Source of the DNA: Candidatus Pacearchaeota archaeon
GTDB taxonomy: Archaea > Nanobdellota > Nanobdellia > Pacearchaeales > GW2011-AR1
Direction: 5' to 3'
Assembly (NCBI GenBank): GCA_016186425.1
Contig: JACPLR010000017.1
Span: 1 to 47,348 of the forward strand
DNA: 47,348 nt
Part shown: one piece after another, positions 1 to 47,348 of the stretch
Position numbering within the stretch: position 1 is the stretch's first letter
Layout: each line of letters begins with the position of its first letter
Position numbers and translations under genes: made by a program
Notes under the pieces: model-generated
What the model saw: only the letters and a program-made list of their open reading frames with translations
The model's database searches: none
Told to the model about the DNA's origin: nothing

Positions 1-2
1 AC

Positions 3-89
3 AATTACAAGAAGCCACATATGAGTTTAACAAATGGAAAGCTTAGAACTCCCTATCAAGCTTTCCTAGAAAAACAGAGAAAAGAATAA
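3..89 (+). mobile_element. C-terminal end of a DDE (rve-type) transposase, cut by the window edge
   Basis: The reading frame open at the window edge ends at TAA 87-89 and encodes a 28-residue tail containing PHMSL, a lysine and TPYQAFLEK. This resembles the C-terminal signature of IS3/IS481-like integrase-core transposases (RPHxSL then TPxexY). Only the tail is visible, so the catalytic DDE residues cannot be checked and the IS family is not assigned. It suggests that the left edge of the window is an insertion sequence bordering the accessory region. No terminal inverted repeat is recognisable in the following 75 bases. Confidence 0.55.
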
Positions 90-166
90 AAACAATGAAT
101 AACTTAAATCAGCGAGGTAACATTAATAGAGGATATTACAATTTTTAATATATTATAATAATGTAT

Positions 167-445
167 TTATTTATGAATCACTCTAAATAATCTTATCTTA
201 TTCACCCAGAGCATTTTTTCATCTTCATTATTATTGGGATGCTCTGTACTTATTCCCAAAAAATAAACTTTATTTTTCCCTTTATCTACTTCAGGAGCGC
301 TAGAAGTAAGGGAGGTAATATAACCACCAATAAGCCTTTCATCTGAATTAGCATAAACAACTTCAATGAAATCTCCTACATGCAAGCTTTTTACAATTAA
401 TGGAATTCCATCCTGCCCAATAGAATTATTTATCCATTCAGTCAT
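167..445 (-). CDS. Hypothetical protein, 92 aa
   Basis: Not recognised. It is a soluble, mixed-charge protein with no signal peptide or membrane segment. The central stretch around residues 22-45 (VGDFIEV then a GGYITSL strand) looks like a small beta-barrel, and a similar VGD pattern occurs in the protein at 6102-6476, but I do not claim homology. It lies 27 bases downstream of the minus-strand gene at 473-721, so the two are probably co-transcribed. Start ATG is at 445. Function unknown; possibly an accessory gene brought in with the neighbouring transposase. Confidence 0.6.
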   Translation of the reverse strand: MTEWINNSIGQDGIPLIVKSLHVGDFIEVVYANSDERLIGGYITSLTSSAPEVDKGKNKVYFLGISTEHPNNNEDEKMLWVNKIRLFRVIHK

Positions 446-472
446 TTTTCATCTCTTTTTTACCTTATAAAT

Positions 473-721
473 TTAATAAAATCCATTTCTCTTTGAATCA
501 TAGATTAATGATCCTACTAGAATATTATCTGGGCTTACTCTACTTTCAGGAACATCATCAACTCCGTAAATAAATGAATTAACTACGTGATTATCTGAAC
601 TAACATTATCATTTAATGGACTATAACCAAATAATCCTCTAAGATAATTAACAATAGTCCTTTTGATACTTGGTCTTGGTTGTTTTTTAGCTTCTATTTC
701 TAGTTTAGATTCATCTATCAT
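473..721 (-). CDS. Hypothetical protein, 82 aa
   Basis: Not recognised. It is a short hydrophilic protein with a lysine-rich N terminus (residues 1-22) and no membrane segment. On the minus strand a TATA-like box (TTTTATATA, about 742-750) lies roughly 25 bases before ATG 721, which fits a leaderless archaeal promoter driving this gene and the following one (445-167). Nothing identifies a function. Coding status rests on the open frame, the well-placed promoter and the compact two-gene arrangement. Confidence 0.55.
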   Translation of the reverse strand: MIDESKLEIEAKKQPRPSIKRTIVNYLRGLFGYSPLNDNVSSDNHVVNSFIYGVDDVPESRVSPDNILVGSLIYDSKRNGFY

Positions 722-824
722 AAAACTTCATAATTCTTAAGGTATATAAAATTATATATTATTAATTTGAAAGCAAAAATATATTATATTTATATTTATT
801 AACCAGTTCAATAGCTCTAGCGAA

Positions 825-902
825 TAAATGAGGTAAAGATATGGCATGATTTCAGACCTTTTTGAATCTGTACAATAATAAATTTCTCGTTTAGAGAAAT
901 TT
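825..902 (-). repeat. Family B two-hairpin intergenic repeat, copy 1
   Basis: Contains a perfect 9-bp stem AAATTTCTC (880-888) / GAGAAATTT (894-902) and, further left, a GGCATGATTTCA segment. Read on the minus strand it matches the fuller copy at 21722-21826. It fills most of the 722-958 gap between the hypothetical gene and rpoN; apart from the promoter of the gene at 473-721, the rest of that gap shows only AT-rich sequence. Confidence 0.65.
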
Positions 903-958
903 GGCCTTATTTAATAGTAGATTAAATATCTATTTCACTTTTTATAATTTATGTTAAA

Positions 959-1156
959 TTAGAATTTCTTGAACTTAGTTGTCAATTCCAAAAGATCAAC
1001 CTGTCCTAAGAAAGCTGCCCTGCAGCAATATCTTTCCAATCCTAGCTCATCCATTACTTTACCAGGCTCTTCGCCAGCTTCGACACGTTTTTTAAAATCT
1101 TCATGCAAATGAGCAATAGGCTTGCCACAAGATACACAACGAATTGGAATTATCAT
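959..1156 (-). CDS. rpoN: DNA-directed RNA polymerase subunit N (Rpo10/RpoN)
   Basis: Small zinc-binding subunit of archaeal RNA polymerase, equivalent to eukaryotic RPB10; it helps assemble the Rpo3-Rpo11 platform. The 65-residue protein has the family start MIIPIRC, the CxxCGK knuckle (residues 7-12) and the paired cysteines YCCR (about 43-46) that complete the zinc site, at the family's usual length. In many archaea rpoN directly follows the S9 gene; here S9 lies 17 kb away and rpoN stands alone, divergent from the ABC ATPase gene. On the minus strand a TTTTTAAA box (around 1175-1184) lies about 25 bases before ATG 1156, consistent with a leaderless transcript. Confidence 0.95.
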   Translation of the reverse strand: MIIPIRCVSCGKPIAHLHEDFKKRVEAGEEPGKVMDELGLERYCCRAAFLGQVDLLELTTKFKKF

Positions 1157-1214
1157 AATTTATTCATAAGAAGAAGGTTTAAAAAGCTTTCCACAATATG
1201 AAAAACATAAGAAA

Positions 1215-1928
1215 ATGAAACATGAAATAGAACTGAAAAATGTAACAAAATATTATTATATGGGGGAAAATGTAGTGAAAGCTTTAGATGGAATTAGTAT
1301 TCATATTGAAACAGGAGATTTTGTTGCAATAATGGGTCCCTCGGGATCGGGGAAGTCAACAGGCATGAATTTAACAGGAAGCCTGGATTATGCAACAAAA
1401 GGAGAAATATACTTAGATGGAATGAATATTGAAGAACTTTCAAAATCTGAATTAGCGCAAGTTAGGGGGAAGAAAATCGGATTTATATTCCAGAGTTTTA
1501 ATCTAATTCCTAATTTAACAGCTTTGGAAAATGTAATGCTTCCAATGACTTTTCAAGGCATTGATAAAGATGAGAGAAAAGAAAGAGCTGGAAAGCTTCT
1601 TGAAAAAGTTGAGTTAAAAGACAGGGAAGATCACTATCCTAATCAGCTTTCCGGCGGTCAGCAGCAAAGAGTTGCAATTGCAAGATCCTTGGCAAATGAT
1701 CCTGAAATAATTCTTGCAGATGAGCCAACTGGAAATTTAGATACAAGAACAGGAGAGATTGTTATTGAATTTCTTGAAAAATTAAATAGTGAAGGCAAAA
1801 CAATAATTATGGTTACTCATGATCCTAATCTGGCACAGAAACATGCCAGAACGATTTATTGGCTGAAAGACGGGAAAGTTGAGAAAGTTACTAAGAAGAT
1901 TAAGGGAAAGTGGGTTGTTGTAAAGTGA
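1215..1928 (+). CDS. ABC transporter ATP-binding protein, LolD/MacB type
   Basis: ATPase subunit of a MacB/LolCDE-like system that moves lipoproteins, peptides or drugs by a mechanotransmission cycle at the membrane. The 237-residue protein has Walker A GPSGSGKST (41-49), a Q-loop in FIFQSFNL, signature LSGGQQQR, Walker B IILADEPT and an H-loop in VTHD. The signature and D-loop are typical of the LolD family. Its likely partners are the adaptor at 6647-7531 and the FtsX-type permeases at 8359-9573 and 9949-11160, which would normally be contiguous but are separated here by 4.7 kb of other genes. A TTTAAA box near 1178 gives a very short leader before ATG 1215. Confidence 0.93.
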   Translation: MKHEIELKNVTKYYYMGENVVKALDGISIHIETGDFVAIMGPSGSGKSTGMNLTGSLDYATKGEIYLDGMNIEELSKSELAQVRGKKIGFIFQSFNLIPNLTALENVMLPMTFQGIDKDERKERAGKLLEKVELKDREDHYPNQLSGGQQQRVAIARSLANDPEIILADEPTGNLDTRTGEIVIEFLEKLNSEGKTIIMVTHDPNLAQKHARTIYWLKDGKVEKVTKKIKGKWVVVK

Positions 1929-1979
1929 TTAAAAAATGAACTTTTTTAATATAGTGCTATTTTTAGAGCAATATGTTAT

Positions 1980-2011
1980 AAAGATATCGGCCTTTTTTGG
2001 CCACCATATTA
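1980..2011. repeat. Left arm of an inverted repeat flanking the TrmB module
   Basis: The 14-bp sequence TGGCCACCATATTA (1998-2011) reappears perfectly in inverted orientation at 3478-3491. In both places it starts exactly at the stop codon of the outermost gene (the TrmB gene here) and weaker similarity continues outward for about 15-20 bases. It also holds GGCC-A6-GGCC, a possible short hairpin on the TrmB transcript. It could be a terminator or a remnant terminal repeat. Confidence 0.6.
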
Positions 2012-2716
2012 GGATTCAGCCATTCCCCATAATAATTCAAAATGTTTTCTGTAAGTTTCAGCCATTTCTTTATTTTTTATTAGAATAACTAATGGTTTCT
2101 CTTTAGCAATATGATTCATAACATAATTTCCAAAAATTGTTGTGGTAACTTCACTTTCATAATCTACATATCTCGTGTCTATTGTTTTTATTTTGGTCAT
2201 TGGATGATCTTTATATTTTCTAGAGGTAATTATTCTTCCTTTCATCCCTTGTTTAATGAGTTCTTTAGTTAATGCTGGAGATTCATATAGATAATCATAA
2301 GCTCTTCCAGTGGCGCCGAAAGAGAGCATTTCTTTATGTTTTCTAAACAAGTTATACATATTTCTAATTGCTTCTTTGCCTTCGTAAACATTAACTTCTT
2401 GTTCTATAGCTTTGCCCTTTTCCATTGTTTTTAATTTAGAAACTAATTCTTTAACAAAGATTTCTTTTTCTTTTATTGAATTAAGCAAATTTGAAGGATC
2501 CGTTGCTTTGAAAAACTTCTTATCTGATTTTTTTACATAGTTAACAAGTCCCTTCTCAATCAAATGATTAAGCACTGTATAAGTAAGAGTTCTATCCATC
2601 CCTATCCTTTTAGAAACTTCATTAGCAGATTGTTCCCCATATTTCAATAGTTGGATAAAAACTATTGATTCGTTTCCAGTCAAACCAGCCTTTCTTAGTG
2701 GTTCTTCAAATTCCAT
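2009..2716 (-). CDS. TrmB-family transcriptional regulator
   Basis: Archaeal TrmB-like regulator: an N-terminal winged helix-turn-helix (roughly residues 5-70, with a typical LTGNESIVFIQLLKYG start and a wing around KGLVNYV) followed by a C-terminal effector-binding-like domain with an HxK-rich end. Such proteins usually control sugar or metabolic genes, but no sugar transporter is nearby. I chose ATG 2716 over the upstream GTG 2737 because a TTTTTATA box (2738-2745) lies 22-29 bases before 2716, fitting a leaderless start. The gene is divergent from 2802-3164 and shares a palindromic intergenic site with it, so it probably regulates itself and that gene pair. Confidence 0.85.
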   Translation of the reverse strand: MEFEEPLRKAGLTGNESIVFIQLLKYGEQSANEVSKRIGMDRTLTYTVLNHLIEKGLVNYVKKSDKKFFKATDPSNLLNSIKEKEIFVKELVSKLKTMEKGKAIEQEVNVYEGKEAIRNMYNLFRKHKEMLSFGATGRAYDYLYESPALTKELIKQGMKGRIITSRKYKDHPMTKIKTIDTRYVDYESEVTTTIFGNYVMNHIAKEKPLVILIKNKEMAETYRKHFELLWGMAES

Positions 2717-2737
2717 ACAGGGGGAAGAGAAATACAC

Positions 2738-2780
2738 TATAAAAATGTTGTTATTAAAGATAACAACTTAAGTATATAAA
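2738..2780. promoter_or_regulatory. Divergent promoter with palindromic candidate TrmB operator
   Basis: The minus-strand TATA box (2738-2745) and plus-strand TATA box TATATAAA (2773-2780) flank a perfect inverted repeat, GTTGTTAT (2747-2754) and ATAACAAC (2760-2767), with a 5-base spacer. Both genes would be leaderless. A dimeric repressor on the palindrome would cover both promoters, which is the expected place for an autoregulatory TrmB site. Confidence 0.6.
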
Positions 2781-2801
2781 CTCATAATTTAGTGAAAAAT
2801 T

Positions 2802-3164
2802 ATGGGAATGAGAATAACTTTGGGAACAATAGAAGGAATAATCGGAGAAGGAAAAGTATCTCATTTAGGAAGAGCGACTTTTAGGAGAAAGGACTCCTTT
2901 TCAAAAGTATTAGTAGTTAGTCTACCTAACGAAAGAAGAAATGTTGAAATGCCTGAAGAAGCACCGTTCTATAATCCCTTAGATGGCACAAATGATAAAC
3001 ATATTCAAAGAGAAGCAAGTATAAATTTTATTTCTTTTGTAGAATCTTTTCTAAGAAGGGAGGGGTTATATCTTGCTGAAGTCTCTTATAAACCTTACAG
3101 ACTTCATTTTGATTTGCCCTTTTCAGAAAGATTAGAAGGAGAGTTATATCAAAATGGAAAATAA
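2802..3164 (+). CDS. Hypothetical protein, 120 aa
   Basis: Not recognised. It is a soluble basic/acidic protein with no membrane segment. It is divergent from the TrmB gene and overlaps the next gene by 11 bases, so the two are one operon. ATG 2802 lies 25 bases from the centre of a TATATAAA box and is therefore probably leaderless. Context suggests it is controlled by the TrmB regulator. No catalytic motif stands out. Confidence 0.65.
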   Translation: MGMRITLGTIEGIIGEGKVSHLGRATFRRKDSFSKVLVVSLPNERRNVEMPEEAPFYNPLDGTNDKHIQREASINFISFVESFLRREGLYLAEVSYKPYRLHFDLPFSERLEGELYQNGK

Positions 3165-3480
3165 TTCTTTAAGAAAGCATTATCGAGAAATGGCCAACGA
3201 TATTAGAAGAGATATCAGGGATAGCAAACATGGTTTGTTAAAACTTGCAGGTATAGAATTAATTCCTCTAGTTATGGGGGCAACCCTTGGAGGAATTGGC
3301 AGAGTTACTGGACAACACTATATTCCTGCTGTGCCTATCGGAATGGATTTAATGATGAATGCTACAGGGTACACTTCTGCAAGAGGTTTTTGGGGTTTAG
3401 CTAAGTATGGGTTGGGAGTAGCATTGCCTTATATTGATAAGGTTTATTTGGCAGCTCAAACGTTATCAGATAAACTATAA
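3154..3480 (+). CDS. Small hypothetical membrane-associated protein, 108 aa
   Basis: Not recognised. The basic N terminus (residues 1-28) is followed by an apolar, glycine-rich stretch (about 30-52, with GATLGGIG) and a second apolar stretch (about 80-97), suggesting one or two membrane or membrane-surface segments. It overlaps the upstream gene by 11 bases and ends at a TAA that begins the right inverted repeat of the module. Probably co-expressed with the 120-residue protein and under TrmB control; function unknown. Confidence 0.6.
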   Translation: MENNSLRKHYREMANDIRRDIRDSKHGLLKLAGIELIPLVMGATLGGIGRVTGQHYIPAVPIGMDLMMNATGYTSARGFWGLAKYGLGVALPYIDKVYLAAQTLSDKL

Positions 3481-3540
3481 TATGGTGGCCACTTTTGACC
3501 GGAGTATTATAAATATGGTGGACATTTGGTCATTTTAATT
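3478..3540. repeat. Right arm of inverted repeat plus a degenerate tandem copy
   Basis: TAATATGGTGGCCA (3478-3491) is the inverted counterpart of 1998-2011. A second, diverged copy beginning TATGGTGG lies at 3514, a period of 33 bases, in direct orientation. The duplication on this side only, and the exact placement at stop codons, are unusual for a simple terminator. Confidence 0.55.
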
Positions 3541-3551
3541 AACCTACTTTC

Positions 3552-3630
3552 TTTATATATTATTCCTCATACATTTAACATTTAACTAAAACAATAGAAA
3601 AGTTTATATATTAGTTCTTATACATTTAAC
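3552..3630 (+). promoter_or_regulatory. Promoter of the antitoxin-like gene, present as two direct copies
   Basis: A 28-bp block at 3552-3579 matches 3603-3630 at 25 of 28 positions. Each carries a TTTATATA box followed by a shared ACATTTAAC tail. The downstream copy places its TATA box about 25 bases before ATG 3632, so it is the working leaderless promoter. The upstream copy is either a second promoter or a repeated regulator-binding site, as expected for an autoregulated toxin-antitoxin locus. Confidence 0.6.
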
Positions 3631-3631
3631 T

Positions 3632-4270
3632 ATGAAAACTGAACAATTATTAAAAGAACTTGAAGGCATTAAAACAATTAAGATAATCCAGGACAGGTTT
3701 AATATAGACAGGGCTAGAGCAATTTACCTTGTGTATCGACTTAGAAAAAGGGGGTATGTGAAGACAAAGTATGCTTCTGATAAGATGAGGGTCTATTACA
3801 TTAATAAAGCAAACAAATTAGAGGGAACTAGTTATATTGAAATTATAAACAAATATGCTCCTACAGCTGGAATAAAATTAGCTGATTATGGAGATTATAT
3901 AATTTACGGCAAAATTCCTAGCATTGAAGAAACACTTATTTATGCAATAAAACGTAGAAGTGTGAGATATGTTATAGCTTGCTTGTCATTATACAGGCAA
4001 ATAAAGGATTGGAGTCATTTGTAAAAAAAAAAAAAAAAAGAGAATTTAATTAGAGAGATTGCAGCACTATATGATATTGCAAGGCTTATAATTCCTAAAA
4101 CAAGAAAAATGCCAAAAAGATTCAAAAATCTTGCAATGCCGAAAAAGGGAGATAAATATAAATATATTATTGGAAAATTTGACTCAAGGGATTTTAAAGA
4201 TATTGAAAAAAAGTGGAGGGTTTATATTCCATTAAACTGGGCAGATTTGGAGGAATATAAATATCAATAA
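3632..4270 (+). pseudogene. AbiEi-like winged-helix antitoxin, interrupted by an in-frame stop next to a 17-A tract
   Basis: The N-terminal part (130 codons) has a winged helix-turn-helix (residues 1-55, basic recognition region RARAIYLVYRLRKRGYV) and a second domain resembling the AbiEi-type antitoxin of nucleotidyltransferase toxin-antitoxin pairs. It stops at TAA 4022-4024, immediately before 17 consecutive A (4023-4039). The same frame stays open beyond that for 76 more codons (from GAG 4040 to TAA 4268), ending one base before the nucleotidyltransferase gene. The original protein was therefore probably about 212 residues. Explanations are a nonsense mutation, readthrough, or an assembly error at the homopolymer, although the stop itself precedes the A tract. 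If only residues 1-130 are made, the DNA-binding half is intact and the C-terminal half is lost. Confidence 0.7.
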
Positions 4271-4271
4271 A

Positions 4272-4952
4272 ATGACAACAATAGAAATGCAACAAAAACT
4301 CTTTCTTGATTTGGCGAGGGTGATAAATAAAAAAATTATAGTTTATGCTATTGGCGGAACAGCTATGATGTTTTTAGGGCTGAAACCCAACACAAATGAT
4401 ATAGACTTGGTTTTTATGGATGAAAAAGACAGGAACCTCTTTAAAGAAACTGCTAAATCACTTGGATATAAAGAATCCAATGCCCAGGTAGTATATGGGG
4501 GTAAGCCAAATAAACCTATCATGATAAGTTTAGAAGACGCAAGACTTGATTTATTTTTATTAGAGGTAATTAATACGAGATTCTCTGAATCTATGGTAGC
4601 GAGAGCATCACAAATTCATCAATTTGACGAAAATTTAATAATAAAAATCGCAGATATTCATGATATAATAATTATGAAATGTGCTACTGGCAGGGCTAAG
4701 GATGAAGAGGATATAGTGAGTATTTTAAAAAACGCTAATGTTAATTGGGATATTTTAATTAGTGAAGCTGAAAACCAAGTTAGTTTAGGGAATGAAATTG
4801 CTATTCTTGGATTAGGAAATGTTTTTGAGACTTTAAATAATAAAAATAAAGCAATTATCCCAAAACAGGTCTTAGACAGGCTTTGGAGCTTGCTGAACAG
4901 GCAGGTAAAACAGGTTGATAAAAAAGATAAAAGGAAGAAAAAGGGAAATTAA
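4272..4952 (+). CDS. Nucleotidyltransferase of an AbiEii/DUF6036-like toxin-antitoxin pair
   Basis: A 226-residue protein of the polymerase-beta nucleotidyltransferase superfamily: GGTAMMFLG followed by NDIDLVF (about 28-48) gives the GG-x(n)-DxD metal-binding core, and a third acidic residue is plausible in LDLFLLEV. Family members paired with winged-helix antitoxins transfer nucleotides to tRNA ends or to partner proteins. Its gene starts one base after the interrupted antitoxin frame, the usual antitoxin-then-toxin order. A lysine-rich C terminus (about 205-226) may bind nucleic acid. If the antitoxin is truly broken, the enzyme may be inactive, differently controlled or domesticated. Confidence 0.8.
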   Translation: MTTIEMQQKLFLDLARVINKKIIVYAIGGTAMMFLGLKPNTNDIDLVFMDEKDRNLFKETAKSLGYKESNAQVVYGGKPNKPIMISLEDARLDLFLLEVINTRFSESMVARASQIHQFDENLIIKIADIHDIIIMKCATGRAKDEEDIVSILKNANVNWDILISEAENQVSLGNEIAILGLGNVFETLNNKNKAIIPKQVLDRLWSLLNRQVKQVDKKDKRKKKGN

Positions 4953-5042
4953 AAGTATTAATAAACAATTTATTAAATATATCATTAATATGAGATACTT
5001 TAATTTAACCTGCTATTAAATTATGTTAAATAATAAAAGACA

Positions 5043-5112
5043 CCTAGGGTTTCTTTTATGAAGCTTCCTCTTAAAATACCTAGGTTCTCTTTATGAGCTC
5101 TCCTTAAAAATG
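5043..5112 (+). repeat. Family A 33-36-bp tandem repeat, two units
   Basis: Two direct units begin with CCTAGG at 5043 and 5079 (period 36), each followed by GGTT-type, TTATGA and CTCCTTAAAA-like blocks. Related units occur near 15777, 17712, 18305 and 41342. It lies in the 331-base gap between the nucleotidyltransferase gene and the minus-strand gene at 5284; the first 80 bases of that gap are featureless AT-rich DNA. Confidence 0.6.
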
Positions 5113-5172
5113 AATTTAGTGTTGTGTAGATTCAAAAAATGTTCTTGAAATATCATAATAACCTTGCTTGAG
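5113..5172 (+). repeat. Family B intergenic repeat, degenerate copy 2
   Basis: Keeps the family core AATTTAGTGTTGTGTAGATT, then TTCTTGAAATATCAT, but the first hairpin arm is degraded. It directly follows a Family A array, so the two repeat types are adjacent here. Confidence 0.5.
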
Positions 5173-5262
5173 AATATACAACTTTAGAGCGGTTTGCAAT
5201 TAATAAAAATAAACAATCGGCCAGTAACTCTTTGATTGATTAAACTCTTGCTTTCAAAATCT

Positions 5263-5280
5263 AAGCGCCTTCGGGCGCTT
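5263..5280 (-). other. GC-rich 7-bp stem with 4-nt loop just after a gene's stop codon; candidate DGR stem-loop or terminator
   Basis: AAGCGCC (5263-5269), 4-nt loop, GGCGCTT (5274-5280): a perfect hairpin, very GC-rich for this genome. On the minus strand it begins 3 bases after the TGA (5284-5286) of the gene at 5284-5982. DGRs carry such a GC-rich stem with a 4-nt loop a few bases downstream of the variable region, where it supports mutagenic homing. A conventional terminator is the alternative. Confidence 0.65.
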
Positions 5281-5283
5281 ACT

Positions 5284-5982
5284 TCAACGCACCCCACGAA
5301 CCCCACTGTCGAAATGAAGGAACCAGTTGCTGCCATTAAGCTCAGACCTGTTGTCAAGCCTGTTGAACCACAACTGACTAGCATGATCTCCAATTTTATC
5401 AGTATATTCTTGTTTATCTAATTTAATAGAGATATCCTTAATTTCAAATCTAGAATTTAATAAAAAATCTCCATAATTTTGAGCTCTTTTACTTTTTTCA
5501 GCATCTGTTCCTTTTTCTCCTCCAAAAAACCAAAGCCCGTATTTATCAGAACCTAAAGAATCTGTAGGCATTTTTATGAGGCCACCTTTATCTAAATCAG
5601 AGTTTTTAACTTTTAATCCTTCTTCTCTTCCTTTTTCAATATCTTCTTTTTCTAAACTAGTATATTCTCCTGTTTTATGAGCTTCAGTTGCTTCTCTCGG
5701 ATGCAAGTATGGCAATCCTGTTCTTAAAAGACGTGTATTGTCTCTTCTAAGATATAAAGGCCCTTCTTTAACCCAATTGCCATTATTAGAGCAAAAAGCA
5801 TTTTCTCCTTCCTGAATTCTCAATCTAGCATTTTCGTCTGCAGAAGGAATATAAAATCCTTCAATTTCTATTAACTCTTTTCCTGCATCAAAAGGAGCTT
5901 CATAACATATAGAAGCTAAAGTAATAACTCTTGGAATTACTTGATCTACTAATTTATATTGAGTTTGAGTTGCTGTTTCCAT
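5284..5982 (-). CDS. Probable diversity-generating retroelement target (variable) protein
   Basis: A 232-residue protein with no signal peptide. The first ~195 codons use the AT-rich codons of the genome. The last ~30 codons (about 5287-5376) switch abruptly to AAC, GAC, TTC, AGG, GGC and AGC and encode a W/N/R/D-rich segment ending SGVRGVR. The end is a G/C-rich block followed by the hairpin at 5263-5280. A C-terminal segment rich in AAC codons, a G/C-only end and a GC hairpin a few bases past the stop is the layout of DGR variable regions, and proteins ending in RLDNRS...GVRGVR are familiar to me from DPANN/CPR genomes, where DGRs are common. The C terminus may form a C-type-lectin-like ligand-binding fold. 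No reverse transcriptase or template repeat is in the window, so it would be a remote target. Confidence 0.6.
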   Translation of the reverse strand: METATQTQYKLVDQVIPRVITLASICYEAPFDAGKELIEIEGFYIPSADENARLRIQEGENAFCSNNGNWVKEGPLYLRRDNTRLLRTGLPYLHPREATEAHKTGEYTSLEKEDIEKGREEGLKVKNSDLDKGGLIKMPTDSLGSDKYGLWFFGGEKGTDAEKSKRAQNYGDFLLNSRFEIKDISIKLDKQEYTDKIGDHASQLWFNRLDNRSELNGSNWFLHFDSGVRGVR

Positions 5983-6101
5983 GCTTTCTTGCAGATTTTT
6001 AATTATTTAAACTTTTCCTTAATTTTTAACTTCTTAATGGTAACAATAAAAAGATTTATAAATAGGCTTTTGTTGTGAGAAAAAGGAGAAAAAATAAGAA
6101 A

Positions 6102-6476
6102 ATGGAAAGCAGAACACAAAATAATCCGGGAGAAGAAATCAAAACAAATTATCCTATAGATTTTTCTAGAGTGAAAGTTGGAGATAGTGTAACTTTACAT
6201 GGCTTAACTCATAGATTTGAAGGTTTGATATATGATTCAGCTTTAAGCATGCCTTATATTGAAACATCAAGAAAAACAAAGCATGGAACTGAAAGATATC
6301 TTTTAAAAATAGATGGTGATGAAATTAGAATCTTGGCTTATGATGAACGAGTTGTTAGAGGAGAAAGAGGAGATTCTGTTACAGATAGAAATTTAATGAT
6401 TGGTCTAGAATTCACAAACTTATTAAACCAAATTCCAACTACTTTTATATTCAGCCAAGAAGGAGGAGAGAGATAA
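6102..6476 (+). CDS. Hypothetical protein, 124 aa
   Basis: Not recognised. A KVGDSVTLHGLTHRFEG stretch (about residues 22-38) followed by alternating strands suggests a small beta-barrel. I chose ATG 6102 over the GTG 6075 because a TTTATAAA box (6055-6062) puts transcription start near 6083 and an AAGGAG-like site lies between them. It is the first gene of a plus-strand run leading one after another into the ABC adaptor (6647), and is probably co-transcribed with it. The next gene begins 1 base after its stop. Function unknown. Confidence 0.6.
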   Translation: MESRTQNNPGEEIKTNYPIDFSRVKVGDSVTLHGLTHRFEGLIYDSALSMPYIETSRKTKHGTERYLLKIDGDEIRILAYDERVVRGERGDSVTDRNLMIGLEFTNLLNQIPTTFIFSQEGGER

Positions 6477-6477
6477 A

Positions 6478-6645
6478 ATGGAAACAATACCAAGACCAGA
6501 AGGCTATATGGAAAATCCATATAAGGGAGATGATGGAAGAGATTATCATAATCCTGAAGATTTAGCAAGAGCAAATGAAGAATATAGAAGATTTTATTCT
6601 CAAAAAGAAAGGGATTTATCAGATAAATTATTACCTAAAAATTAA
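6478..6645 (+). CDS. Small hypothetical protein, 55 aa
   Basis: A short acidic, tyrosine-rich protein (starts METIPRPEGY, ends LLPKN) with no membrane segment. It begins 1 base after the previous stop and ends 1 base before ATG 6647 of the ABC adaptor, with AGGAGGAGAG just upstream of its own start as a strong ribosome-binding site. That tight packing, and not homology, is the evidence for coding. It also decides the adaptor start: a longer reading of the adaptor frame would overlap this gene. Confidence 0.65.
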   Translation: METIPRPEGYMENPYKGDDGRDYHNPEDLARANEEYRRFYSQKERDLSDKLLPKN

Positions 6646-6646
6646 A

Positions 6647-7531
6647 ATGACCTCACAAAAAATATTATCCATATTTGTATTAACTTTTTTAGTAATTATA
6701 ATTGCAAGCCTAAGCTTTGCATCTGCAATAACTGTAAGTTCTTTAACTCATAGTAAATTATATCCTGGAGAGCAGGCAACAATAAGCCTAAGCATCAAGA
6801 ACACTTTAAATGATGATGTTGAAGATGTTTCTATGAATTTGCTTTTAGAAGAGACTAATTTTATTTCAGTAGGCGGAAGTGAGGAAAGTGTTGATGAAAT
6901 AAGAGAAGATAAAGACAAGAGTTTTGATTTTACACTTAAAGCTTCGCAAGATATTGCTCCTGGAGATTATAATATTCCTTATGTAATTAGTTATACTGAT
7001 CCTGACCTAGATGCACAAGGAAAGAAAGTTGAAAAGAAAGGAAGTATTGGAATTACTGTAAGCGCTAGAACAGAATTAGATTATATCGCATCTGCTGATA
7101 ATCCGGTTATTGGCCAGCAGGGAAAAGTAAGCTTGAAAATTGTAAATAGAGGTTTTGGAGATGTTAAATTTGTTTCTGTTAAAATAAAACCTCAACTTCA
7201 GAGTTTTACATTATTATCAAGTGAGGATGTTTATATTGGAAATATTGATTCAGATGATTTTGAAACAGCAGCTTATGATGTACTATTCAAAGATCAAAAT
7301 GCAAGATTAAAAGCAAGTGTTGAATACAGAGACTTTGATAATAAAAAGTTAGTTGAAGAAATTGACCTGCCATTACAAGTTTATACAAGAGAAAAAGCTT
7401 TAGAGCTGGGAATAATTAAAAAGAATAATACCTGGATGTATGCAGTTGTAATTGTCATAATTGTTATTGCTTGGTTTGTTTATAGAGCAATAAGAAAGAG
7501 AAGAAAGAAAAAGCAAAAGGAGGTAAATTAA
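6647..7531 (+). CDS. Secreted, membrane-anchored adaptor with CARDB/NEW3-like domains (COG1361 type)
   Basis: Extracytoplasmic partner of the MacB-like ABC system. A signal peptide (residues 1-27, hydrophobic core FVLTFLVIIIASLSFASA) precedes two beta-sandwich domains (about 28-140 and 145-245) of the COG1361/CARDB type, recognisable from LYPGEQATISLSIKN and IGQQGKVSLKIVNRG. A C-terminal membrane helix (about 263-283) and a very basic tail (RKRRKKKQK) follow. Archaeal operons often join this protein with a LolD-type ATPase and FtsX-type permeases, where it may act like an adaptor or substrate-receiving subunit. Start ATG 6647 was chosen because it yields the signal peptide directly and follows the upstream stop by one base. 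Confidence 0.82.
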   Translation: MTSQKILSIFVLTFLVIIIASLSFASAITVSSLTHSKLYPGEQATISLSIKNTLNDDVEDVSMNLLLEETNFISVGGSEESVDEIREDKDKSFDFTLKASQDIAPGDYNIPYVISYTDPDLDAQGKKVEKKGSIGITVSARTELDYIASADNPVIGQQGKVSLKIVNRGFGDVKFVSVKIKPQLQSFTLLSSEDVYIGNIDSDDFETAAYDVLFKDQNARLKASVEYRDFDNKKLVEEIDLPLQVYTREKALELGIIKKNNTWMYAVVIVIIVIAWFVYRAIRKRRKKKQKEVN

Positions 7532-7532
7532 A

Positions 7533-7853
7533 ATGGAAAGAAGAAATTATGAATTAATTATTGAAAAGCTTAATCAGGGAGAATTAAGTCATGGAGATTT
7601 AATTGGTCTTAATGGAGTAGTTGCTAGGATACAAAAAAGAAAAGGCGGACCTGGAGCGGATACAAGAGCAACTATTGTAGAACAAACAAGTATTGAACCT
7701 CCAGTAATCTCAGAAGCAGTTTATAGTGCTAGAGGAAAATTGAATCCAAATCCAACTATAACAAATATTAAACTTGGAGAGGGGGAATATTTGGAATATG
7801 GTTTAATATTACGTGAAGCTGGTAGATGGAAATATGAAGGTCAGGAGGCATAA
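7533..7853 (+). CDS. Hypothetical protein, 106 aa, inserted in the ABC operon
   Basis: Not recognised. It is soluble and starts one base after the adaptor's stop, using the AAGGAGG at the adaptor's 3' end as ribosome-binding site. Its own last codons are made of TCAGGAGGCATAA, which serves as ribosome-binding site for the next gene (ATG 7854, immediately after its stop). The residues LIGLNGVVARIQKRKGG suggest a small barrel. It sits between two components of the transporter without resembling either. Function unknown. Confidence 0.62.
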   Translation: MERRNYELIIEKLNQGELSHGDLIGLNGVVARIQKRKGGPGADTRATIVEQTSIEPPVISEAVYSARGKLNPNPTITNIKLGEGEYLEYGLILREAGRWKYEGQEA

Positions 7854-8350
7854 ATGAACACTATAAAATTGGATAAAGGGCAAGAAGAATTAAGGGAAAG
7901 GCAAGAAAGATTGACAAATTTATTATATTTACATAAATTGAGTTCTCAAACAATAACAGAAGGAATTGAAGCATATAAAATTCGTTATGGAGAAGATGAA
8001 TTTCTAGAACAATTTGAAGGTATTTTTAGAGGAGAATATTCAAAAGAATCTCGTCAGGAGGCAGGAAGATGAGTGAGGAAAGAGAAATTCATGTTGCAAG
8101 CAGTTTAATTACATTAATGGATGCATTATCTGAAAAAACAAGAGAGGTAATTAATTCTGATAATGAAAGAGAAGTTGTAAGATATGAAGAAAAAATTGAT
8201 TCTCTAATTTTAATTGCTGGGAGTCTCTTAGAATCTCCTGAAAATTTTAAATTATTTGATGCAAAATATGAAAATATAAAAGAATATATGTCTGCTTATT
8301 TTATTGAAAGAGCTAAAAGATTTAATACACAAAGAGCATCTCAGGAGGCA
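7841..8350 (+). promoter_or_regulatory. Three copies of the ribosome-binding cassette TCAGGAGGCA
   Basis: Identical 10-base blocks at 7841-7850, 8054-8063 and 8341-8350 each form the 3' end of one small gene (giving the C-terminal residues QEA) and the ribosome-binding site of the next gene (7854, 8069 and 8359). Repetition of the same junction suggests the small genes were inserted or duplicated at a fixed joint upstream of the first permease. Confidence 0.6.
7854..8072 (+). CDS. Small hypothetical protein, 72 aa
   Basis: A highly charged, helix-prone protein (LRERQERLTNLLYLHKL near residues 13-29) with no membrane segment. It begins directly after the previous stop and overlaps the next gene (8069) by 4 bases in the ATGA style. 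The C terminus RQEAGR is encoded by the recurrent TCAGGAGGCA block. No family recognised. It may be distantly related to the next protein, as both are short helical proteins, but I cannot show it. Confidence 0.6.
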   Translation: MNTIKLDKGQEELRERQERLTNLLYLHKLSSQTITEGIEAYKIRYGEDEFLEQFEGIFRGEYSKESRQEAGR

Positions 8351-8353
8351 TAA
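8069..8353 (+). CDS. Small hypothetical helical protein, 94 aa
   Basis: An acidic, predicted all-helical protein (SSLITLMDALSEKTREVI near residues 11-28). It overlaps the preceding gene by 4 bases and ends RASQEA, again encoded by TCAGGAGGCATAA, which serves the permease ATG 8359 five bases past its stop. No family recognised. Being co-transcribed between adaptor and permease, it could be a regulator or passenger; the sequence does not say which. Confidence 0.6.
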   Translation: MSEEREIHVASSLITLMDALSEKTREVINSDNEREVVRYEEKIDSLILIAGSLLESPENFKLFDAKYENIKEYMSAYFIERAKRFNTQRASQEA

Positions 8354-8358
8354 CCTCC

Positions 8359-9573
8359 ATGATAATTGATTATCTTGTTCTGGCATTGAAAAGTCTTAAG
8401 CACAGAGGGTTGAGAACATGGCTTACAATGCTTGGTATTTTTATTGGAATTGCGGCAGTTGTTTCTCTGATTTCTCTTGGAGCTGGATTGCAGGCAGCAA
8501 TCACAGGCCAATTTGGAGGATTATCTGTTAATACACTAACAATTTCAAATGCTGCAACAGCTTTCGGTCCTCCTGGAAGCACTTCTATAAAAAAATTAAA
8601 TGAACATGATTTGGATATTGTCAAAAATACAGATGGAGTGAAATTAGTTGTTACAAGACTTATCAGAATAATCAAGTTTGAGTATAATGACAATACTGAA
8701 TTTATTTATATTGCAGATATTCCTGAAGAAAAAGAGCAAATGGATTTTGTTTACAAAGTTGCTAATTTCAAAGCTGAAAAGGGCAGAATTCTAAATAGTA
8801 ATGATCATGGTAAAGTTTTGCTTGGAAGTGAGTTTCTAGGCAATCGGTTTGGAAAAACAATTGAACCTGGAAGCAAAGTAAAAATCAATGGAAAGGAATT
8901 TGAAGTTGTTGGCATTGCACAAAAAACAAGCAATTTCATCTTTAATGGCGCGATAATTATGCTGAATGATGATATGGAAGAGCTTCTTGATATTAATGAT
9001 GATATTGATTTAATTGTTGCACAAGTTGAAGATACTGATGAAATAGAGGAAGTTGCTAGTGAAATTGAAAGAAAGTTCAGAAAAGACAGGAATGAAAAAC
9101 CAGGAGAAGAGGATTTTTCTGTTCAGACTCCTTTAGAAGCTCTTTCAGCAGTTAGCACTGTTCTTAACATTGTAAACTTAATTGTTATTGGTATTGCAGC
9201 TATATCTCTTTTAGTCGGAGGTATCGGAATTATGAATACAATGTACACTTCAACTTTAGAAAGAACAAGAGAGATAGGAATTATGAAAGCTGTTGGAGCA
9301 AAGAATAAAGATATTTTATTAATATTTCTTATAGAAAGTGGTTTGTTAGGTTTGGTTGGAGGAGTTATAGGAGCAGCTTTAGGATTAGGATTAGCATTTG
9401 CTGCTTCAAGTGCTGCTGGAAATTTTCTTGGAGGAATTGACCTAAAGGTAACACTATCATGGCCTTTGTTAATCGGCTCGGTTGCATTTTCATTCTTGCT
9501 TGGAATTTTCTCAGGACTTCTCCCAGCGGTGCAGGCAAGCAAACTAAAACCAGTGGAGGCGCTGAGGAAATGA
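8359..9573 (+). CDS. MacB/FtsX-type ABC transporter permease 1
   Basis: A 404-residue permease with the MacB layout: N-terminal cytoplasmic amphipathic part (ALKSLKHRGLRTWLTMLGIFIG), first membrane helix (about 20-42), a large extracytoplasmic MacB_PCD domain (about 45-255), and three C-terminal helices (about 275-300, 320-350, 365-392) with the conserved ERTREIGIMKAVGAKNKDI coupling segment. It partners the ATPase at 1215 and permease 2. Its ribosome-binding site is the TCAGGAGGCA block 8 bases upstream. Its TGA overlaps the ATG of the small gene at 9570 (ATGA). Confidence 0.92.
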   Translation: MIIDYLVLALKSLKHRGLRTWLTMLGIFIGIAAVVSLISLGAGLQAAITGQFGGLSVNTLTISNAATAFGPPGSTSIKKLNEHDLDIVKNTDGVKLVVTRLIRIIKFEYNDNTEFIYIADIPEEKEQMDFVYKVANFKAEKGRILNSNDHGKVLLGSEFLGNRFGKTIEPGSKVKINGKEFEVVGIAQKTSNFIFNGAIIMLNDDMEELLDINDDIDLIVAQVEDTDEIEEVASEIERKFRKDRNEKPGEEDFSVQTPLEALSAVSTVLNIVNLIVIGIAAISLLVGGIGIMNTMYTSTLERTREIGIMKAVGAKNKDILLIFLIESGLLGLVGGVIGAALGLGLAFAASSAAGNFLGGIDLKVTLSWPLLIGSVAFSFLLGIFSGLLPAVQASKLKPVEALRK

Positions 9574-9968
9574 GCAGATATTCTAGTTTTAGAAAACATT
9601 TCTTTGATAATGAAGAAGCTTTTGTAAAGTTCTTTAAGAAACCTAGAGAAAATCCATTTGTTAAACATGAAATTGAACATGCTATTCAAGCTCAAAAACT
9701 AGGGTATCAAATATTATATGTTATACAAACTGGAAGACTGGAAGAATGGGGTTGGGATGTTATACTCCAAGCTGGAGTTAAAGTTCTTGGAGATGTTTTA
9801 TTAGAAGATATGATAAAAATATCTTCTGCTCCAAAAAATCCAAGTGAGGGTGATTTGGCAATAATACAATACTGTCAAGATGAATTAAAAAATGGAGATA
9901 AATATTTTGATTCTCATAAATTTCTGGCAAGTATGGAGGCATTAAAAAATGATCACAGACTATTTTGA
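9570..9968 (+). CDS. Hypothetical protein with an HExxH motif, 132 aa
   Basis: Start ATG 9570 overlaps the permease-1 stop (ATGA), with GGAGGCGCTGAGG upstream; the frame is open further back but that part lies inside the permease. Residues around 31-35 read HEIEH, a match to the zinc-metallopeptidase signature HExxH, within FVKHEIEHAIQAQKLGY. No third zinc ligand is obvious and the protein has no membrane segment, so peptidase activity is only a possibility. Its 3' end overlaps permease 2 by 20 bases. It is the only gene between the two permeases and is translationally coupled to both. Confidence 0.65.
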   Translation: MSRYSSFRKHFFDNEEAFVKFFKKPRENPFVKHEIEHAIQAQKLGYQILYVIQTGRLEEWGWDVILQAGVKVLGDVLLEDMIKISSAPKNPSEGDLAIIQYCQDELKNGDKYFDSHKFLASMEALKNDHRLF

Positions 9969-11160
9969 CATTGCATGGAAGAACTTAAGAAAAAGAAAAT
10001 TAAGATCATGGCTGACAATAGTTGGAATTGTAATTTCTGTGGCAACAATATTTACACTTATAAGTTTGTCAATTGGATTGCAAAATGCTGTGAAAGAGCA
10101 ATTTGAAACCCTTGGAGGAGATAAATTTTTTATTCAGCCTAAAGGCCAGTTAGGCCCGCCACAAGCAGGTTCCTTGGTTAGGTTAACAACTAAAGATGTA
10201 GATGTAATTGATAAAGTAAATGGAGTTAAAAGAACAACTTATTTTACAATTGGAAATGCGCAAATTGAATTTGAAAAAGAAAAAAGGTTTTTCTCGGTTT
10301 TGGGAATACCTGCTGAAGGTATGAAGCTTTACACTGAAACAGGTTCTATAAACATTGAAGAGGGAAGAAATTTAAAAAATGGAGATACTGGAAAAATAGT
10401 TATTGGAAACCACTATAAAACAAGAAATATCTTCCAAAAGCCTGTAAAAGCTGGAGATAAATTTATAATTAATGATGAAGATTTTGAGGTTGCTGGAATT
10501 TTTGAGTCAATAGGCAATCCCGAAGATGATAGAAACATAATTATGGTTGATGAGGATTTTAAAGAATTATTTAATTCTGGAGACAGAGTTGATGCAGTAA
10601 TGGTTCAGGTAAATGAAGGAGCGGATGTTAAAGCTGTTGCAGATGCTGTTGAAAAGAAACTGAGAAAATTCAGGAATGTTGATGAAAAAAATCAGGACTT
10701 TACAATTTTAACTCCTGAAGAAATCTTGGCTATTTTTGGAACAGTTCTTGGAATAATAACTGTGTTTTTAGGAGCAATTGCTGCAATTTCATTATTAGTT
10801 GGAGCAATTGGAATTACAAATACTATGTATACTTCTGTGTTGGAAAGAACAAAAGAAATAGGAATAATGAAAGCTGTTGGAGCTAAGAATAAAGATATTT
10901 TATTTATATTTTTAATTGAGTCTGGCTTAATAGGATTGGTTGGAGGGGTTATTGGAGTTGTTTTTGGTTATTCTATAAGCAAAACAATAGAATTAATTGC
11001 AACACAATCTCTCGGAACAAATCTTTTGCAGGCTGCTGCTCCATTATATTTAATTGCGGGCTGCTTGGCCTTTGCATTCTTAATCGGAAGTGTTTCAGGA
11101 ACTTGGCCTGCATGGAGAGCTAGCAAGATAAAAGTTGTTGATGCTATAAGATATGAGTAA
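9949..11160 (+). CDS. MacB/FtsX-type ABC transporter permease 2
   Basis: A 403-residue paralogue of permease 1 with the same plan: N-terminal helix after AWKNLRKRKLRSWLTIVGI, a MacB_PCD extracytoplasmic domain (about 45-255), and three C-terminal helices around the ERTKEIGIMKAVGAKNKDI segment, shared almost word for word with permease 1. The two probably form a heterodimer driven by the 1215-1928 ATPase. Start ATG 9949 has GGAGGC 8 bases upstream, inside the 3' end of the HExxH gene. It is the last gene of the plus-strand operon, 3 bases before the end of the convergent gene at 11164. Confidence 0.92.
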   Translation: MITDYFDIAWKNLRKRKLRSWLTIVGIVISVATIFTLISLSIGLQNAVKEQFETLGGDKFFIQPKGQLGPPQAGSLVRLTTKDVDVIDKVNGVKRTTYFTIGNAQIEFEKEKRFFSVLGIPAEGMKLYTETGSINIEEGRNLKNGDTGKIVIGNHYKTRNIFQKPVKAGDKFIINDEDFEVAGIFESIGNPEDDRNIIMVDEDFKELFNSGDRVDAVMVQVNEGADVKAVADAVEKKLRKFRNVDEKNQDFTILTPEEILAIFGTVLGIITVFLGAIAAISLLVGAIGITNTMYTSVLERTKEIGIMKAVGAKNKDILFIFLIESGLIGLVGGVIGVVFGYSISKTIELIATQSLGTNLLQAAAPLYLIAGCLAFAFLIGSVSGTWPAWRASKIKVVDAIRYE

Positions 11161-11163
11161 GTA

Positions 11164-12276
11164 TTAACTAAATAAATTTTTAAGCCATTCAAGAAATTTT
11201 TTAAACAATCCTTTTTCTATACAAGAATCATCAATACATAAACCACTTTGACATTCAAAATTATTATTACAATTTTCTTCTTTTTCTTTTTGAAGTAAAA
11301 ATTCTCCTTCTATTCCACAATATTGATTTCCAACTCTCACTCCTGTAGGCAAACAATTAGTTTTATATAAGCAACCTGTAGAACATTTTAAGTTTGGTTC
11401 ATTCTGTTCTTCTAATTCTGGAAGACTAACTAACTCTTTACAATCATTTGGGCAATTTGAAGAATCTTCTTTAATTTCACAAAGATTATTGCCACATTCA
11501 TTAGAAATCTTTTTCCTGAATAAAATTGTAGTCATATAAACTGAACAGGGAGCAGAATTTAACTTAATTTCAGTTCCATCTTTAAGAAATACTCTTGAAG
11601 TCCCTTGGTTTAATTCTCCAAATAATTCTTTTTGATCATCATAAGCAAACTCTAAAGTTATGTTATTATTACATCCAATGTGTTTTACATTATAAGTTTT
11701 ATTTAAGAAAATACAATCTCCTTCACCATTTTCAACCTTACATAAGCTCTGTAACATTGGTCCTGTTAATCCTATTGTAAATTTTTCTATTAAAGTTATG
11801 TTTGGGTTATTAGATTTTGCTGCAATAACTTTAATTTGGTATGTTCCTGATTCTAATGTTCCAAATAATTCTTTTAATCTATCTGTAGAAAAACTCGTCA
11901 CCCTCCCAATAGGTCCGCATCCGCCACTTCCTTCTTGTTTTTCCATACCTGAAGGATCAATTAGATAGTATACACAATCCCTAAATGTTGGTAATTGAAC
12001 AGAAATATCAATATTATCTCCTTCCTCAATTCCCTCTGGTTGAACGATAATTTTTTGCTCAATATTTGTATAAACCTTATCCCTACAACAAACATACCCT
12101 TTTGAAGTCTCTTCTGGACAAGTTAAATTTAAGACTCTTTCTTGGTGTTGAGGACAAGAATGTAATTGACAAACATTTCCTGCTTCTTCACATGAGTTAT
12201 TGTTTAAAGCAAAAACAAAAGAGATATTTAATAAAATTCCTCCTATTAAAAGATATAAGAATAACTCTTTTTTCAT
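11164..12276 (-). CDS. Secreted cysteine-rich protein
   Basis: A 370-residue protein with a signal peptide (residues 1-23), an N-terminal cysteine cluster (CEEAGNVCQLHSCPQHQ ... CPEE ... VCC), a beta-sandwich-like middle, and a CGNNLCEIKEDSSNCPNDC motif (about 255-273). That motif is common in archaeal and bacterial surface proteins and resembles a calcium-loop repeat with disulphides. The end (FKKFLEWLKNLFS) is a short amphipathic helix seen at the C terminus of many exported proteins of these archaea and may act in anchoring. Probably a disulphide-stabilised surface protein; substrate unknown. Convergent with permease 2. Confidence 0.75.
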   Translation of the reverse strand: MKKELFLYLLIGGILLNISFVFALNNNSCEEAGNVCQLHSCPQHQERVLNLTCPEETSKGYVCCRDKVYTNIEQKIIVQPEGIEEGDNIDISVQLPTFRDCVYYLIDPSGMEKQEGSGGCGPIGRVTSFSTDRLKELFGTLESGTYQIKVIAAKSNNPNITLIEKFTIGLTGPMLQSLCKVENGEGDCIFLNKTYNVKHIGCNNNITLEFAYDDQKELFGELNQGTSRVFLKDGTEIKLNSAPCSVYMTTILFRKKISNECGNNLCEIKEDSSNCPNDCKELVSLPELEEQNEPNLKCSTGCLYKTNCLPTGVRVGNQYCGIEGEFLLQKEKEENCNNNFECQSGLCIDDSCIEKGLFKKFLEWLKNLFS

Positions 12277-12454
12277 ATTATATTAAATAGTAGAGAATAG
12301 TTTATAAATTGTATGTTTTGTGCTCGCTTCTCTCACATATTTAGTCTGTTCCATCAACTCTGAGTTCATTAATTACACAGTTTACCATATAATACTTGAA
12401 ATATAAAGAAAAATGATTAATTTAGCTTAATTAAACCTCTATAAAACTATGGCA

Positions 12455-12500
12455 AAATTTTTCTTAAATGAAAAATTTATATTGTGTGATTCAAAAATCT
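12455..12500 (+). repeat. Family B repeat, copy 3 (first half)
   Basis: Stem AAATTTTTC (12455-12463) / GAAAAATTT (12470-12478) followed by ATATTGTGTGATTCAAAAAT. Only the first hairpin and the linker are well kept. It lies in the 323-base gap 12277-12599, which otherwise shows only AT-rich sequence and the promoters of the flanking genes. Confidence 0.6.
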
Positions 12501-12599
12501 TATTCTCCACAACAAATAAGTTTAAAAACGTGGTTTTGTATTTTATTAATCTGGCGATTGAAATAGATAAAATAAAAAGAGGGAAATAAATAAAAAGAG

Positions 12600-12773
12600 A
12601 TGAAAAAATGTATTTATTGCAAAACGGACATTTCAAGCGAGAGTGTAATTGACTTCTGCGAGAGATGTGGAGTGGGGGTATGGGGAGTGAAAATGTTTAA
12701 GACTATCAAAGATAATATGGAAGAGGCAAAAGACAAGGGAAATTTAGACCAGGGATTGATAGGTATTAAGTAA
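12600..12773 (+). CDS. Small zinc-ribbon protein, 57 aa
   Basis: ATG 12600 to TAA 12771-12773. The protein starts MKKCIYCKTDI and has a second pair in FCERCGVGVWG, giving CxxC (residues 4 and 7) and CxxC (20 and 23), a one-zinc ribbon. A charged helix follows (FKTIKDNMEEAKDKG). I recognise this as a short conserved type in DPANN archaea with no assigned function. A GAGGG sequence about 18 bases upstream is a poor ribosome-binding site. It might be an RNA- or protein-binding zinc finger. Confidence 0.75.
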   Translation: MKKCIYCKTDISSESVIDFCERCGVGVWGVKMFKTIKDNMEEAKDKGNLDQGLIGIK

Positions 12774-12809
12774 GGATAAAGTTACAGCCTAACAACAGAT
12801 AAGCCAGGC

Positions 12810-12890
12810 AAAATTTTCATATAGAAAAATTTTATATTATGTGCTTTCAAAATATATTCTTGAAATATTACAATATCTCTCCCTAACTTT
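12810..12890 (+). repeat. Family B repeat, copy 4
   Basis: Stem AAAATTTTC (12810-12818) / GAAAAATTTT (12824-12833), then ATATTATGTGCTTTC, then ATTCTTGAAATATTACAATATCT. Near full length. Lies between the zinc-ribbon gene and the L21e gene. Confidence 0.65.
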
Positions 12891-12960
12891 TTCGCTGGAT
12901 TTACTAATTTTTTAGTTTATTAATTATATAACTAAGTTATTATAAAACCTAAATTCTTTT

Positions 12961-12985
12961 TTAAAGTCCTAATCAAAGACTTTAA
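12961..12985. other. Perfect hairpin TTAAAGTC / GACTTTAA upstream of L21e
   Basis: TTAAAGTC (12961-12968) pairs with GACTTTAA (12978-12985) across a 9-base loop. It lies about 80 bases before ATG 13065 and just upstream of the Family C element. It could be a terminator for the preceding region or an operator; no T tract follows on the plus strand. Confidence 0.4.
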
Positions 12986-13018
12986 AAAGCCACTATTTTT
13001 AGATAATTAATAGCTAAA

Positions 13019-13048
13019 ATGAACCTTTAAAAAAGGTTTAAAAATCAT
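13019..13048 (+). promoter_or_regulatory. Family C hairpin element before L21e (copy 1)
   Basis: ATGAACCTTTAAAA at 13019 is followed by AAGGTTTAAAAATCAT. AACC (13022-13025) and GGTT (13035-13038) form a small stem. Similar elements precede the S4, L18e (left half only) and L13 genes. Confidence 0.55.
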
Positions 13049-13064
13049 TTATTTATTTGGAAAA

Positions 13065-13364
13065 ATGCCAGGAAAAAGAAAACGAATCAAAGAACGTGGA
13101 AAGATCAGATTCAGTGAATACTTTAAGGAATTAAAAGCTGGAGACAAAGTGGCATTAAAAAGAGAAAAATCAGTTATGGAAATTGGATTTCATAATAGGA
13201 TGCAAGGCAGAACAGGGGTTGTTGTTGGAAAACAAGGTAGAAGTTATATTGTAAAAGTAAAAGATATTAATAAAGAAAAAACTCTTATACTTCCGGCAAT
13301 TCATTTAAAAAGGATAGATAATAAAACTGAAAATAAATTACAAAAGCAAGGAGAGATAAAATGA
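13065..13364 (+). CDS. rpl21e: Large-subunit ribosomal protein eL21
   Basis: Component of the archaeal 50S subunit. The 99-residue protein has the eL21 features: a basic N terminus, FKELKAGDKVAL, then the SH3-like barrel with FHNRMQGRTGVVVGKQG (about 47-63) and the strand LPAIHLKRI. It starts the L21e-Rpo4-DUF655 cluster found across archaea and overlaps the rpoF start by 4 bases (ATGA). Normal length for the family. Confidence 0.95.
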   Translation: MPGKRKRIKERGKIRFSEYFKELKAGDKVALKREKSVMEIGFHNRMQGRTGVVVGKQGRSYIVKVKDINKEKTLILPAIHLKRIDNKTENKLQKQGEIK

Positions 13365-13663
13365 TACGCGAAATGAAGCCATTAAGCTTGGCAGAAACAG
13401 AACATATTGTAAAAGAAAATGAAGGAAAAGAAGAGTTAGAGCCATATTTCAAGAAATTTGCAGTGTTGAAATTAAAAGAGGCGCTTGAATTAAGAAAGGG
13501 GCTTGAGTCTTTAGATAATCATAAAATAAAACAAGACCATATTGTAAAAATAATTGACTTCCTGCCAGAAGATGCTTCTGATGTTCATAAAATTTTCATT
13601 GATGTTAGTTTAGACGAGAATGAAATTAAACAAATCACAGAAATTGTGGCAAAATACAAGTAA
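13361..13663 (+). CDS. rpoF: DNA-directed RNA polymerase subunit F (Rpo4)
   Basis: Equivalent of eukaryotic RPB4/RPC9; with Rpo7 it forms the stalk that binds emerging RNA and assists initiation. The 100-residue protein shows MKPLSLAETEHIVKE at the N terminus and the HRDC-like helical end (IVKIIDFLPEDASDVHKIF, then EIKQITEIVAKYK). It is coupled to L21e by an ATGA overlap and followed after 2 bases by the DUF655 gene, the usual archaeal order. Confidence 0.93.
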   Translation: MIREMKPLSLAETEHIVKENEGKEELEPYFKKFAVLKLKEALELRKGLESLDNHKIKQDHIVKIIDFLPEDASDVHKIFIDVSLDENEIKQITEIVAKYK

Positions 13664-13665
13664 AA

Positions 13666-14205
13666 ATGACAAAGAAAGAAGAAAATGCAATAATACTAGA
13701 TTATCTTCCTTACGGATATCCATTGGAAGGAAAAATGATGCCTATAGCACAGGCTATAGGAGAGGAAAACTTTACTCTTCTTCAACTTATTCCTAGAAAA
13801 GGCACGACACTTCAGCTAAAGGAAAGAGTTTATATAGGAGATGGTAAGAGAGATAAGATATATTACATCTTGGGCAGGCTGCCTGCTGATAAGCTGACGG
13901 AAAATGCAAAAATCCAGTTAGAAGAATTCATTTCAAAGGTTGTTGAAGAAAAAGAATCTCAATTTATTGAATTTTTCAATAAAGCAACAGCAATTAATAC
14001 AAGGATACATCAAATAGAACTGCTGCCGGGATATGGAAAAAAACACATGAAAGAAATACTTAAAACTCGGGAAGAAAAAGAATTCGAAAGTTTTGAAGAT
14101 ATGAAAAGAAGAATTCCAAGCTTGCCAGATCCTAAAACAGCTATTCAGAAAAGAATAATTGAAGAATTAATAGGAGACGAAAGGCATAGATTGTTTGTCT
14201 TTTAA
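13666..14205 (+). CDS. DUF655 family protein
   Basis: Archaeal conserved protein of 179 residues with an N-terminal OB/S1-like domain (ILDYLPYGYP through GDGKRDKIYYILGR) and a helix-hairpin-helix in LLPGYGKKHMKEIL (about 122-135), ending in the family tail around RIIEELIGDERHRLFVF. The domains imply nucleic-acid binding, and the conserved place beside L21e and Rpo4, often with the 16S rRNA dimethyltransferase gene, suggests a ribosome-related role. No dimethyltransferase follows here; the S13 operon comes next. Confidence 0.9.
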   Translation: MTKKEENAIILDYLPYGYPLEGKMMPIAQAIGEENFTLLQLIPRKGTTLQLKERVYIGDGKRDKIYYILGRLPADKLTENAKIQLEEFISKVVEEKESQFIEFFNKATAINTRIHQIELLPGYGKKHMKEILKTREEKEFESFEDMKRRIPSLPDPKTAIQKRIIEELIGDERHRLFVF

Positions 14206-14262
14206 TAAATAAACACAACCAGTGGGTTTTTATGAATCCAGCAACCAAAACAAAATAATAAA

Positions 14263-14796
14263 ATGGAACAAAAAACAGAACAAATGCAAGTAAAAAAGCA
14301 AGACAAAGCTGAAAAGCCGGAAAAGCATGAGAGAAAAGAAGAAAGCCATGAGATGCTAATCAGAATTCTTTCAACAGACATTCCTGGAAGCAGAAAAGTA
14401 AATATTGGATTGACATATATTAAAGGAATTTCATTTGCGATGTCTAATGCTATCTGCTATATATTAAAAATGGATAAAAATAAGAAAATTGGAGAATTAA
14501 GCAAGGAAGAAATTGAAAAAATAACCGCTGAAATTAAAAATCCAAAAGTTCCGGATTATTTTAAGAATAGAAGAAATGATTTTTATACAGGAGAAACTAA
14601 GCACTTAGTAACAACTGAATTAGATTTAAAAAAGGAGTTTGATATTAAAAGAATGAAAAAAATACACTCTTACAAGGGAGTAAGACATTCTCACGGGTTG
14701 CCAGTTAGGGGACAAAGAACAAAGAGCCATTTCAGAAAAAAAGGAAAAAATAGAGTTGTAGGAGTAAGTAAAAAATCTGTAGGCAAAAAAGGATAA
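14263..14796 (+). CDS. rps13: Small-subunit ribosomal protein uS13
   Basis: 30S head protein contacting tRNA and 50S. The 177-residue product begins with a lysine/glutamate-rich extension of about 30 residues absent from most S13 proteins. The S13 core follows from MLIRILSTDIPG, with the HhH-like LTYIKGISFAMSNAI and the conserved basic tail YKGVRHSHGLPVRGQRT (about 138-154). It opens the archaeal S13-S4-S11-Rpo3 cluster. A ribosome-binding site is not obvious upstream of ATG 14263. Confidence 0.95.
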   Translation: MEQKTEQMQVKKQDKAEKPEKHERKEESHEMLIRILSTDIPGSRKVNIGLTYIKGISFAMSNAICYILKMDKNKKIGELSKEEIEKITAEIKNPKVPDYFKNRRNDFYTGETKHLVTTELDLKKEFDIKRMKKIHSYKGVRHSHGLPVRGQRTKSHFRKKGKNRVVGVSKKSVGKKG

Positions 14797-14798
14797 TT

Positions 14799-14834
14799 AT
14801 GAACCTTTAAAAGGGGTTCCTAAAATCATATAAA
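14799..14834 (+). promoter_or_regulatory. Family C hairpin element before S4 (copy 2)
   Basis: GAACC (14801-14805) pairs with GGTTC (14815-14819), followed by the conserved AAAATCATATAAA block. It fills the 53-base gap between the S13 stop and ATG 14850. The ATATAAA could also serve as a TATA box for an internal promoter. Confidence 0.6.
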
Positions 14835-14849
14835 TAACAATAAATAAAA

Positions 14850-15392
14850 ATGATACGAAAACATAAAAAATTCAACAAACCAAGAACAAGATTTGACTCA
14901 ATGAGAATTGAAGAAGAAGATAAAATTGTTGAGAGATATGGATTAAAAAATAAGAGAGAAATATGGAAAGCGAAGGGAAAATTAGAAAGAATAAGGAGTA
15001 TTGCAAAGAAATTAATAAATTCTAGCCAAGAAGAACAGGAAAGATTTTTAACTAAGCTGAAAAAACAGGGATTTGATGTAAAAACAACTGTTGATGTTCT
15101 TGCTTTAAGCGAGGAAGAGATATTAAAGAGAAGGCTTCAAACAATTGTTTATAATAAAAAGCTTTCAACAACACCTAAAGGAGCAAGGCAATTAATAACT
15201 CATAAAAATATATTAGTTAACGGAAGAATTGTTAATATTCCTTCATATATGGTTGAAATTAGCGAAGAAAATATGATAAAATTAGTTCCTAAAAAAAGAA
15301 TTGGAAAAGTAGCCACTCAAGAAATTCCAGAAGAGATTAATTCTGAAAATAAAGAGGAAATTATGGAGGTTATTGGAGTGCAAAATGGCTAA
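14850..15392 (+). CDS. rps4: Small-subunit ribosomal protein uS4
   Basis: 16S-binding primary assembly protein. The 180-residue product has the archaeal S4 start (RKHKKFNKPRTRFD) and the S4 RNA-binding fold, RRLQTIVYNKKLSTTPKGAR through ITHKNILVNGRIVNIPSYMV (about 92-130). A charged C-terminal tail follows, rich in Glu and Asn. It overlaps the S11 gene by 8 bases, so the two are translationally coupled. Position between S13 and S11 is the archaeal norm. Confidence 0.95.
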   Translation: MIRKHKKFNKPRTRFDSMRIEEEDKIVERYGLKNKREIWKAKGKLERIRSIAKKLINSSQEEQERFLTKLKKQGFDVKTTVDVLALSEEEILKRRLQTIVYNKKLSTTPKGARQLITHKNILVNGRIVNIPSYMVEISEENMIKLVPKKRIGKVATQEIPEEINSENKEEIMEVIGVQNG

Positions 15393-15774
15393 AGATGAGA
15401 AAGACCATATAGGAATTGCATATATTTATGCTACATTTAATAATACAATAGTGCATATAACTGATTTATCAGGAAATACAATTGCAAGATGCTCTGGAGG
15501 CATGGTTACCAAGCAAGATAGATTAAAAGCAAACCCTACAACAGCAATGTTTATAGCAAAAAAAATTGGAGAAGAGATAAAAGAGCTTGGGATAAACAAT
15601 CTTTATATAAGGATGAGAGGAAAAACGGGCAGCCCGGGATTGGGACCTGGGGCGCATAGTGTTGTAAAAACTCTTTCAAAGGATGGATTTAAAATACTAA
15701 GCATAGCAGATACTACCAGAGTTCCACGTGGAGGACCAAAGGCAGGAGGCGGAAGGAGAGGAAGAAGAGTATAA
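15385..15774 (+). CDS. rps11: Small-subunit ribosomal protein uS11
   Basis: 30S platform protein near the mRNA exit. The 129-residue product has GIAYIYATFNNTIVHITDLSG, the glycine-rich RMRGKTGSPGLGPGAHS, and the characteristic basic end PRGGPKAGGGRRGRRV. The start is ATG 15385, since the frame further upstream begins only with TTG and family members start MAKDEK-like; GGAG sits 6 bases before it. Followed by a Family A repeat and then the Rpo3 gene. Confidence 0.96.
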   Translation: MAKDEKDHIGIAYIYATFNNTIVHITDLSGNTIARCSGGMVTKQDRLKANPTTAMFIAKKIGEEIKELGINNLYIRMRGKTGSPGLGPGAHSVVKTLSKDGFKILSIADTTRVPRGGPKAGGGRRGRRV

Positions 15775-15776
15775 AA

Positions 15777-15842
15777 AGAACCAAGGTTCTCCTTATGACA
15801 TCTCCTTTAAATGCACTTTTTATCAAACTTTCCTTCAAAAAG
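15777..15842 (+). repeat. Family A tandem repeat between S11 and Rpo3
   Basis: A full unit beginning CCAAGGTTCTCC with TTATGACATCTCCTTTAAA, then a partial unit TTTTTATCAAACTTTCCTT. It lies just past the S11 stop. The TATA-like AAATAATAAATTTAAA before ATG 15900 follows it, so it may mark the end of one transcript and the start of another. Confidence 0.55.
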
Positions 15843-15899
15843 ATTTAAATAATAAATTTAAATAGCAAAAATAACTAAAATCATAAATTAAAAAATAAA

Positions 15900-16676
15900 A
15901 TGGTACAAAAACAAGAAAAAACAGAGAAGAACAAAGCAATTTTTGTATTGGGAACTGACGAAACACTCGCAAATACTATAAGAAGAAGTTCTAATGAAAT
16001 TGGGATTGTTGCAATTGAAGAAGTTGAAATTCATAAAAATGATTCTGCACTTTATGATGAGATTCTTTCCCATAGGCTTGGATTAATACCTTTAAAAGAA
16101 AATAGAAAGCTAAATTATACTGAAGAATGTAGTTGTGATGGCAAAGGATGTAATAAATGTCAAATACAGCTTTCACTTAAGGCCAAAGGCCCTTGTATGG
16201 TTTATTCTGGAAATTTCAAGGGAGATATTAAAATAATTTACGAAAAAATGCCAATTGTATTATTGGATAAAAATCAAGAGTTGGAATTAATTGCTTTTGT
16301 AAGACTAGGAAAAGCAGTAACGCATGCAAAATTTTCTCCCGGATTGGTTTTTTATCGGCATATTTCTGATATAGCTGTAAAAAATGCTGATCAAGCTGAA
16401 AAAATATTTGAAAGACTAAAATCAAGTATCTTAAACCCTCCAAAAGGAAAGTTAAAAAACGGGGAAACATATCAATGCAGTGAAGATATGGACTATATTG
16501 AAACACTTATTGAATCTACTGAAAATAAAAACAAAGCAATAGAAGTAAAGCAAGGCAAAGAAATTGTTTTTATTATTGAATCTTGGGGCCAATTAGAACC
16601 TAAAGAAATCTTTTCGGAATCTGTTAAGGTGCTTGAATCGAATCTTAAAGAAGTTTTAAAAACCATTAAGAAATAA
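15900..16676 (+). CDS. rpoD: DNA-directed RNA polymerase subunit D (Rpo3)
   Basis: Equivalent of RPB3/alpha; with Rpo11 it nucleates polymerase assembly. The 258-residue protein has TDETLANTIRRSSNEI at the dimerisation domain, the HRLGLIPL motif, and an inserted domain with four cysteines (C77, C79, C84, C87). Those are the ligand region for the zinc or iron-sulphur site found in some archaeal Rpo3 proteins. The C-terminal half ends in IIESWGQLEPKEIFSESVKVL, the conserved dimer helix region. This is not the bacterial sigma factor of the same symbol. Confidence 0.95.
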   Translation: MVQKQEKTEKNKAIFVLGTDETLANTIRRSSNEIGIVAIEEVEIHKNDSALYDEILSHRLGLIPLKENRKLNYTEECSCDGKGCNKCQIQLSLKAKGPCMVYSGNFKGDIKIIYEKMPIVLLDKNQELELIAFVRLGKAVTHAKFSPGLVFYRHISDIAVKNADQAEKIFERLKSSILNPPKGKLKNGETYQCSEDMDYIETLIESTENKNKAIEVKQGKEIVFIIESWGQLEPKEIFSESVKVLESNLKEVLKTIKK

Positions 16677-16685
16677 TCAGTGTAT

Positions 16686-16769
16686 GCGGGAATGTCAGAG
16701 CGGTCAAATGAACCACGTTAAGGCCGTGGTGGCTTAGTGCCTGCGAAGGTTCGAATCCTTCTTCCCGCA
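16686..16769 (+). tRNA. tRNA-Leu, class II, anticodon AAG (A34)
   Basis: Acceptor GCGGGAA (16686-16692) pairs perfectly with TTCCCGC (16762-16768), with discriminator A; CCA is not encoded. The D arm has TCA/TGA, the anticodon stem CCACG/CGTGG encloses the 7-base loop TTAAGGC, and a variable arm with GGC/GCC and T arm GAAGG-TTCGAAT-CCTTC follow. The long variable arm and A discriminator identify leucine. With T33 in place the anticodon is AAG, reading CUU. Archaea normally use G34 here (GAG) and lack A34 tRNAs, so this is notable. No intron is present. It lies between the rpo3 and L18e genes. Confidence 0.9.
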
Positions 16770-16774
16770 TACTT

Positions 16775-16790
16775 ATGAACCTTTAAAACA
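16775..16790 (+). promoter_or_regulatory. Family C element before L18e (copy 3, left half only)
   Basis: TATGAACCTTTAAAA lies just downstream of the tRNA and a few bases before ATG 16793. It matches the left arm of the elements at 14799 and 17176, but the GGTT arm is missing. Confidence 0.45.
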
Positions 16791-16792
16791 AA

Positions 16793-17170
16793 ATGAATGG
16801 AATAAAAAAAGCAAAAGTTGAGAAAAAATTAAGAAGAAAGACAAATCCAAACTTAGTTGAAACAATAATAGCTGCTAAAAAAAATATGAAATGGCTTGAA
16901 ATTGCAAATTTAATTTCAAGGCCAAAAAGAAAGCAAATCTCGGTTAATCTTGACCAGATAGATGAAAAAGTAAAAGATGGGGAAAGAGTTATTGTTCCTG
17001 GAAAGGTTTTAGGCGATGGGCAATTAAATAAAAAAATTTCTGTTATAGGAATGGCATTTTCACAAAGCGCAAAGGAGAAATTAAAGAAAAATAAAATTGA
17101 AACAGGTTTTATAATAGAGGAAATAAAAAAAAATCCTGAAGCTAAAAATATTAGAATAATAAGAGAATAA
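16793..17170 (+). CDS. rpl18e: Large-subunit ribosomal protein eL18
   Basis: 50S protein of the uL15/eL18 fold. The 125-residue product has the family features KTNPNLVETIIAAKK, LISRPKRKQISVNLDQI and the strong VIVPGKVLGDGQLNKKISVIG segment (about 66-86). It is followed by L13 and S9, the conserved archaeal order. Its start is only a few bases past the Family C half-element that follows the tRNA, so its mRNA is probably processed from a tRNA-containing transcript. Confidence 0.94.
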   Translation: MNGIKKAKVEKKLRRKTNPNLVETIIAAKKNMKWLEIANLISRPKRKQISVNLDQIDEKVKDGERVIVPGKVLGDGQLNKKISVIGMAFSQSAKEKLKKNKIETGFIIEEIKKNPEAKNIRIIRE

Positions 17171-17175
17171 ATAAA

Positions 17176-17236
17176 ATGAACCTTTAAAAAGACAAGCAAA
17201 AAACCTTAAGGTTTTAAAGGTTCCCAAAATCATATA
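17176..17236 (+). promoter_or_regulatory. Family C element before L13 (copy 4, with an insert)
   Basis: ATGAACCTTTAAAAA (from 17176) and AAAGGTTCCCAAAATCATATAAA (17216-17238) match the two halves of the S4 element, but a 20-25-base insert with its own palindrome AAACCTTAAGGTTT separates them. The ATATAAA is only a few bases from ATG 17240, too close to be a TATA box, so the conserved block acts more likely in RNA. Confidence 0.6.
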
Positions 17237-17239
17237 AAG

Positions 17240-17647
17240 ATGACGAATGAAATTATTATCGACGGCAGAAATGCAACAATGGGAAGACTAGCAAGCTATA
17301 GTGCTAAACAGGCTTTACTTGGAAAGAAAGTGGCAATTGTAAATTCAAATGAAGTTGTTATTATTGGGGATAAAAGAAATATTGCTGAAAAATATGCAAG
17401 ACTGGTTAAAAAGGGAGGGAGCAGCCAGAAAGGGCCTAAAATATCAAGGACTCCTGAAAGAATTTTAAAAAGAGTTATAAGAGGAATGCTGCCTCATGAT
17501 AAAGGCAGGGGAGAAGCTGCATTAGATAGAGTAAGATGCTATAATCAAATACCTGAAGAATATAAAGAAGTCAAGAAAATTCATGCGGGAAAGGAGAAAA
17601 GAGGGAAATTTATTACATTAAAAGAACTTGTATCTCTTATAAAATAA
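17240..17647 (+). CDS. rpl13: Large-subunit ribosomal protein uL13
   Basis: 50S protein of 135 residues with the archaeal L13 features: IIDGRNATMGRLAS at the start, VVIIGDKRNIAEKYARLV, and the highly conserved RTPERILKRVIRGMLPHDKGRGEAAL (about 74-99; quoted here in part: RGMLPHDKGRG). Expected in the S13-S9 gene cluster. Followed after a 212-base gap, holding a Family A repeat, by S9. Confidence 0.95.
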   Translation: MTNEIIIDGRNATMGRLASYSAKQALLGKKVAIVNSNEVVIIGDKRNIAEKYARLVKKGGSSQKGPKISRTPERILKRVIRGMLPHDKGRGEAALDRVRCYNQIPEEYKEVKKIHAGKEKRGKFITLKELVSLIK

Positions 17648-17711
17648 ATAATCTAAAACAAAACTATAAATATGAATAATTTAAACATAAAGAACCATGT
17701 AAAAGTATTGC

Positions 17712-17775
17712 AGTATTTTCAAAATAAAGACAACCAAGGTTTTATTTATCAAACTTTCCTTTTATTTCCTAAACA
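17712..17775 (+). repeat. Family A repeat between L13 and S9
   Basis: AAAGACAACCAAGGTTTTA with TTATCAAACTTTCCTTTTA resembles the second unit of the array at 15777. It occupies the gap between L13 and S9. A 67-codon frame through this stretch (17672-17875) overlaps the S9 start and looks fortuitous. Confidence 0.5.
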
Positions 17776-17859
17776 CACAATATCTCTACCTAATTTATCA
17801 ATGAAAGTGACTGATAAGTTAAATATATTAAATATTGCTAATTTACAGCAAAATAAAAA

Positions 17860-18270
17860 ATGGCAGAAAAATTAATTATTGTAAGCGGAAAAAGAAAAAC
17901 AAGCATAGCTAAAGCAATAATATCAAGCGGGACAGGCAAAATAACAGTAAATAATATTCCTTACCAAAACCTTTATCATATACATAGGTTAACGATTGAA
18001 GAGCCGATAAGAATTGCGAAAAAAATAGTTAAAGACATTAATAATTATGATATAAAAGTTAAAGCAAGGGGCGGTGGAAGAGAGGGCCAGATGGATGCTT
18101 CAAGACTTGCAATTTCAAAGGCTCTTGTTGCTAAAACCAAATCTGAGCCATTAAGAAAAGCTTTCTTGAAATATGACAGGCATTTGCTTGTTGCAGATAC
18201 CAGAAGAAAAGAGGCTTACAAGCCTGGTGATTCAAAAGCAAGGGCAAAGAGACAGAAGTCATATCGTTAA
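17860..18270 (+). CDS. rps9: Small-subunit ribosomal protein uS9
   Basis: 30S head protein whose C-terminal tail touches the P-site tRNA. The 136-residue product has VSGKRKTSIAKAIISSGTG, VKARGGGREGQMDASRLAISKAL and the typical basic end KPGDSKARAKRQKSYR. Last gene of the conserved ribosomal cluster; rpoN, its usual downstream neighbour, is at 959-1156 in this genome. Confidence 0.96.
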   Translation: MAEKLIIVSGKRKTSIAKAIISSGTGKITVNNIPYQNLYHIHRLTIEEPIRIAKKIVKDINNYDIKVKARGGGREGQMDASRLAISKALVAKTKSEPLRKAFLKYDRHLLVADTRRKEAYKPGDSKARAKRQKSYR

Positions 18271-18302
18271 AAAATTATTCTGAAAACCATACTATAAGAA
18301 AT

Positions 18303-18384
18303 AATAAAGACAACCAATGTTTTTCTTTATAAGTTCTCCTTTTAAATGCCAAGGTTCTTCTTATAACCTCTACTTTAAAATCTA
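18303..18384 (+). repeat. Family A tandem repeat after S9, two units
   Basis: AAAGACAACCAATG then TTTATAAGTTCTCCTTTTAAA, followed by a second unit starting CCAAGGTTCTTC with TTATAACCTCTACTTTAAAA. It sits in the convergent gap between S9 and the DUF2330 gene, where a terminator would be expected. Confidence 0.55.
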
Positions 18385-18394
18385 TTGATAAGCT

Positions 18395-19846
18395 TCAGTG
18401 TTTCTTAATCAAAGCTATAAATAAAATCATCATTCCTAATATAGATAAACAAGTAATTAATATTGAAATTACTATGTAATTATTTAAAGAATTATTTAGT
18501 ATTGCTGTAACAAGCAATATTAACCCAATTAATAATGTAATTGAAAATGAAATAATATTCATAATCCAACCAAAAGTTTTTGTAATTTTATTGGAACTAA
18601 GAAATAATATTAAACTTCCCATTATAAAAAGCATGCCTATAGGACTAAAAATCCATATTACAGACAGTATAACCCAAATAAGCAAACCGTAAAGAAAAAG
18701 TTGCCATGTTTCTGGTCCAGCATTAACTTTTTGATTATTATCACTTTTTCTTAAAATTAAATCTTCATCAAGCTGACTTTTTTGAAAGTTAGCAGAAAGA
18801 TAAGTTAAAAAATATTTGTTGTCTTTAGGCGTAATAAAAGCATTACTCTTTTCATCATAACCTAATGCTTCAATTTGTGATTTTTTGACCCAATTACCAT
18901 ATCTTGGGTAAAAATTATCCGCTTCATATTTGTTTTTTGCAATAACATATAAATTTATTGGGGCATAACTAGAATATCTAGACTCTACATAAGAATAATG
19001 AATACCGCAAGGTTGTTGATCAATTAATGAATCACCCCACATAGTTCCGCTATAACTATAGGTGTCTGTTCTCCAATTTGCTTCATCTGTAGAATTTGAA
19101 ACTTTTGTCCAGGTATTTCCGTATTTATCTTTTCTTGTAGCCCCGATTGGTTCATCTTTAGCAGCACTACATTTTCCTTTATCTAATGAAAACTCAACAG
19201 AAGAAATTTTGAGTGGAAAAACAATCTTATCACTTAAAAAAGTCATTTTTATTGGAGTTGGATGCCCTTCCTTTAAATCCTGAATAACTTCTATTGCACC
19301 TTGAGATTCTGGAGATATTTTAATTGCAGTAAAATACCATCCTTTATCAATATAACTTTTTAATACATAAGCATATTCCTCTGGGTAATCATAATTATTT
19401 TCATTAAACCATTTTACTAAATCATTTGAATTTGTTGCCAAAATTATATTAACCTCATAATAATCAACCTGTTTTGATTCTAAGACAATAACTCCAGAAT
19501 CCTCATTTATCCCCTTTGCAGTTGTTAAAACATACCCAAAATCAAAACCACTATTATATCTTGCCCTTGATAATTTCATTATATTAGTAAAAACTTTTTC
19601 AGAGGCTTTCGTAATTTCTGGTTTTGATGGTGTTGGAACAATCCAAACCAGATCTTTAGCATTTCCTTGAAAAGTAGAGGTAAGAATCATTATCTCTGTA
19701 TTGTCTTCATAAAAAATAACAGCATTTTGTTGTCCGGGTCTTATCCAATATCCTGGACGCGGGAAATATGCTCCATCTGCCATAACAAAAGAAATATTTA
19801 CAAGTATCAAACTTGTAATAATAAAAAATGTCAATAATTTTTTCAT
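18395..19846 (-). CDS. Secreted/membrane DUF2330 family protein
   Basis: A 483-residue protein with a signal peptide (1-23), then the DUF2330 domain: GYWIRPGQQNAVIFYEDN, the QVS-like strand MILTSTFQG, and DLVWIVPTPSKPE (about 66-78). Three to four hydrophobic segments lie near the C terminus (about 385-482). The extracellular domain occurs widely in bacteria and some archaea; its function is unknown. The C-terminal membrane bundle distinguishes this version. The gene is convergent with S9 and probably monocistronic. Confidence 0.8.
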   Translation of the reverse strand: MKKLLTFFIITSLILVNISFVMADGAYFPRPGYWIRPGQQNAVIFYEDNTEIMILTSTFQGNAKDLVWIVPTPSKPEITKASEKVFTNIMKLSRARYNSGFDFGYVLTTAKGINEDSGVIVLESKQVDYYEVNIILATNSNDLVKWFNENNYDYPEEYAYVLKSYIDKGWYFTAIKISPESQGAIEVIQDLKEGHPTPIKMTFLSDKIVFPLKISSVEFSLDKGKCSAAKDEPIGATRKDKYGNTWTKVSNSTDEANWRTDTYSYSGTMWGDSLIDQQPCGIHYSYVESRYSSYAPINLYVIAKNKYEADNFYPRYGNWVKKSQIEALGYDEKSNAFITPKDNKYFLTYLSANFQKSQLDEDLILRKSDNNQKVNAGPETWQLFLYGLLIWVILSVIWIFSPIGMLFIMGSLILFLSSNKITKTFGWIMNIISFSITLLIGLILLVTAILNNSLNNYIVISILITCLSILGMMILFIALIKKH

Positions 19847-19912
19847 AATATCCCTATGTATCTTCTCTTTTTAAATGCTTTTTTAACTTCAATCCTATTT
19901 GAAGCCTTTAAA

Positions 19913-20359
19913 CTAAACCCCAATCTTCCTCTTAATCAAGTCTAAGTTTATTTGAATGTCTCTAATCTCTTTTTCAGCTTTTCTATTAACTGCGTAGTCA
20001 TATTCTGCACGCAATCTATCACGCTCAGCTTCTCTAACCTGGCTCATTAGTATTATTGGAGCCTGAATTGCAGCAATACATGATAAAATTAGGTTTAATA
20101 AAATAAATGGGTAAGGGTCGAAAGGATTTTTATTAGCTTGTATCAAGAAATAAATATTTATAGAAATCCATAATATTAAGAATAAAACAAATAGCAAGAT
20201 AAATGGCCAGCTTCCCGCAAACTTTGTCAGCATATCTGATGTTTTTTGAGAAAAAGTAAGGTGTTTTCTGCTGAAAAGGCGATTAAAATGTTCCTCAGAA
20301 AGAATGTTTTTGTTAATTAATGGACTTCTCAAGCTACCATAAACCTCTTCTTTTTGCAT
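19913..20359 (-). CDS. DUF1003 family membrane protein
   Basis: A 148-residue protein with two membrane helices (about 49-72 and 83-104) joined by the diagnostic FDPYPFILLNLILS loop, then the family's IQAPIILMSQVREAERDRLRAEYDY motif (shown in part: MSQVREAERDRLRAEYDY) and a charged C-terminal helix. It is a common two-helix membrane family of unknown function. Normal length is nearer 150-200. Start ATG 20359 is followed by a hydrophilic N terminus of about 45 residues. Confidence 0.9.
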   Translation of the reverse strand: MQKEEVYGSLRSPLINKNILSEEHFNRLFSRKHLTFSQKTSDMLTKFAGSWPFILLFVLFLILWISINIYFLIQANKNPFDPYPFILLNLILSCIAAIQAPIILMSQVREAERDRLRAEYDYAVNRKAEKEIRDIQINLDLIKRKIGV

Positions 20360-20394
20360 ATAAAGACAACTCCTTTATAATATTTAAATGTTAG

Positions 20395-20455
20395 GGGAAT
20401 ATTTTGAATCATGCCATAATTTTGCCTAATTTAAATGAGAAAGCTACTGATCTTT
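20395..20455 (+). repeat. Family B repeat, copy 5 (second half)
   Basis: ATTTTGAATCATGCCATAAT followed by TTTGCCTAATTTAAATGAG matches the right half of the full copy at 21722-21826. The first hairpin is absent. Lies between two divergent genes. Confidence 0.6.
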
Positions 20456-20559
20456 TAAATTAAAGATACTCATTACTTTAAACCTGCTTAACTTAATAAT
20501 ATGTTTGTTATATTTCAAAACAAAGATAATTTTTTATACTTTAAAATCTAATAAGAATT

Positions 20560-21060
20560 ATGAAAAGAGGAAAAATTCTTATCTTTATCTTAATTGTCTT
20601 GCTTTTAGCTATGGATTATGTGTTTCTTAATTATGCTGATTTTAATTTACTTGGAAATGTGATTAATTTTGGCAATGATAAAGGTAAAACAGAGGAGAAA
20701 ATAGTAACAAAAATAATCGATGGAGATACGGTTGTTGTTAGTGGAGGAGAAAGTGTCAGGTTACTTGGAATTGACTGTGATGAAAGAGGGAGGGAATGTT
20801 ATACTCCTGCAAAAAACAGGATTGATGAATTGCTTCTTGGCAAAACAGTTATTCTGGAAAGCGGAAAAGAGGATAAAGACCAGTATAAAAGGCTACTAAG
20901 GTATATTTTTCTTAATGGAAAAAATATAAACTTGCAAATGGTTGAAGAGGGTTTTTGTATTGCAAGATTTGAAGGAGATGAAAATGCGAAATACAGAAAA
21001 GAAATACGGGAAGCGGAGAAATTTGCTATTGAGAATAAGATTGGATGTAAATGGAATTAA
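20560..21060 (+). CDS. Membrane-anchored thermonuclease (SNase-like)
   Basis: A 166-residue protein: N-terminal membrane anchor (about 5-23), then a staphylococcal-nuclease OB-fold domain (about 48-165). The catalytic residues are placed as in the family: Arg in VRLLGID (about 67), Glu in RGRECY (about 80) and a second Arg in YKRLLRYIF (about 110); DGDTVVV supplies calcium-site aspartates. It probably hydrolyses DNA or RNA outside the cytoplasmic membrane, for defence or nucleotide scavenging in an organism with limited biosynthesis. Convergent with the next gene, overlapping by 4 bases. Confidence 0.9.
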   Translation: MKRGKILIFILIVLLLAMDYVFLNYADFNLLGNVINFGNDKGKTEEKIVTKIIDGDTVVVSGGESVRLLGIDCDERGRECYTPAKNRIDELLLGKTVILESGKEDKDQYKRLLRYIFLNGKNINLQMVEEGFCIARFEGDENAKYRKEIREAEKFAIENKIGCKWN

Positions 21061-21608
21061 TCTTTAGATAAAAGATATCTCAAAAGATGTTTTCTTCTTG
21101 GAAAATTTAAAATATAATGTTTATTGTCTTTATAATTTACAGAAAAAACATATGCTAACATATCTGCCCTATTAACTATTGGGCATCTTTGGTCTAATTT
21201 TTTTCCAGATTCAATATAAATTTTTCTTATCGAGATTTTAGCAATATGGGAAACAAAGGCTTTAACATAGTATAACTCTTGTTTTTGATGCTCTCCGTCA
21301 ATATTGATAAATATTTCATTAATATCGGAATTGATCTCTTCAAGCAGCAAACTTGCGCATATAACTCCTAAAGTCTTTTCTCTTTGAGATCTGACAACCC
21401 CTTCATTTAAAATTAAAAATGAATGGTGGTTTTCTTTTGCAAGTTGCTCTAATGAAACATCTCTATTATGAACTTTATTTAAAAGCTTTCCTTTATCATT
21501 AAGACTTATTATTTGACCTTCAAAGGCATATTCAGAAAGAGCTGCTGCAAAAAATTCTGGATATCTTCCGTGATTTGATTCATCAATTCCAACATACAGA
21601 CTAGCCAT
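21057..21608 (-). CDS. RNase H-fold hypothetical protein (DUF3800-like)
   Basis: A 183-residue protein that opens with LYVGIDESNHG, an acidic first strand like those of DUF3800/RNase H-fold nucleases. Further acidic residues lie in FINIDGEHQ (about 92-100) and RADMLAYVFS (about 147-156), matching the usual spacing of an RNase H-type metal site. No full family assignment is possible by eye. It may be a nuclease or a catalytically altered relative. Its stop overlaps that of the thermonuclease gene by 4 bases. Confidence 0.6.
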   Translation of the reverse strand: MASLYVGIDESNHGRYPEFFAAALSEYAFEGQIISLNDKGKLLNKVHNRDVSLEQLAKENHHSFLILNEGVVRSQREKTLGVICASLLLEEINSDINEIFINIDGEHQKQELYYVKAFVSHIAKISIRKIYIESGKKLDQRCPIVNRADMLAYVFSVNYKDNKHYILNFPRRKHLLRYLLSKD

Positions 21609-21721
21609 AACTTAAAATTCATTTGTAGTTTATAAATTTGAATGACTACTAGAATAGAAAACAAATTTGCAGAAGTTAAAACACTTCATTAATGCTTAAT
21701 TTAATCAGCTATATATTATTT

Positions 21722-21826
21722 TAAATTTCTCTCAAATGAGAAATTTAGTATCGTAAGGATTCAAGAATAATTTTGAAATCATGCCATATCTTTGCCTAAT
21801 TTAAATGTGAAAGTTTTTGATTTTTA
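21722..21826 (+). repeat. Family B repeat, copy 6 (best-preserved)
   Basis: Stem AAATTTCTC (21724-21732) / GAGAAATTT (21738-21746), a linker with AGTATCGTAAGGATTCAAGA, a second weak hairpin TTCAAGAATAATTTTGAA, then ATCATGCCATATCTTTGCCT and AATTTAAATG. Used as reference for the family. It fills much of the gap 21609-21875. Confidence 0.7.
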
Positions 21827-21875
21827 TTATTTATCATTTAGAGATTAGAAGATTCTATCAGTTATATACTATAAG

Positions 21876-23015
21876 TTATTTATTATCAATGCCAATAGCC
21901 TGAGAAATATTTGTGAAATTGTCTTTTTTTAACAATTTAACAAGGCTTTGATTTATTTCAGAAATTGTTTGTGGGCCTTCAAAAACCATTCCAGTAATTA
22001 ATTGAATTAATGAAGCCCCAAGCTTTATTTTTTTATAAGCATCTTCTGCTGAAAAAACCCCTCCAACACCGATTATTATAAATTTTCCTTTTGTTTTTTT
22101 GTAAATATAAGCAATATTTTTATTTGAAAGTTCTTCTACAGCTTTGCCACTTATACCTCCAACTTCTGGCAGATTATTATCTTTAATTTTAAGATTTTTT
22201 CTGTCTTTTGTTAAATTAGTGCAAACAAAACCATTAATTTTATATTTTTCAGCTAGATTTATTATATTATCAATCTGTTTTTCTGATAAGTCCGGGGCTA
22301 TTTTAAGAAAAATTGGTTTTTTGGAAGGTATTTTTTTAATTTCAGCCAACAATGAATTAAGAGCTTTAGCATCGTGAAAAGGCTGTCCGCCGTAAGCATT
22401 TGGACAGCTTAAATTAATTGTTGTATAATCTCCGATTTCTGCAAATGCTTTGTAAGCTTTCACATAATCTTTAATTCCGGCTTCAGTAGATGCTGTCAAT
22501 TTTGAATTTGTTTTTGCCACGCTTATTCCAATTGGCATTTTAAATTTTTCTGAATTATTACTAAGTTTTTCTTGCAGTCTTTTTGCAACAGCTTCACAAC
22601 CTTCACTTTTTAATCCATAGTAAACAACCAAGGCTTTTGATTTCTTAAGCCTCCAGAGTCTTGGCTTTGGATTTCCCTCGCATTTCTCTCCTGTAACAGA
22701 GCCTATTTCTTCAAAACCAAATCCCGATTCCGGGATAATGTCTATTAAATATCCGTCTTTATCAAATCCTGCTGATAAACCTATAGGATTTTTAAATTTA
22801 ATATCAAGAATTTCCTGTTCAAGCATTGAATTTGAATAAGAAAAACAAGTTTTTGTTGCTAGTCTTGTTATTGGATTTGAACCTAAAATTCTGCCCAATC
22901 TTAAAGTATTGTCATGCACTTTTTCAGGATCAAGTTTGAAAAATATCTGCTTAATTATTCCTTTGTATATTCCTTTAATTGCTTTGTTTCTTAGATAAAT
23001 AATTAATTCTTTCAT
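21876..23015 (-). CDS. pyrD: Dihydroorotate dehydrogenase, class 2-like, with a cysteine at the base position
   Basis: Oxidises dihydroorotate to orotate in UMP synthesis. The 379-residue protein has the class-2 N-terminal extension with an amphipathic helix and the LDPEKVHD motif (about 28-35), the FMN barrel (GLSAGFDKDGYL; GFGFEEIGSVT), and IIIGVGGVFSAEDAYKKIKLGASLIQL at the phosphate site. Class-2 enzymes use Ser as base in NxSSPN; here the motif reads NLSCPN, with the Cys typical of class 1. No other pyrimidine gene is nearby, and class-2 enzymes are unusual in archaea, so transfer from bacteria is likely. Start ATG 23015 abuts the divergent DUF192 gene. Confidence 0.9.
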   Translation of the reverse strand: MKELIIYLRNKAIKGIYKGIIKQIFFKLDPEKVHDNTLRLGRILGSNPITRLATKTCFSYSNSMLEQEILDIKFKNPIGLSAGFDKDGYLIDIIPESGFGFEEIGSVTGEKCEGNPKPRLWRLKKSKALVVYYGLKSEGCEAVAKRLQEKLSNNSEKFKMPIGISVAKTNSKLTASTEAGIKDYVKAYKAFAEIGDYTTINLSCPNAYGGQPFHDAKALNSLLAEIKKIPSKKPIFLKIAPDLSEKQIDNIINLAEKYKINGFVCTNLTKDRKNLKIKDNNLPEVGGISGKAVEELSNKNIAYIYKKTKGKFIIIGVGGVFSAEDAYKKIKLGASLIQLITGMVFEGPQTISEINQSLVKLLKKDNFTNISQAIGIDNK

Positions 23016-23068
23016 TATGTTTGCTCATGTTTGGTAAAGTATTTAACCTTTTTGAATTAAGTTATTAT

Positions 23069-23581
23069 ATGAAAAAAGACAGATTTTTAGCTTTATTTAT
23101 ATTATTTTTATTAATGATTATTATTTTGGTAACTATTTACATTTATTTTAATAATTTTAAACAGCAAACACCTGTTCAAGATGTTCAAACAGCTGAAAAT
23201 ATTAAACAGACGTGTTTTAAACAGGCAAACATAAAAATAAACAAGTGTTTTAGTGTTGAGGTTGCACAAACAGCTGTTGAAAGAGAGAAAGGATTGATGT
23301 TTAGAGAAAAATTAGATAGTGATAAAGGCCTGTTATTCATATTTCCAAGGGCAGAAAAATATGGATTCTGGATGAAAAATACACTTATTGCTTTAGATAT
23401 AATCTGGATTGATGAAAATAAAACAATAGTTTATATAAAAGAAAACGCTTTGCCTTGTAAAGAAGAAAAATGTGACGTTTATTATCCAAATAAAAAAGCT
23501 TTATATGTTCTTGAGGTAAATGGTGGTTTATCTGAAGAGAATAATTTAAGTGTTGGAGAGATTGTGGAGTTTAGAAATTAA
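23069..23581 (+). CDS. Membrane-anchored DUF192 protein
   Basis: A 170-residue protein: N-terminal membrane anchor (about 5-27), a linker (about 30-55), and a DUF192 domain recognised by EREKGLMFREKL, GLLFIFP and YGFWMKNTLIALDIIWID, ending VLEVNGG...VGEIVEF. The family is widespread and structurally known but of uncertain function. I chose ATG 23069 because the earlier ATG at 23021 lies where the promoter should be and would add residues before the anchor. The linker is unusual: its DNA is packed with AAACAG half-sites (23159-23278) like those around and inside the gene at 27231. Confidence 0.85.
   Translation: MKKDRFLALFILFLLMIIILVTIYIYFNNFKQQTPVQDVQTAENIKQTCFKQANIKINKCFSVEVAQTAVEREKGLMFREKLDSDKGLLFIFPRAEKYGFWMKNTLIALDIIWIDENKTIVYIKENALPCKEEKCDVYYPNKKALYVLEVNGGLSEENNLSVGEIVEFRN
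23159..23278. repeat. Cluster of AAACAG(C/G)TGTT-type sites inside the DUF192 gene
   Basis: Within 120 bases: AAACAG (23159), AAACACCTGTT (23166), AAACAGCTGAA (23187), AAACAG (23204), AAACAGG (23219), AAACAAGTGTTT (23239) and AAACAGCTGTT (23268). The same sequence is repeated upstream of and inside the coiled-coil/winged-helix gene at 27231-27878. Confidence 0.6.
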
Positions 23582-23594
23582 AAATATCTAAATT

Positions 23595-23640
23595 AAATTT
23601 TTCACATAGAAAAATTTAGTATTGTGTGGATTCAAGAACC
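23595..23640 (+). repeat. Family B repeat, copy 7 (first half)
   Basis: Stem AAATTTTTC (23595-23603) / GAAAAATTT (23609-23617), then AGTATTGTGTGGATTCAAGA. The element ends at the stop of the convergent gene at 23643, a plausible terminator position. Confidence 0.65.
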
Positions 23641-23642
23641 AA

Positions 23643-23936
23643 TTATATTTCTGTTGGATTTGTCGATTCGAAATTTTTTAATTTCTTTCTGATATTTGTA
23701 AGGTAATATATTGGAGCCAATGGAATTATAATTGCAGTTATAACTGTATCTGTTGTAGATAAATAATCTTTTTTATGAAGTTGTATAACTAAAATAAGGA
23801 TAAAGATATAATATATCAATCCTAGAATAATTGCCGAGACTTGTATTAATAAAAACATATTTCCTATATTATCTATGGAACCAGATAAAAAAAACATTGG
23901 AATAGTAAAGATTATGACTAATAAAATAAATAACAC
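23643..23936 (-). CDS. Small membrane protein, 97 aa
   Basis: Not recognised. Three hydrophobic segments (about 2-18, 28-53 and 63-80) and a short basic/charged tail. It is 13 bases downstream of the HAD phosphatase gene on the same strand, so probably the last gene of a recombinase-HAD-membrane protein operon. No family features beyond membrane topology; a four-helix relative of small archaeal membrane proteins cannot be excluded. Confidence 0.6.
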   Translation of the reverse strand: MLFILLVIIFTIPMFFLSGSIDNIGNMFLLIQVSAIILGLIYYIFILILVIQLHKKDYLSTTDTVITAIIIPLAPIYYLTNIRKKLKNFESTNPTEI

Positions 23937-23949
23937 GATTGTTAATATA

Positions 23950-24588
23950 TCATACGTTTTTCTTTCTTATTCCAAAATATCTTAATTGATTAATTAATTG
24001 TTTGTAATTATGAAATAAAATATATTTCATGCCAATTTTCTTGGCAGGAATTAAATTCCAGTCCCTATCGTCGATAAACAAGCAGTTTTCTGGTTTAGTT
24101 TTAAGTTTTTTAGCTGTTAATTTATATATTTCTGGATTTGGTTTTCTAATTCCCTCTTTTTGAGACCAAACAGCAGTATTTACCAGTTTATCTAGATTGA
24201 ATTTCTTATAAGCTTCGTAAGACATTCTTGTCTGGTCTGATAAAATGGCTACTTTGTATTTATTTTTTCTTAGCTTTTTAACAAGCTTAAACATTTTTCT
24301 ATCTTTCTTAAAATGTTTTTTAAATGCTTTAATAAATAATTTGTCTAATCTGCTTCGAGAAATATGAAAATGATTGACAATTTGATTTAAATGATGTTCT
24401 GTTGTATACTCTTCTTTAACCATGTCTTCCCAATAAGGATTAATGGCATCAAACCACTCTTCAAAACCTATGTGCAGCTTTTTAGCCATATATTCATGAA
24501 TTGATCTGCCATGGCCAACTAATAACACGCCATTAACATCAAATATTATTGCTTTGATTTCAGTTCCTCTTTTTGTTTGTTTTTTCAT
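23950..24588 (-). CDS. HAD-superfamily hydrolase
   Basis: A 212-residue phosphatase-like protein. HAD motif I is FDVNGVL (residues 16-22), with Asn instead of the second Asp (general acid) of DxD. Motif II is in VAILSDQTR (about 113-121), a Lys appears in IRKPNPEIY, and motif IV is FIDDRDWNL. A helical cap (about 25-100) is rich in His and Lys. The N at motif I resembles haloacid-dehalogenase-like or atypical members more than classical phosphatases. The gene starts 2 bases after the recombinase stop, so the two are co-transcribed. Substrate unknown. Confidence 0.85.
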   Translation of the reverse strand: MKKQTKRGTEIKAIIFDVNGVLLVGHGRSIHEYMAKKLHIGFEEWFDAINPYWEDMVKEEYTTEHHLNQIVNHFHISRSRLDKLFIKAFKKHFKKDRKMFKLVKKLRKNKYKVAILSDQTRMSYEAYKKFNLDKLVNTAVWSQKEGIRKPNPEIYKLTAKKLKTKPENCLFIDDRDWNLIPAKKIGMKYILFHNYKQLINQLRYFGIRKKNV

Positions 24589-24590
24589 GT

Positions 24591-25352
24591 TTATTTTCCA
24601 AGTTTTGCCTGAACTTTATTAAAAAGCTCTTCTGAGAGAATAGCTTCATGCTGGCCTTTACTTTCCTGATTTGCAAACTTAACATATCCTAAGTAAGTCT
24701 TATTTTGAAGTAATTTTTTTAAACCAGCTGTTGTAAAAGAATATTTTTTAGCTAACTGAGTTAAACTAATGTGGCTATTTAAAAATTCCTTAAAGATTTC
24801 TTCAATTTCTTTTGAGGTTTCGGTGGGCATCAACTCTTTATTTACTAATTTATATCCTCTTGGAGCTTTTGTGATAAACCCTCCTTCTCTTGCTTTTCTT
24901 TCCATTCCAAACTTAGTTCTGTCTCCAATTATATTTCTTTCAAACTCTGCAAAAGCAGAGATTATATGAAACATTAACTTGCCAGAAGCAGAAGCTGTTT
25001 CAATTTTATCCTGCAACGAAATAAAATCTATTCCCCAATCCTTAAGTTTGTCTATTGTTAAAATTAAATCTTTTAAACTTCTTGAAAACCTATCTAATTT
25101 GTAAATAAATATTGCCTGAAATTTCCTCTGTTCAGCATCCCTAAGTAAATTAGTCATCTCAGGTCTTTTGAGGTCTTTGGCTGATTTACCTTCATCTCTA
25201 TAAATTTTATAGACTTCATAGCCTAATGCTTTAGCATAATTACTCATTGCATCTTCTTGGGCATCTAAAGAAAATCCGTGCTGGGCTTGGTCTTGAGTTG
25301 AAACTCTGACATAAATTGCTGCTAGTGGTCTAGCTTGATTATTTTGAACCAT
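24591..25352 (-). CDS. Serine recombinase (resolvase N-terminal plus Recombinase domain)
   Basis: Site-specific DNA recombinase using a serine nucleophile. The 253-residue protein has the resolvase catalytic domain (about 11-150): YVRVSTQDQ with the nucleophilic Ser, FIYKLDRFSRS with catalytic Arg residues, and FAEFERNIIGDRTKFG. A PF07508-like domain follows (about 165-252; APRGYKLV and LLQNKTYLGYVKF). It lacks the zinc-ribbon and coiled-coil of full large serine integrases (450+ residues), so it is a short version. Upstream is a palindromic operator. It could drive inversion or excision of the accessory segment to its right. Confidence 0.9.
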   Translation of the reverse strand: MVQNNQARPLAAIYVRVSTQDQAQHGFSLDAQEDAMSNYAKALGYEVYKIYRDEGKSAKDLKRPEMTNLLRDAEQRKFQAIFIYKLDRFSRSLKDLILTIDKLKDWGIDFISLQDKIETASASGKLMFHIISAFAEFERNIIGDRTKFGMERKAREGGFITKAPRGYKLVNKELMPTETSKEIEEIFKEFLNSHISLTQLAKKYSFTTAGLKKLLQNKTYLGYVKFANQESKGQHEAILSEELFNKVQAKLGK

Positions 25353-25373
25353 CTTCCTCTTTTAATTGTAAAC

Positions 25374-25430
25374 TTAGGGTATCTATTTCCTGGTTTACGT
25401 GTATTTAGGGTGCCCTAAGTATATAAATTT
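25374..25430 (-). promoter_or_regulatory. Recombinase promoter with palindromic operator
   Basis: On the minus strand a TTTATATAC box (around 25420-25428) precedes the palindrome TTAGGG-TG-CCCTAA (25405-25418). A half-site, also TTAGGG on the plus strand, lies at 25375-25380. A repressor there would block transcription start. ATG 25352 has AGAGGAAG before it. The rest of the gap 25353-25553 is AT-rich without other features. Confidence 0.6.
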
Positions 25431-25553
25431 TGTGTTTTAGAACATCTTTTAATGCTGATTAGGCGAAGTTCTTACACATAAAATTGGTTTTTCAGGGATT
25501 TTTTAAGGATTTTTATTTATGTAGAAAGATTTAAGCTTTGATAGGAAGTTTTA

Positions 25554-25994
25554 TTATGAATTTTTTAGGGGTTCTCTTTGAATTGGCCAGGAATGAACAC
25601 TTTTTGATGCTCTATCAAGAGCTCTTCTAAATTGTTCTTTTGAAAGATGTAATCTCTCTACTCTCCCTTTATTTCCGATATTTTGCTCGAAAGTTCCCCT
25701 ATTTTTTGATAATTTTTTTAATTCTTTTTCAGCAATCCATTTAAAATTTTGAGTTATTTGCTCTAAAAAACCCGCAAAATTTCCTGGATCTCTTATAGGA
25801 ATATAGTCTTGAAATTCTTCTTTTCTTACCATCATTCTAGATCCTCTATCAAACTCAAATATAGGGTCGCCTGTGGAATTATATTCTCCAGTAAAATAAA
25901 CAAATAAATCAATTTGTTTATTATAATAAACAACTCCTGTTTCAAATGGTTGATTTATAAGATCCTCACTTGCAGCAATATGAAATTCTGGCAT
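25554..25994 (-). CDS. Hypothetical protein, 146 aa
   Basis: Not recognised. A soluble protein with a beta-rich first half (VVYYNKQIDLFVYFTGEYN near 21-39) and a basic, helical second half ending in a possible DNA-binding-like helix (LSKEQFRRALDRASKS near 117-132). Start ATG 25994. Upstream lies a set of TTTTAATGGTTTTAG-like repeats (26093-26170). Its position between the recombinase and the winged-helix genes suggests membership of the same accessory segment. Confidence 0.6.
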   Translation of the reverse strand: MPEFHIAASEDLINQPFETGVVYYNKQIDLFVYFTGEYNSTGDPIFEFDRGSRMMVRKEEFQDYIPIRDPGNFAGFLEQITQNFKWIAEKELKKLSKNRGTFEQNIGNKGRVERLHLSKEQFRRALDRASKSVHSWPIQREPLKNS

Positions 25995-26092
25995 TTTTTA
26001 TTAAAGATTATAAGATTTTTAAAGATTTATGTGCTGATAGTTAATTTTTTCTAATTTAGCTAATTTCTTGCTGATTTTACACATGCTAAAAC

Positions 26093-26170
26093 TTAATGGT
26101 TTTGATTAAATGTTTTAGTTTTAATAGTTTTAATGGGAGATTTTGGTGATTTTTAATGGTTTTAGAAATA
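26093..26170. repeat. Degenerate repeats of TTTTAATGGTTTTAG upstream of the gene at 25554
   Basis: TTAATGGTTTTGA (26094), AATGTTTTAGTTTTAAT (26110), AGTTTTAATGGGAGATTTT (26126) and TTTTTAATGGTTTTAGA (26150) are related. They lie about 100-170 bases upstream of ATG 25994 (minus). The remainder of 25995-26323 shows nothing recognisable. Confidence 0.4.
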
Positions 26171-26323
26171 AAGCTCAAGCTAGGAATCGTGAAAAAAGAT
26201 GAGAAGCAGAAAATACAAAGAATACAAAACCTTGTAGATTTTAGCCAGAACTGAACTTAGATTTTATGATTAGTAGATTGTTTAGAAAATATTCTGTTCA
26301 GCTCTTACTAAGATGAAAGATTA

Positions 26324-26491
26324 TTATTTCATTAATTTGTAATTTCTTACTAGCTTGCCAATACCTATCACAAGTACGCCAATTGCTATAAGCCACTTAT
26401 TCCAGGTTGTTAGAACTGGGAGTAAATTAGCTGCTTCCAACAATAGCAATAGTCCTATAACAGTTACCAGCCATGCGGTTAGTTTTGCCAT
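26324..26491 (-). CDS. Small membrane protein, 55 aa
   Basis: ATG 26491 to TAA 26324-26326. The protein begins MAKLTAWLVTVIGLLLLLEA and has two hydrophobic helices (about 5-26 and 33-47) and a basic end. Short proteins with this MAKxTAWLVT start are familiar from DPANN genomes, function unknown. An AGAGGA site lies 5 bases upstream of the start. The 240 bases between it and the next gene to the right show no gene. Confidence 0.7.
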   Translation of the reverse strand: MAKLTAWLVTVIGLLLLLEAANLLPVLTTWNKWLIAIGVLVIGIGKLVRNYKLMK

Positions 26492-26735
26492 TTTTCCTCT
26501 TTTGTTTTTGTTTCTTTTTTAGTAAACCTAATCATAGAAGATCATCTCTCAGCCCATACTGAATAATGCCGATGATATTAGTATCAGCAAGATGATCAAT
26601 CTTTAACTAATGGTTTGGTTAGTTAATGCCGTCTTTAACTCTTTTTAGCTGAAAGGTAAAGGGTTTTTAGCTATTTAAAGGTTTAGAAAATAAGATTAAA
26701 TATAGGCTAAAACATATTATCTTTGCTTAAATGTT

Positions 26736-26933
26736 TTAAGCAATATCTGGTAAATATTGGTCTCTGATCTTGCGTAAGTCTTTTAGAAAGTTTAATGAAA
26801 TTGAATCATATTCTTGAAAGAAATCTACTTTTTCTGGAATTTGCGGTGAGAGAATTTCCGCAACTTTATGATCAAGTCTCCAAAACTTCGATTCTTGAAT
26901 CTGAATTATATTTGAATTATAATGTTCGGGCAT
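26736..26933 (-). CDS. Small hypothetical protein, 65 aa
   Basis: Not recognised. A soluble protein with no cysteines or membrane segments, mostly helical by composition. ATG 26933 is preceded on the minus strand by an AT-rich stretch with TATATT right at the start but no clear ribosome-binding site. It lies divergent from the iteron region of the gene at 27231, about 100 bases away. Coding status is plausible but rests on length alone. Confidence 0.45.
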   Translation of the reverse strand: MPEHYNSNIIQIQESKFWRLDHKVAEILSPQIPEKVDFFQEYDSISLNFLKDLRKIRDQYLPDIA

Positions 26934-27027
26934 AATATATAATAGTAAATTTTATTTTTAAATTAAATGATTAAGGGCTATAGGGATATTTTTATTAGAT
27001 AAAATGGGCTCTTTTTAAATGAAAAAT

Positions 27028-27185
27028 GGCTGTTTATGGTAGTTTTTACTTCTCTATTTTTATCGACGGATATTGGCTGTTTATGGGTGTTTAAACAGCT
27101 GTTTATTGCAAATGGTATGGTGTTTAAAATGCAAAAATAGCTGTTTATTGGTGTTTTTTATAGTTTTTTATGGTGTTTTTTGTTA
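27028..27185. repeat. Upstream iterons with CTGTTTA/AAACAG half-sites
   Basis: GGCTGTTTATGG at 27028 and 27075; GGTGTTTAAACAGCTGTTTA starting 27086, which contains the perfect palindrome AAACAGCTGTTT; GGTGTTTAAAA at 27119; AGCTGTTTATTGGTGTTTTT at 27139; GGTGTTTTTTG at 27172. They lie directly upstream of ATG 27231 and overlap the likely promoter, so they are candidate operators or iterons for the encoded protein. Confidence 0.65.
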
Positions 27186-27230
27186 AAAAAACAAAACATT
27201 TAAATACCTCTTCCGTATATAAATAATAGA

Positions 27231-27878
27231 ATGTTTAATTGGCTATTTAATCATAAGAAAAAAGATGAAGTAGAAGAGGTAAAGAAAGAGGTAAGAGGTT
27301 CATTTGACCATGTTAAAACTGACATTAATAAAATTAGCAAGTGGGTTAACCACTTAAACAACCAAGATATTTCTTTAAACACCCGTTTAGATGATGTTAA
27401 ACATGATATATCGACGATAAAAAATGAATTTGAACAAATGAAAGAAGTTATTTCAATGCTTAATGAAGGGGTATCTAAACAGGTGTTTAAAACAGCCAAG
27501 CCTGTTTATCGTAAACAAACAGCTGTTGAAGGTGTCCAAACAGCTGTCCAAACAGCTGTCCAAACAGGTAAAAACAATGATTTTTTAGGAATCTCAAATT
27601 TATCTGTAACTGAAAAAGCAATTCTTTGGGTGTTAATAAATAATGAATTAAAATTAAGTTATGATGATTTAGCTGCAATGCTTGGAAAAACGAGATCAAC
27701 AATAAGGGGTCAGATAAATAGCATAAAACAGAAAAGTGATGGTTTAATAGAAGAGTATGTTGAAGGTAATGGAAAAAAAAGAGTTTACATACCTAATGAA
27801 ATAAAAGAAAAAATATTGAAAAATGTGAAAGTGAGAGTAGATAAAGGAAGTAAAAGAACGAGGAAAGAGAAAGAATAA
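27231..27878 (+). CDS. Coiled-coil/winged-helix DNA-binding protein with self-encoded iterons
   Basis: A 215-residue protein with three parts: a basic/hydrophobic N terminus and coiled coil (about 12-80, heptad-like VKTDINKI...LDDVKHDISTIKNEFEQMK), a linker rich in QTAV repeats (about 85-115), and a winged helix-turn-helix (about 122-190, LSVTEKAILWVLINNELKLS then LAAMLGKTRSTIRGQIN), with a basic tail. The linker DNA (27477-27568) consists of the same AAACAGCTGT sites that lie upstream. The architecture and spacing are shared with the convergent gene at 28320. It may be an origin-proximal replication, partition or nucleoid factor that binds its own gene; a plasmid-type initiator is an alternative. 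Confidence 0.75.
   Translation: MFNWLFNHKKKDEVEEVKKEVRGSFDHVKTDINKISKWVNHLNNQDISLNTRLDDVKHDISTIKNEFEQMKEVISMLNEGVSKQVFKTAKPVYRKQTAVEGVQTAVQTAVQTGKNNDFLGISNLSVTEKAILWVLINNELKLSYDDLAAMLGKTRSTIRGQINSIKQKSDGLIEEYVEGNGKKRVYIPNEIKEKILKNVKVRVDKGSKRTRKEKE
27477..27568. repeat. Intragenic AAACAGCTGT repeat cluster
   Basis: AAACAGGTGTTTAAAACAG (27477), CCTGTTTA (27500), then three CAAACAGCTGT units and a final CAAACAGG between 27515 and 27568, spaced 12 bases apart at the end. They encode the QTAV-rich linker and match the upstream iterons. Confidence 0.7.
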
Positions 27879-28300
27879 AGTAGTGGTTAATATAAAGGTT
27901 TAAAGAGATAAGGAGAGATTTGTAGGGGATAAAATAAGCTTAAAAAACGAAAAGTGAGAGTTAAAATATCATAAAAACCTGAGAAAAAGGAGTAAAAAGC
28001 AAAGGATAAGTGAAAAACAAAAAATAAATAGGGGAAAGTGAGGGTAAAAATACTGAAAATGTTTAATATTAATTAAAATAAAAATCTTTAATGTAGTAAA
28101 GTGAGAATAAATAGATAAAAATAAAAAAAGTTTGAAGAAGAATATATTAAAAAATAAAGGAAAATGAGAAAAAAGTAGGGGATAAAAAGAGAAAAAGGAG
28201 GCACTAATGTAAGGGATAAAATAATAAGGGAAAATAAAATTAAGAGAAAAAGTTGGGAAAATTAGATGGTTAATAGACTTATTCGGTGTAGCTGTTAATT
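27879..28300. repeat. Purine-rich intergenic region with repeated motifs between convergent winged-helix genes
   Basis: The 441-base gap is strongly purine-biased on the plus strand. GTAGGGGATAAAA occurs at 27922 and 28175, the variant GTAAGGGATAAAA at 28209, and AAAGTGAG at 27951, 28035 and 28098, each followed by a (G/A)(G/A)T-AAAA tail. No open frame of useful length. It could be a binding array, an RNA, or a decayed gene. Confidence 0.5.
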
Positions 28301-28319
28301 GAGAATCTATTTTGATGAA

Positions 28320-28997
28320 TTATATCTCTCTAAGCTTAATTAAAGTGTCTAAAGAAGCTAATTTCTTAAGATCTTGAGATATATGGAGAAGCACTTTCTT
28401 GTTATTAACCTTTTCTTTCTCAAGAGGAACACCTTTAGCTATAATCCTTTGAATGTAGTCCCTAATTGAACTTTCAGAAAGATTTAGATGAGAGGATAGT
28501 AAATGATAATCTACGAGAAATCCCTGGTCTTCTAGCTGATAAATAAAAGAGAAAACAAGCATTTCCTGGTTGGTAAGATGTTTGAATTGAAGGATTGTCT
28601 CTTTTTTAAGAGCGTCTAATTGGCTTAAAATTAGGGATGGATTAGAAGAATAGATGTGTCTGTCTGTCTGTTGGTTTGTCTGTCTGTCTGTCGAAACCCC
28701 CTTATTTCCTATGGAATTTAAGGTATTTTGGCTTTTTAAGCCTTGAAAATGGTATTTATCTGTCGAAGTGTCTGTCGAATTACCAGAATGTGTCTGATTT
28801 ATCTGTCGAAGTGTCTGTTGGTCTGTCTGTCTAAAATCATGATTTTTTTCTGAAATATTATAATTATTTTTAACAGAAAAAAGAGCTAGAATTGAGTTTT
28901 GGATTTCTCCAAGTTCTTTATTTATATTTGAAATTTCCTGTTTAAGAAGAGTTATATCCTCTTTAACTTTCTGAAATGCTTCTTTAACCTGATCCAT
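28320..28997 (-). CDS. Coiled-coil/winged-helix DNA-binding protein, second paralogue
   Basis: A 225-residue protein with the same plan as 27231-27878: coiled coil (about 1-40, VKEDITLLKQEISNINKEL), a low-complexity linker of TDRQT/TDQQT repeats (about 55-115), and a C-terminal winged helix (about 140-210, LTNQEMLVFSFIYQLEDQG then LSESSIRDYIQRIIAKG). The linker DNA is made of CGACAGACA-type repeats, different from the AAACAG sites of the first gene. No such sites appear upstream of its start. Likely another site-specific DNA-binding factor of the same family with different specificity; function inferred only from architecture and the nearby origin. Confidence 0.72.
   Translation of the reverse strand: MDQVKEAFQKVKEDITLLKQEISNINKELGEIQNSILALFSVKNNYNISEKNHDFRQTDQQTLRQINQTHSGNSTDTSTDKYHFQGLKSQNTLNSIGNKGVSTDRQTNQQTDRHIYSSNPSLILSQLDALKKETILQFKHLTNQEMLVFSFIYQLEDQGFLVDYHLLSSHLNLSESSIRDYIQRIIAKGVPLEKEKVNNKKVLLHISQDLKKLASLDTLIKLREI
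28655..28835. repeat. Intragenic CGACAGACA repeat cluster
   Basis: Read on the minus (coding) strand: four TTCGACAGA units, two AACAGACA units and runs of AGACAGAC. Some are arranged as AACAGACACTTCGACAGATA and its near copy, giving the TDRQT/STDTSTDK-like linker. Only this gene carries them in the parts of the window I compared. Confidence 0.65.
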
Positions 28998-29106
28998 GTT
29001 TTAGGAATTAAGTTGAATTTTATAAAGATTTATATCATATGGACTTATGTGTTACTCCTAAACTATTTCATAAGATTGACTTACTTATTTAATTATATTC
29101 ATAAAT

Positions 29107-29376
29107 TTATTTATTATGGGTAGAATAAGCTTCCTGGGCTTTGTTTGATAATCTCCATCTAAGCCTTCGTATGTATTTAGTTCCCTTAGAATTCTTGTTT
29201 ATAGGGATAACAATACCTTTTTTCTCTAATTCTTGAATTAGTGTCTTTGTAAATTCCTCATCCCTAGCTATTTCATGTGCTATTTGAGAGGTAAATAATG
29301 GCTTTGGAAACTGATCATAAAGAACTGAAAGAATATGTTCTGTTATTTTCTCCCTCTTTTTTGCCGAAATCTTCAT
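29107..29376 (-). CDS. Small winged-helix protein, 89 aa
   Basis: An 89-residue basic protein, probably a single winged helix-turn-helix: KITEHILSVLYDQFPKPLFTSQIAHEIARDEEFTKTLIQELEKKG (given in part: LFTSQIAHEIARDEEFT) followed by a basic wing and tail (KNSKGTKYIRRLRWRLS). It may regulate the neighbouring accessory genes or bind the origin-side region. It ends about 110 bases before the start of the preceding minus-strand gene, and no shared repeat is seen in that gap. Confidence 0.65.
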   Translation of the reverse strand: MKISAKKREKITEHILSVLYDQFPKPLFTSQIAHEIARDEEFTKTLIQELEKKGIVIPINKNSKGTKYIRRLRWRLSNKAQEAYSTHNK

Positions 29377-29532
29377 GAAAAGAATTGGAAAAGGAGGTTT
29401 ATAGGCTTTTTGTAAAGAAATTATAAATTCAGCCCAGTTTCTGGGGCATAATTTTTTTAACGAATTTTAAATGTGGGCAGATAGTGAGAATTAATGGATA
29501 ACTTATTAAATCAGAAACTTGCTTAATTATTT

Positions 29533-30384
29533 ATGAGAAGTTTAGTATTATTCGATTTACATTATCAACACAACAATCCAATATCTAAGACAAAACTTGA
29601 TAAAGTAGCAGGAATTGAAGGAGATTTTGATAGTCTAATTTTAGGAGGAGATAATGCTGAATTATCGACTGGATTGCAAAATCATAGGGTTCTGTTTGAA
29701 AGATTAAGAAGAAGATTTGAATGCCCTATTGCTTTTGTATTAGGAAATCATGAACTCTGGGGCAAATTAGGAAATGTTTCTAGTTGGAGATTAATATATG
29801 ATATTTTTCCGGAGTTAGGAAAAGAGTATGGATTTACCTATTTAGAAAGTGAGAATCTTGATGTTGAAAGTTCTTCCTTTGTTGGAACATATGGTCATTT
29901 CGATTACTCTTTTCTAAGACATGACAGGGGAGTTTCTATTGAAGATTTACTTAGAGGAACATTTATTGTAGAGAGAAAGAAAATAACTTGGAAAGACAAA
30001 ATCAATATGGATTGGGAAGGAAAGAGAGATGGAGATGTTTGTGTAGAATTAGTTGATAAATTTAGTGAAAGAATTAAGATGGCTAGTGGAAAACCTATAA
30101 GCTTTAGTCATACCATTCCAAGATTAACGCTTAATGGATGGCCAGATTCTCCATCACAATACTTTATGGAGGCATATAGCGGTTCTAATTTAATAGGAGA
30201 TGTTCTACAAACAAGTGGTGGAGAGTATCATTTTTGCGGGCATACTCATGCCAGAGCGAATGATAAAATTGGAAAAACAATTGTCGTGAATGTAGGTTCT
30301 GACTACAACTTGCTTAGATATGTTATTTTAGATAGAGAAGGTGAAACTACTAAGTTAGAAGAAAGAGAAATAGTTATTAATTAA
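29533..30384 (+). CDS. Calcineurin-like metallophosphoesterase
   Basis: A 283-residue phosphoesterase with all five metal-site motifs in order: DLHY (about 8-11, DxH), GGDNAE (GDxx), GNHE, FSHT and GHTHA near the end. Substrates of the family include phosphoproteins, nucleotides and phospholipids; none can be assigned here. No signal peptide. The gene stands alone between the winged-helix genes and the origin-proximal minus-strand pair, with a TTAA repeat just after its stop. The start ATG 29533 has no clear ribosome-binding site. Confidence 0.88.
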   Translation: MRSLVLFDLHYQHNNPISKTKLDKVAGIEGDFDSLILGGDNAELSTGLQNHRVLFERLRRRFECPIAFVLGNHELWGKLGNVSSWRLIYDIFPELGKEYGFTYLESENLDVESSSFVGTYGHFDYSFLRHDRGVSIEDLLRGTFIVERKKITWKDKINMDWEGKRDGDVCVELVDKFSERIKMASGKPISFSHTIPRLTLNGWPDSPSQYFMEAYSGSNLIGDVLQTSGGEYHFCGHTHARANDKIGKTIVVNVGSDYNLLRYVILDREGETTKLEEREIVIN

Positions 30385-30456
30385 TTAATTAATTAGAAAA
30401 AATTATGCCAAATTTTATGGGCACAATTTATAAATAGAGTAACTAGAAAAGGAGAA

Positions 30457-30861
30457 TTAAGGTTTAACAACTCGAGGAAGAGGAATATGTGATGGAAGAT
30501 TAAGGTCTTCTTCGAGCTGCAAGGCGCGCAGGTTGCACTTGGCAAAAATAGCATTAATTATCTCGGCTTTTATATCTTCAGATATTTTTTTATCTTTCCA
30601 GTCTTTTAATATCTTTTTAGCAATTTCGTTATTATCAATTAGAACAAAAATAGTCCCTTCCATCAATAAATTGGCAAAATTTGGCTCGTAATCCACTTTG
30701 AATTCGTAATCAAACATTAGAGTATCCTGATCCTTGAATATCTCGGCTGTCTTTTTCTCAATATTTTTGACCTCGGCATTAAGGTTAATATTAAGGCCTT
30801 TAGCAGAATTTCCTTTTCTTTCTATAGTAATTTTCTTAAAATTAAATCCAACAATTTTCAT
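30457..30861 (-). CDS. Conserved archaeal hypothetical protein (SecB-like fold possible)
   Basis: A 134-residue protein with alternating beta strands (residues 1-75) and a C terminus reading AKCNLRALQLEEDLNLPSHIPLPRV (in part: LNLPSHIPLPRV), a conserved ending in an archaeal family of unknown function. The beta-rich body followed by helices resembles SecB-like chaperone domains, but this is only a structural impression. It lies in tandem with the PRC-barrel gene upstream of the origin; gap 80 bases. Confidence 0.6.
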   Translation of the reverse strand: MKIVGFNFKKITIERKGNSAKGLNINLNAEVKNIEKKTAEIFKDQDTLMFDYEFKVDYEPNFANLLMEGTIFVLIDNNEIAKKILKDWKDKKISEDIKAEIINAIFAKCNLRALQLEEDLNLPSHIPLPRVVKP

Positions 30862-30941
30862 TTTTTATTTAAATAATATATTAATATTTAATTCAATTTG
30901 GGTTTAGGTGTATAAGTATCAATATAAAAATAACATAATAA

Positions 30942-31202
30942 TTATCTTAAATCTTCTTCAGAAACAACAACAAAATCTCCTATAGCCATGATAGAATTGT
31001 GAGGAATAAGCAATTCCCCTTGGTTTGTTCTTTCAAGATTAAGGTTTTGAGAGTAAACTGTAGGGTTTTTAATAACTAATTGAATTAATTCGCCGCTCCT
31101 TGTTTCAAAAGTAATATCTTGAATAAAGCCTATTCTCTTGCCTTCTTTTGTAACAACCAATTTTCCGGCAAGTTCCCTTAACGCTCTTTTTTCGTCTGAC
31201 AT
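30942..31202 (-). CDS. PRC-barrel domain protein
   Basis: An 86-residue protein made of one PRC barrel: LRELAGKLVVTKEGKRIGFIQDITF and VIKNPTVYS, ending FVVVSEEDLR. I chose ATG 31202 because a GTTTAAATA box lies about 29 bases upstream and the longer frame would run through the promoter. PRC-barrel proteins of this size are often found next to cell-division or RNA-processing genes in archaea. Here it lies beside oriC; a link to chromosome or division functions is conceivable but unproven. Confidence 0.85.
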   Translation of the reverse strand: MSDEKRALRELAGKLVVTKEGKRIGFIQDITFETRSGELIQLVIKNPTVYSQNLNLERTNQGELLIPHNSIMAIGDFVVVSEEDLR

Positions 31203-31276
31203 ATTAAGTAAAAATAGATTCAATATTTAAACTTTTCTATTATTTGTTGATTAGTATTCAATAATTAGTGTTATTT

Positions 31277-31447
31277 GGTTAATTATAAAGATTTTGGCAG
31301 TTAGTGTTAGTTATTATGGTTAATATAGGGGTTTGAAAGAGTAGAGTTAATTATTAAGATTTTGAAAGGATAAAGGACTTTAAGAGTTGATTATTAAGAT
31401 TTTGAAAGAATTAAGAGTTATTAGTGTTAATTGTAAGGTTTAAAGAG
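31277..31447. repeat. Origin-side iterons
   Basis: Copies start at 31277, 31344, 31384 and 31424. The middle two are 24/25 identical with a GTTAATTATTAAGATTTTGA core; the outer two are diverged (GGTTAATTATAAAGATTTTGG and GTGTTAATTGTAAGGTTTA). The last three are exactly 40 bases apart. Possible initiator or accessory-protein sites. Confidence 0.65.
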
Positions 31448-31540
31448 ATTATATCTTAAAAAGAGAGTTATTAATAGAGGAGTTATAGTAAATATAGTAA
31501 AATTTGAATAAATTAAAAGAAAAACGCCCAAAATACCCTG

Positions 31541-31562
31541 ACCCCTTGGTTTCGTATAGAAA
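31541..31562 (-). promoter_or_regulatory. ORB-like initiator site 1
   Basis: On the minus strand this reads ATACGAAACCAAGGGGT, matching the archaeal ORB core GAAAC-NN-AGGGGT with its G-rich end. It lies on the left of the AT-rich segment. Confidence 0.7.
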
Positions 31563-31611
31563 TGTTTAAAAAGAAAATTGAAATTTTATTTTTCTTTCTC
31601 TTCTTTTCTTT

Positions 31612-31690
31612 TTTAAATATATATATTATATATTATATATATTATATTATTATATAAAGCAACATATATAACAAAAGATATATATTAATA
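31612..31690. other. AT-only segment, candidate duplex-unwinding element
   Basis: A run of alternating T and A (31612-31657) followed by more TATA-rich DNA, preceded by a 25-base polypyrimidine stretch. The most AT-rich stretch of the origin gap, between the two ORB-like sites. Confidence 0.6.
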
Positions 31691-31767
31691 AAAAATTTCT
31701 CGAAGATAAGTAAATTGAAATAACTATGTTAAAATTGAAAAACTTGCTATTTTTCTTGTTGTTTATT

Positions 31768-31789
31768 TTTCCATGAGAAACTTAGGTGT
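31768..31789 (+). promoter_or_regulatory. ORB-like initiator site 2
   Basis: Reads TTTCCATGAGAAACTTAGG then TGT, close to the ORB layout TTTCCA...GAAAC..AGG.GT and sharing 16 of 24 aligned positions with site 1 (minus strand). It lies to the right of the AT-rich segment in the opposite orientation. Confidence 0.7.
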
Positions 31790-31891
31790 GAGTATAACAT
31801 AATTAAAAATTGAATTAGAGAAATAATAGATTATACAAAAGTTTATAAGAAATAAGATTATCTGATTTTGTAAAAAGAGGAAAAAGGGGAA

Positions 31892-33208
31892 ATGCCAAAT
31901 ATATTGCCAATATCAAAGACATCTGATTCAAAAATATCTAATATCCCAAATAATCCAAATAAGCCTCAGGAAGGGATGAATAAAATTTTTGATTCTTTTA
32001 TGCAGAATAGTATTTTTGAAAACAAAGCAGTTTTGCAGACAAGCTATACTCCTGAAACAATTCCCCATAGGGATGAGCAAATAGGGCAGATTGCCAGCAT
32101 ATTAGCCCCTGCATTAAGAGGTGAGAGAACAAGCAATTTATTTGTTTATGGCAAGACTGGAAGCGGAAAAACTATTTCTGTCCAATGTGTAAGAGATGAG
32201 TTATTAAAAAGGCAAGAAAATAATAAAAATAAACTAATAATCCAATATATTAATTGCAAGCTGAAAAAGGTTTCAGATACAGAATATAGGATTTTAGCCG
32301 AGTTAATAAAAAAACTCGGAGGAAATGTTCCAGCTACTGGCCTTCCGACAGACCAGGTTTACAATAAATTTCTTGAGTTGATTGATAATGATAAAAAATT
32401 GGTTATTCTTATTTTCGATGAAATTGATCATGCAGTTAATAAAATTTCAGACAATTTTCTTTATAATTTAACAAGATTAAATTCAGAACTTTCTAAAAGC
32501 CAGATAAGTGTTGTTGGAATAAGCAATAATCTGACTTTTTTAGATGACCTTGACCCAAGGGTCAGGAGCTCTTTAAGTGAAGAAGAGGTTGTTTTTCCAC
32601 CTTATAACGCTTTAGAGTTACAAGATATTTTAAAGAAAAGGGCAGATATAGCTTTTAAAAATGGTGTCTTGGAAGAGGGAGTTATAGCAAAATGCGCTGC
32701 TTTTGCTGCAAGAGAGCATGGGGATGCAAGAAGGGCCTTAGATTTGCTGAGAATAGCTGGCGAGATTGCTGAAAGAAATAATTTTCTAAAGGTAACTTTA
32801 AAAGACATAGATAGTGCTAATGAGAAAATAGAGAAAGACAAAATTTTAGATATTGTTAAAACAGAGCCAAAGCAATTTCAGCTTGTTCTTCTTGGAATTA
32901 TGGAAATTCTTGAAAAAAAGGAAAAAAGCGAAAAAACTTTGTTTGATAGCGAAAAAACAAAGCAAAGCGAGGTTTTTACAGGAGATATTTATAATGCCTA
33001 TCAAATATTATGTGAGAAAACAAAGACAGAGGTCTTAACTCAAAGAAGAGTTTCAGATATTTTATCTGAATTTGACATGATGGGAATAATCAACAGCACC
33101 GTTATCTCCAAAGGAAGGCAAGGAAGAACCAGAAAAATAAAGTTAGCTGTTCCGAAGAATCTTACAGGCAAGGTAAAAAATATTTTATATGAATCTCTTG
33201 AAATGTGA
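31892..33208 (+). CDS. orc1/cdc6: Origin recognition protein Orc1/Cdc6
   Basis: Archaeal initiator, an AAA+ ATPase that binds ORB sites and loads MCM. The 438-residue protein has Walker A GKTGSGKT (87-94), Walker B LIFDEIDH (about 171-178), sensor 1 in SVVGISNN, sensor 2 GDARRALDLLR (about 274-284) and a C-terminal winged helix (about 330-435) ending RKIKLAVPK. The N-terminal extension (about 1-40) is unstructured-looking. It follows the candidate origin directly and precedes PolD small subunit. A purine-rich AGAGGAAAAAGGGGAA precedes ATG. Confidence 0.95.
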   Translation: MPNILPISKTSDSKISNIPNNPNKPQEGMNKIFDSFMQNSIFENKAVLQTSYTPETIPHRDEQIGQIASILAPALRGERTSNLFVYGKTGSGKTISVQCVRDELLKRQENNKNKLIIQYINCKLKKVSDTEYRILAELIKKLGGNVPATGLPTDQVYNKFLELIDNDKKLVILIFDEIDHAVNKISDNFLYNLTRLNSELSKSQISVVGISNNLTFLDDLDPRVRSSLSEEEVVFPPYNALELQDILKKRADIAFKNGVLEEGVIAKCAAFAAREHGDARRALDLLRIAGEIAERNNFLKVTLKDIDSANEKIEKDKILDIVKTEPKQFQLVLLGIMEILEKKEKSEKTLFDSEKTKQSEVFTGDIYNAYQILCEKTKTEVLTQRRVSDILSEFDMMGIINSTVISKGRQGRTRKIKLAVPKNLTGKVKNILYESLEM

Positions 33209-33281
33209 TGAATTATGAAAAGAAAAGAATTACTTAGTTTATTAAAAAAGTTAAAAGAAATAAAAAGGAAAAAATCGGAAA

Positions 33282-34910
33282 ATGAGGAAAGAAATGCTGG
33301 AATTTTGCAGGCAAAGGGGCATTTTAATAGACAGAAATATTCTGGAATTATTAGGAGATTTAGAGGATTTAGAGATTGCTAAGAACTTAATTGAGAGAAT
33401 TGAATATCAATACAAGCAAAAAATAATTACAAAAACTTTTTTTCACAGCAATTTAGACAGAGTTTCAGATATTTTGCTTAATTATAATGGAGATGATAGG
33501 AAGGTTATAGAAGATTTTTTAGAAAAGCTAGGATTGGACTTGAAAATACTTGTGCTTGATGAAAAGTTATCTCAAAATAGCAAAAAAGAAGAGCTTTTTT
33601 TGAACAGGAACAACCAGGGGATAAACTTGCTAAGGATTTACCAAAACCAGCCAAAAAAAATAGAAGTTGGAGATTTTGTCAAGAATTTCAGAAATAGATT
33701 TAATGCCATTAAAGAGATGCTTCAGGGCCGGCCGGAATTAGAAAATTTGGCTTCTATATCTCGCATCGGAAACAATAACAATAAAAGTTTTTCTTTAATT
33801 ACACTGGTTTTTGACAAAAAAATAACTAAAAATGACAATATTATTCTTGAATTAGAAGATCTTACTGGCAGGATAACTGCGATTGTTAACAAAAATAAAT
33901 TGGAAGTGTATGAAAAAGCTAAGGAAATACTGTTAGATGAGGTTATTGGGTTAAAATGTAATGGTGGCAGCGAGGTGGTTTTTGTTAATGAAATTGTTTT
34001 TCCTGATATAAAACTCACTGAAAAGAAAAAATCTGGCAAAGATGAATTGGTAGCATTTATTTCAGATATACATGTTGGCAGCGATAAGTTTCTTGAAAAG
34101 AATTTTTTAAAGTTCATAAACTGGATAAATGGTAAAGAAGGAAATGAAAAACAAAGAGAAGAGGCGTTGAAAGTTAGGTATCTTTTTATTACTGGAGATT
34201 CAGTTGATGGAGTTGGAGTTTATCCGGGACAAGAAACACAGCTTAGTATTATGGATGTAAAAGAACAATATAACCAACTAGCGAAGCTTCTTTTAATGAT
34301 TAGAGCGGATGTTAAGATAATTTTATGCCCTGGGCAGCATGACGCTGTGAGGGTTGCAGAGCCACAGCCAATCATTGGAGAGAATTATGGTGAGGCATTG
34401 TATGCATTAGATAATTTATACCCTGTTACAAACCCATCGCTTATTGAAATAGGCAATGATCCTAATATTAAGTTTAAAGTTTTAATGTATCACGGAGCAA
34501 GCATGCATGGAATCATTAATAGCATTGACAGCCTGAGAATTAATAAGGCAAATAATCACCCAACACAGGTTGTTAAATATATTTTAAAAAAAAGACATTT
34601 GGCTCCCACCCACTCACTTGTAACTTACACTCCATTGGAAAATGAAGATGCTCTACTGATTAAAGAAATTCCAGATATTGTAGCTACAGGAGACTTGCAC
34701 AGGCCAGAAATTTCTGATTATAATGGAATTTTATTAATTTCAGGAAGCTGCTGGCAATCTAAAACTCCATTTGAAGAAAAAGTTGGAAATAATCCTGATC
34801 CGTGCAAGGTTCCAATTTTAAATTTAAAAACACGAGAGGTTAAGATGCTTGATTTTTCAGATGTTGATGAAGAAGATAAAGTAGAGGTAAAAAATGAAAA
34901 TAGGAATTGA
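33282..34910 (+). CDS. polB: DNA polymerase D small subunit (DP1)
   Basis: 3'-5' exonuclease subunit of PolD. The 542-residue protein has an N-terminal helical domain, an OB fold in the middle (about 160-250), and a C-terminal phosphodiesterase domain with the metal motifs FISDIHVGSDK (DxH), GDSVDGVGVYPGQ, LCPGQHD, YHGASMHG and TGDLHRPE. It ends with a charged tail. Length is normal for archaeal DP1 (about 480-620). Its last 17 bases overlap the nucleotidase gene. A second frame with ATG 33215 runs through its start but is not favoured. Confidence 0.95.
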   Translation: MRKEMLEFCRQRGILIDRNILELLGDLEDLEIAKNLIERIEYQYKQKIITKTFFHSNLDRVSDILLNYNGDDRKVIEDFLEKLGLDLKILVLDEKLSQNSKKEELFLNRNNQGINLLRIYQNQPKKIEVGDFVKNFRNRFNAIKEMLQGRPELENLASISRIGNNNNKSFSLITLVFDKKITKNDNIILELEDLTGRITAIVNKNKLEVYEKAKEILLDEVIGLKCNGGSEVVFVNEIVFPDIKLTEKKKSGKDELVAFISDIHVGSDKFLEKNFLKFINWINGKEGNEKQREEALKVRYLFITGDSVDGVGVYPGQETQLSIMDVKEQYNQLAKLLLMIRADVKIILCPGQHDAVRVAEPQPIIGENYGEALYALDNLYPVTNPSLIEIGNDPNIKFKVLMYHGASMHGIINSIDSLRINKANNHPTQVVKYILKKRHLAPTHSLVTYTPLENEDALLIKEIPDIVATGDLHRPEISDYNGILLISGSCWQSKTPFEEKVGNNPDPCKVPILNLKTREVKMLDFSDVDEEDKVEVKNENRN

Positions 34911-35487
34911 TATTGATGATGTTGTAGCCGATTTTACAAATCCTTTTCTTGAATTTTATAAAACCCTTACTGGGAAGACTATTTTATTTGATGATGTTTT
35001 TTCCCAAAAGTTTGAAGAAGTTGTTGGAGTTACAAGACAAGAAGCTATTAATTTTGTAAGAGGTTTTTATAAATCTGAAATGTTTGATTATTTATTGCCT
35101 ATAAATGGTTCGTCAAGCGCATTACAATATTTATCAGAAAAATATGATATAATTTTTATTACCTCAAGACATAATGAGGCAAAACAAAAAACTCCTGTCT
35201 GGTTAGCTAAACATTTTCCATTTATTAATGGAAATACAATTTATTCAGGAGATCATCAACATGGTGATAATATTGGGTTGAATAAAGCAGAAATTTGTTT
35301 AGCTGAAGGAATTCCTATTTTGATTGAGGATCATAAAGATTATTCTCTTTCTTGTGCTGAAAAAGGAATTAAAGTTATTTTATTTGACAAGCCATGGAAT
35401 AGAGATTTTGAGCATGATAATATTACAAGAGTAGCTGGTTGGAATGAAGCTTTAGATGTATTAAATGGGGGGAAAAATGCAAACTGA
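34894..35487 (+). CDS. HAD-type 5'(3')-deoxyribonucleotidase-like protein (NT5C family)
   Basis: A 197-residue HAD protein: IGIDIDDVVADFTNPFL (motif I, DIDD, nucleophile and general acid), a small cap, FITSRHNEAKQKTP (motif II Thr with Arg), Lys in NKAEICLAEG, and ILIEDHKDYSLSC (motif IV). This is the pattern of the NT5C/YqfW family of (deoxy)nucleotidases. It overlaps polB by 17 bases and polC (from ATG 35477) by 11, so it is translationally coupled to both DNA polymerase subunits. It may remove unsuitable nucleotides or balance dNTP pools; other phosphate esters cannot be ruled out. Confidence 0.85.
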   Translation: MKIGIDIDDVVADFTNPFLEFYKTLTGKTILFDDVFSQKFEEVVGVTRQEAINFVRGFYKSEMFDYLLPINGSSSALQYLSEKYDIIFITSRHNEAKQKTPVWLAKHFPFINGNTIYSGDHQHGDNIGLNKAEICLAEGIPILIEDHKDYSLSCAEKGIKVILFDKPWNRDFEHDNITRVAGWNEALDVLNGGKNAN

Positions 35488-38400
35488 AAAATATTTTCAT
35501 CATTTAGAAGAGGATATTAAGAAAAACTATGCTATTGCAAATGAGGCTAGAAGCAAGGGGCTTGACCCTGTTGGCAAAGTTGAAATTCCCCTTGCCAGAA
35601 ATCTTGCTGAAAAAGCTGTCGGACTTATTTCTACATTATATCCTCAGATAAATGATCCTCGAATTGTTAATAGAATTATTGAACTTGAAAAAGAGTATGG
35701 AAGCTTGGATGTTGCTGTGTGCTTGAAAATTGCCGAAGAAATCGCAAAAGAAAAATTCTGCAAGTTCTCAAGCCATTTAGAAGCAATTGAGGTAGGGATA
35801 AGAGTCGGGTTTGCATATACTACTCTTGGAGTTGTCAGCTCTCCAATTGAAGGATTTACTTACCTTAAACTTGGTAAAACACAAAATGAAGAAGAATATT
35901 TTACTGCTTATTTTTCTGGGCCGATAAGAAGCGCAGGAACAACCGCAAGCTGTGTTGTTTTAATGATTATTGACTATTTAAGAGAGATTTTTGGATATGC
36001 AAAATATGATCCTAGTGAAAAAGAAATAAAAAGAACATCAACAGAGTTGTATGATTTTCATGATAGAATAACTAACCTACAATATCTGCCAACTGAAGAA
36101 GAGGCAGAATTCCTTGCTGCAAACCTTCCAATACAAGTTGCCGGCGAGCCGAGCGAAAAATTAGAAGTGAGCAATTATAAAGACCTGCCAAGAGTGGACA
36201 CAAATTTTTTGAGAAGCGGGTTTTGCTTAATTATTGGGGAAGGGCTTGCACAAAAAGCTGCAAAAGCATTAAGAATTTTACGAGGATTAAGGGAAAAGGG
36301 ATTTAAATTAAGTGATTGGGATTTTTTAGAAAAATATGTTGAACTGCACAAAAAAAGAGAGTCTGGGACAAAAGACACAACACCAACTTATATTAAGGAT
36401 TTAGTTGCAGGAAGGCCGATTTTCGGACATCCTTCAAGATCAGGAGCATTTAGATTTAGATATGGAAGAAGCAGGGTTGCGGGTTTTTCTGCAGTATCTA
36501 TTCATCCAGCAACAATGGCGATTAGTGATGGTTTTTTGGCTGTAGGAACACAATTAAAAATTGAAAAACCCACAAAAGGATGTGTTATCAGCGTGTGTGA
36601 TGGCATTGATGGGCCAATTGTTAAGCTAAAAAATGGAAGTGTTGAAAGAATTAATGATTTTCAGAGAGCAAAAGAAGTTTATCATGATGTTGAAGAAATA
36701 ATTTATTTTGGAGATATTTTATTTCCGTTTGGAGATGTCGCAAACAGGAATAGTGTTTTAATAAATCCGGGATATGTTGAAGAGTGGTGGGAGTTAGAAC
36801 TTGAAAAAATAGGAAAAAAAGTTGAAAATAAATTTAATGTTAGCTTTGATGAAGCGATTAATTTTTCCAAAGAATACAGGATTCCATTACATCCAAGCTA
36901 TATTTATTATTGGACACAAATAAGTTACGAACAGCTTTTAGAATTATTAAGATGGCTTTCTTATGCAAGATTAAATAAGAAAATAATTCTGCCTTACAGC
37001 ACAATGGAAAGAGAGAAATTTAAAGAGAGCAAGAGGGCTTTGGAGCTACTTGGAATTGAGCATGATATTGGGATTGAAAATGTAATTATTAATGGGGTAA
37101 ATAGTAAGGCATTATTTGCAAATCTTGGATTTGATCTTGGATTTTTGGAGGAGGATGAAAAATTTATTGAAAATGAAGTTAATGGGTTGGCTGAAAAAAT
37201 AATTAACCAGACAGAAAGAGAGGTTTTAAGCATTATTAATTTATTTTCTGAATTTGCTATTAAAGACAAGGCAGGAGAGTTTATTGGAACAAGGATGGGA
37301 AGGCCTGAAAAAGCTAAATTAAGAAAGCTAACAGGAAGCCCGCATGTTTTATTTCCAGTAGGAGAGGAAGGTGGAAGATTTAGAAGTGTTAATGGGGCTG
37401 CTGAATTAGGATATGTAAGTGCAGAATTTCCTAGCTATTTTTGTGAAAAATGCAATCTTGAAACAATTTATTCTTTATGCGAAACTTGTGGCGGGGAAAC
37501 AAAGAAAAAATTTTATTGCCCTATTTGTAACGAGCAAATTTCAAGCGAGAAATGCGAGAAACATGGTAGAGGACAAAGCTATTACAGAAGAAGAATTGAT
37601 ATTAAAAAATATTTATCAAGTGCTGCAAAAATTCTTGGTATTGAAAATGGGCAGTTACCAACTTTAATCAAAGGTGTAAGGGGAACAAGCTCACAACATC
37701 ATTTGTTAGAACATTTGTCTAAGGGAATTTTAAGGGCTGGATTGGGTTTGAATGTGAATAAAGACGGAACAATCAGATATGATATGACAGAGCTTCCAAT
37801 CACACATTTCAAGCCAAAAGAAATTGGTACAAGCATTGAAAAATTAAAAGAAATCGGATATACAAGAGATATTTATGGCAAAGAATTAATTGATGAAGAC
37901 CAGATTCTGGAATTAATGCCTCACGATATTATTCTTCCATGCAGTGCTGATTCTGGAGATGAGAGAGCTGACGAGGTTTTTTTGCAAGGAACAAGGTTTA
38001 TTGACTTGCTTTTAGAAAAATTATACAAGCTTCCTAGGTTTTACAATGCCAAAACAAGAGAGGATTTAGTCGGACATCTAAGCGTTTGCATGGCTCCCCA
38101 TAATTGTGCGGGAGTTATATCTAGAATTATTGGTTTCTCCAAAACTCAGGGCTTATTGGCAAGCCCGTATATGCATGCGGCTATGCGAAGGGACTGCTTT
38201 GATTATAATACTTACCTACCAATCAAAAATAATGGAGACTGGAGAATTAGAAAAATTGGAGAGATTGTTGAAGAGTTAAATCCTGAAAAAATTGTGGATA
38301 ATTTTGGCACTAAAGAAAGAAAAGTAGATAGCTTCTTAACAATAGGGTTTGAAAATAAATTAAAAGAAGTTAAAATAAATAATTTTACTAAACATTTACC

Positions 38401-40354
38401 CACTTCAATGCTTGAAATTAGAACTTCTTTAGGAAAAAAGATTAAAGTTACAGAAAATCATAAATTTTTAGTTAATGGCAATAAGAAAAGAGCTTCTGAT
38501 TTAAAAATTGGAGATAAAATCCCCTTGCCAATACACATAGATATTGATTCCAGGGAGATACAAGAGATAAATCTTTTAGAATTATTAAAAGATGAGAATT
38601 TAATGGTAAGAGATATTAAGAGTATTATTAATAGATTAGATCTTACCTCAAGAGATATTATTTTAAAAAATTTAAAGATTTCTAAAAAACAATTCCAGAA
38701 TTTTAATATTAGGGATAGTTATCCTGCTAAATTTATTTTAAGATTAGATGATAAGATAAAAAAAGAGATATTTAATATTGGAAAGATATCTATTAAAAGA
38801 GATAATGTAAAAATTCCAATAATCATCAAATTTAATAACCAGTTATTAGAAGTTATAGGTTTGTATATTGCTGAAGGTCATTCAAGAAGTGTTTCAGGAA
38901 GAAAAGGATTAAATCAAGTATATATTGCTTCTGATGATAAATTTATAAGAGAGTTTGTTAAAAAAACAATAAAAGAATCTTTTAATCTTTCTCCAAGCGA
39001 AAATAAATTAGATAGGGTTACTTTTTCATCCAAGATATTATATTTGTTTTTTACTAAATTTCTAGAAGCAGGAAGCAATGCAAAAGACAAGCGAATACCT
39101 TATTTATTCTTGAATCTTCCATTGAATAAACTTGCTTGTATATTAAGGGGATATTTTGAAGGGGATGGTTCTGCTGAAAAAGGCAGGATGAAAGTAAGTT
39201 GTGATAGCATCAGTGAAGGATTATTATATGATTTGGAATTTTGTTTAGCAAGATTTGGAATTTTTTCCAAAAGATATGACTATGAAAAAGAGCCAGGACC
39301 TTTACTGAAAAATTTTTATATTAGGAAAAAAAGAGAAATTCCCAAATTTAGGATAACTAAATTAATAATAGGATCAGATTTTGTGGATAATTTTTATAAA
39401 ATTGGTTTCTTGTCTGAGAGAAAAAATAATATTCTGGAAGGCTATAAAAAGATGAATCCTTATGGTATGAAAATTCAAAAGGATGTTAATTTTGTTTATG
39501 ACCCTATTGTTTCAATAGATTCTATTGGAGAAAAAGAAAGCTATTGTTTAAATGTTAATACCGATAATCATTTAGTTGTTGGCAATTCTATTGTTACTTT
39601 TAATTGTGATGGCGACGAAGCAGCAGCAATGTTATTGCTAGATGTGCTGATTAATTTTTCAAGAGAATATCTCCCTGGACACAGGGGAGGAACACAAGAT
39701 GCTCCACTGGTTTTGAATGGCAGAATTGTTGCTGGAGAGGTTGATGATCAGATTTTAGATTTTGAAGTAGTCAATAAATATCCCCTAGAACTTTATCAGC
39801 TTGCAGAATTGAAAGAGCACTCTTCTAAAATAAAAATTGAAATGGTTAAAGACAGGATAAAAAAAGGCGAAGATCCGTTTAGGAATCTTAATTTTACACA
39901 TGAAACTAGCGATTTTAATAAAGGAGTGTTATGCAGTTCCTATAAACAACTTCCAACGATGCAGGAAAAAGTTGCAAAAGAGATGGAACTTGTTAATAAA
40001 ATTCGTGCAGTAGATGCTTCTGATGTTGCGAGATTGATTATTGAAAGGCATTTTATCAGGGATATTAGAGGCAATTTAAGAAAATTTTCACAGCAAGGTT
40101 TTAGGTGTGTTAAATGCAATTCTAAATTCAGGCGTCCTCCGCTTTCCGGTGTGTGTAGCAAGTGCAATGGAAAAATAATTTTTACAATTTCAGAAGGAGG
40201 AATTGTAAAATACCTTGAGCCGGCATTGCAGCTTGCAAATAATTATGACATTCCGGTTTATGTAAAACAAAACCTTGAATTGACAAAAAAATATATTGAA
40301 AGTATTTTCGGCAGGGAGGAAACAAAGCAGGCTGATTTGGGGAAGTGGTTTTGA
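35477..40354 (+). CDS. polC: DNA polymerase D large subunit (DP2), with intein
   Basis: Catalytic subunit of replicative PolD. ATG 35477 was chosen over ATG 35465 because GGGGGG lies 4 bases before it and family members begin MxxYFxxLExDI. The host protein after splicing is about 1155 residues, normal for DP2. It has conserved FSGPIRSAGTTAS, zinc clusters (CxxC pairs near 660-700 and CVKC/CSKC near the C terminus), the catalytic DGDE motif, and a C-terminal QADLGKWF that resembles a PCNA-interacting end. A 470-residue intein interrupts it directly before CDGDE. Paired with polB and orc1 next to the origin. Confidence 0.96.
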   Translation: MQTEKYFHHLEEDIKKNYAIANEARSKGLDPVGKVEIPLARNLAEKAVGLISTLYPQINDPRIVNRIIELEKEYGSLDVAVCLKIAEEIAKEKFCKFSSHLEAIEVGIRVGFAYTTLGVVSSPIEGFTYLKLGKTQNEEEYFTAYFSGPIRSAGTTASCVVLMIIDYLREIFGYAKYDPSEKEIKRTSTELYDFHDRITNLQYLPTEEEAEFLAANLPIQVAGEPSEKLEVSNYKDLPRVDTNFLRSGFCLIIGEGLAQKAAKALRILRGLREKGFKLSDWDFLEKYVELHKKRESGTKDTTPTYIKDLVAGRPIFGHPSRSGAFRFRYGRSRVAGFSAVSIHPATMAISDGFLAVGTQLKIEKPTKGCVISVCDGIDGPIVKLKNGSVERINDFQRAKEVYHDVEEIIYFGDILFPFGDVANRNSVLINPGYVEEWWELELEKIGKKVENKFNVSFDEAINFSKEYRIPLHPSYIYYWTQISYEQLLELLRWLSYARLNKKIILPYSTMEREKFKESKRALELLGIEHDIGIENVIINGVNSKALFANLGFDLGFLEEDEKFIENEVNGLAEKIINQTEREVLSIINLFSEFAIKDKAGEFIGTRMGRPEKAKLRKLTGSPHVLFPVGEEGGRFRSVNGAAELGYVSAEFPSYFCEKCNLETIYSLCETCGGETKKKFYCPICNEQISSEKCEKHGRGQSYYRRRIDIKKYLSSAAKILGIENGQLPTLIKGVRGTSSQHHLLEHLSKGILRAGLGLNVNKDGTIRYDMTELPITHFKPKEIGTSIEKLKEIGYTRDIYGKELIDEDQILELMPHDIILPCSADSGDERADEVFLQGTRFIDLLLEKLYKLPRFYNAKTREDLVGHLSVCMAPHNCAGVISRIIGFSKTQGLLASPYMHAAMRRDCFDYNTYLPIKNNGDWRIRKIGEIVEELNPEKIVDNFGTKERKVDSFLTIGFENKLKEVKINNFTKHLPTSMLEIRTSLGKKIKVTENHKFLVNGNKKRASDLKIGDKIPLPIHIDIDSREIQEINLLELLKDENLMVRDIKSIINRLDLTSRDIILKNLKISKKQFQNFNIRDSYPAKFILRLDDKIKKEIFNIGKISIKRDNVKIPIIIKFNNQLLEVIGLYIAEGHSRSVSGRKGLNQVYIASDDKFIREFVKKTIKESFNLSPSENKLDRVTFSSKILYLFFTKFLEAGSNAKDKRIPYLFLNLPLNKLACILRGYFEGDGSAEKGRMKVSCDSISEGLLYDLEFCLARFGIFSKRYDYEKEPGPLLKNFYIRKKREIPKFRITKLIIGSDFVDNFYKIGFLSERKNNILEGYKKMNPYGMKIQKDVNFVYDPIVSIDSIGEKESYCLNVNTDNHLVVGNSIVTFNCDGDEAAAMLLLDVLINFSREYLPGHRGGTQDAPLVLNGRIVAGEVDDQILDFEVVNKYPLELYQLAELKEHSSKIKIEMVKDRIKKGEDPFRNLNFTHETSDFNKGVLCSSYKQLPTMQEKVAKEMELVNKIRAVDASDVARLIIERHFIRDIRGNLRKFSQQGFRCVKCNSKFRRPPLSGVCSKCNGKIIFTISEGGIVKYLEPALQLANNYDIPVYVKQNLELTKKYIESIFGREETKQADLGKWF
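38195..39604 (+). mobile_element. LAGLIDADG homing-endonuclease intein in polC
   Basis: Starts at Cys (TGC 38195) in RRD|CFDYNTYL and ends at Asn (AAT 39602-39604), followed by Cys of CDGDE. Splicing block B is around TENH; the endonuclease has two LAGLIDADG-type helices, EVIGLYIAEG and CILRGYFEGDG, so it may be active. The residue before the terminal Asn is Phe, not the usual His (VTFN). The site is the catalytic DGDE of PolD, the same site used by PolII inteins of Pyrococcus. Both extein and intein frames are continuous over 470 codons, suggesting a functional intein. Confidence 0.93.
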
Positions 40355-40374
40355 AACCACTTATGATTATTTAG

Positions 40375-40421
40375 GAATTTTTGAATATCTACAATATAAA
40401 ATTTTCTATTTAGGAAAATTT
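40375..40421 (-). repeat. Family B repeat, copy 8 (first half, inverted)
   Basis: AAAATTTTC (40398-40406) pairs with GAAAATTT (40414-40421); on the minus strand the following AATTTTATATTGTAGATATTC matches the family linker. Only half the element. It follows the polC stop, with no other feature in 40355-40518 apart from the promoter of the next gene. Confidence 0.55.
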
Positions 40422-40518
40422 CGCATGGTTAATAGTTATTTTATCTTAATTGTTTGAAATAATTATTTTTATTATTAGTTCCAGATAGGTTTAAATATTA
40501 TTAAAATCCCTTATTATA

Positions 40519-41274
40519 ATGATAAATTTAGCAGAGTTCAAAAAATTTTTTCTTTTTAATTTAATTGGAGGTTTAGTTATTTCTGCTTTAGTGGCTGTAG
40601 TAACCGTCCTTATCGGAGCTTTTAATGAAGTAACTGCAAGAGTATTGTTTACTCTTTTAATGGTAATTATTCATTCATTAGTTAGTTTAGCTTTTATATG
40701 GGATAATGAAAAGCAAAATACTTTTGAAAGATTAGCCTTCTTTACTAATGTTTTATTTTTTATTATTGTTTTAAGTTTTGTTACATCTATACTAGGAATT
40801 TGGAAAGTAATTCCTTTAGAAATTGTTTGGCATTTATATCAAACTTACTTTGTAATTGGTTTTGCTTCTCTTCATGGAGACATATTATCAAAAGCATTGA
40901 ATAAAGAAAATTATATTGATATTATTATTTATCTAAACTATGTTTTTATGGTAATAGTTGTTTTGATGCTGCTTCCATTGATTTATTTAGATAATGCTAT
41001 GAAGGTCTTGGGAGAGATTTACTATAGAATTTTAGCAGCTATGGGAATAATTGATGGGACTTTAAGCATTTTAACAATTATTTTTTATAAACTTTTTCTA
41101 CATAAACATCCAAAAACAGAGAATCCTCTTGAAAATAGCTGGAATCAAGAGCAGAAAACCGCTAAAACAGAAAAGAAACGAGGATTAAGTATTTGGGTCT
41201 GGATATTAATAATATATTTAATTATTCAAATATTGTTTCCCCTAGTTTTCTTTGGATTTGGCAGATTTTTTTGA
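40519..41274 (+). CDS. Polytopic membrane protein, 251 aa
   Basis: Not recognised. Six to seven hydrophobic segments (about 10-32, 40-62, 71-92, 100-118, 130-155, 165-187, 224-246) and a lysine/glutamate-rich cytosolic loop (about 193-222). No transporter or enzyme motif is visible. ATG 40519 has a TTTAAATATT box some 25 bases upstream, suggesting leaderless transcription. It stands alone between polC and a tandem repeat array. Confidence 0.6.
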   Translation: MINLAEFKKFFLFNLIGGLVISALVAVVTVLIGAFNEVTARVLFTLLMVIIHSLVSLAFIWDNEKQNTFERLAFFTNVLFFIIVLSFVTSILGIWKVIPLEIVWHLYQTYFVIGFASLHGDILSKALNKENYIDIIIYLNYVFMVIVVLMLLPLIYLDNAMKVLGEIYYRILAAMGIIDGTLSILTIIFYKLFLHKHPKTENPLENSWNQEQKTAKTEKKRGLSIWVWILIIYLIIQILFPLVFFGFGRFF

Positions 41275-41341
41275 TAAATTATAGGAAAGAAAAATAAGGA
41301 AAATCTGGTAGATTAAAAGGAAAGTTTGATAAAGAAAACTA

Positions 41342-41465
41342 TTGGTTGTCTTTATAGGAGATGTCATAAGAAGAACCATGGCATTTAAAGGAAGCTTCAT
41401 AAAAGAAACCATTGCACTTAAAAGGAGATGTCATAAGAAGAACCTTGGTTCTTTTTATTCTTTAA
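41342..41465 (-). repeat. Family A tandem array, three to four units
   Basis: Units (plus-strand reading) with AGGAGATGTCATAAGAAGAA then CC(A/T)TGGCATTT, repeated at roughly 32-36-base spacing; the middle unit has diverged (AAGGAAGCTTCATAAAAGAA). Opposite orientation to the arrays after S11 and S9. It lies in the 344-base gap 41275-41618 before the RRM gene; the rest of the gap holds that gene's promoter region. Confidence 0.65.
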
Positions 41466-41618
41466 CAAAGTTTAAAAACCCAATATTCCTAGGATTTTCA
41501 GCTACGAAGGTAGAGGAGATTGATCGTGCATAAACATATAGGAATTATAAGAATGTATGGAGAGATTGATTCGAATTCTAGCATAAATTAAATAAATACA
41601 CATGGAGAAAGTTAGAAA

Positions 41619-42062
41619 ATGAGCAAAAGGCTTTTCGTAGGGAATTTGCCTTTCAGCCTGACACAGGACAAATTAAAGGAACTTTTTTCTGGATACGGCT
41701 CTCTCGGAGAGACAGTTGTTGTAACAAACAAGTTTTCAGGAAGGTCCAAAGGATTTGGATTTGTAACAGTTGAAGACGACTCTGAAGCTGAAAAAGCGAT
41801 CAGCGAGATGGACGGGAAAGAAATTGAAGGAAGAAAGATAACTGTTAACGAAGCAAGACCATTTGATCCTGACAAGCCAAGACCCCCAAGAAGAGAGTTT
41901 GGAAGTAGAGGAAGATTCGGAGGAGACAGGGGAGGATTTGGAAGCCGAGGAAGATTTGGCGGAAGTAATGACGGCAACAGGGGCAGAGGAAGGTTTGAAG
42001 GCAGAAGAGAAAGAAATTCTGAAGAAAAATCAGACGAAGACAATTTTGAAAGCGAAGAATAA
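41619..42062 (+). CDS. RRM-type RNA-binding protein with RGG/acidic tail
   Basis: A 147-residue protein with one RNA recognition motif (about 1-82): RNP2 LFVGNL (5-10) and RNP1 SKGFGFVTV, both intact. A glycine/arginine-rich tail (RGRFGGDRGGFGSRGRFGG) and an acidic end (EEKSDEDNFESEE) follow. RRM-RGG proteins are common in eukaryotes and cyanobacteria and rare in archaea. The gene is visibly richer in G and C (codons CTG, GAC, AGC) than its neighbours, which suggests acquisition. Possibly an RNA chaperone or cold-response protein; targets unknown. Confidence 0.9.
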   Translation: MSKRLFVGNLPFSLTQDKLKELFSGYGSLGETVVVTNKFSGRSKGFGFVTVEDDSEAEKAISEMDGKEIEGRKITVNEARPFDPDKPRPPRREFGSRGRFGGDRGGFGSRGRFGGSNDGNRGRGRFEGRRERNSEEKSDEDNFESEE

Positions 42063-42133
42063 TTGTTTTTATTTAAAATTTTTATTTTTTATTTTTATAA
42101 TATTATTTAAATATCTAAACTTCATTAATTAAC

Positions 42134-42784
42134 ATGATGGTAAATGAAGAAAAGAAAAAAGAAAGCAGAATTGAAATTATCAAAAAGTTGTTTAATGAAA
42201 GGGTTTTTTATATTGGATTAATAGTGCTGTTATTGGGCCTTATTATGAACCCCTTATCACAAATTTTTATTTACAAATATTTTAGGGACGCCCCTTTATT
42301 GAATGATGTTTTATTGAATTCCCTTCCATTTTTTCCAATCCCAAATTCTTATAATTGGGTTAATTTTATTGCGCTATTAATTTTTGGAATTTATATATTC
42401 TATAAAAAACCAAAATCACTACCTTACTTTCTTCTTTTATTTGGAATTTGGAATTTTATACGTGCCATTTTCATAGTTTTAACTCCGTTTGGGAATCCAT
42501 CTATTTTTTATAACGGAAATTATTCTATAATTACTGAAAAATTTGAGATTCTTAGATTCGGGGTTTATCCATCTGGGCACACTGGAACCACTTTTCTAGC
42601 TTTTTTATTGACTGCAGATATAAGGTATAAATTTATTTTACTTCTCCTTACTTTTGTTGTTGCCCTTCTTTTGCTTCTTGCAAGAGGGCATTATAGCATT
42701 GATATTTTTTCAGCAATTATTTTTGCTTATGCAATTTATTGCTTTGGGGAGAAATATTTAAAGAATAAGTTTGTAGTAAGGTAA
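42134..42784 (+). CDS. PAP2-superfamily membrane phosphatase (sphingomyelin synthase-like)
   Basis: A 216-residue protein with about six membrane helices and the PAP2 signature split between PSGHTGTTF (about 147-155, the SGH motif) and ARGHYSIDIF (about 182-191, catalytic His and Asp). The HYSID variant is typical of the PAP2_3/sphingomyelin-synthase-like branch. It probably hydrolyses or transfers head groups of lipid phosphates at the outer membrane face. ATG ATG at 42134 leaves the start uncertain by one codon. It follows the RRM gene by 71 bases, with a TTTAAATA box between them. Confidence 0.85.
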   Translation: MMVNEEKKKESRIEIIKKLFNERVFYIGLIVLLLGLIMNPLSQIFIYKYFRDAPLLNDVLLNSLPFFPIPNSYNWVNFIALLIFGIYIFYKKPKSLPYFLLLFGIWNFIRAIFIVLTPFGNPSIFYNGNYSIITEKFEILRFGVYPSGHTGTTFLAFLLTADIRYKFILLLLTFVVALLLLLARGHYSIDIFSAIIFAYAIYCFGEKYLKNKFVVR

Positions 42785-42828
42785 AAAGATATGAAAAAGT
42801 ATTTAAGCTAGATTTTTTTATTTGCTTT

Positions 42829-44043
42829 ATGAATTTAAAAGAAAGGTGGCAATCAAGTGTTATTCTTAGATGGAGTATTTATGGTTTATTATTTGGATTA
42901 TTTATTGGAATTTTGGATTCAGTTAAACTTTGTCATGCTCTTGACTTTTTTAAAACAAGTTTAGATTACGATCTTTTTTGTGATAGAATAAGTATTTTTT
43001 CAGCTCCATTTGAAATATTTTTTCAAGCGCTCTATTCTAGTAATCTTTCATTTTTTCCGTTTAACATTTTTTTCATTTTTTCCGTTTTATTTTTAATATT
43101 ACCTTTTTTTATATTAACAATTAGTCTTTTTTATCTCTTAATCGGATTTATTATTGGCTCTTTTGAGAAAAAAAATATTACTTGGTTTAAATGGGGAATA
43201 TTTGGAGTTTTAATAGCATTTATTTTATGGATTTTATTACTAATATTGTCAAACTCTGTAATTAAATTAGTTAATATTATCCAGCTTTATTTTACTATAA
43301 TTCTTCCAGCATTTATAATTGGGGCAAGTATAAGCCGAATTATAGAGAAGATTAAAGGTAAAGATTATTTTATTAACAATCTAGCAAAGAAGATGGAATA
43401 TATATTTCTTATATTCTTATTATTCTTTTTATTAATCTTTTTTATAATGAACTATTACGGATGGTATACTGAAGTTACTCTTTTATACAAGGCTAACTTT
43501 CATCCCTTAGGAAAGGCAGATTGTGATAGTATCCCTAATACAACTACAAGATTTAGCTATTATGTTTCGTGCTATAAAGATAAAGTAATTTTGAGAAAAA
43601 CGGGTTTTATGTGCGAATTAATTGGAAAACCTAATATATTTAAATCTTCATGTTATAAGGGTTTGGCAATTCTAGAATCACAATCTGTAGATAATCCAGA
43701 TGAATGTGCTAGTTTAGATTTAGACCCATATTCAGAAGTTGACTGTTATAGGAATTTAGCAGTTAAACAAAGAAATCTTTCTATTTGTGATATAATTGAT
43801 GATTCTATAAAATGGGGAAACGGAAATTATGATGCTGGAGAGGATAGGTATTTAAGACAAGGATGTTATAGGGGAGTTGCAATGGAAGAAAAAAATGAGT
43901 CTTTATGTTTAAAAATTTCTAATAATGATATTAAAGATATTTGTTTTAAGGTTATTGCAGCTATGAAAGGAAATGACACTATTTGTCTTAATATAATAAA
44001 TTCTTCAAAAAGAGATAATTGTATTCGTGTAACACCCCCTTAG
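42829..44043 (+). CDS. Membrane protein with C-terminal cysteine-repeat domain
   Basis: Not recognised as a named family. Five to six hydrophobic helices fill residues ~15-215, then an outside domain of about 180 residues carries a loose repeat with spaced cysteines: C..I..N..F..SCYKGLA, C..L..YSEVDCYRNLAVKQRNLSIC, then GCYRGVAMEEKNESLC. The CYxxxA-(x)-C pattern recurs in short repeat proteins of Woesearchaeota. Disulphide bonding outside the cell is likely. Convergent with the TctA gene. Confidence 0.6.
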   Translation: MNLKERWQSSVILRWSIYGLLFGLFIGILDSVKLCHALDFFKTSLDYDLFCDRISIFSAPFEIFFQALYSSNLSFFPFNIFFIFSVLFLILPFFILTISLFYLLIGFIIGSFEKKNITWFKWGIFGVLIAFILWILLLILSNSVIKLVNIIQLYFTIILPAFIIGASISRIIEKIKGKDYFINNLAKKMEYIFLIFLLFFLLIFFIMNYYGWYTEVTLLYKANFHPLGKADCDSIPNTTTRFSYYVSCYKDKVILRKTGFMCELIGKPNIFKSSCYKGLAILESQSVDNPDECASLDLDPYSEVDCYRNLAVKQRNLSICDIIDDSIKWGNGNYDAGEDRYLRQGCYRGVAMEEKNESLCLKISNNDIKDICFKVIAAMKGNDTICLNIINSSKRDNCIRVTPP

Positions 44044-44064
44044 AAGATTAACTTAGATGTTTAA

Positions 44065-45276
44065 TTACAGCAAGTAAATCAATATTGTCGGCAGAATCAA
44101 GCATCCAATCAGATTAATTCTTCTCGCACCTGATAATATACCAAAAATACCCATGGCTGTTGAAATGATGAAGATAAAAATTCCAATCCATCCTGAGAAG
44201 ATAAATACTATCAAGGAAATGAATAAGATAATAAATATTGATAATTTTGAATAATTAATCTTTTCTATTGTTTCCGAAAATCTCCTTGCTAAGAATAAAG
44301 TCCAATAAAAACATAAAATTCCAGTTATAGTTATTGTTATAAGGATAATAAATAAATCACTATTAGAAATATTTGAAATTGGGATTAGCTTTTGAGCTGC
44401 TGCTGCCACACCGGTTCTTGCCTTGCCTATAGAATAGATAATTATAAAGCTTAAACCTAAAATAATTGTGTTTACTGAACCAAGAAGTATAAGGAATTTT
44501 TCTTGCGTTATTTTTTTATTTATTATTGTGCTTGCTATTGCCGCTGCCTGCCCACTTCCTATGGCTGGAATAAAACTAAATAAAGGAGCTGATGCAAATG
44601 AAGCGAGTATTGGATGAAATAAAAGATTTTTATTTAATCTTGGCTTTGCAATAATTTGTTTAGGAATTTTAACTTTTGTTTTAATGCTTATTATAAGTGA
44701 TGAAGCTCCGAATAATCCGCTTAGCAAGGGAAGGAGCGGCTCTCTAAGATCAATATTTGAATTTAGAACTGCTATTCCTAGAAAACCTGAGAGAATAAAA
44801 ACAGAAAATCCAAGAATTTTGTTCTTTTCCTGAAATATCAGAAATAAAGATGAGAAAATTAAAATATATGGAATAAATATAACAATTAATGTTTGAATTT
44901 TCGGCAAAATAATAAGAAATATTGGAGCAATAATAAGTATTATTAAAATTGCTGAAAAACTTCCAATTGTTGCAAGATAAACTGCTTCATAACCTCTTCC
45001 CTGTTTTAGCAATTCGTGTCCTGGAAGAATTGAAAAGATAGTATCTTCATCAGGAGCTCCGAGAAAAACGCTTGGAATGAAATCAACAAAGGTATGAGTT
45101 ATTGACATTGAAATTATAAAAATTATCAGAATTATTGGAGAAGTAAAACCCAAGAAAAATGCAGATATTGAAATTAATAAGGCAGCAAGAAGGTTTATGT
45201 GAATGCCTGGAAGCAAGCCTGTGATTGTTCCTGCAAGGATTCCGATGAGAAGGGTGAGGGATATTTCTAGGAGCAT
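44065..45276 (-). CDS. TctA-family permease (archaeal tripartite tricarboxylate transporter type)
   Basis: A 403-residue polytopic protein (about 11 helices) opening with LLIGILAGTITGLLPGIHIN, the TctA glycine-rich signature. It also has FVDFIPSVFLGAPDEDTIFSILPGHELL and IPAIGSGQAAAIASTI. TctA proteins import tri- or dicarboxylates with periplasmic receptors in bacteria; archaeal homologues lack TctB/TctC partners and their substrate is unknown. No partner genes are nearby. ATG 45276 starts a leaderless or short-leader message, with TTTATAGG behind it. A 20-codon echo of its start lies at 46870-46932. Confidence 0.85.
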   Translation of the reverse strand: MLLEISLTLLIGILAGTITGLLPGIHINLLAALLISISAFFLGFTSPIILIIFIISMSITHTFVDFIPSVFLGAPDEDTIFSILPGHELLKQGRGYEAVYLATIGSFSAILIILIIAPIFLIILPKIQTLIVIFIPYILIFSSLFLIFQEKNKILGFSVFILSGFLGIAVLNSNIDLREPLLPLLSGLFGASSLIISIKTKVKIPKQIIAKPRLNKNLLFHPILASFASAPLFSFIPAIGSGQAAAIASTIINKKITQEKFLILLGSVNTIILGLSFIIIYSIGKARTGVAAAAQKLIPISNISNSDLFIILITITITGILCFYWTLFLARRFSETIEKINYSKLSIFIILFISLIVFIFSGWIGIFIFIISTAMGIFGILSGARRINLIGCLILPTILIYLL

Positions 45277-45610
45277 GAATTTGAAAGGAGAGGGAGATTT
45301 ATAGGGTTTTTGGAATGTTCTACATAATTTACTATTATAAATATAGCTGCATTTGGCACTATTTGTTACAAGATATGTTACTTTTTGTGCCAGATAGAAA
45401 GCTTTTTAGATTACTTAAAATTTACTTAAAGTAACTTAAACTTACTATAAATATTAAATAATGCACGATTTATCGTTAAATATACTATGAAATGTGAATT
45501 ATAGCAGCATTATTTATGTGTCTCTTACTATAATTCACTATTTATCGTATTTTCTCCGATAATCAGTATATAATAGAAAGCTTTTTAAAGATGAAAGAAG
45601 TAGTATTTGT
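45277..45610. promoter_or_regulatory. AT-rich control region between TctA and Fic genes
   Basis: The 334-base divergent gap has TTACTTAAA-like repeats (45413-45445), a GAAAGCTTTTTA block at 45397 and again at 45576, and palindrome-like sequences around 45463-45560 (GATTTATCGTTAAATA, TTATCGTATTTT). The repeated GAAAGCTTTTTA ends 20 bases before ATG 45611, so a regulator of the Fic gene probably binds here. No gene. Confidence 0.45.
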
Positions 45611-46855
45611 ATGGTAACTAAGTATGATATTTTTGAATTTGCTTATACAACCCGGCATCCATTAAAGCCAATAGAGGTAGTCAAGAAATTCAAGAAAAAT
45701 GAAAGCGAATATGACAATATCCATCGTATGCTTAAAGAGCTAGTTCAGGAAGATTTGCTGACAAAAACTAATTATGGTTTTCAGGCCAAGAAGAGCGATA
45801 AAACAGATTTACTTTATCAAGTAATCTTCCATTGTCTAAGGAACGGCATTAATTACAATAGCTTATTAAATCCAGGTCTCGCGAAATTTTTAAGCAAAGC
45901 TCTTCGGAAAAAAGAAGTAACTTCAAAAGATATTAATCTGCATTCCCTTACATTAAGAAAATATGTAGACATTCTATATAAGAACGGACTATTACTAATA
46001 ATTTCTGAAAAGCCACTTAAAATTAAAGTTTTTTATAATGTTTTATTAAATAATCTTTTAGTTTATTTTGGATATAAACATAAAGTTCTAACTGAAGATA
46101 CAACAAGTTATTTGGAAGATATTGAAAAAGAGCTTATCAAGTTTAGAAAATTAAAAAGAGAGAATGAGACAAAGTACCAGCAGATAATTGATGACTTTGA
46201 AGTTTCTTTTATCCACCATAGTTTATCTTTAGAAGGAAATCCGATTACACTCAATGAGACTAAAAGAATTCTTAAAGATAAAATAATTCCGGCAAATCTT
46301 AAAAGTAAAGATATTGATGAAGTTAAGAATTATCAAAAAGCTCTTTTACAGATGTTGAAAGATAGTCAAGATAAAAGGCCTTTGACTTTACAAACAATAC
46401 TAGATTATCATCGCTTAGCAATGCAGCACGATCTCGAGATCGCAGGTAAGATAAGAAAGATAGAAGTTCATATTTCAGGAAATCCAAATTTTAAAATAAC
46501 AAAAGCAGAAAACATAGAAAAAGAGTTTGAAGAATTAGTCAAGAAATATAATGATTTCATTAAAAAAGAGAGAGCAGATCTTAAAGAAATATTAGCCTTT
46601 GCGGTTTATTTTCATAATGAGTTCCAGCATATTCATCCTTTTGAAGATGGGAATAGCAGGACAACAAGATTAATCACTTTTCATCTACTACAATCAAAAG
46701 ATATTCCAATATTAGATATTCCTTATGGATTATTAGATGAGTATTTGGGTTATACGAAGGGGTCGCGAACAAGGGAAGATCAAAAGCTCCTTTCAAATCT
46801 GCAAAAAGTTATACTTTTTAATTTAAAGAAAATAAATGAGAGGTTGAGCGAATGA
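45611..46855 (+). CDS. Fic-domain AMPylase-like protein with winged-helix N terminus
   Basis: Fic enzymes move AMP or other phosphate groups from nucleotides to proteins. The 414-residue protein has an N-terminal winged helix (about 1-55) and a second, poorly conserved helical region. It carries the class-II inhibitory helix SLSLEGN (204-210, the (S/T)xxxE(G/N) motif) and the catalytic motif HPFEDGNSRTTR (342-353), in which the usual GNGR is GNSR. The inhibitory motif precedes the Fic core, so auto-inhibition is built in and no separate antitoxin is required. The gene is isolated, flanked by remnants. Confidence 0.88.
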   Translation: MVTKYDIFEFAYTTRHPLKPIEVVKKFKKNESEYDNIHRMLKELVQEDLLTKTNYGFQAKKSDKTDLLYQVIFHCLRNGINYNSLLNPGLAKFLSKALRKKEVTSKDINLHSLTLRKYVDILYKNGLLLIISEKPLKIKVFYNVLLNNLLVYFGYKHKVLTEDTTSYLEDIEKELIKFRKLKRENETKYQQIIDDFEVSFIHHSLSLEGNPITLNETKRILKDKIIPANLKSKDIDEVKNYQKALLQMLKDSQDKRPLTLQTILDYHRLAMQHDLEIAGKIRKIEVHISGNPNFKITKAENIEKEFEELVKKYNDFIKKERADLKEILAFAVYFHNEFQHIHPFEDGNSRTTRLITFHLLQSKDIPILDIPYGLLDEYLGYTKGSRTREDQKLLSNLQKVILFNLKKINERLSE

Positions 46856-46869
46856 AAAGGGATAACTTC

Positions 46870-46932
46870 TTATGCCATGATAGTTCCGAATAAAATTCCG
46901 AGCAGGATGGCAAGGAGGAATTCAAGCAACAT
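46870..46932 (-). pseudogene. 20-codon fragment resembling the start of the TctA gene
   Basis: ATG 46930-46932 to stop 46870-46872 encodes MLLEFLLAILLGILFGTIMA, 12 of 20 residues identical to the start of the TctA protein at 45276 (MLLEISLTLLIGILAGTITG), then stops. DNA identity is modest. It is probably the residue of a second TctA gene or a copy left when the Fic gene arrived; a functional 20-residue membrane peptide is a weaker alternative. Confidence 0.45.
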
Positions 46933-46994
46933 AAAAATTAATTATTAAATTTACTCAACTTCAATTGGATGCTCTTTGATTGTATTGAGGATGA

Positions 46995-47195
46995 GCAGAG
47001 TTTGTTGATATACTTGCCCCATATGTTCCTGGATTAAATTCTGATGAAAGAATCCCTGAAAATTCTCTTTTGGCAAACTTTCTTAGGTCTACTATGAATG
47101 GTTTTTATTTTACATCATTAGATCTGGCACATAAACTTGATTTTAATCAGCGAGCTATTGGTTTTACTACACAATACTTATCGACAAGACATTAA
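46995..47195 (+). pseudogene. Open-frame remnant with helix-turn-helix-like end
   Basis: A 66-codon frame with no good start (a stop lies directly before it at 46992) encodes FVDILAPYVPGLNSDER and ends FTSLDLAHKLDFNQRAIGF then a stop, resembling the end of a small DNA-binding protein. A short frame before it in another phase (ATG 46970) may be the other half, implying a frameshift. The 46933-47240 gap holds nothing else. Confidence 0.4.
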
Positions 47196-47240
47196 TTTTT
47201 TAGTGGAAGATTTTATAAAGCCTTTATTCCTAATTAAATA

Positions 47241-47348
47241 ATGCAAAAAAGAGGGTTTGTTTTAGCAGGATGTTTCGTATTAACAATATTTCTTTTATTG
47301 ATCGTCGGAATTTCTGGAGTTTACGCTCAGGAAACAAATGGTTCAACT
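47241..47348 (+). CDS. N terminus of a secreted protein, cut by the window end
   Basis: ATG 47241 begins a product with a signal peptide (residues 1-30): basic start MQKRGF, hydrophobic core VLTIFLLLIVGISGV, and AYA-like cleavage at VYAQE, followed by ETNGST. A TTTATAAA box (47211-47219) lies 22-30 bases before the ATG, so the message is probably leaderless. Only 36 codons are in the window; the mature part and its function are unknown. Exported, probably surface or envelope protein. Confidence 0.7.
   Translation, partial: MQKRGFVLAGCFVLTIFLLLIVGISGVYAQETNGST

What the first reader, a model, noticed from the sequence alone, without database searches (positions are those of the whole stretch)
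5263..5982. Orphan DGR-like target gene with a GC hairpin 3 bases past its stop
The gene at 5284-5982 (minus) changes from AT-rich to AAC/GAC/TTC/AGG-rich codons over its last ~30 codons, ends in a G/C-only block (SGVRGVR), and is followed by a 7-bp GC stem with a 4-nt loop. Together these are the features of a diversity-generating retroelement variable region with its initiation sequence and stem-loop. DGRs are known to be abundant in DPANN/CPR genomes. No reverse transcriptase or template is in the window, so the target would be remote.
Basis: partly seen in the sequence, partly recalled or inferred. Interest (0 to 1): 0.8.

Follow-up and report, generated by a model that had tools for sequence, protein, structure and literature searches.

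The report
Orphan hypermutation target; switchable archaeal mutator
The flagged gene is a genuine target of a natural archaeal protein-diversifying system (a diversity-generating retroelement) whose template and enzyme lie elsewhere; in this archaeal group the mutating enzyme's own gene carries unstable simple repeats that look like a random on/off switch for targeted mutation.

Summary
Window 5284-5982(-) encodes a DGR variable protein. Its last 87 bp are a variable region (VR) ending in the archaeal IMH motif TGGGGT, followed by an 8-bp hairpin. The AlphaFold model (pLDDT 90) best matches AvpA, the solved Nanoarchaeota DGR protein. A same-genus homologue, 38% identical in protein, has an 83% identical VR; 12 of 15 differing sites are A in a related template (p=7e-5). 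Related cassettes hold target, template repeat (TR) and reverse transcriptase (RT) together.

This genome holds one assembled DGR RT, beside its own TR/VR pair, and a second TR/VR pair without a nearby RT. No TR for the window VR is in the assembly, so the gene is an orphan: diversified in trans, or a fossil.

Unexpected: the RT gene carries a G9 tract, the only G/C run of 9 or more in 868,632 bp. Across relatives, 61 of 132 RTs carry poly-G, (GA)n or similar repeats at this same loop, spread over all three frames (17/20/24); RTs without repeats are in frame (68 of 71). Out-of-frame RTs otherwise look intact and can sit beside A-only TR/VR pairs. This looks like a phase-variable RT; I found no report of it in an open-licence library.

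The parts
5284..5982 (-). DGR target gene, 232 aa, C-type-lectin-fold variable protein (AvpA-like)
   Evidence: ORF; homologues in 12 of 138 relatives; AlphaFold model pLDDT 90.1, best PDB hit 5ioo_A AvpA, E 1.4e-5. No Pfam, NCBIfam, PHROG or PADLOC family.
5287..5373 (-). Variable region (VR), last 29 sense codons; the exact 5' edge is uncertain
   Evidence: GC jump; 72/87 identical to the VR of the G001 homologue; 12 of 15 differing sites are A in the TR of G074.
5291..5296 (-). IMH core TGGGGT (related TRs have TGGAAT)
   Evidence: Sequence; alignment with TRs of G074 and G091; motif pair reported for nanoarchaea in PMC4372165.
5262..5281 (-). GC hairpin 2 nt past the stop codon: 8-bp stem, CGAA loop (G001 has GAA)
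   Evidence: Fold z = -3.85; equivalent hairpins follow most VRs of relatives and not the TRs.
5284..5287 (-). Site of one extra T relative to G001 (CGT GAA to CGT TGA), which ends the ORF at the VR; G001 and several other homologues read on through the hairpin into a tail (about 58 codons in G001)
   Evidence: Pairwise alignment and protein alignment.

Best explanation
The gene is the target of a diversity-generating retroelement. A reverse transcriptase copies a template repeat with errors at adenines; the mutated cDNA replaces the 3' end (VR) of the gene, guided by the IMH motif and hairpin, and so varies the surface of a C-type-lectin domain. In this genome the gene is an orphan: its own TR is not in the assembly, and the only assembled DGR RT is on another contig (C19). 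The most likely state is that it is, or recently was, diversified from a distant cassette. RT genes of this lineage often carry a simple-sequence repeat (poly-G, (GA)n or similar) in a loop between RT motifs, which by replication slippage would switch the RT in and out of frame; here the tract is G9 and the frame is open (ON). Shown: the gene's identity as a DGR target, VR, IMH, hairpin, fold match, RT and TRs elsewhere in the same genome, and repeats with all three frames across relatives. Inferred: that this VR is still being rewritten, which RT and TR serve it, and that tract length switches within a population.
For: AvpA fold match. VR of the same-genus homologue shares the backbone and differs at sites that are A in independent TRs. 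IMH/IMH* pair and hairpin as in known nanoarchaeal DGRs. Target, TR and RT together in G040 and G091, with 13 A/0 other and 17 A/0 other TR-VR differences. One RT and two TR/VR pairs in the own genome. RT G9 tract unique in the genome; repeat-bearing RTs 17/20/24 over the three frames against 68/0/3 without repeats.
Against: No TR cognate to the window VR in the assembly, nor was one found in the G001 assembly by a search with a predicted TR. The window has an extra T after the VR and an extra C in the hairpin loop relative to G001, which could be early decay. Within-population variation could not be examined.
Confidence: 0.85

Rival explanations
1. Fossil target: the gene was diversified by a cassette whose TR and RT have since been lost in this lineage. 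The VR is now frozen.
For: No cognate TR in the assemblies of G000 or G001. The two extra bases after the VR cut off the C-terminal tail and alter the hairpin loop. Paul et al. 2015 offer the same reading for RT-less targets in nanoarchaea.
Against: ORF, IMH and hairpin stem are intact. Outside the TR-A sites the VR is nearly identical to that of G001 although the rest of the gene has diverged to 38% protein identity. Both assemblies are only 88% complete, and the second DGR pair of this genome lies at a contig end, so DGR loci may be under-assembled.
Confidence: 0.35
2. The hairpin is an ordinary transcription terminator and the VR-like codon usage is chance.
For: The hairpin lies just after a stop codon and folds well.
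Against: No T-run follows it. In G001 and other homologues the same hairpin lies inside the ORF. Hairpins of this kind follow VRs and not TRs. The AvpA fold and the A-site statistics are independent of it.
Confidence: 0.02
3. For the RT repeats: the frame breaks are not a switch but assembly errors in simple repeats, or a programmed frameshift or transcriptional slippage that makes full-length RT whatever the tract length.
For: Tract lengths in draft assemblies can be off by one. Nothing here measures RT protein.
Against: Repeats of several kinds (poly-G, (GA)n, poly-C, (CT)n) occur at one and the same loop; both shift directions are about equally common, 20 and 24, whereas a programmed shift should favour one. 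RTs without repeats are in frame (68 of 71). RTs of 54 viral contigs show no such repeats.
Confidence: 0.25

Closest known systems
AvpA, DGR variable protein of Nanoarchaeota (Handa et al. 2016, PMC5006420; PDB 5ioo)
   Same: Predicted fold matches (Foldseek E 1.4e-5, probability 1.00, TM 0.60/0.66); archaeal DGR target with a C-terminal VR.
   Different: Only 12% sequence identity in the structural alignment; the window gene has no RT or TR beside it and ends at the VR.
RT-less (partial) DGRs of DUSEL4 Nanoarchaeota (Paul et al. 2015, PMC4372165)
   Same: Target gene, VR and cis elements without a neighbouring RT; TGGGGT/TGGAAT IMH pair; short GC hairpin.
   Different: There the hairpins have GRA trinucleotide loops and lie inside the target ORF; here the loop is CGAA and the hairpin follows the stop codon. 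Nothing on repeats in the RT gene was found in that paper.
Bordetella phage BPP-1 DGR (mtd/TR/brt; cited from own knowledge, RT probably PDB 8ub7)
   Same: Mechanism class: adenine mutagenesis from a TR, IMH, hairpin past the VR. The C19 RT matches 8ub7 at E 6e-43.
   Different: BPP-1 is a compact cis cassette; its RT lacks the 13-residue loop that holds the G tract here and the C-terminal HTH_40 domain.
Phase-variable contingency loci of bacteria (poly-G and short tandem repeat tracts in coding regions, e.g. Campylobacter, Neisseria; papers listed)
   Same: Simple repeat inside a coding region, variable length, all three frames found.
   Different: The gene concerned is a mutagenic reverse transcriptase of archaea; switching within a population has not been observed here.

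Membership tests
DGR target (variable protein) | VR that differs from a TR mainly at template adenines | tested here: inconclusive
   The cognate TR is not in the assembly. Indirect support: 12 of 15 sites that differ from the G001 VR are A in the G074 TR, p 6.5e-5, and 11 of 15 in the G091 TR, p 1.7e-4. Against these foreign TRs the mismatches are enriched at A but not exclusive to it (14 at A, 13 elsewhere for G074).
DGR target (variable protein) | IMH motif at the 3' end of the VR | tested here: met
   TGGGGT at 5291-5296; related TRs have TGGAAT.
DGR target (variable protein) | Hairpin just past the VR | tested here: met
   5262-5281, z -3.85; equivalent in relatives.
DGR target (variable protein) | Ligand-binding scaffold, usually a C-type-lectin fold | tested here: met
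   Best PDB match AvpA, 5ioo_A.
Complete DGR cassette | DGR-type RT in the genome | tested here: met
   C19:44626-46083(-), 486 aa, with its own TR and VR.
Complete DGR cassette | TR cognate to this VR | tested here: not met
   None in 868,632 bp of assembly, 88% complete.
Complete DGR cassette | Accessory protein (Avd) near the RT | not tested
   No search for an Avd-like protein was made.
Phase-variable (contingency) locus, for the RT | Simple repeat in the coding region with all frames found among relatives | tested here: met
   61 of 132 RTs, frames 17/20/24; without repeats 68/0/3; p 2.4e-17.
Phase-variable (contingency) locus, for the RT | Off-frame copies not decaying | tested here: met
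   Other stops in 1 of 44 off-frame RTs; similar identity to intact ones; A-only or nearly A-only TR/VR pairs beside several of them.
Phase-variable (contingency) locus, for the RT | Reversible length switching within one population | not testable with these tools
   No reads or strain series were available.

The most novel reading that the evidence does not exclude
In this archaeal order, and beyond it in the class, the DGR reverse transcriptase is a phase-variable contingency locus: slippage of a poly-G, (GA)n, poly-C or (CT)n tract in a dispensable RT loop randomly turns targeted hypermutation on and off for the targets it serves, possibly including remote orphans like the window gene.
Probability: 0.7. 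Interest if true: 0.87.

Novelty: new variant of a known kind. Interest (0 to 1): 0.7.

Why it matters
The target gene alone is a new member of a known kind. Followed to its RT, it points to something I could not find described: a mutagenic enzyme with its own mutational switch. That bears on how cells limit the cost of constant protein hypermutation, and would be a case of repeat-driven phase variation in archaea. It can be tested directly in existing metagenome reads.

Tried and rejected
Searched the whole assembly for a template of the window VR by BLAST and by an A-tolerant ungapped scan: none. The two 15-bp hits were followed: C23 led to the second TR/VR pair; C17 lies among unrelated genes. 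The first genome-wide A-bias scan mostly returned a family of intergenic palindromic repeats, so it was redone with a GC filter. A test that asked whether window/G001 VR differences are 'compatible with TR = A' was dropped because any difference is; it was replaced by TRs of independent genomes. A programmed -1 frameshift in the RT, suggested by the first few loci, was set aside when both shift directions appeared. The terminator reading of the hairpin was rejected. The predicted RT structure was too poor to use (pLDDT 58.6). Poly-A17 at 4023 was considered as another switch but rejected: the TAA stop is formed by T plus the run whatever its length. The search for related loci in genome contigs gave one weak clostridial hit that was not pursued. 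Literature searches joining DGR with phase variation, homopolymer, frameshift or simple repeats found no prior report; Paul et al. 2017 was not held.

Full report
What was claimed and what is there. The gene at 5284-5982(-) is open over 232 codons. Its last 87 bp (5287-5373) are 51.7% GC against 31.5% upstream, a level reached by 0.23% of 87-bp blocks in the window. A hairpin TAAGCGCC-CGAA-GGCGCTTA lies at 5262-5281, with z = -3.85 and no shuffle as good.

The genome. The window is contig C12 of an 868,632-bp, 29-contig assembly, 88% complete. It has one match to the RVT_1 family, on contig C19 (E 4e-26): a 486-aa protein with an RT domain and a C-terminal HTH_40 domain. Its best sequence match among solved structures is 8ub7, E 6e-43, which I take from memory to be the Bordetella phage DGR RT. 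Beside it lie a TR and a target gene; in a 70-bp stretch TR1 and VR1 differ at 9 positions, all template A's. A second pair is at the start of C23, with 10 A and 1 other difference in 70 bp, and no RT was found beside its TR. These are the only two clear pairs in the assembly. TR1 resembles the window VR but has non-A differences and needs gaps, so it is not its source. No TR for the window VR was found anywhere in the assembly.

Relatives of the target. Twelve of 138 related genomes encode homologues of the window protein. The homologue in G001, same genus, is 38% identical in protein, but its VR is 72/87 identical to the window VR. Of the 15 differing sites, 12 are A in the TR of a third genome, G074 (hypergeometric p = 6.5e-5), and 11 are A in the TR of G091 (p = 1.7e-4). 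Any single difference is compatible with an A in an unseen template, so the test uses TRs from independent genomes. The near-identity runs on through the hairpin, where the window has two extra bases relative to G001: a T that makes the stop codon and a C in the hairpin loop; in G001 the frame continues for about 58 codons. In G040 and G091 target homologues, TR and RT lie together on one contig, with TR-VR differences of 13 A/0 other and 17 A/0 other.

Cis elements. The window VR holds TGGGGT near its end where related TRs have TGGAAT. This is the IMH/IMH* pair reported for DUSEL4 nanoarchaea by Paul et al. 2015 (PMC4372165). Among 28 TR/VR pairs gathered from this genome and its relatives, 339 of 649 template A's are changed (52%) against 13 of 1451 other bases (0.9%). 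The pairs were selected for low non-A change, so the second figure is biased low. Strong hairpins (score 11 or more) follow 11 of 28 VRs and none of the TRs; most other VRs have weaker ones.

Fold. An AlphaFold2 model built from 12 homologues has mean pLDDT 90.1 and pTM 0.88. The only PDB match with E below 0.001 is 5ioo_A, AvpA, a Nanoarchaeota DGR variable protein with a C-type-lectin fold (E 1.4e-5, probability 1.00, TM 0.60/0.66; paper PMC5006420). A profile search of PDB sequences finds no related protein, so the link rests on structure.

What it does. The gene is a DGR target: mutagenic retrohoming would vary the lectin-type surface encoded by the VR. Whether this VR is still being rewritten cannot be told from one assembly. 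Trans action and a fossil are both open; I favour trans action because the ORF, IMH and stem are intact and the non-A backbone is kept. Paul et al. 2015 describe RT-less targets in nanoarchaea and offer the same two readings.

The unexpected part. The RT gene on C19 carries nine G's in a loop just before GMPLGNLTSQ. This is the only G/C run of 9 or more in the genome, which has no (GA)5 anywhere. The loop is a 13-residue insertion relative to 8ub7. Counting the own genome, related RTs were found in 46 of 139 close genomes, 75 of 200 of the order and 113 of 371 drawn from the phylum, and many matches break into two frames at this same loop. I aligned the loop in 132 distinct RTs. With a repeat (39 poly-G of 6-27, 20 (GA)n of 9-54 nt, one poly-C, one (CT)n): 17 in frame, 20 shifted by one, 24 shifted by two. 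Without: 68 in frame, 0 and 3 shifted (Fisher p = 2.4e-17). Sampling caveat: I fetched many loci because their matches were split, which inflates the out-of-frame share. In the first-fetched set the repeat-bearing counts are 11 in frame and 9 out. The near-equal share of the two shift directions does not depend on that choice.

Why a switch and not decay. Out-of-frame RTs have other stops in 1 of 44 cases, against 1 of 17 in-frame with a repeat and 1 of 68 without. In the earlier set their identity to the C19 RT is like that of repeat-free ones (58.8 and 61.2% for the two halves against 56.8 and 60.3%). Several cassettes with an out-of-frame RT still have TR/VR pairs differing almost only at A's: G001 17/1, G068 21/1, G028 13/0, G021 10/0, G004 14/1, so they were probably active recently. 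On a FastTree of the RTs, repeat presence changes at least 32 times, and ON/OFF among repeat-bearing RTs at least 16 times with about 17 ON rows, so the state is hardly inherited. RTs from 54 viral contigs have none of these repeats. Within-population switching is not shown, and tract lengths in draft assemblies may be off by one.

Prior knowledge. The library held (open-licence papers only) shows no paper joining DGRs with repeat-driven phase variation. Paul et al. 2017 on DGRs in archaea and candidate-phyla bacteria was not held, so novelty of the switch is provisional.

Noticed in passing
G000 contig C19:45532 (L001 about 1800-1810); same loop in relatives, e.g. L091, L121, L144, L146, L123, L140, L242, L245: Simple-sequence repeats (poly-G, (GA)n, poly-C, (CT)n) at one loop of the DGR RT gene, with the RT in frame in some genomes and out of frame in others.
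   Followed up: yes
G000 contig C19 RT, residues 380-467: The DGR RT carries a C-terminal HTH_40 domain (E 1.4e-14); a set of longer RTs in relatives shares the extended C-terminus, others end near residue 350.
   Followed up: partly
G000 contig C23:120-560 (L004): Second TR/VR pair at a contig end with no RT found beside its TR.
   Followed up: partly
window 4023-4039: A run of 17 A's at the end of ORF 3632-4024; an open stretch continues in the same frame after the stop, just before a nucleotidyltransferase-like gene (DUF6036/DUF2204, 4272-4952).
   Followed up: partly
window 35465-40354: DNA polymerase II large subunit (DP2) with an intein (LAGLIDADG and splicing domains) in its catalytic domain.
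   Followed up: partly
window about 5040-5110 and many other contigs of G000: Family of short intergenic imperfect palindromes (e.g. GGAGATGTCATAAGAAGAACCTTGGTTCTT) scattered over the genome.
   Followed up: no
window 28677 and 30376: Tetranucleotide repeats: (TGTC)4 inside the ORF 28320-28997 and (ATTA)5 near 30376; possible further slippage sites.
   Followed up: no

Follow-up and report, generated by a model that had tools for sequence, protein, structure and literature searches.

The window analysed here is the whole 47,348-nt stretch of DNA, a 47 kb contig within a 0.87 Mb draft genome; relatives that carry names are mostly Candidatus Pacearchaeota and Nanoarchaeota, DPANN archaea. It contains two genes, P1 (27231-27878, plus strand, 215 aa) and P2 (28320-28997, minus strand, 225 aa), which lie tail to tail, 441 nt apart. 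The two genes are paralogous and, judging by their translations, both proteins have a coiled coil at the N-terminus and a winged helix at the C-terminus, joined by a low-complexity linker, as an earlier, sequence-only reading had described for these two open reading frames. In P1 the predicted coiled coil covers approximately residues 1-80, the repeat-encoded linker 81-118 and the winged helix 122-200; the corresponding minus-strand segments of P2 are predicted at 28863-28997, about 28581-28862 and about 28383-28580. Searches with P1 and P2 of Pfam, NCBIfam, PHROGs and PDB sequences reported nothing beyond sub-threshold or generic HTH and coiled-coil matches, and the match to HTH_11 was weak and under the Pfam cut-off.

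Homologues of P1 were found in 45 of 55 relatives and homologues of both genes in about 44, leaving 10 relatives with no P1 match and 11 with no P2 match. In three of the genomes, which were checked (G003, G005 and G009), the genes are missing because the contig ends beside orc1 on the P2 side. The merged set, drawn from Pacearchaeales, comprised 103 distinct P1 loci, 99 of them with P2, and 98 of these 99 showed the same convergent order; the median gap between the two genes was 279 nt. P2 is spread wider than P1 and was found in 152 of 280 genomes across the class. Loci L225, L227 and L241 come from records labelled Patescibacteria or Methanothrix, yet carry the P1 locus; L225 and L241, both on short contigs, and L227 are likely binning errors. 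Adjoining P2 at L283 is a reading frame (5736-6428, minus strand) in which, by eye, a NucS/DUF91-like N-terminus is apparently fused to a P2-type winged helix.

About 3 kb from the locus the window carries an orc1/cdc6 gene (about 31892-33208, plus strand; Pfam Cdc6_lid and Cdc6_C). This gene is essentially single copy, and in all 44 loci where it was found it shared one strand and one side of the locus, that of P2, at a distance of 1.3-9.4 kb; a further 25 loci, with at least 4.5 kb of sequence on that side, showed no such gene in reach. The annotated neighbours include, besides orc1, a phosphoesterase and the small subunit of PolD. They include no ParA, SegA or TubZ-like gene and no motor ATPase or GTPase, which speaks against the partition system that had been suggested for this gene pair.

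Palindrome arrays and winged-helix types of P1

The motif repeated in the P1 linker is a palindrome, AAACA[GC][GC]TGT. Within the P1 coding sequence it forms an array at 27374-27567 (AAACACCCGTTT, AAACAGGTGTTT and AAACAGCTGTTG, followed by AAACAGCTGTCC repeats), which is read in two frames, as KQVF and as QTAV. Comparison with the linkers of relatives showed that AAA CAG GTG TTT (KQVF) and CAA ACA GCT GTT (QTAV) are two readings, shifted in frame, of a single palindrome, and the palindrome occurred in more than one reading frame in 53 of 100 P1 genes. A second array precedes the gene, at 27024-27150 (two copies of GGCTGTTTATGG, one each of GTTTAAACAGCTGTTTA and AATAGCTGTTTA). Palindrome density was 30/kb in the linker, 6.8/kb over the 300 nt that precede P1, where an array had also been reported before, and approximately 0.05-0.1/kb in the far flanks. 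Over 98 loci, 198 matches fell within these 300 nt and only 4 in the next 700 nt; the reversed control word of the motif occurred once. The upstream palindromes are likely operator and origin sites. Outside the locus there were three P1-type motifs, at 23166-23278 of the window and at G000:C20:21529-21540. The pair at 23166 and 23268 recurs in G001 (C14:56692 and 56785) at similar spacing and distance, hinting that P1 may have a second target.

The palindrome follows the type of the winged helix. Where the recognition helix of P1 is of STIRGQIN type, the gene has AAACA-SS-TGTTT; where it is of VTVRRHIND type, the gene has another palindrome, TGAACGTTCA / GTTCATGAAC, whose ten-mers are present in 20-39 copies in P1 and are absent from the flanks; a third type (VRSTLSEY) has neither palindrome. 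Among 134 genes, 46 of which were not sorted by helix pattern and were counted by motif only, there was no crossed case of helix type and motif, and the co-variation of winged helix and motif that was expected from the sequence-only reading thus holds for P1. In the winged-helix tree the second P1 type forms one clade (100/100), so this perfect association reflects only a small number of independent events. Both P1 types occur in families f50 and f51, which suggests that gene and sites have been exchanged as one module. In the window, P1 would be predicted to bind AAACAGCTGTTT, its palindrome.

An ORB-like element in P2 and its surroundings

The origin recognition box, or ORB, is the site of Orc1/Cdc6 in archaea. 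Within the coding sequence of P2, at 28695-28716 on the minus strand, there is an ORB-like element, TTCCATAGGAAATAAGGGGGTT, that agrees at 17 of 20 positions with the common archaeal ORB of Ori-Finder 2, TCCA[CG]T[TG]GAAA[TC][GA]AAGGGGT (PMC4164010), and this is the sole ORB match in the host genome. All 99 P2 genes have the element, 89 in a loose form and the other 10 with 1-4 mismatches to the 22-nt ORB; 10 P2 genes match the Ori-Finder 2 motif exactly. Outside P2, the loose ORB was matched three times in 1.15 Mb, one of these matches being in an unassigned P2. The DNA TTCCANNGGAAANNNNGGGGTT, which encodes the near-invariant P2 peptide S-x-G-N-x-G-V, gave 41 matches in 37 of 55 whole genomes, nearly all of them in P2, and its reversed control gave none. 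Most loci have a single ORB and four have two (L092, L234, L235 and L245). In L234, L235 and L245 the two ORBs are neighbours within P2 and are read in different frames, so that the peptide from the second is unrelated to that from the first (TVPQEIKGLK next to STGNK). The most distant P2 homologues, in the basal loci L290-L295, are short and have neither linker nor ORB. Beside the P1/P2-like genes of L291, L292 and L294 we noted 5-6 copies of AAGTGAG on one strand; since these basal members are without an in-gene ORB, the AAGTGAG element may predate it.

Right after the ORB, at 28655-28694 on the minus strand, comes a short-period tandem repeat, (GACA)n in the window. In other families the unit is of TCAA, TTCA, CAAA, GCAC or CAAC type and the peptide follows the DNA; indeed, the long-linker P2 genes of these families keep the ORB while the adjoining repeat changes. 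Dispersed copies of TTCGACAGA / TTCGACAGACA are found at 28754-28837, also on the minus strand, and the TTCGACAGA-type word was seen in P2 linkers only, on the P2 strand, at 12 per kb. Read along the ORB strand, the order of ORB, G-string, tandem repeat and CTCACTT copies is constant, whichever gene order a family has. The proposal that each linker carries sites of its own protein is supported for P1, where protein type and motif co-vary, but is too simple for P2, whose repeat is an Orc1-type ORB with a family-variable tetranucleotide array.

Could the P2 ORB be a titration or regulatory site for Orc1, with the active origin elsewhere near orc1? An ORB cluster downstream of Haloarcula oriC2 offers a precedent (PMC4010727), and in a few genomes a further ORB directly precedes orc1. 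In the two such cases examined, G044 and G035, it lies approximately 0.2 kb upstream of the gene, a position that would fit Orc1 as the reader of the ORB. The P2 ORB is, however, a single box and not a cluster, it stands together with three other conserved element classes, and in most genomes, the host included, it is the sole match, which leaves no other ORB-bearing origin there. We therefore regard titration as unlikely.

A strand-specific element, AAAAGTGAGAGTTA, marks the P1-P2 intergenic region and the 3′ end of P1. It was counted 292 times on the plus strand, that of P1, and once on the minus strand, at 97 of 98 loci, against 80 occurrences in 835 kb of flanks. In the window, four copies of AAAAGTGAG(A/G)(G/A)T lie at 27828, 27950, 28035 and 28098 on the plus strand (span 27828-28108), in the GA-rich 3′ end of P1 and the intergenic region, and this stretch is a candidate unwinding or helicase-loading region. 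Near the 3′ end of P2 there is a further element, TTATTCGGT (28279-28287, plus strand), which was present at 42 of 98 loci, in most cases at 20-50 nt from the stop codon of P2. The intergenic region is only mildly AT-rich, with a GC content of 0.276 versus about 0.31. An RNA element was considered as well and rejected, as Rfam gave no match.

These data also bear on whether P1 and P2 might simply be autoregulated transcription factors with intragenic operators, at a locus that is no origin. The P1 sites in its own promoter and gene, and their co-variation with the winged helix, would be expected of such factors. P2, in contrast, has almost no copies of its motif upstream of itself (0.04 per kb) and has the Orc1-type ORB instead, the intergenic DNA between the convergent 3′ ends is conserved though no promoter is needed there, and the single-copy orc1 is always beside the locus where it is in reach. 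An operator function alone thus seems unlikely.

Selection on the linker DNA

To see how far the encoded protein accounts for the repeats, we used a shuffle test, in which synonymous codons were permuted inside each gene, and a comparison of four-fold sites with identical amino acids in pairs whose proteins share at least 50% identity. Since related sequences are not independent, the figures are quoted as contrasts and not as probabilities: the 100 P1 genes contain AAACA[CG][CG]TGT 296 times, compared with 74±6 in the shuffles (maximum 89 in 200 shuffles), ACAGACAGAC in P2 331 times against 38±7, and the ORB 84 times against 0.5, while four-fold sites of P1 differed by 0.19 within the linker and 0.50 within the winged helix, and by 0.04 in the ORB segment of P2 versus 0.57 in its winged helix. 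In amino acids, the P1 linker is as variable as the P1 winged helix. Silent codon choice in the ORB is fixed, in a table anchored on the peptide and not on the ORB pattern: Ser is TCC in 93 of 96 cases (11% elsewhere), Gly is GGG in 94 of 96 (17% elsewhere) and Asp is GAC in 85 of 85 (28% elsewhere).

Selection thus acts on the linkers at the level of the DNA itself. The repeats that had been noticed in both linkers are real and far above chance, and the shuffles, the two reading frames and the frozen four-fold sites all bear out the expectation that linker DNA is kept while residues drift. The linkers are low-complexity peptides, and it might be argued that low complexity of the protein alone, or chance, generated the repeats; the same three lines of evidence rule this out, and we give it practically no credence.

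A putative chromosomal origin inside two genes

The elements described above are kept as DNA and are concentrated at one place, and the P2 element fits the ORB consensus of Orc1/Cdc6; the locus is linked to orc1, its elements have a set polarity, and the winged helix and palindrome of P1 co-vary. From these sequence features we infer protein binding and origin activity at the locus, and consider it probable that these 2 kb are the chromosomal replication origin, whose cis elements lie inside the P1 and P2 genes. The link between the gene pair and an origin that was made from the sequence alone is thereby supported. That reading had put oriC some 3 kb away; the feature at this distance is orc1/cdc6, and the origin is probably at the locus itself.

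In the mechanism that we propose, Orc1 would bind the ORB inside P2 with a polarity towards the intergenic region, and the tandem repeat after the ORB, together with the GA-rich intergenic DNA and its AAAAGTGAGAGTTA copies, would serve strand opening or MCM loading. P1 would sit as a dimer on the palindromes in its own promoter and gene, where promoter binding could amount to autoregulation or repression, and its coiled coil would join the palindrome sites, and probably P2 as well, into an origin complex. P2 would be a likely partner at the same site. The DNA elements would dictate the linker peptide, which is tolerated as their by-product, so that, as we propose, protein and sites may form one self-contained, exchangeable module.

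In the oriC1 origins studied so far, at least two ORBs, usually an inverted pair, flank an AT-rich region. Like the oriC1-type origins of Pyrococcus, Sulfolobus and haloarchaea, the locus has an ORB with a TCCA..GGAAA core and a G-string, orc1/cdc6 nearby and AT-rich neighbouring DNA. Of the features of archaeal ORB-type origins, it thus shows both the ORB consensus and the adjacent orc1/cdc6, but not the usual several ORBs flanking an AT-rich element. It further differs from them in that the ORB is in a protein-coding gene and is usually a single box, with a tetranucleotide repeat after it and two dedicated winged-helix genes around it. The archaeal origins described so far are intergenic (PMC4164010), and scanners of intergenic ORBs such as Ori-Finder 2 would miss the locus because its ORB is inside a coding sequence. 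Proteins other than Orc1 are bound at archaeal origins in Sulfolobus, namely in the systems WhiP/oriC3 and UBP/ucm (PMC12141716); these differ in having no in-gene sites, and UBP, a nucleoid protein of 111 aa, has over 300 sites.

The closest parallels in design come from plasmids and phages. In pSK41 Rep, of the RepA_N plasmids, four Rep boxes are central in rep and the DNA there encodes a dispensable linker (PMC5703833), which resembles the repeated sites in linker-encoding DNA reported here; pSK41 differs in being a bacterial plasmid with an N-terminal DNA-binding domain, one gene and no ORB. The origin of bacteriophage lambda, ori-lambda, is likewise in the gene, in the middle of the initiator gene O (PMC3985674), but lambda is a phage with an unrelated protein and one gene. 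In repABC plasmids oriV is inside repC, and silent mutations there abolish replication (PMC3155836); that oriV is an A+T-rich stretch without iterons, on a bacterial plasmid. No homology of P1 or P2 to RepA_N or lambda O was found in Pfam (for P1, among the best 25 of 44 matches), NCBIfam, PHROGs or PDB sequences. In our literature search, which had most subscription papers outside its reach, we found no archaeal chromosomal origin inside a coding sequence and no DPANN origin. The earlier statement that no such system has been described holds for archaeal chromosomes in the searchable literature, but lambda O and pSK41 Rep are known cases of an origin in the linker segment of an initiator gene.

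As an origin within an initiator gene is typical of plasmids and phages, and as the P1 types are patchy across families, we also considered an integrated plasmid or virus module for replication or partition. The conservation of the locus beside orc1 across order and class, the lack of any relative in 2.9 million viral contigs and the lack of a parA-like partner among the annotated neighbours make this very unlikely. A chromosomal origin, our preferred reading, would mean that a cellular chromosome apparently has its origin within genes, a design familiar from plasmids and phages. These archaea, a large group of tiny symbionts, make up much of archaeal diversity and are hardly cultured. For them the locus provides an exact, conserved 2 kb candidate origin target across a class and points to two protein families, so far unstudied, as candidates for origin binding. 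It also supplies a natural series with a fixed ORB but a changing adjoining repeat and a changing site of the partner protein.

Strand skew gave a mixed picture. In the near-closed genome G182 strand-corrected skew breaks between 297 and 302 kb, around the locus at 299.5 kb; another break, at approximately 45-50 kb, is nearly opposite. In G017 the sign changes at the locus in TA skew only, and the genome-wide skew is noisy. No break was seen at the locus in G044 and G117, where the skew has nearly one sign all round. At four-fold sites, strand-corrected skew had one sign in 20 of 20 stretches of G117:C1 (L316-L335) for TA, and in all measurable ones for GC, and in 19 of 20 stretches of G044:C1 (L126-L145) for GC.

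Tentatively, we can picture a general initiation design for this DPANN class, in which the genes of two winged-helix origin proteins are themselves the origin, an ORB precedes an NNCA-type tandem repeat of 3-4 nt that acts like the bacterial DnaA-trio in directing the initiator or the helicase to a single strand, and P1 and its sites are exchanged between lineages as a module. As part of this tentative design, the uniform asymmetry in G117 and G044 would allow largely one-directional replication of the chromosome; our search of the literature on one-directional replication in DPANN returned nothing on point.

Two further features of the window are recorded here. A serine recombinase with Resolvase and Recombinase domains is encoded at 24591-25352 on the minus strand, approximately 2 kb to the left of the locus, and ARAGORN predicted a tRNA-Leu at 16685-16770 on the plus strand with the anticodon AAG, which is unusual in archaea.
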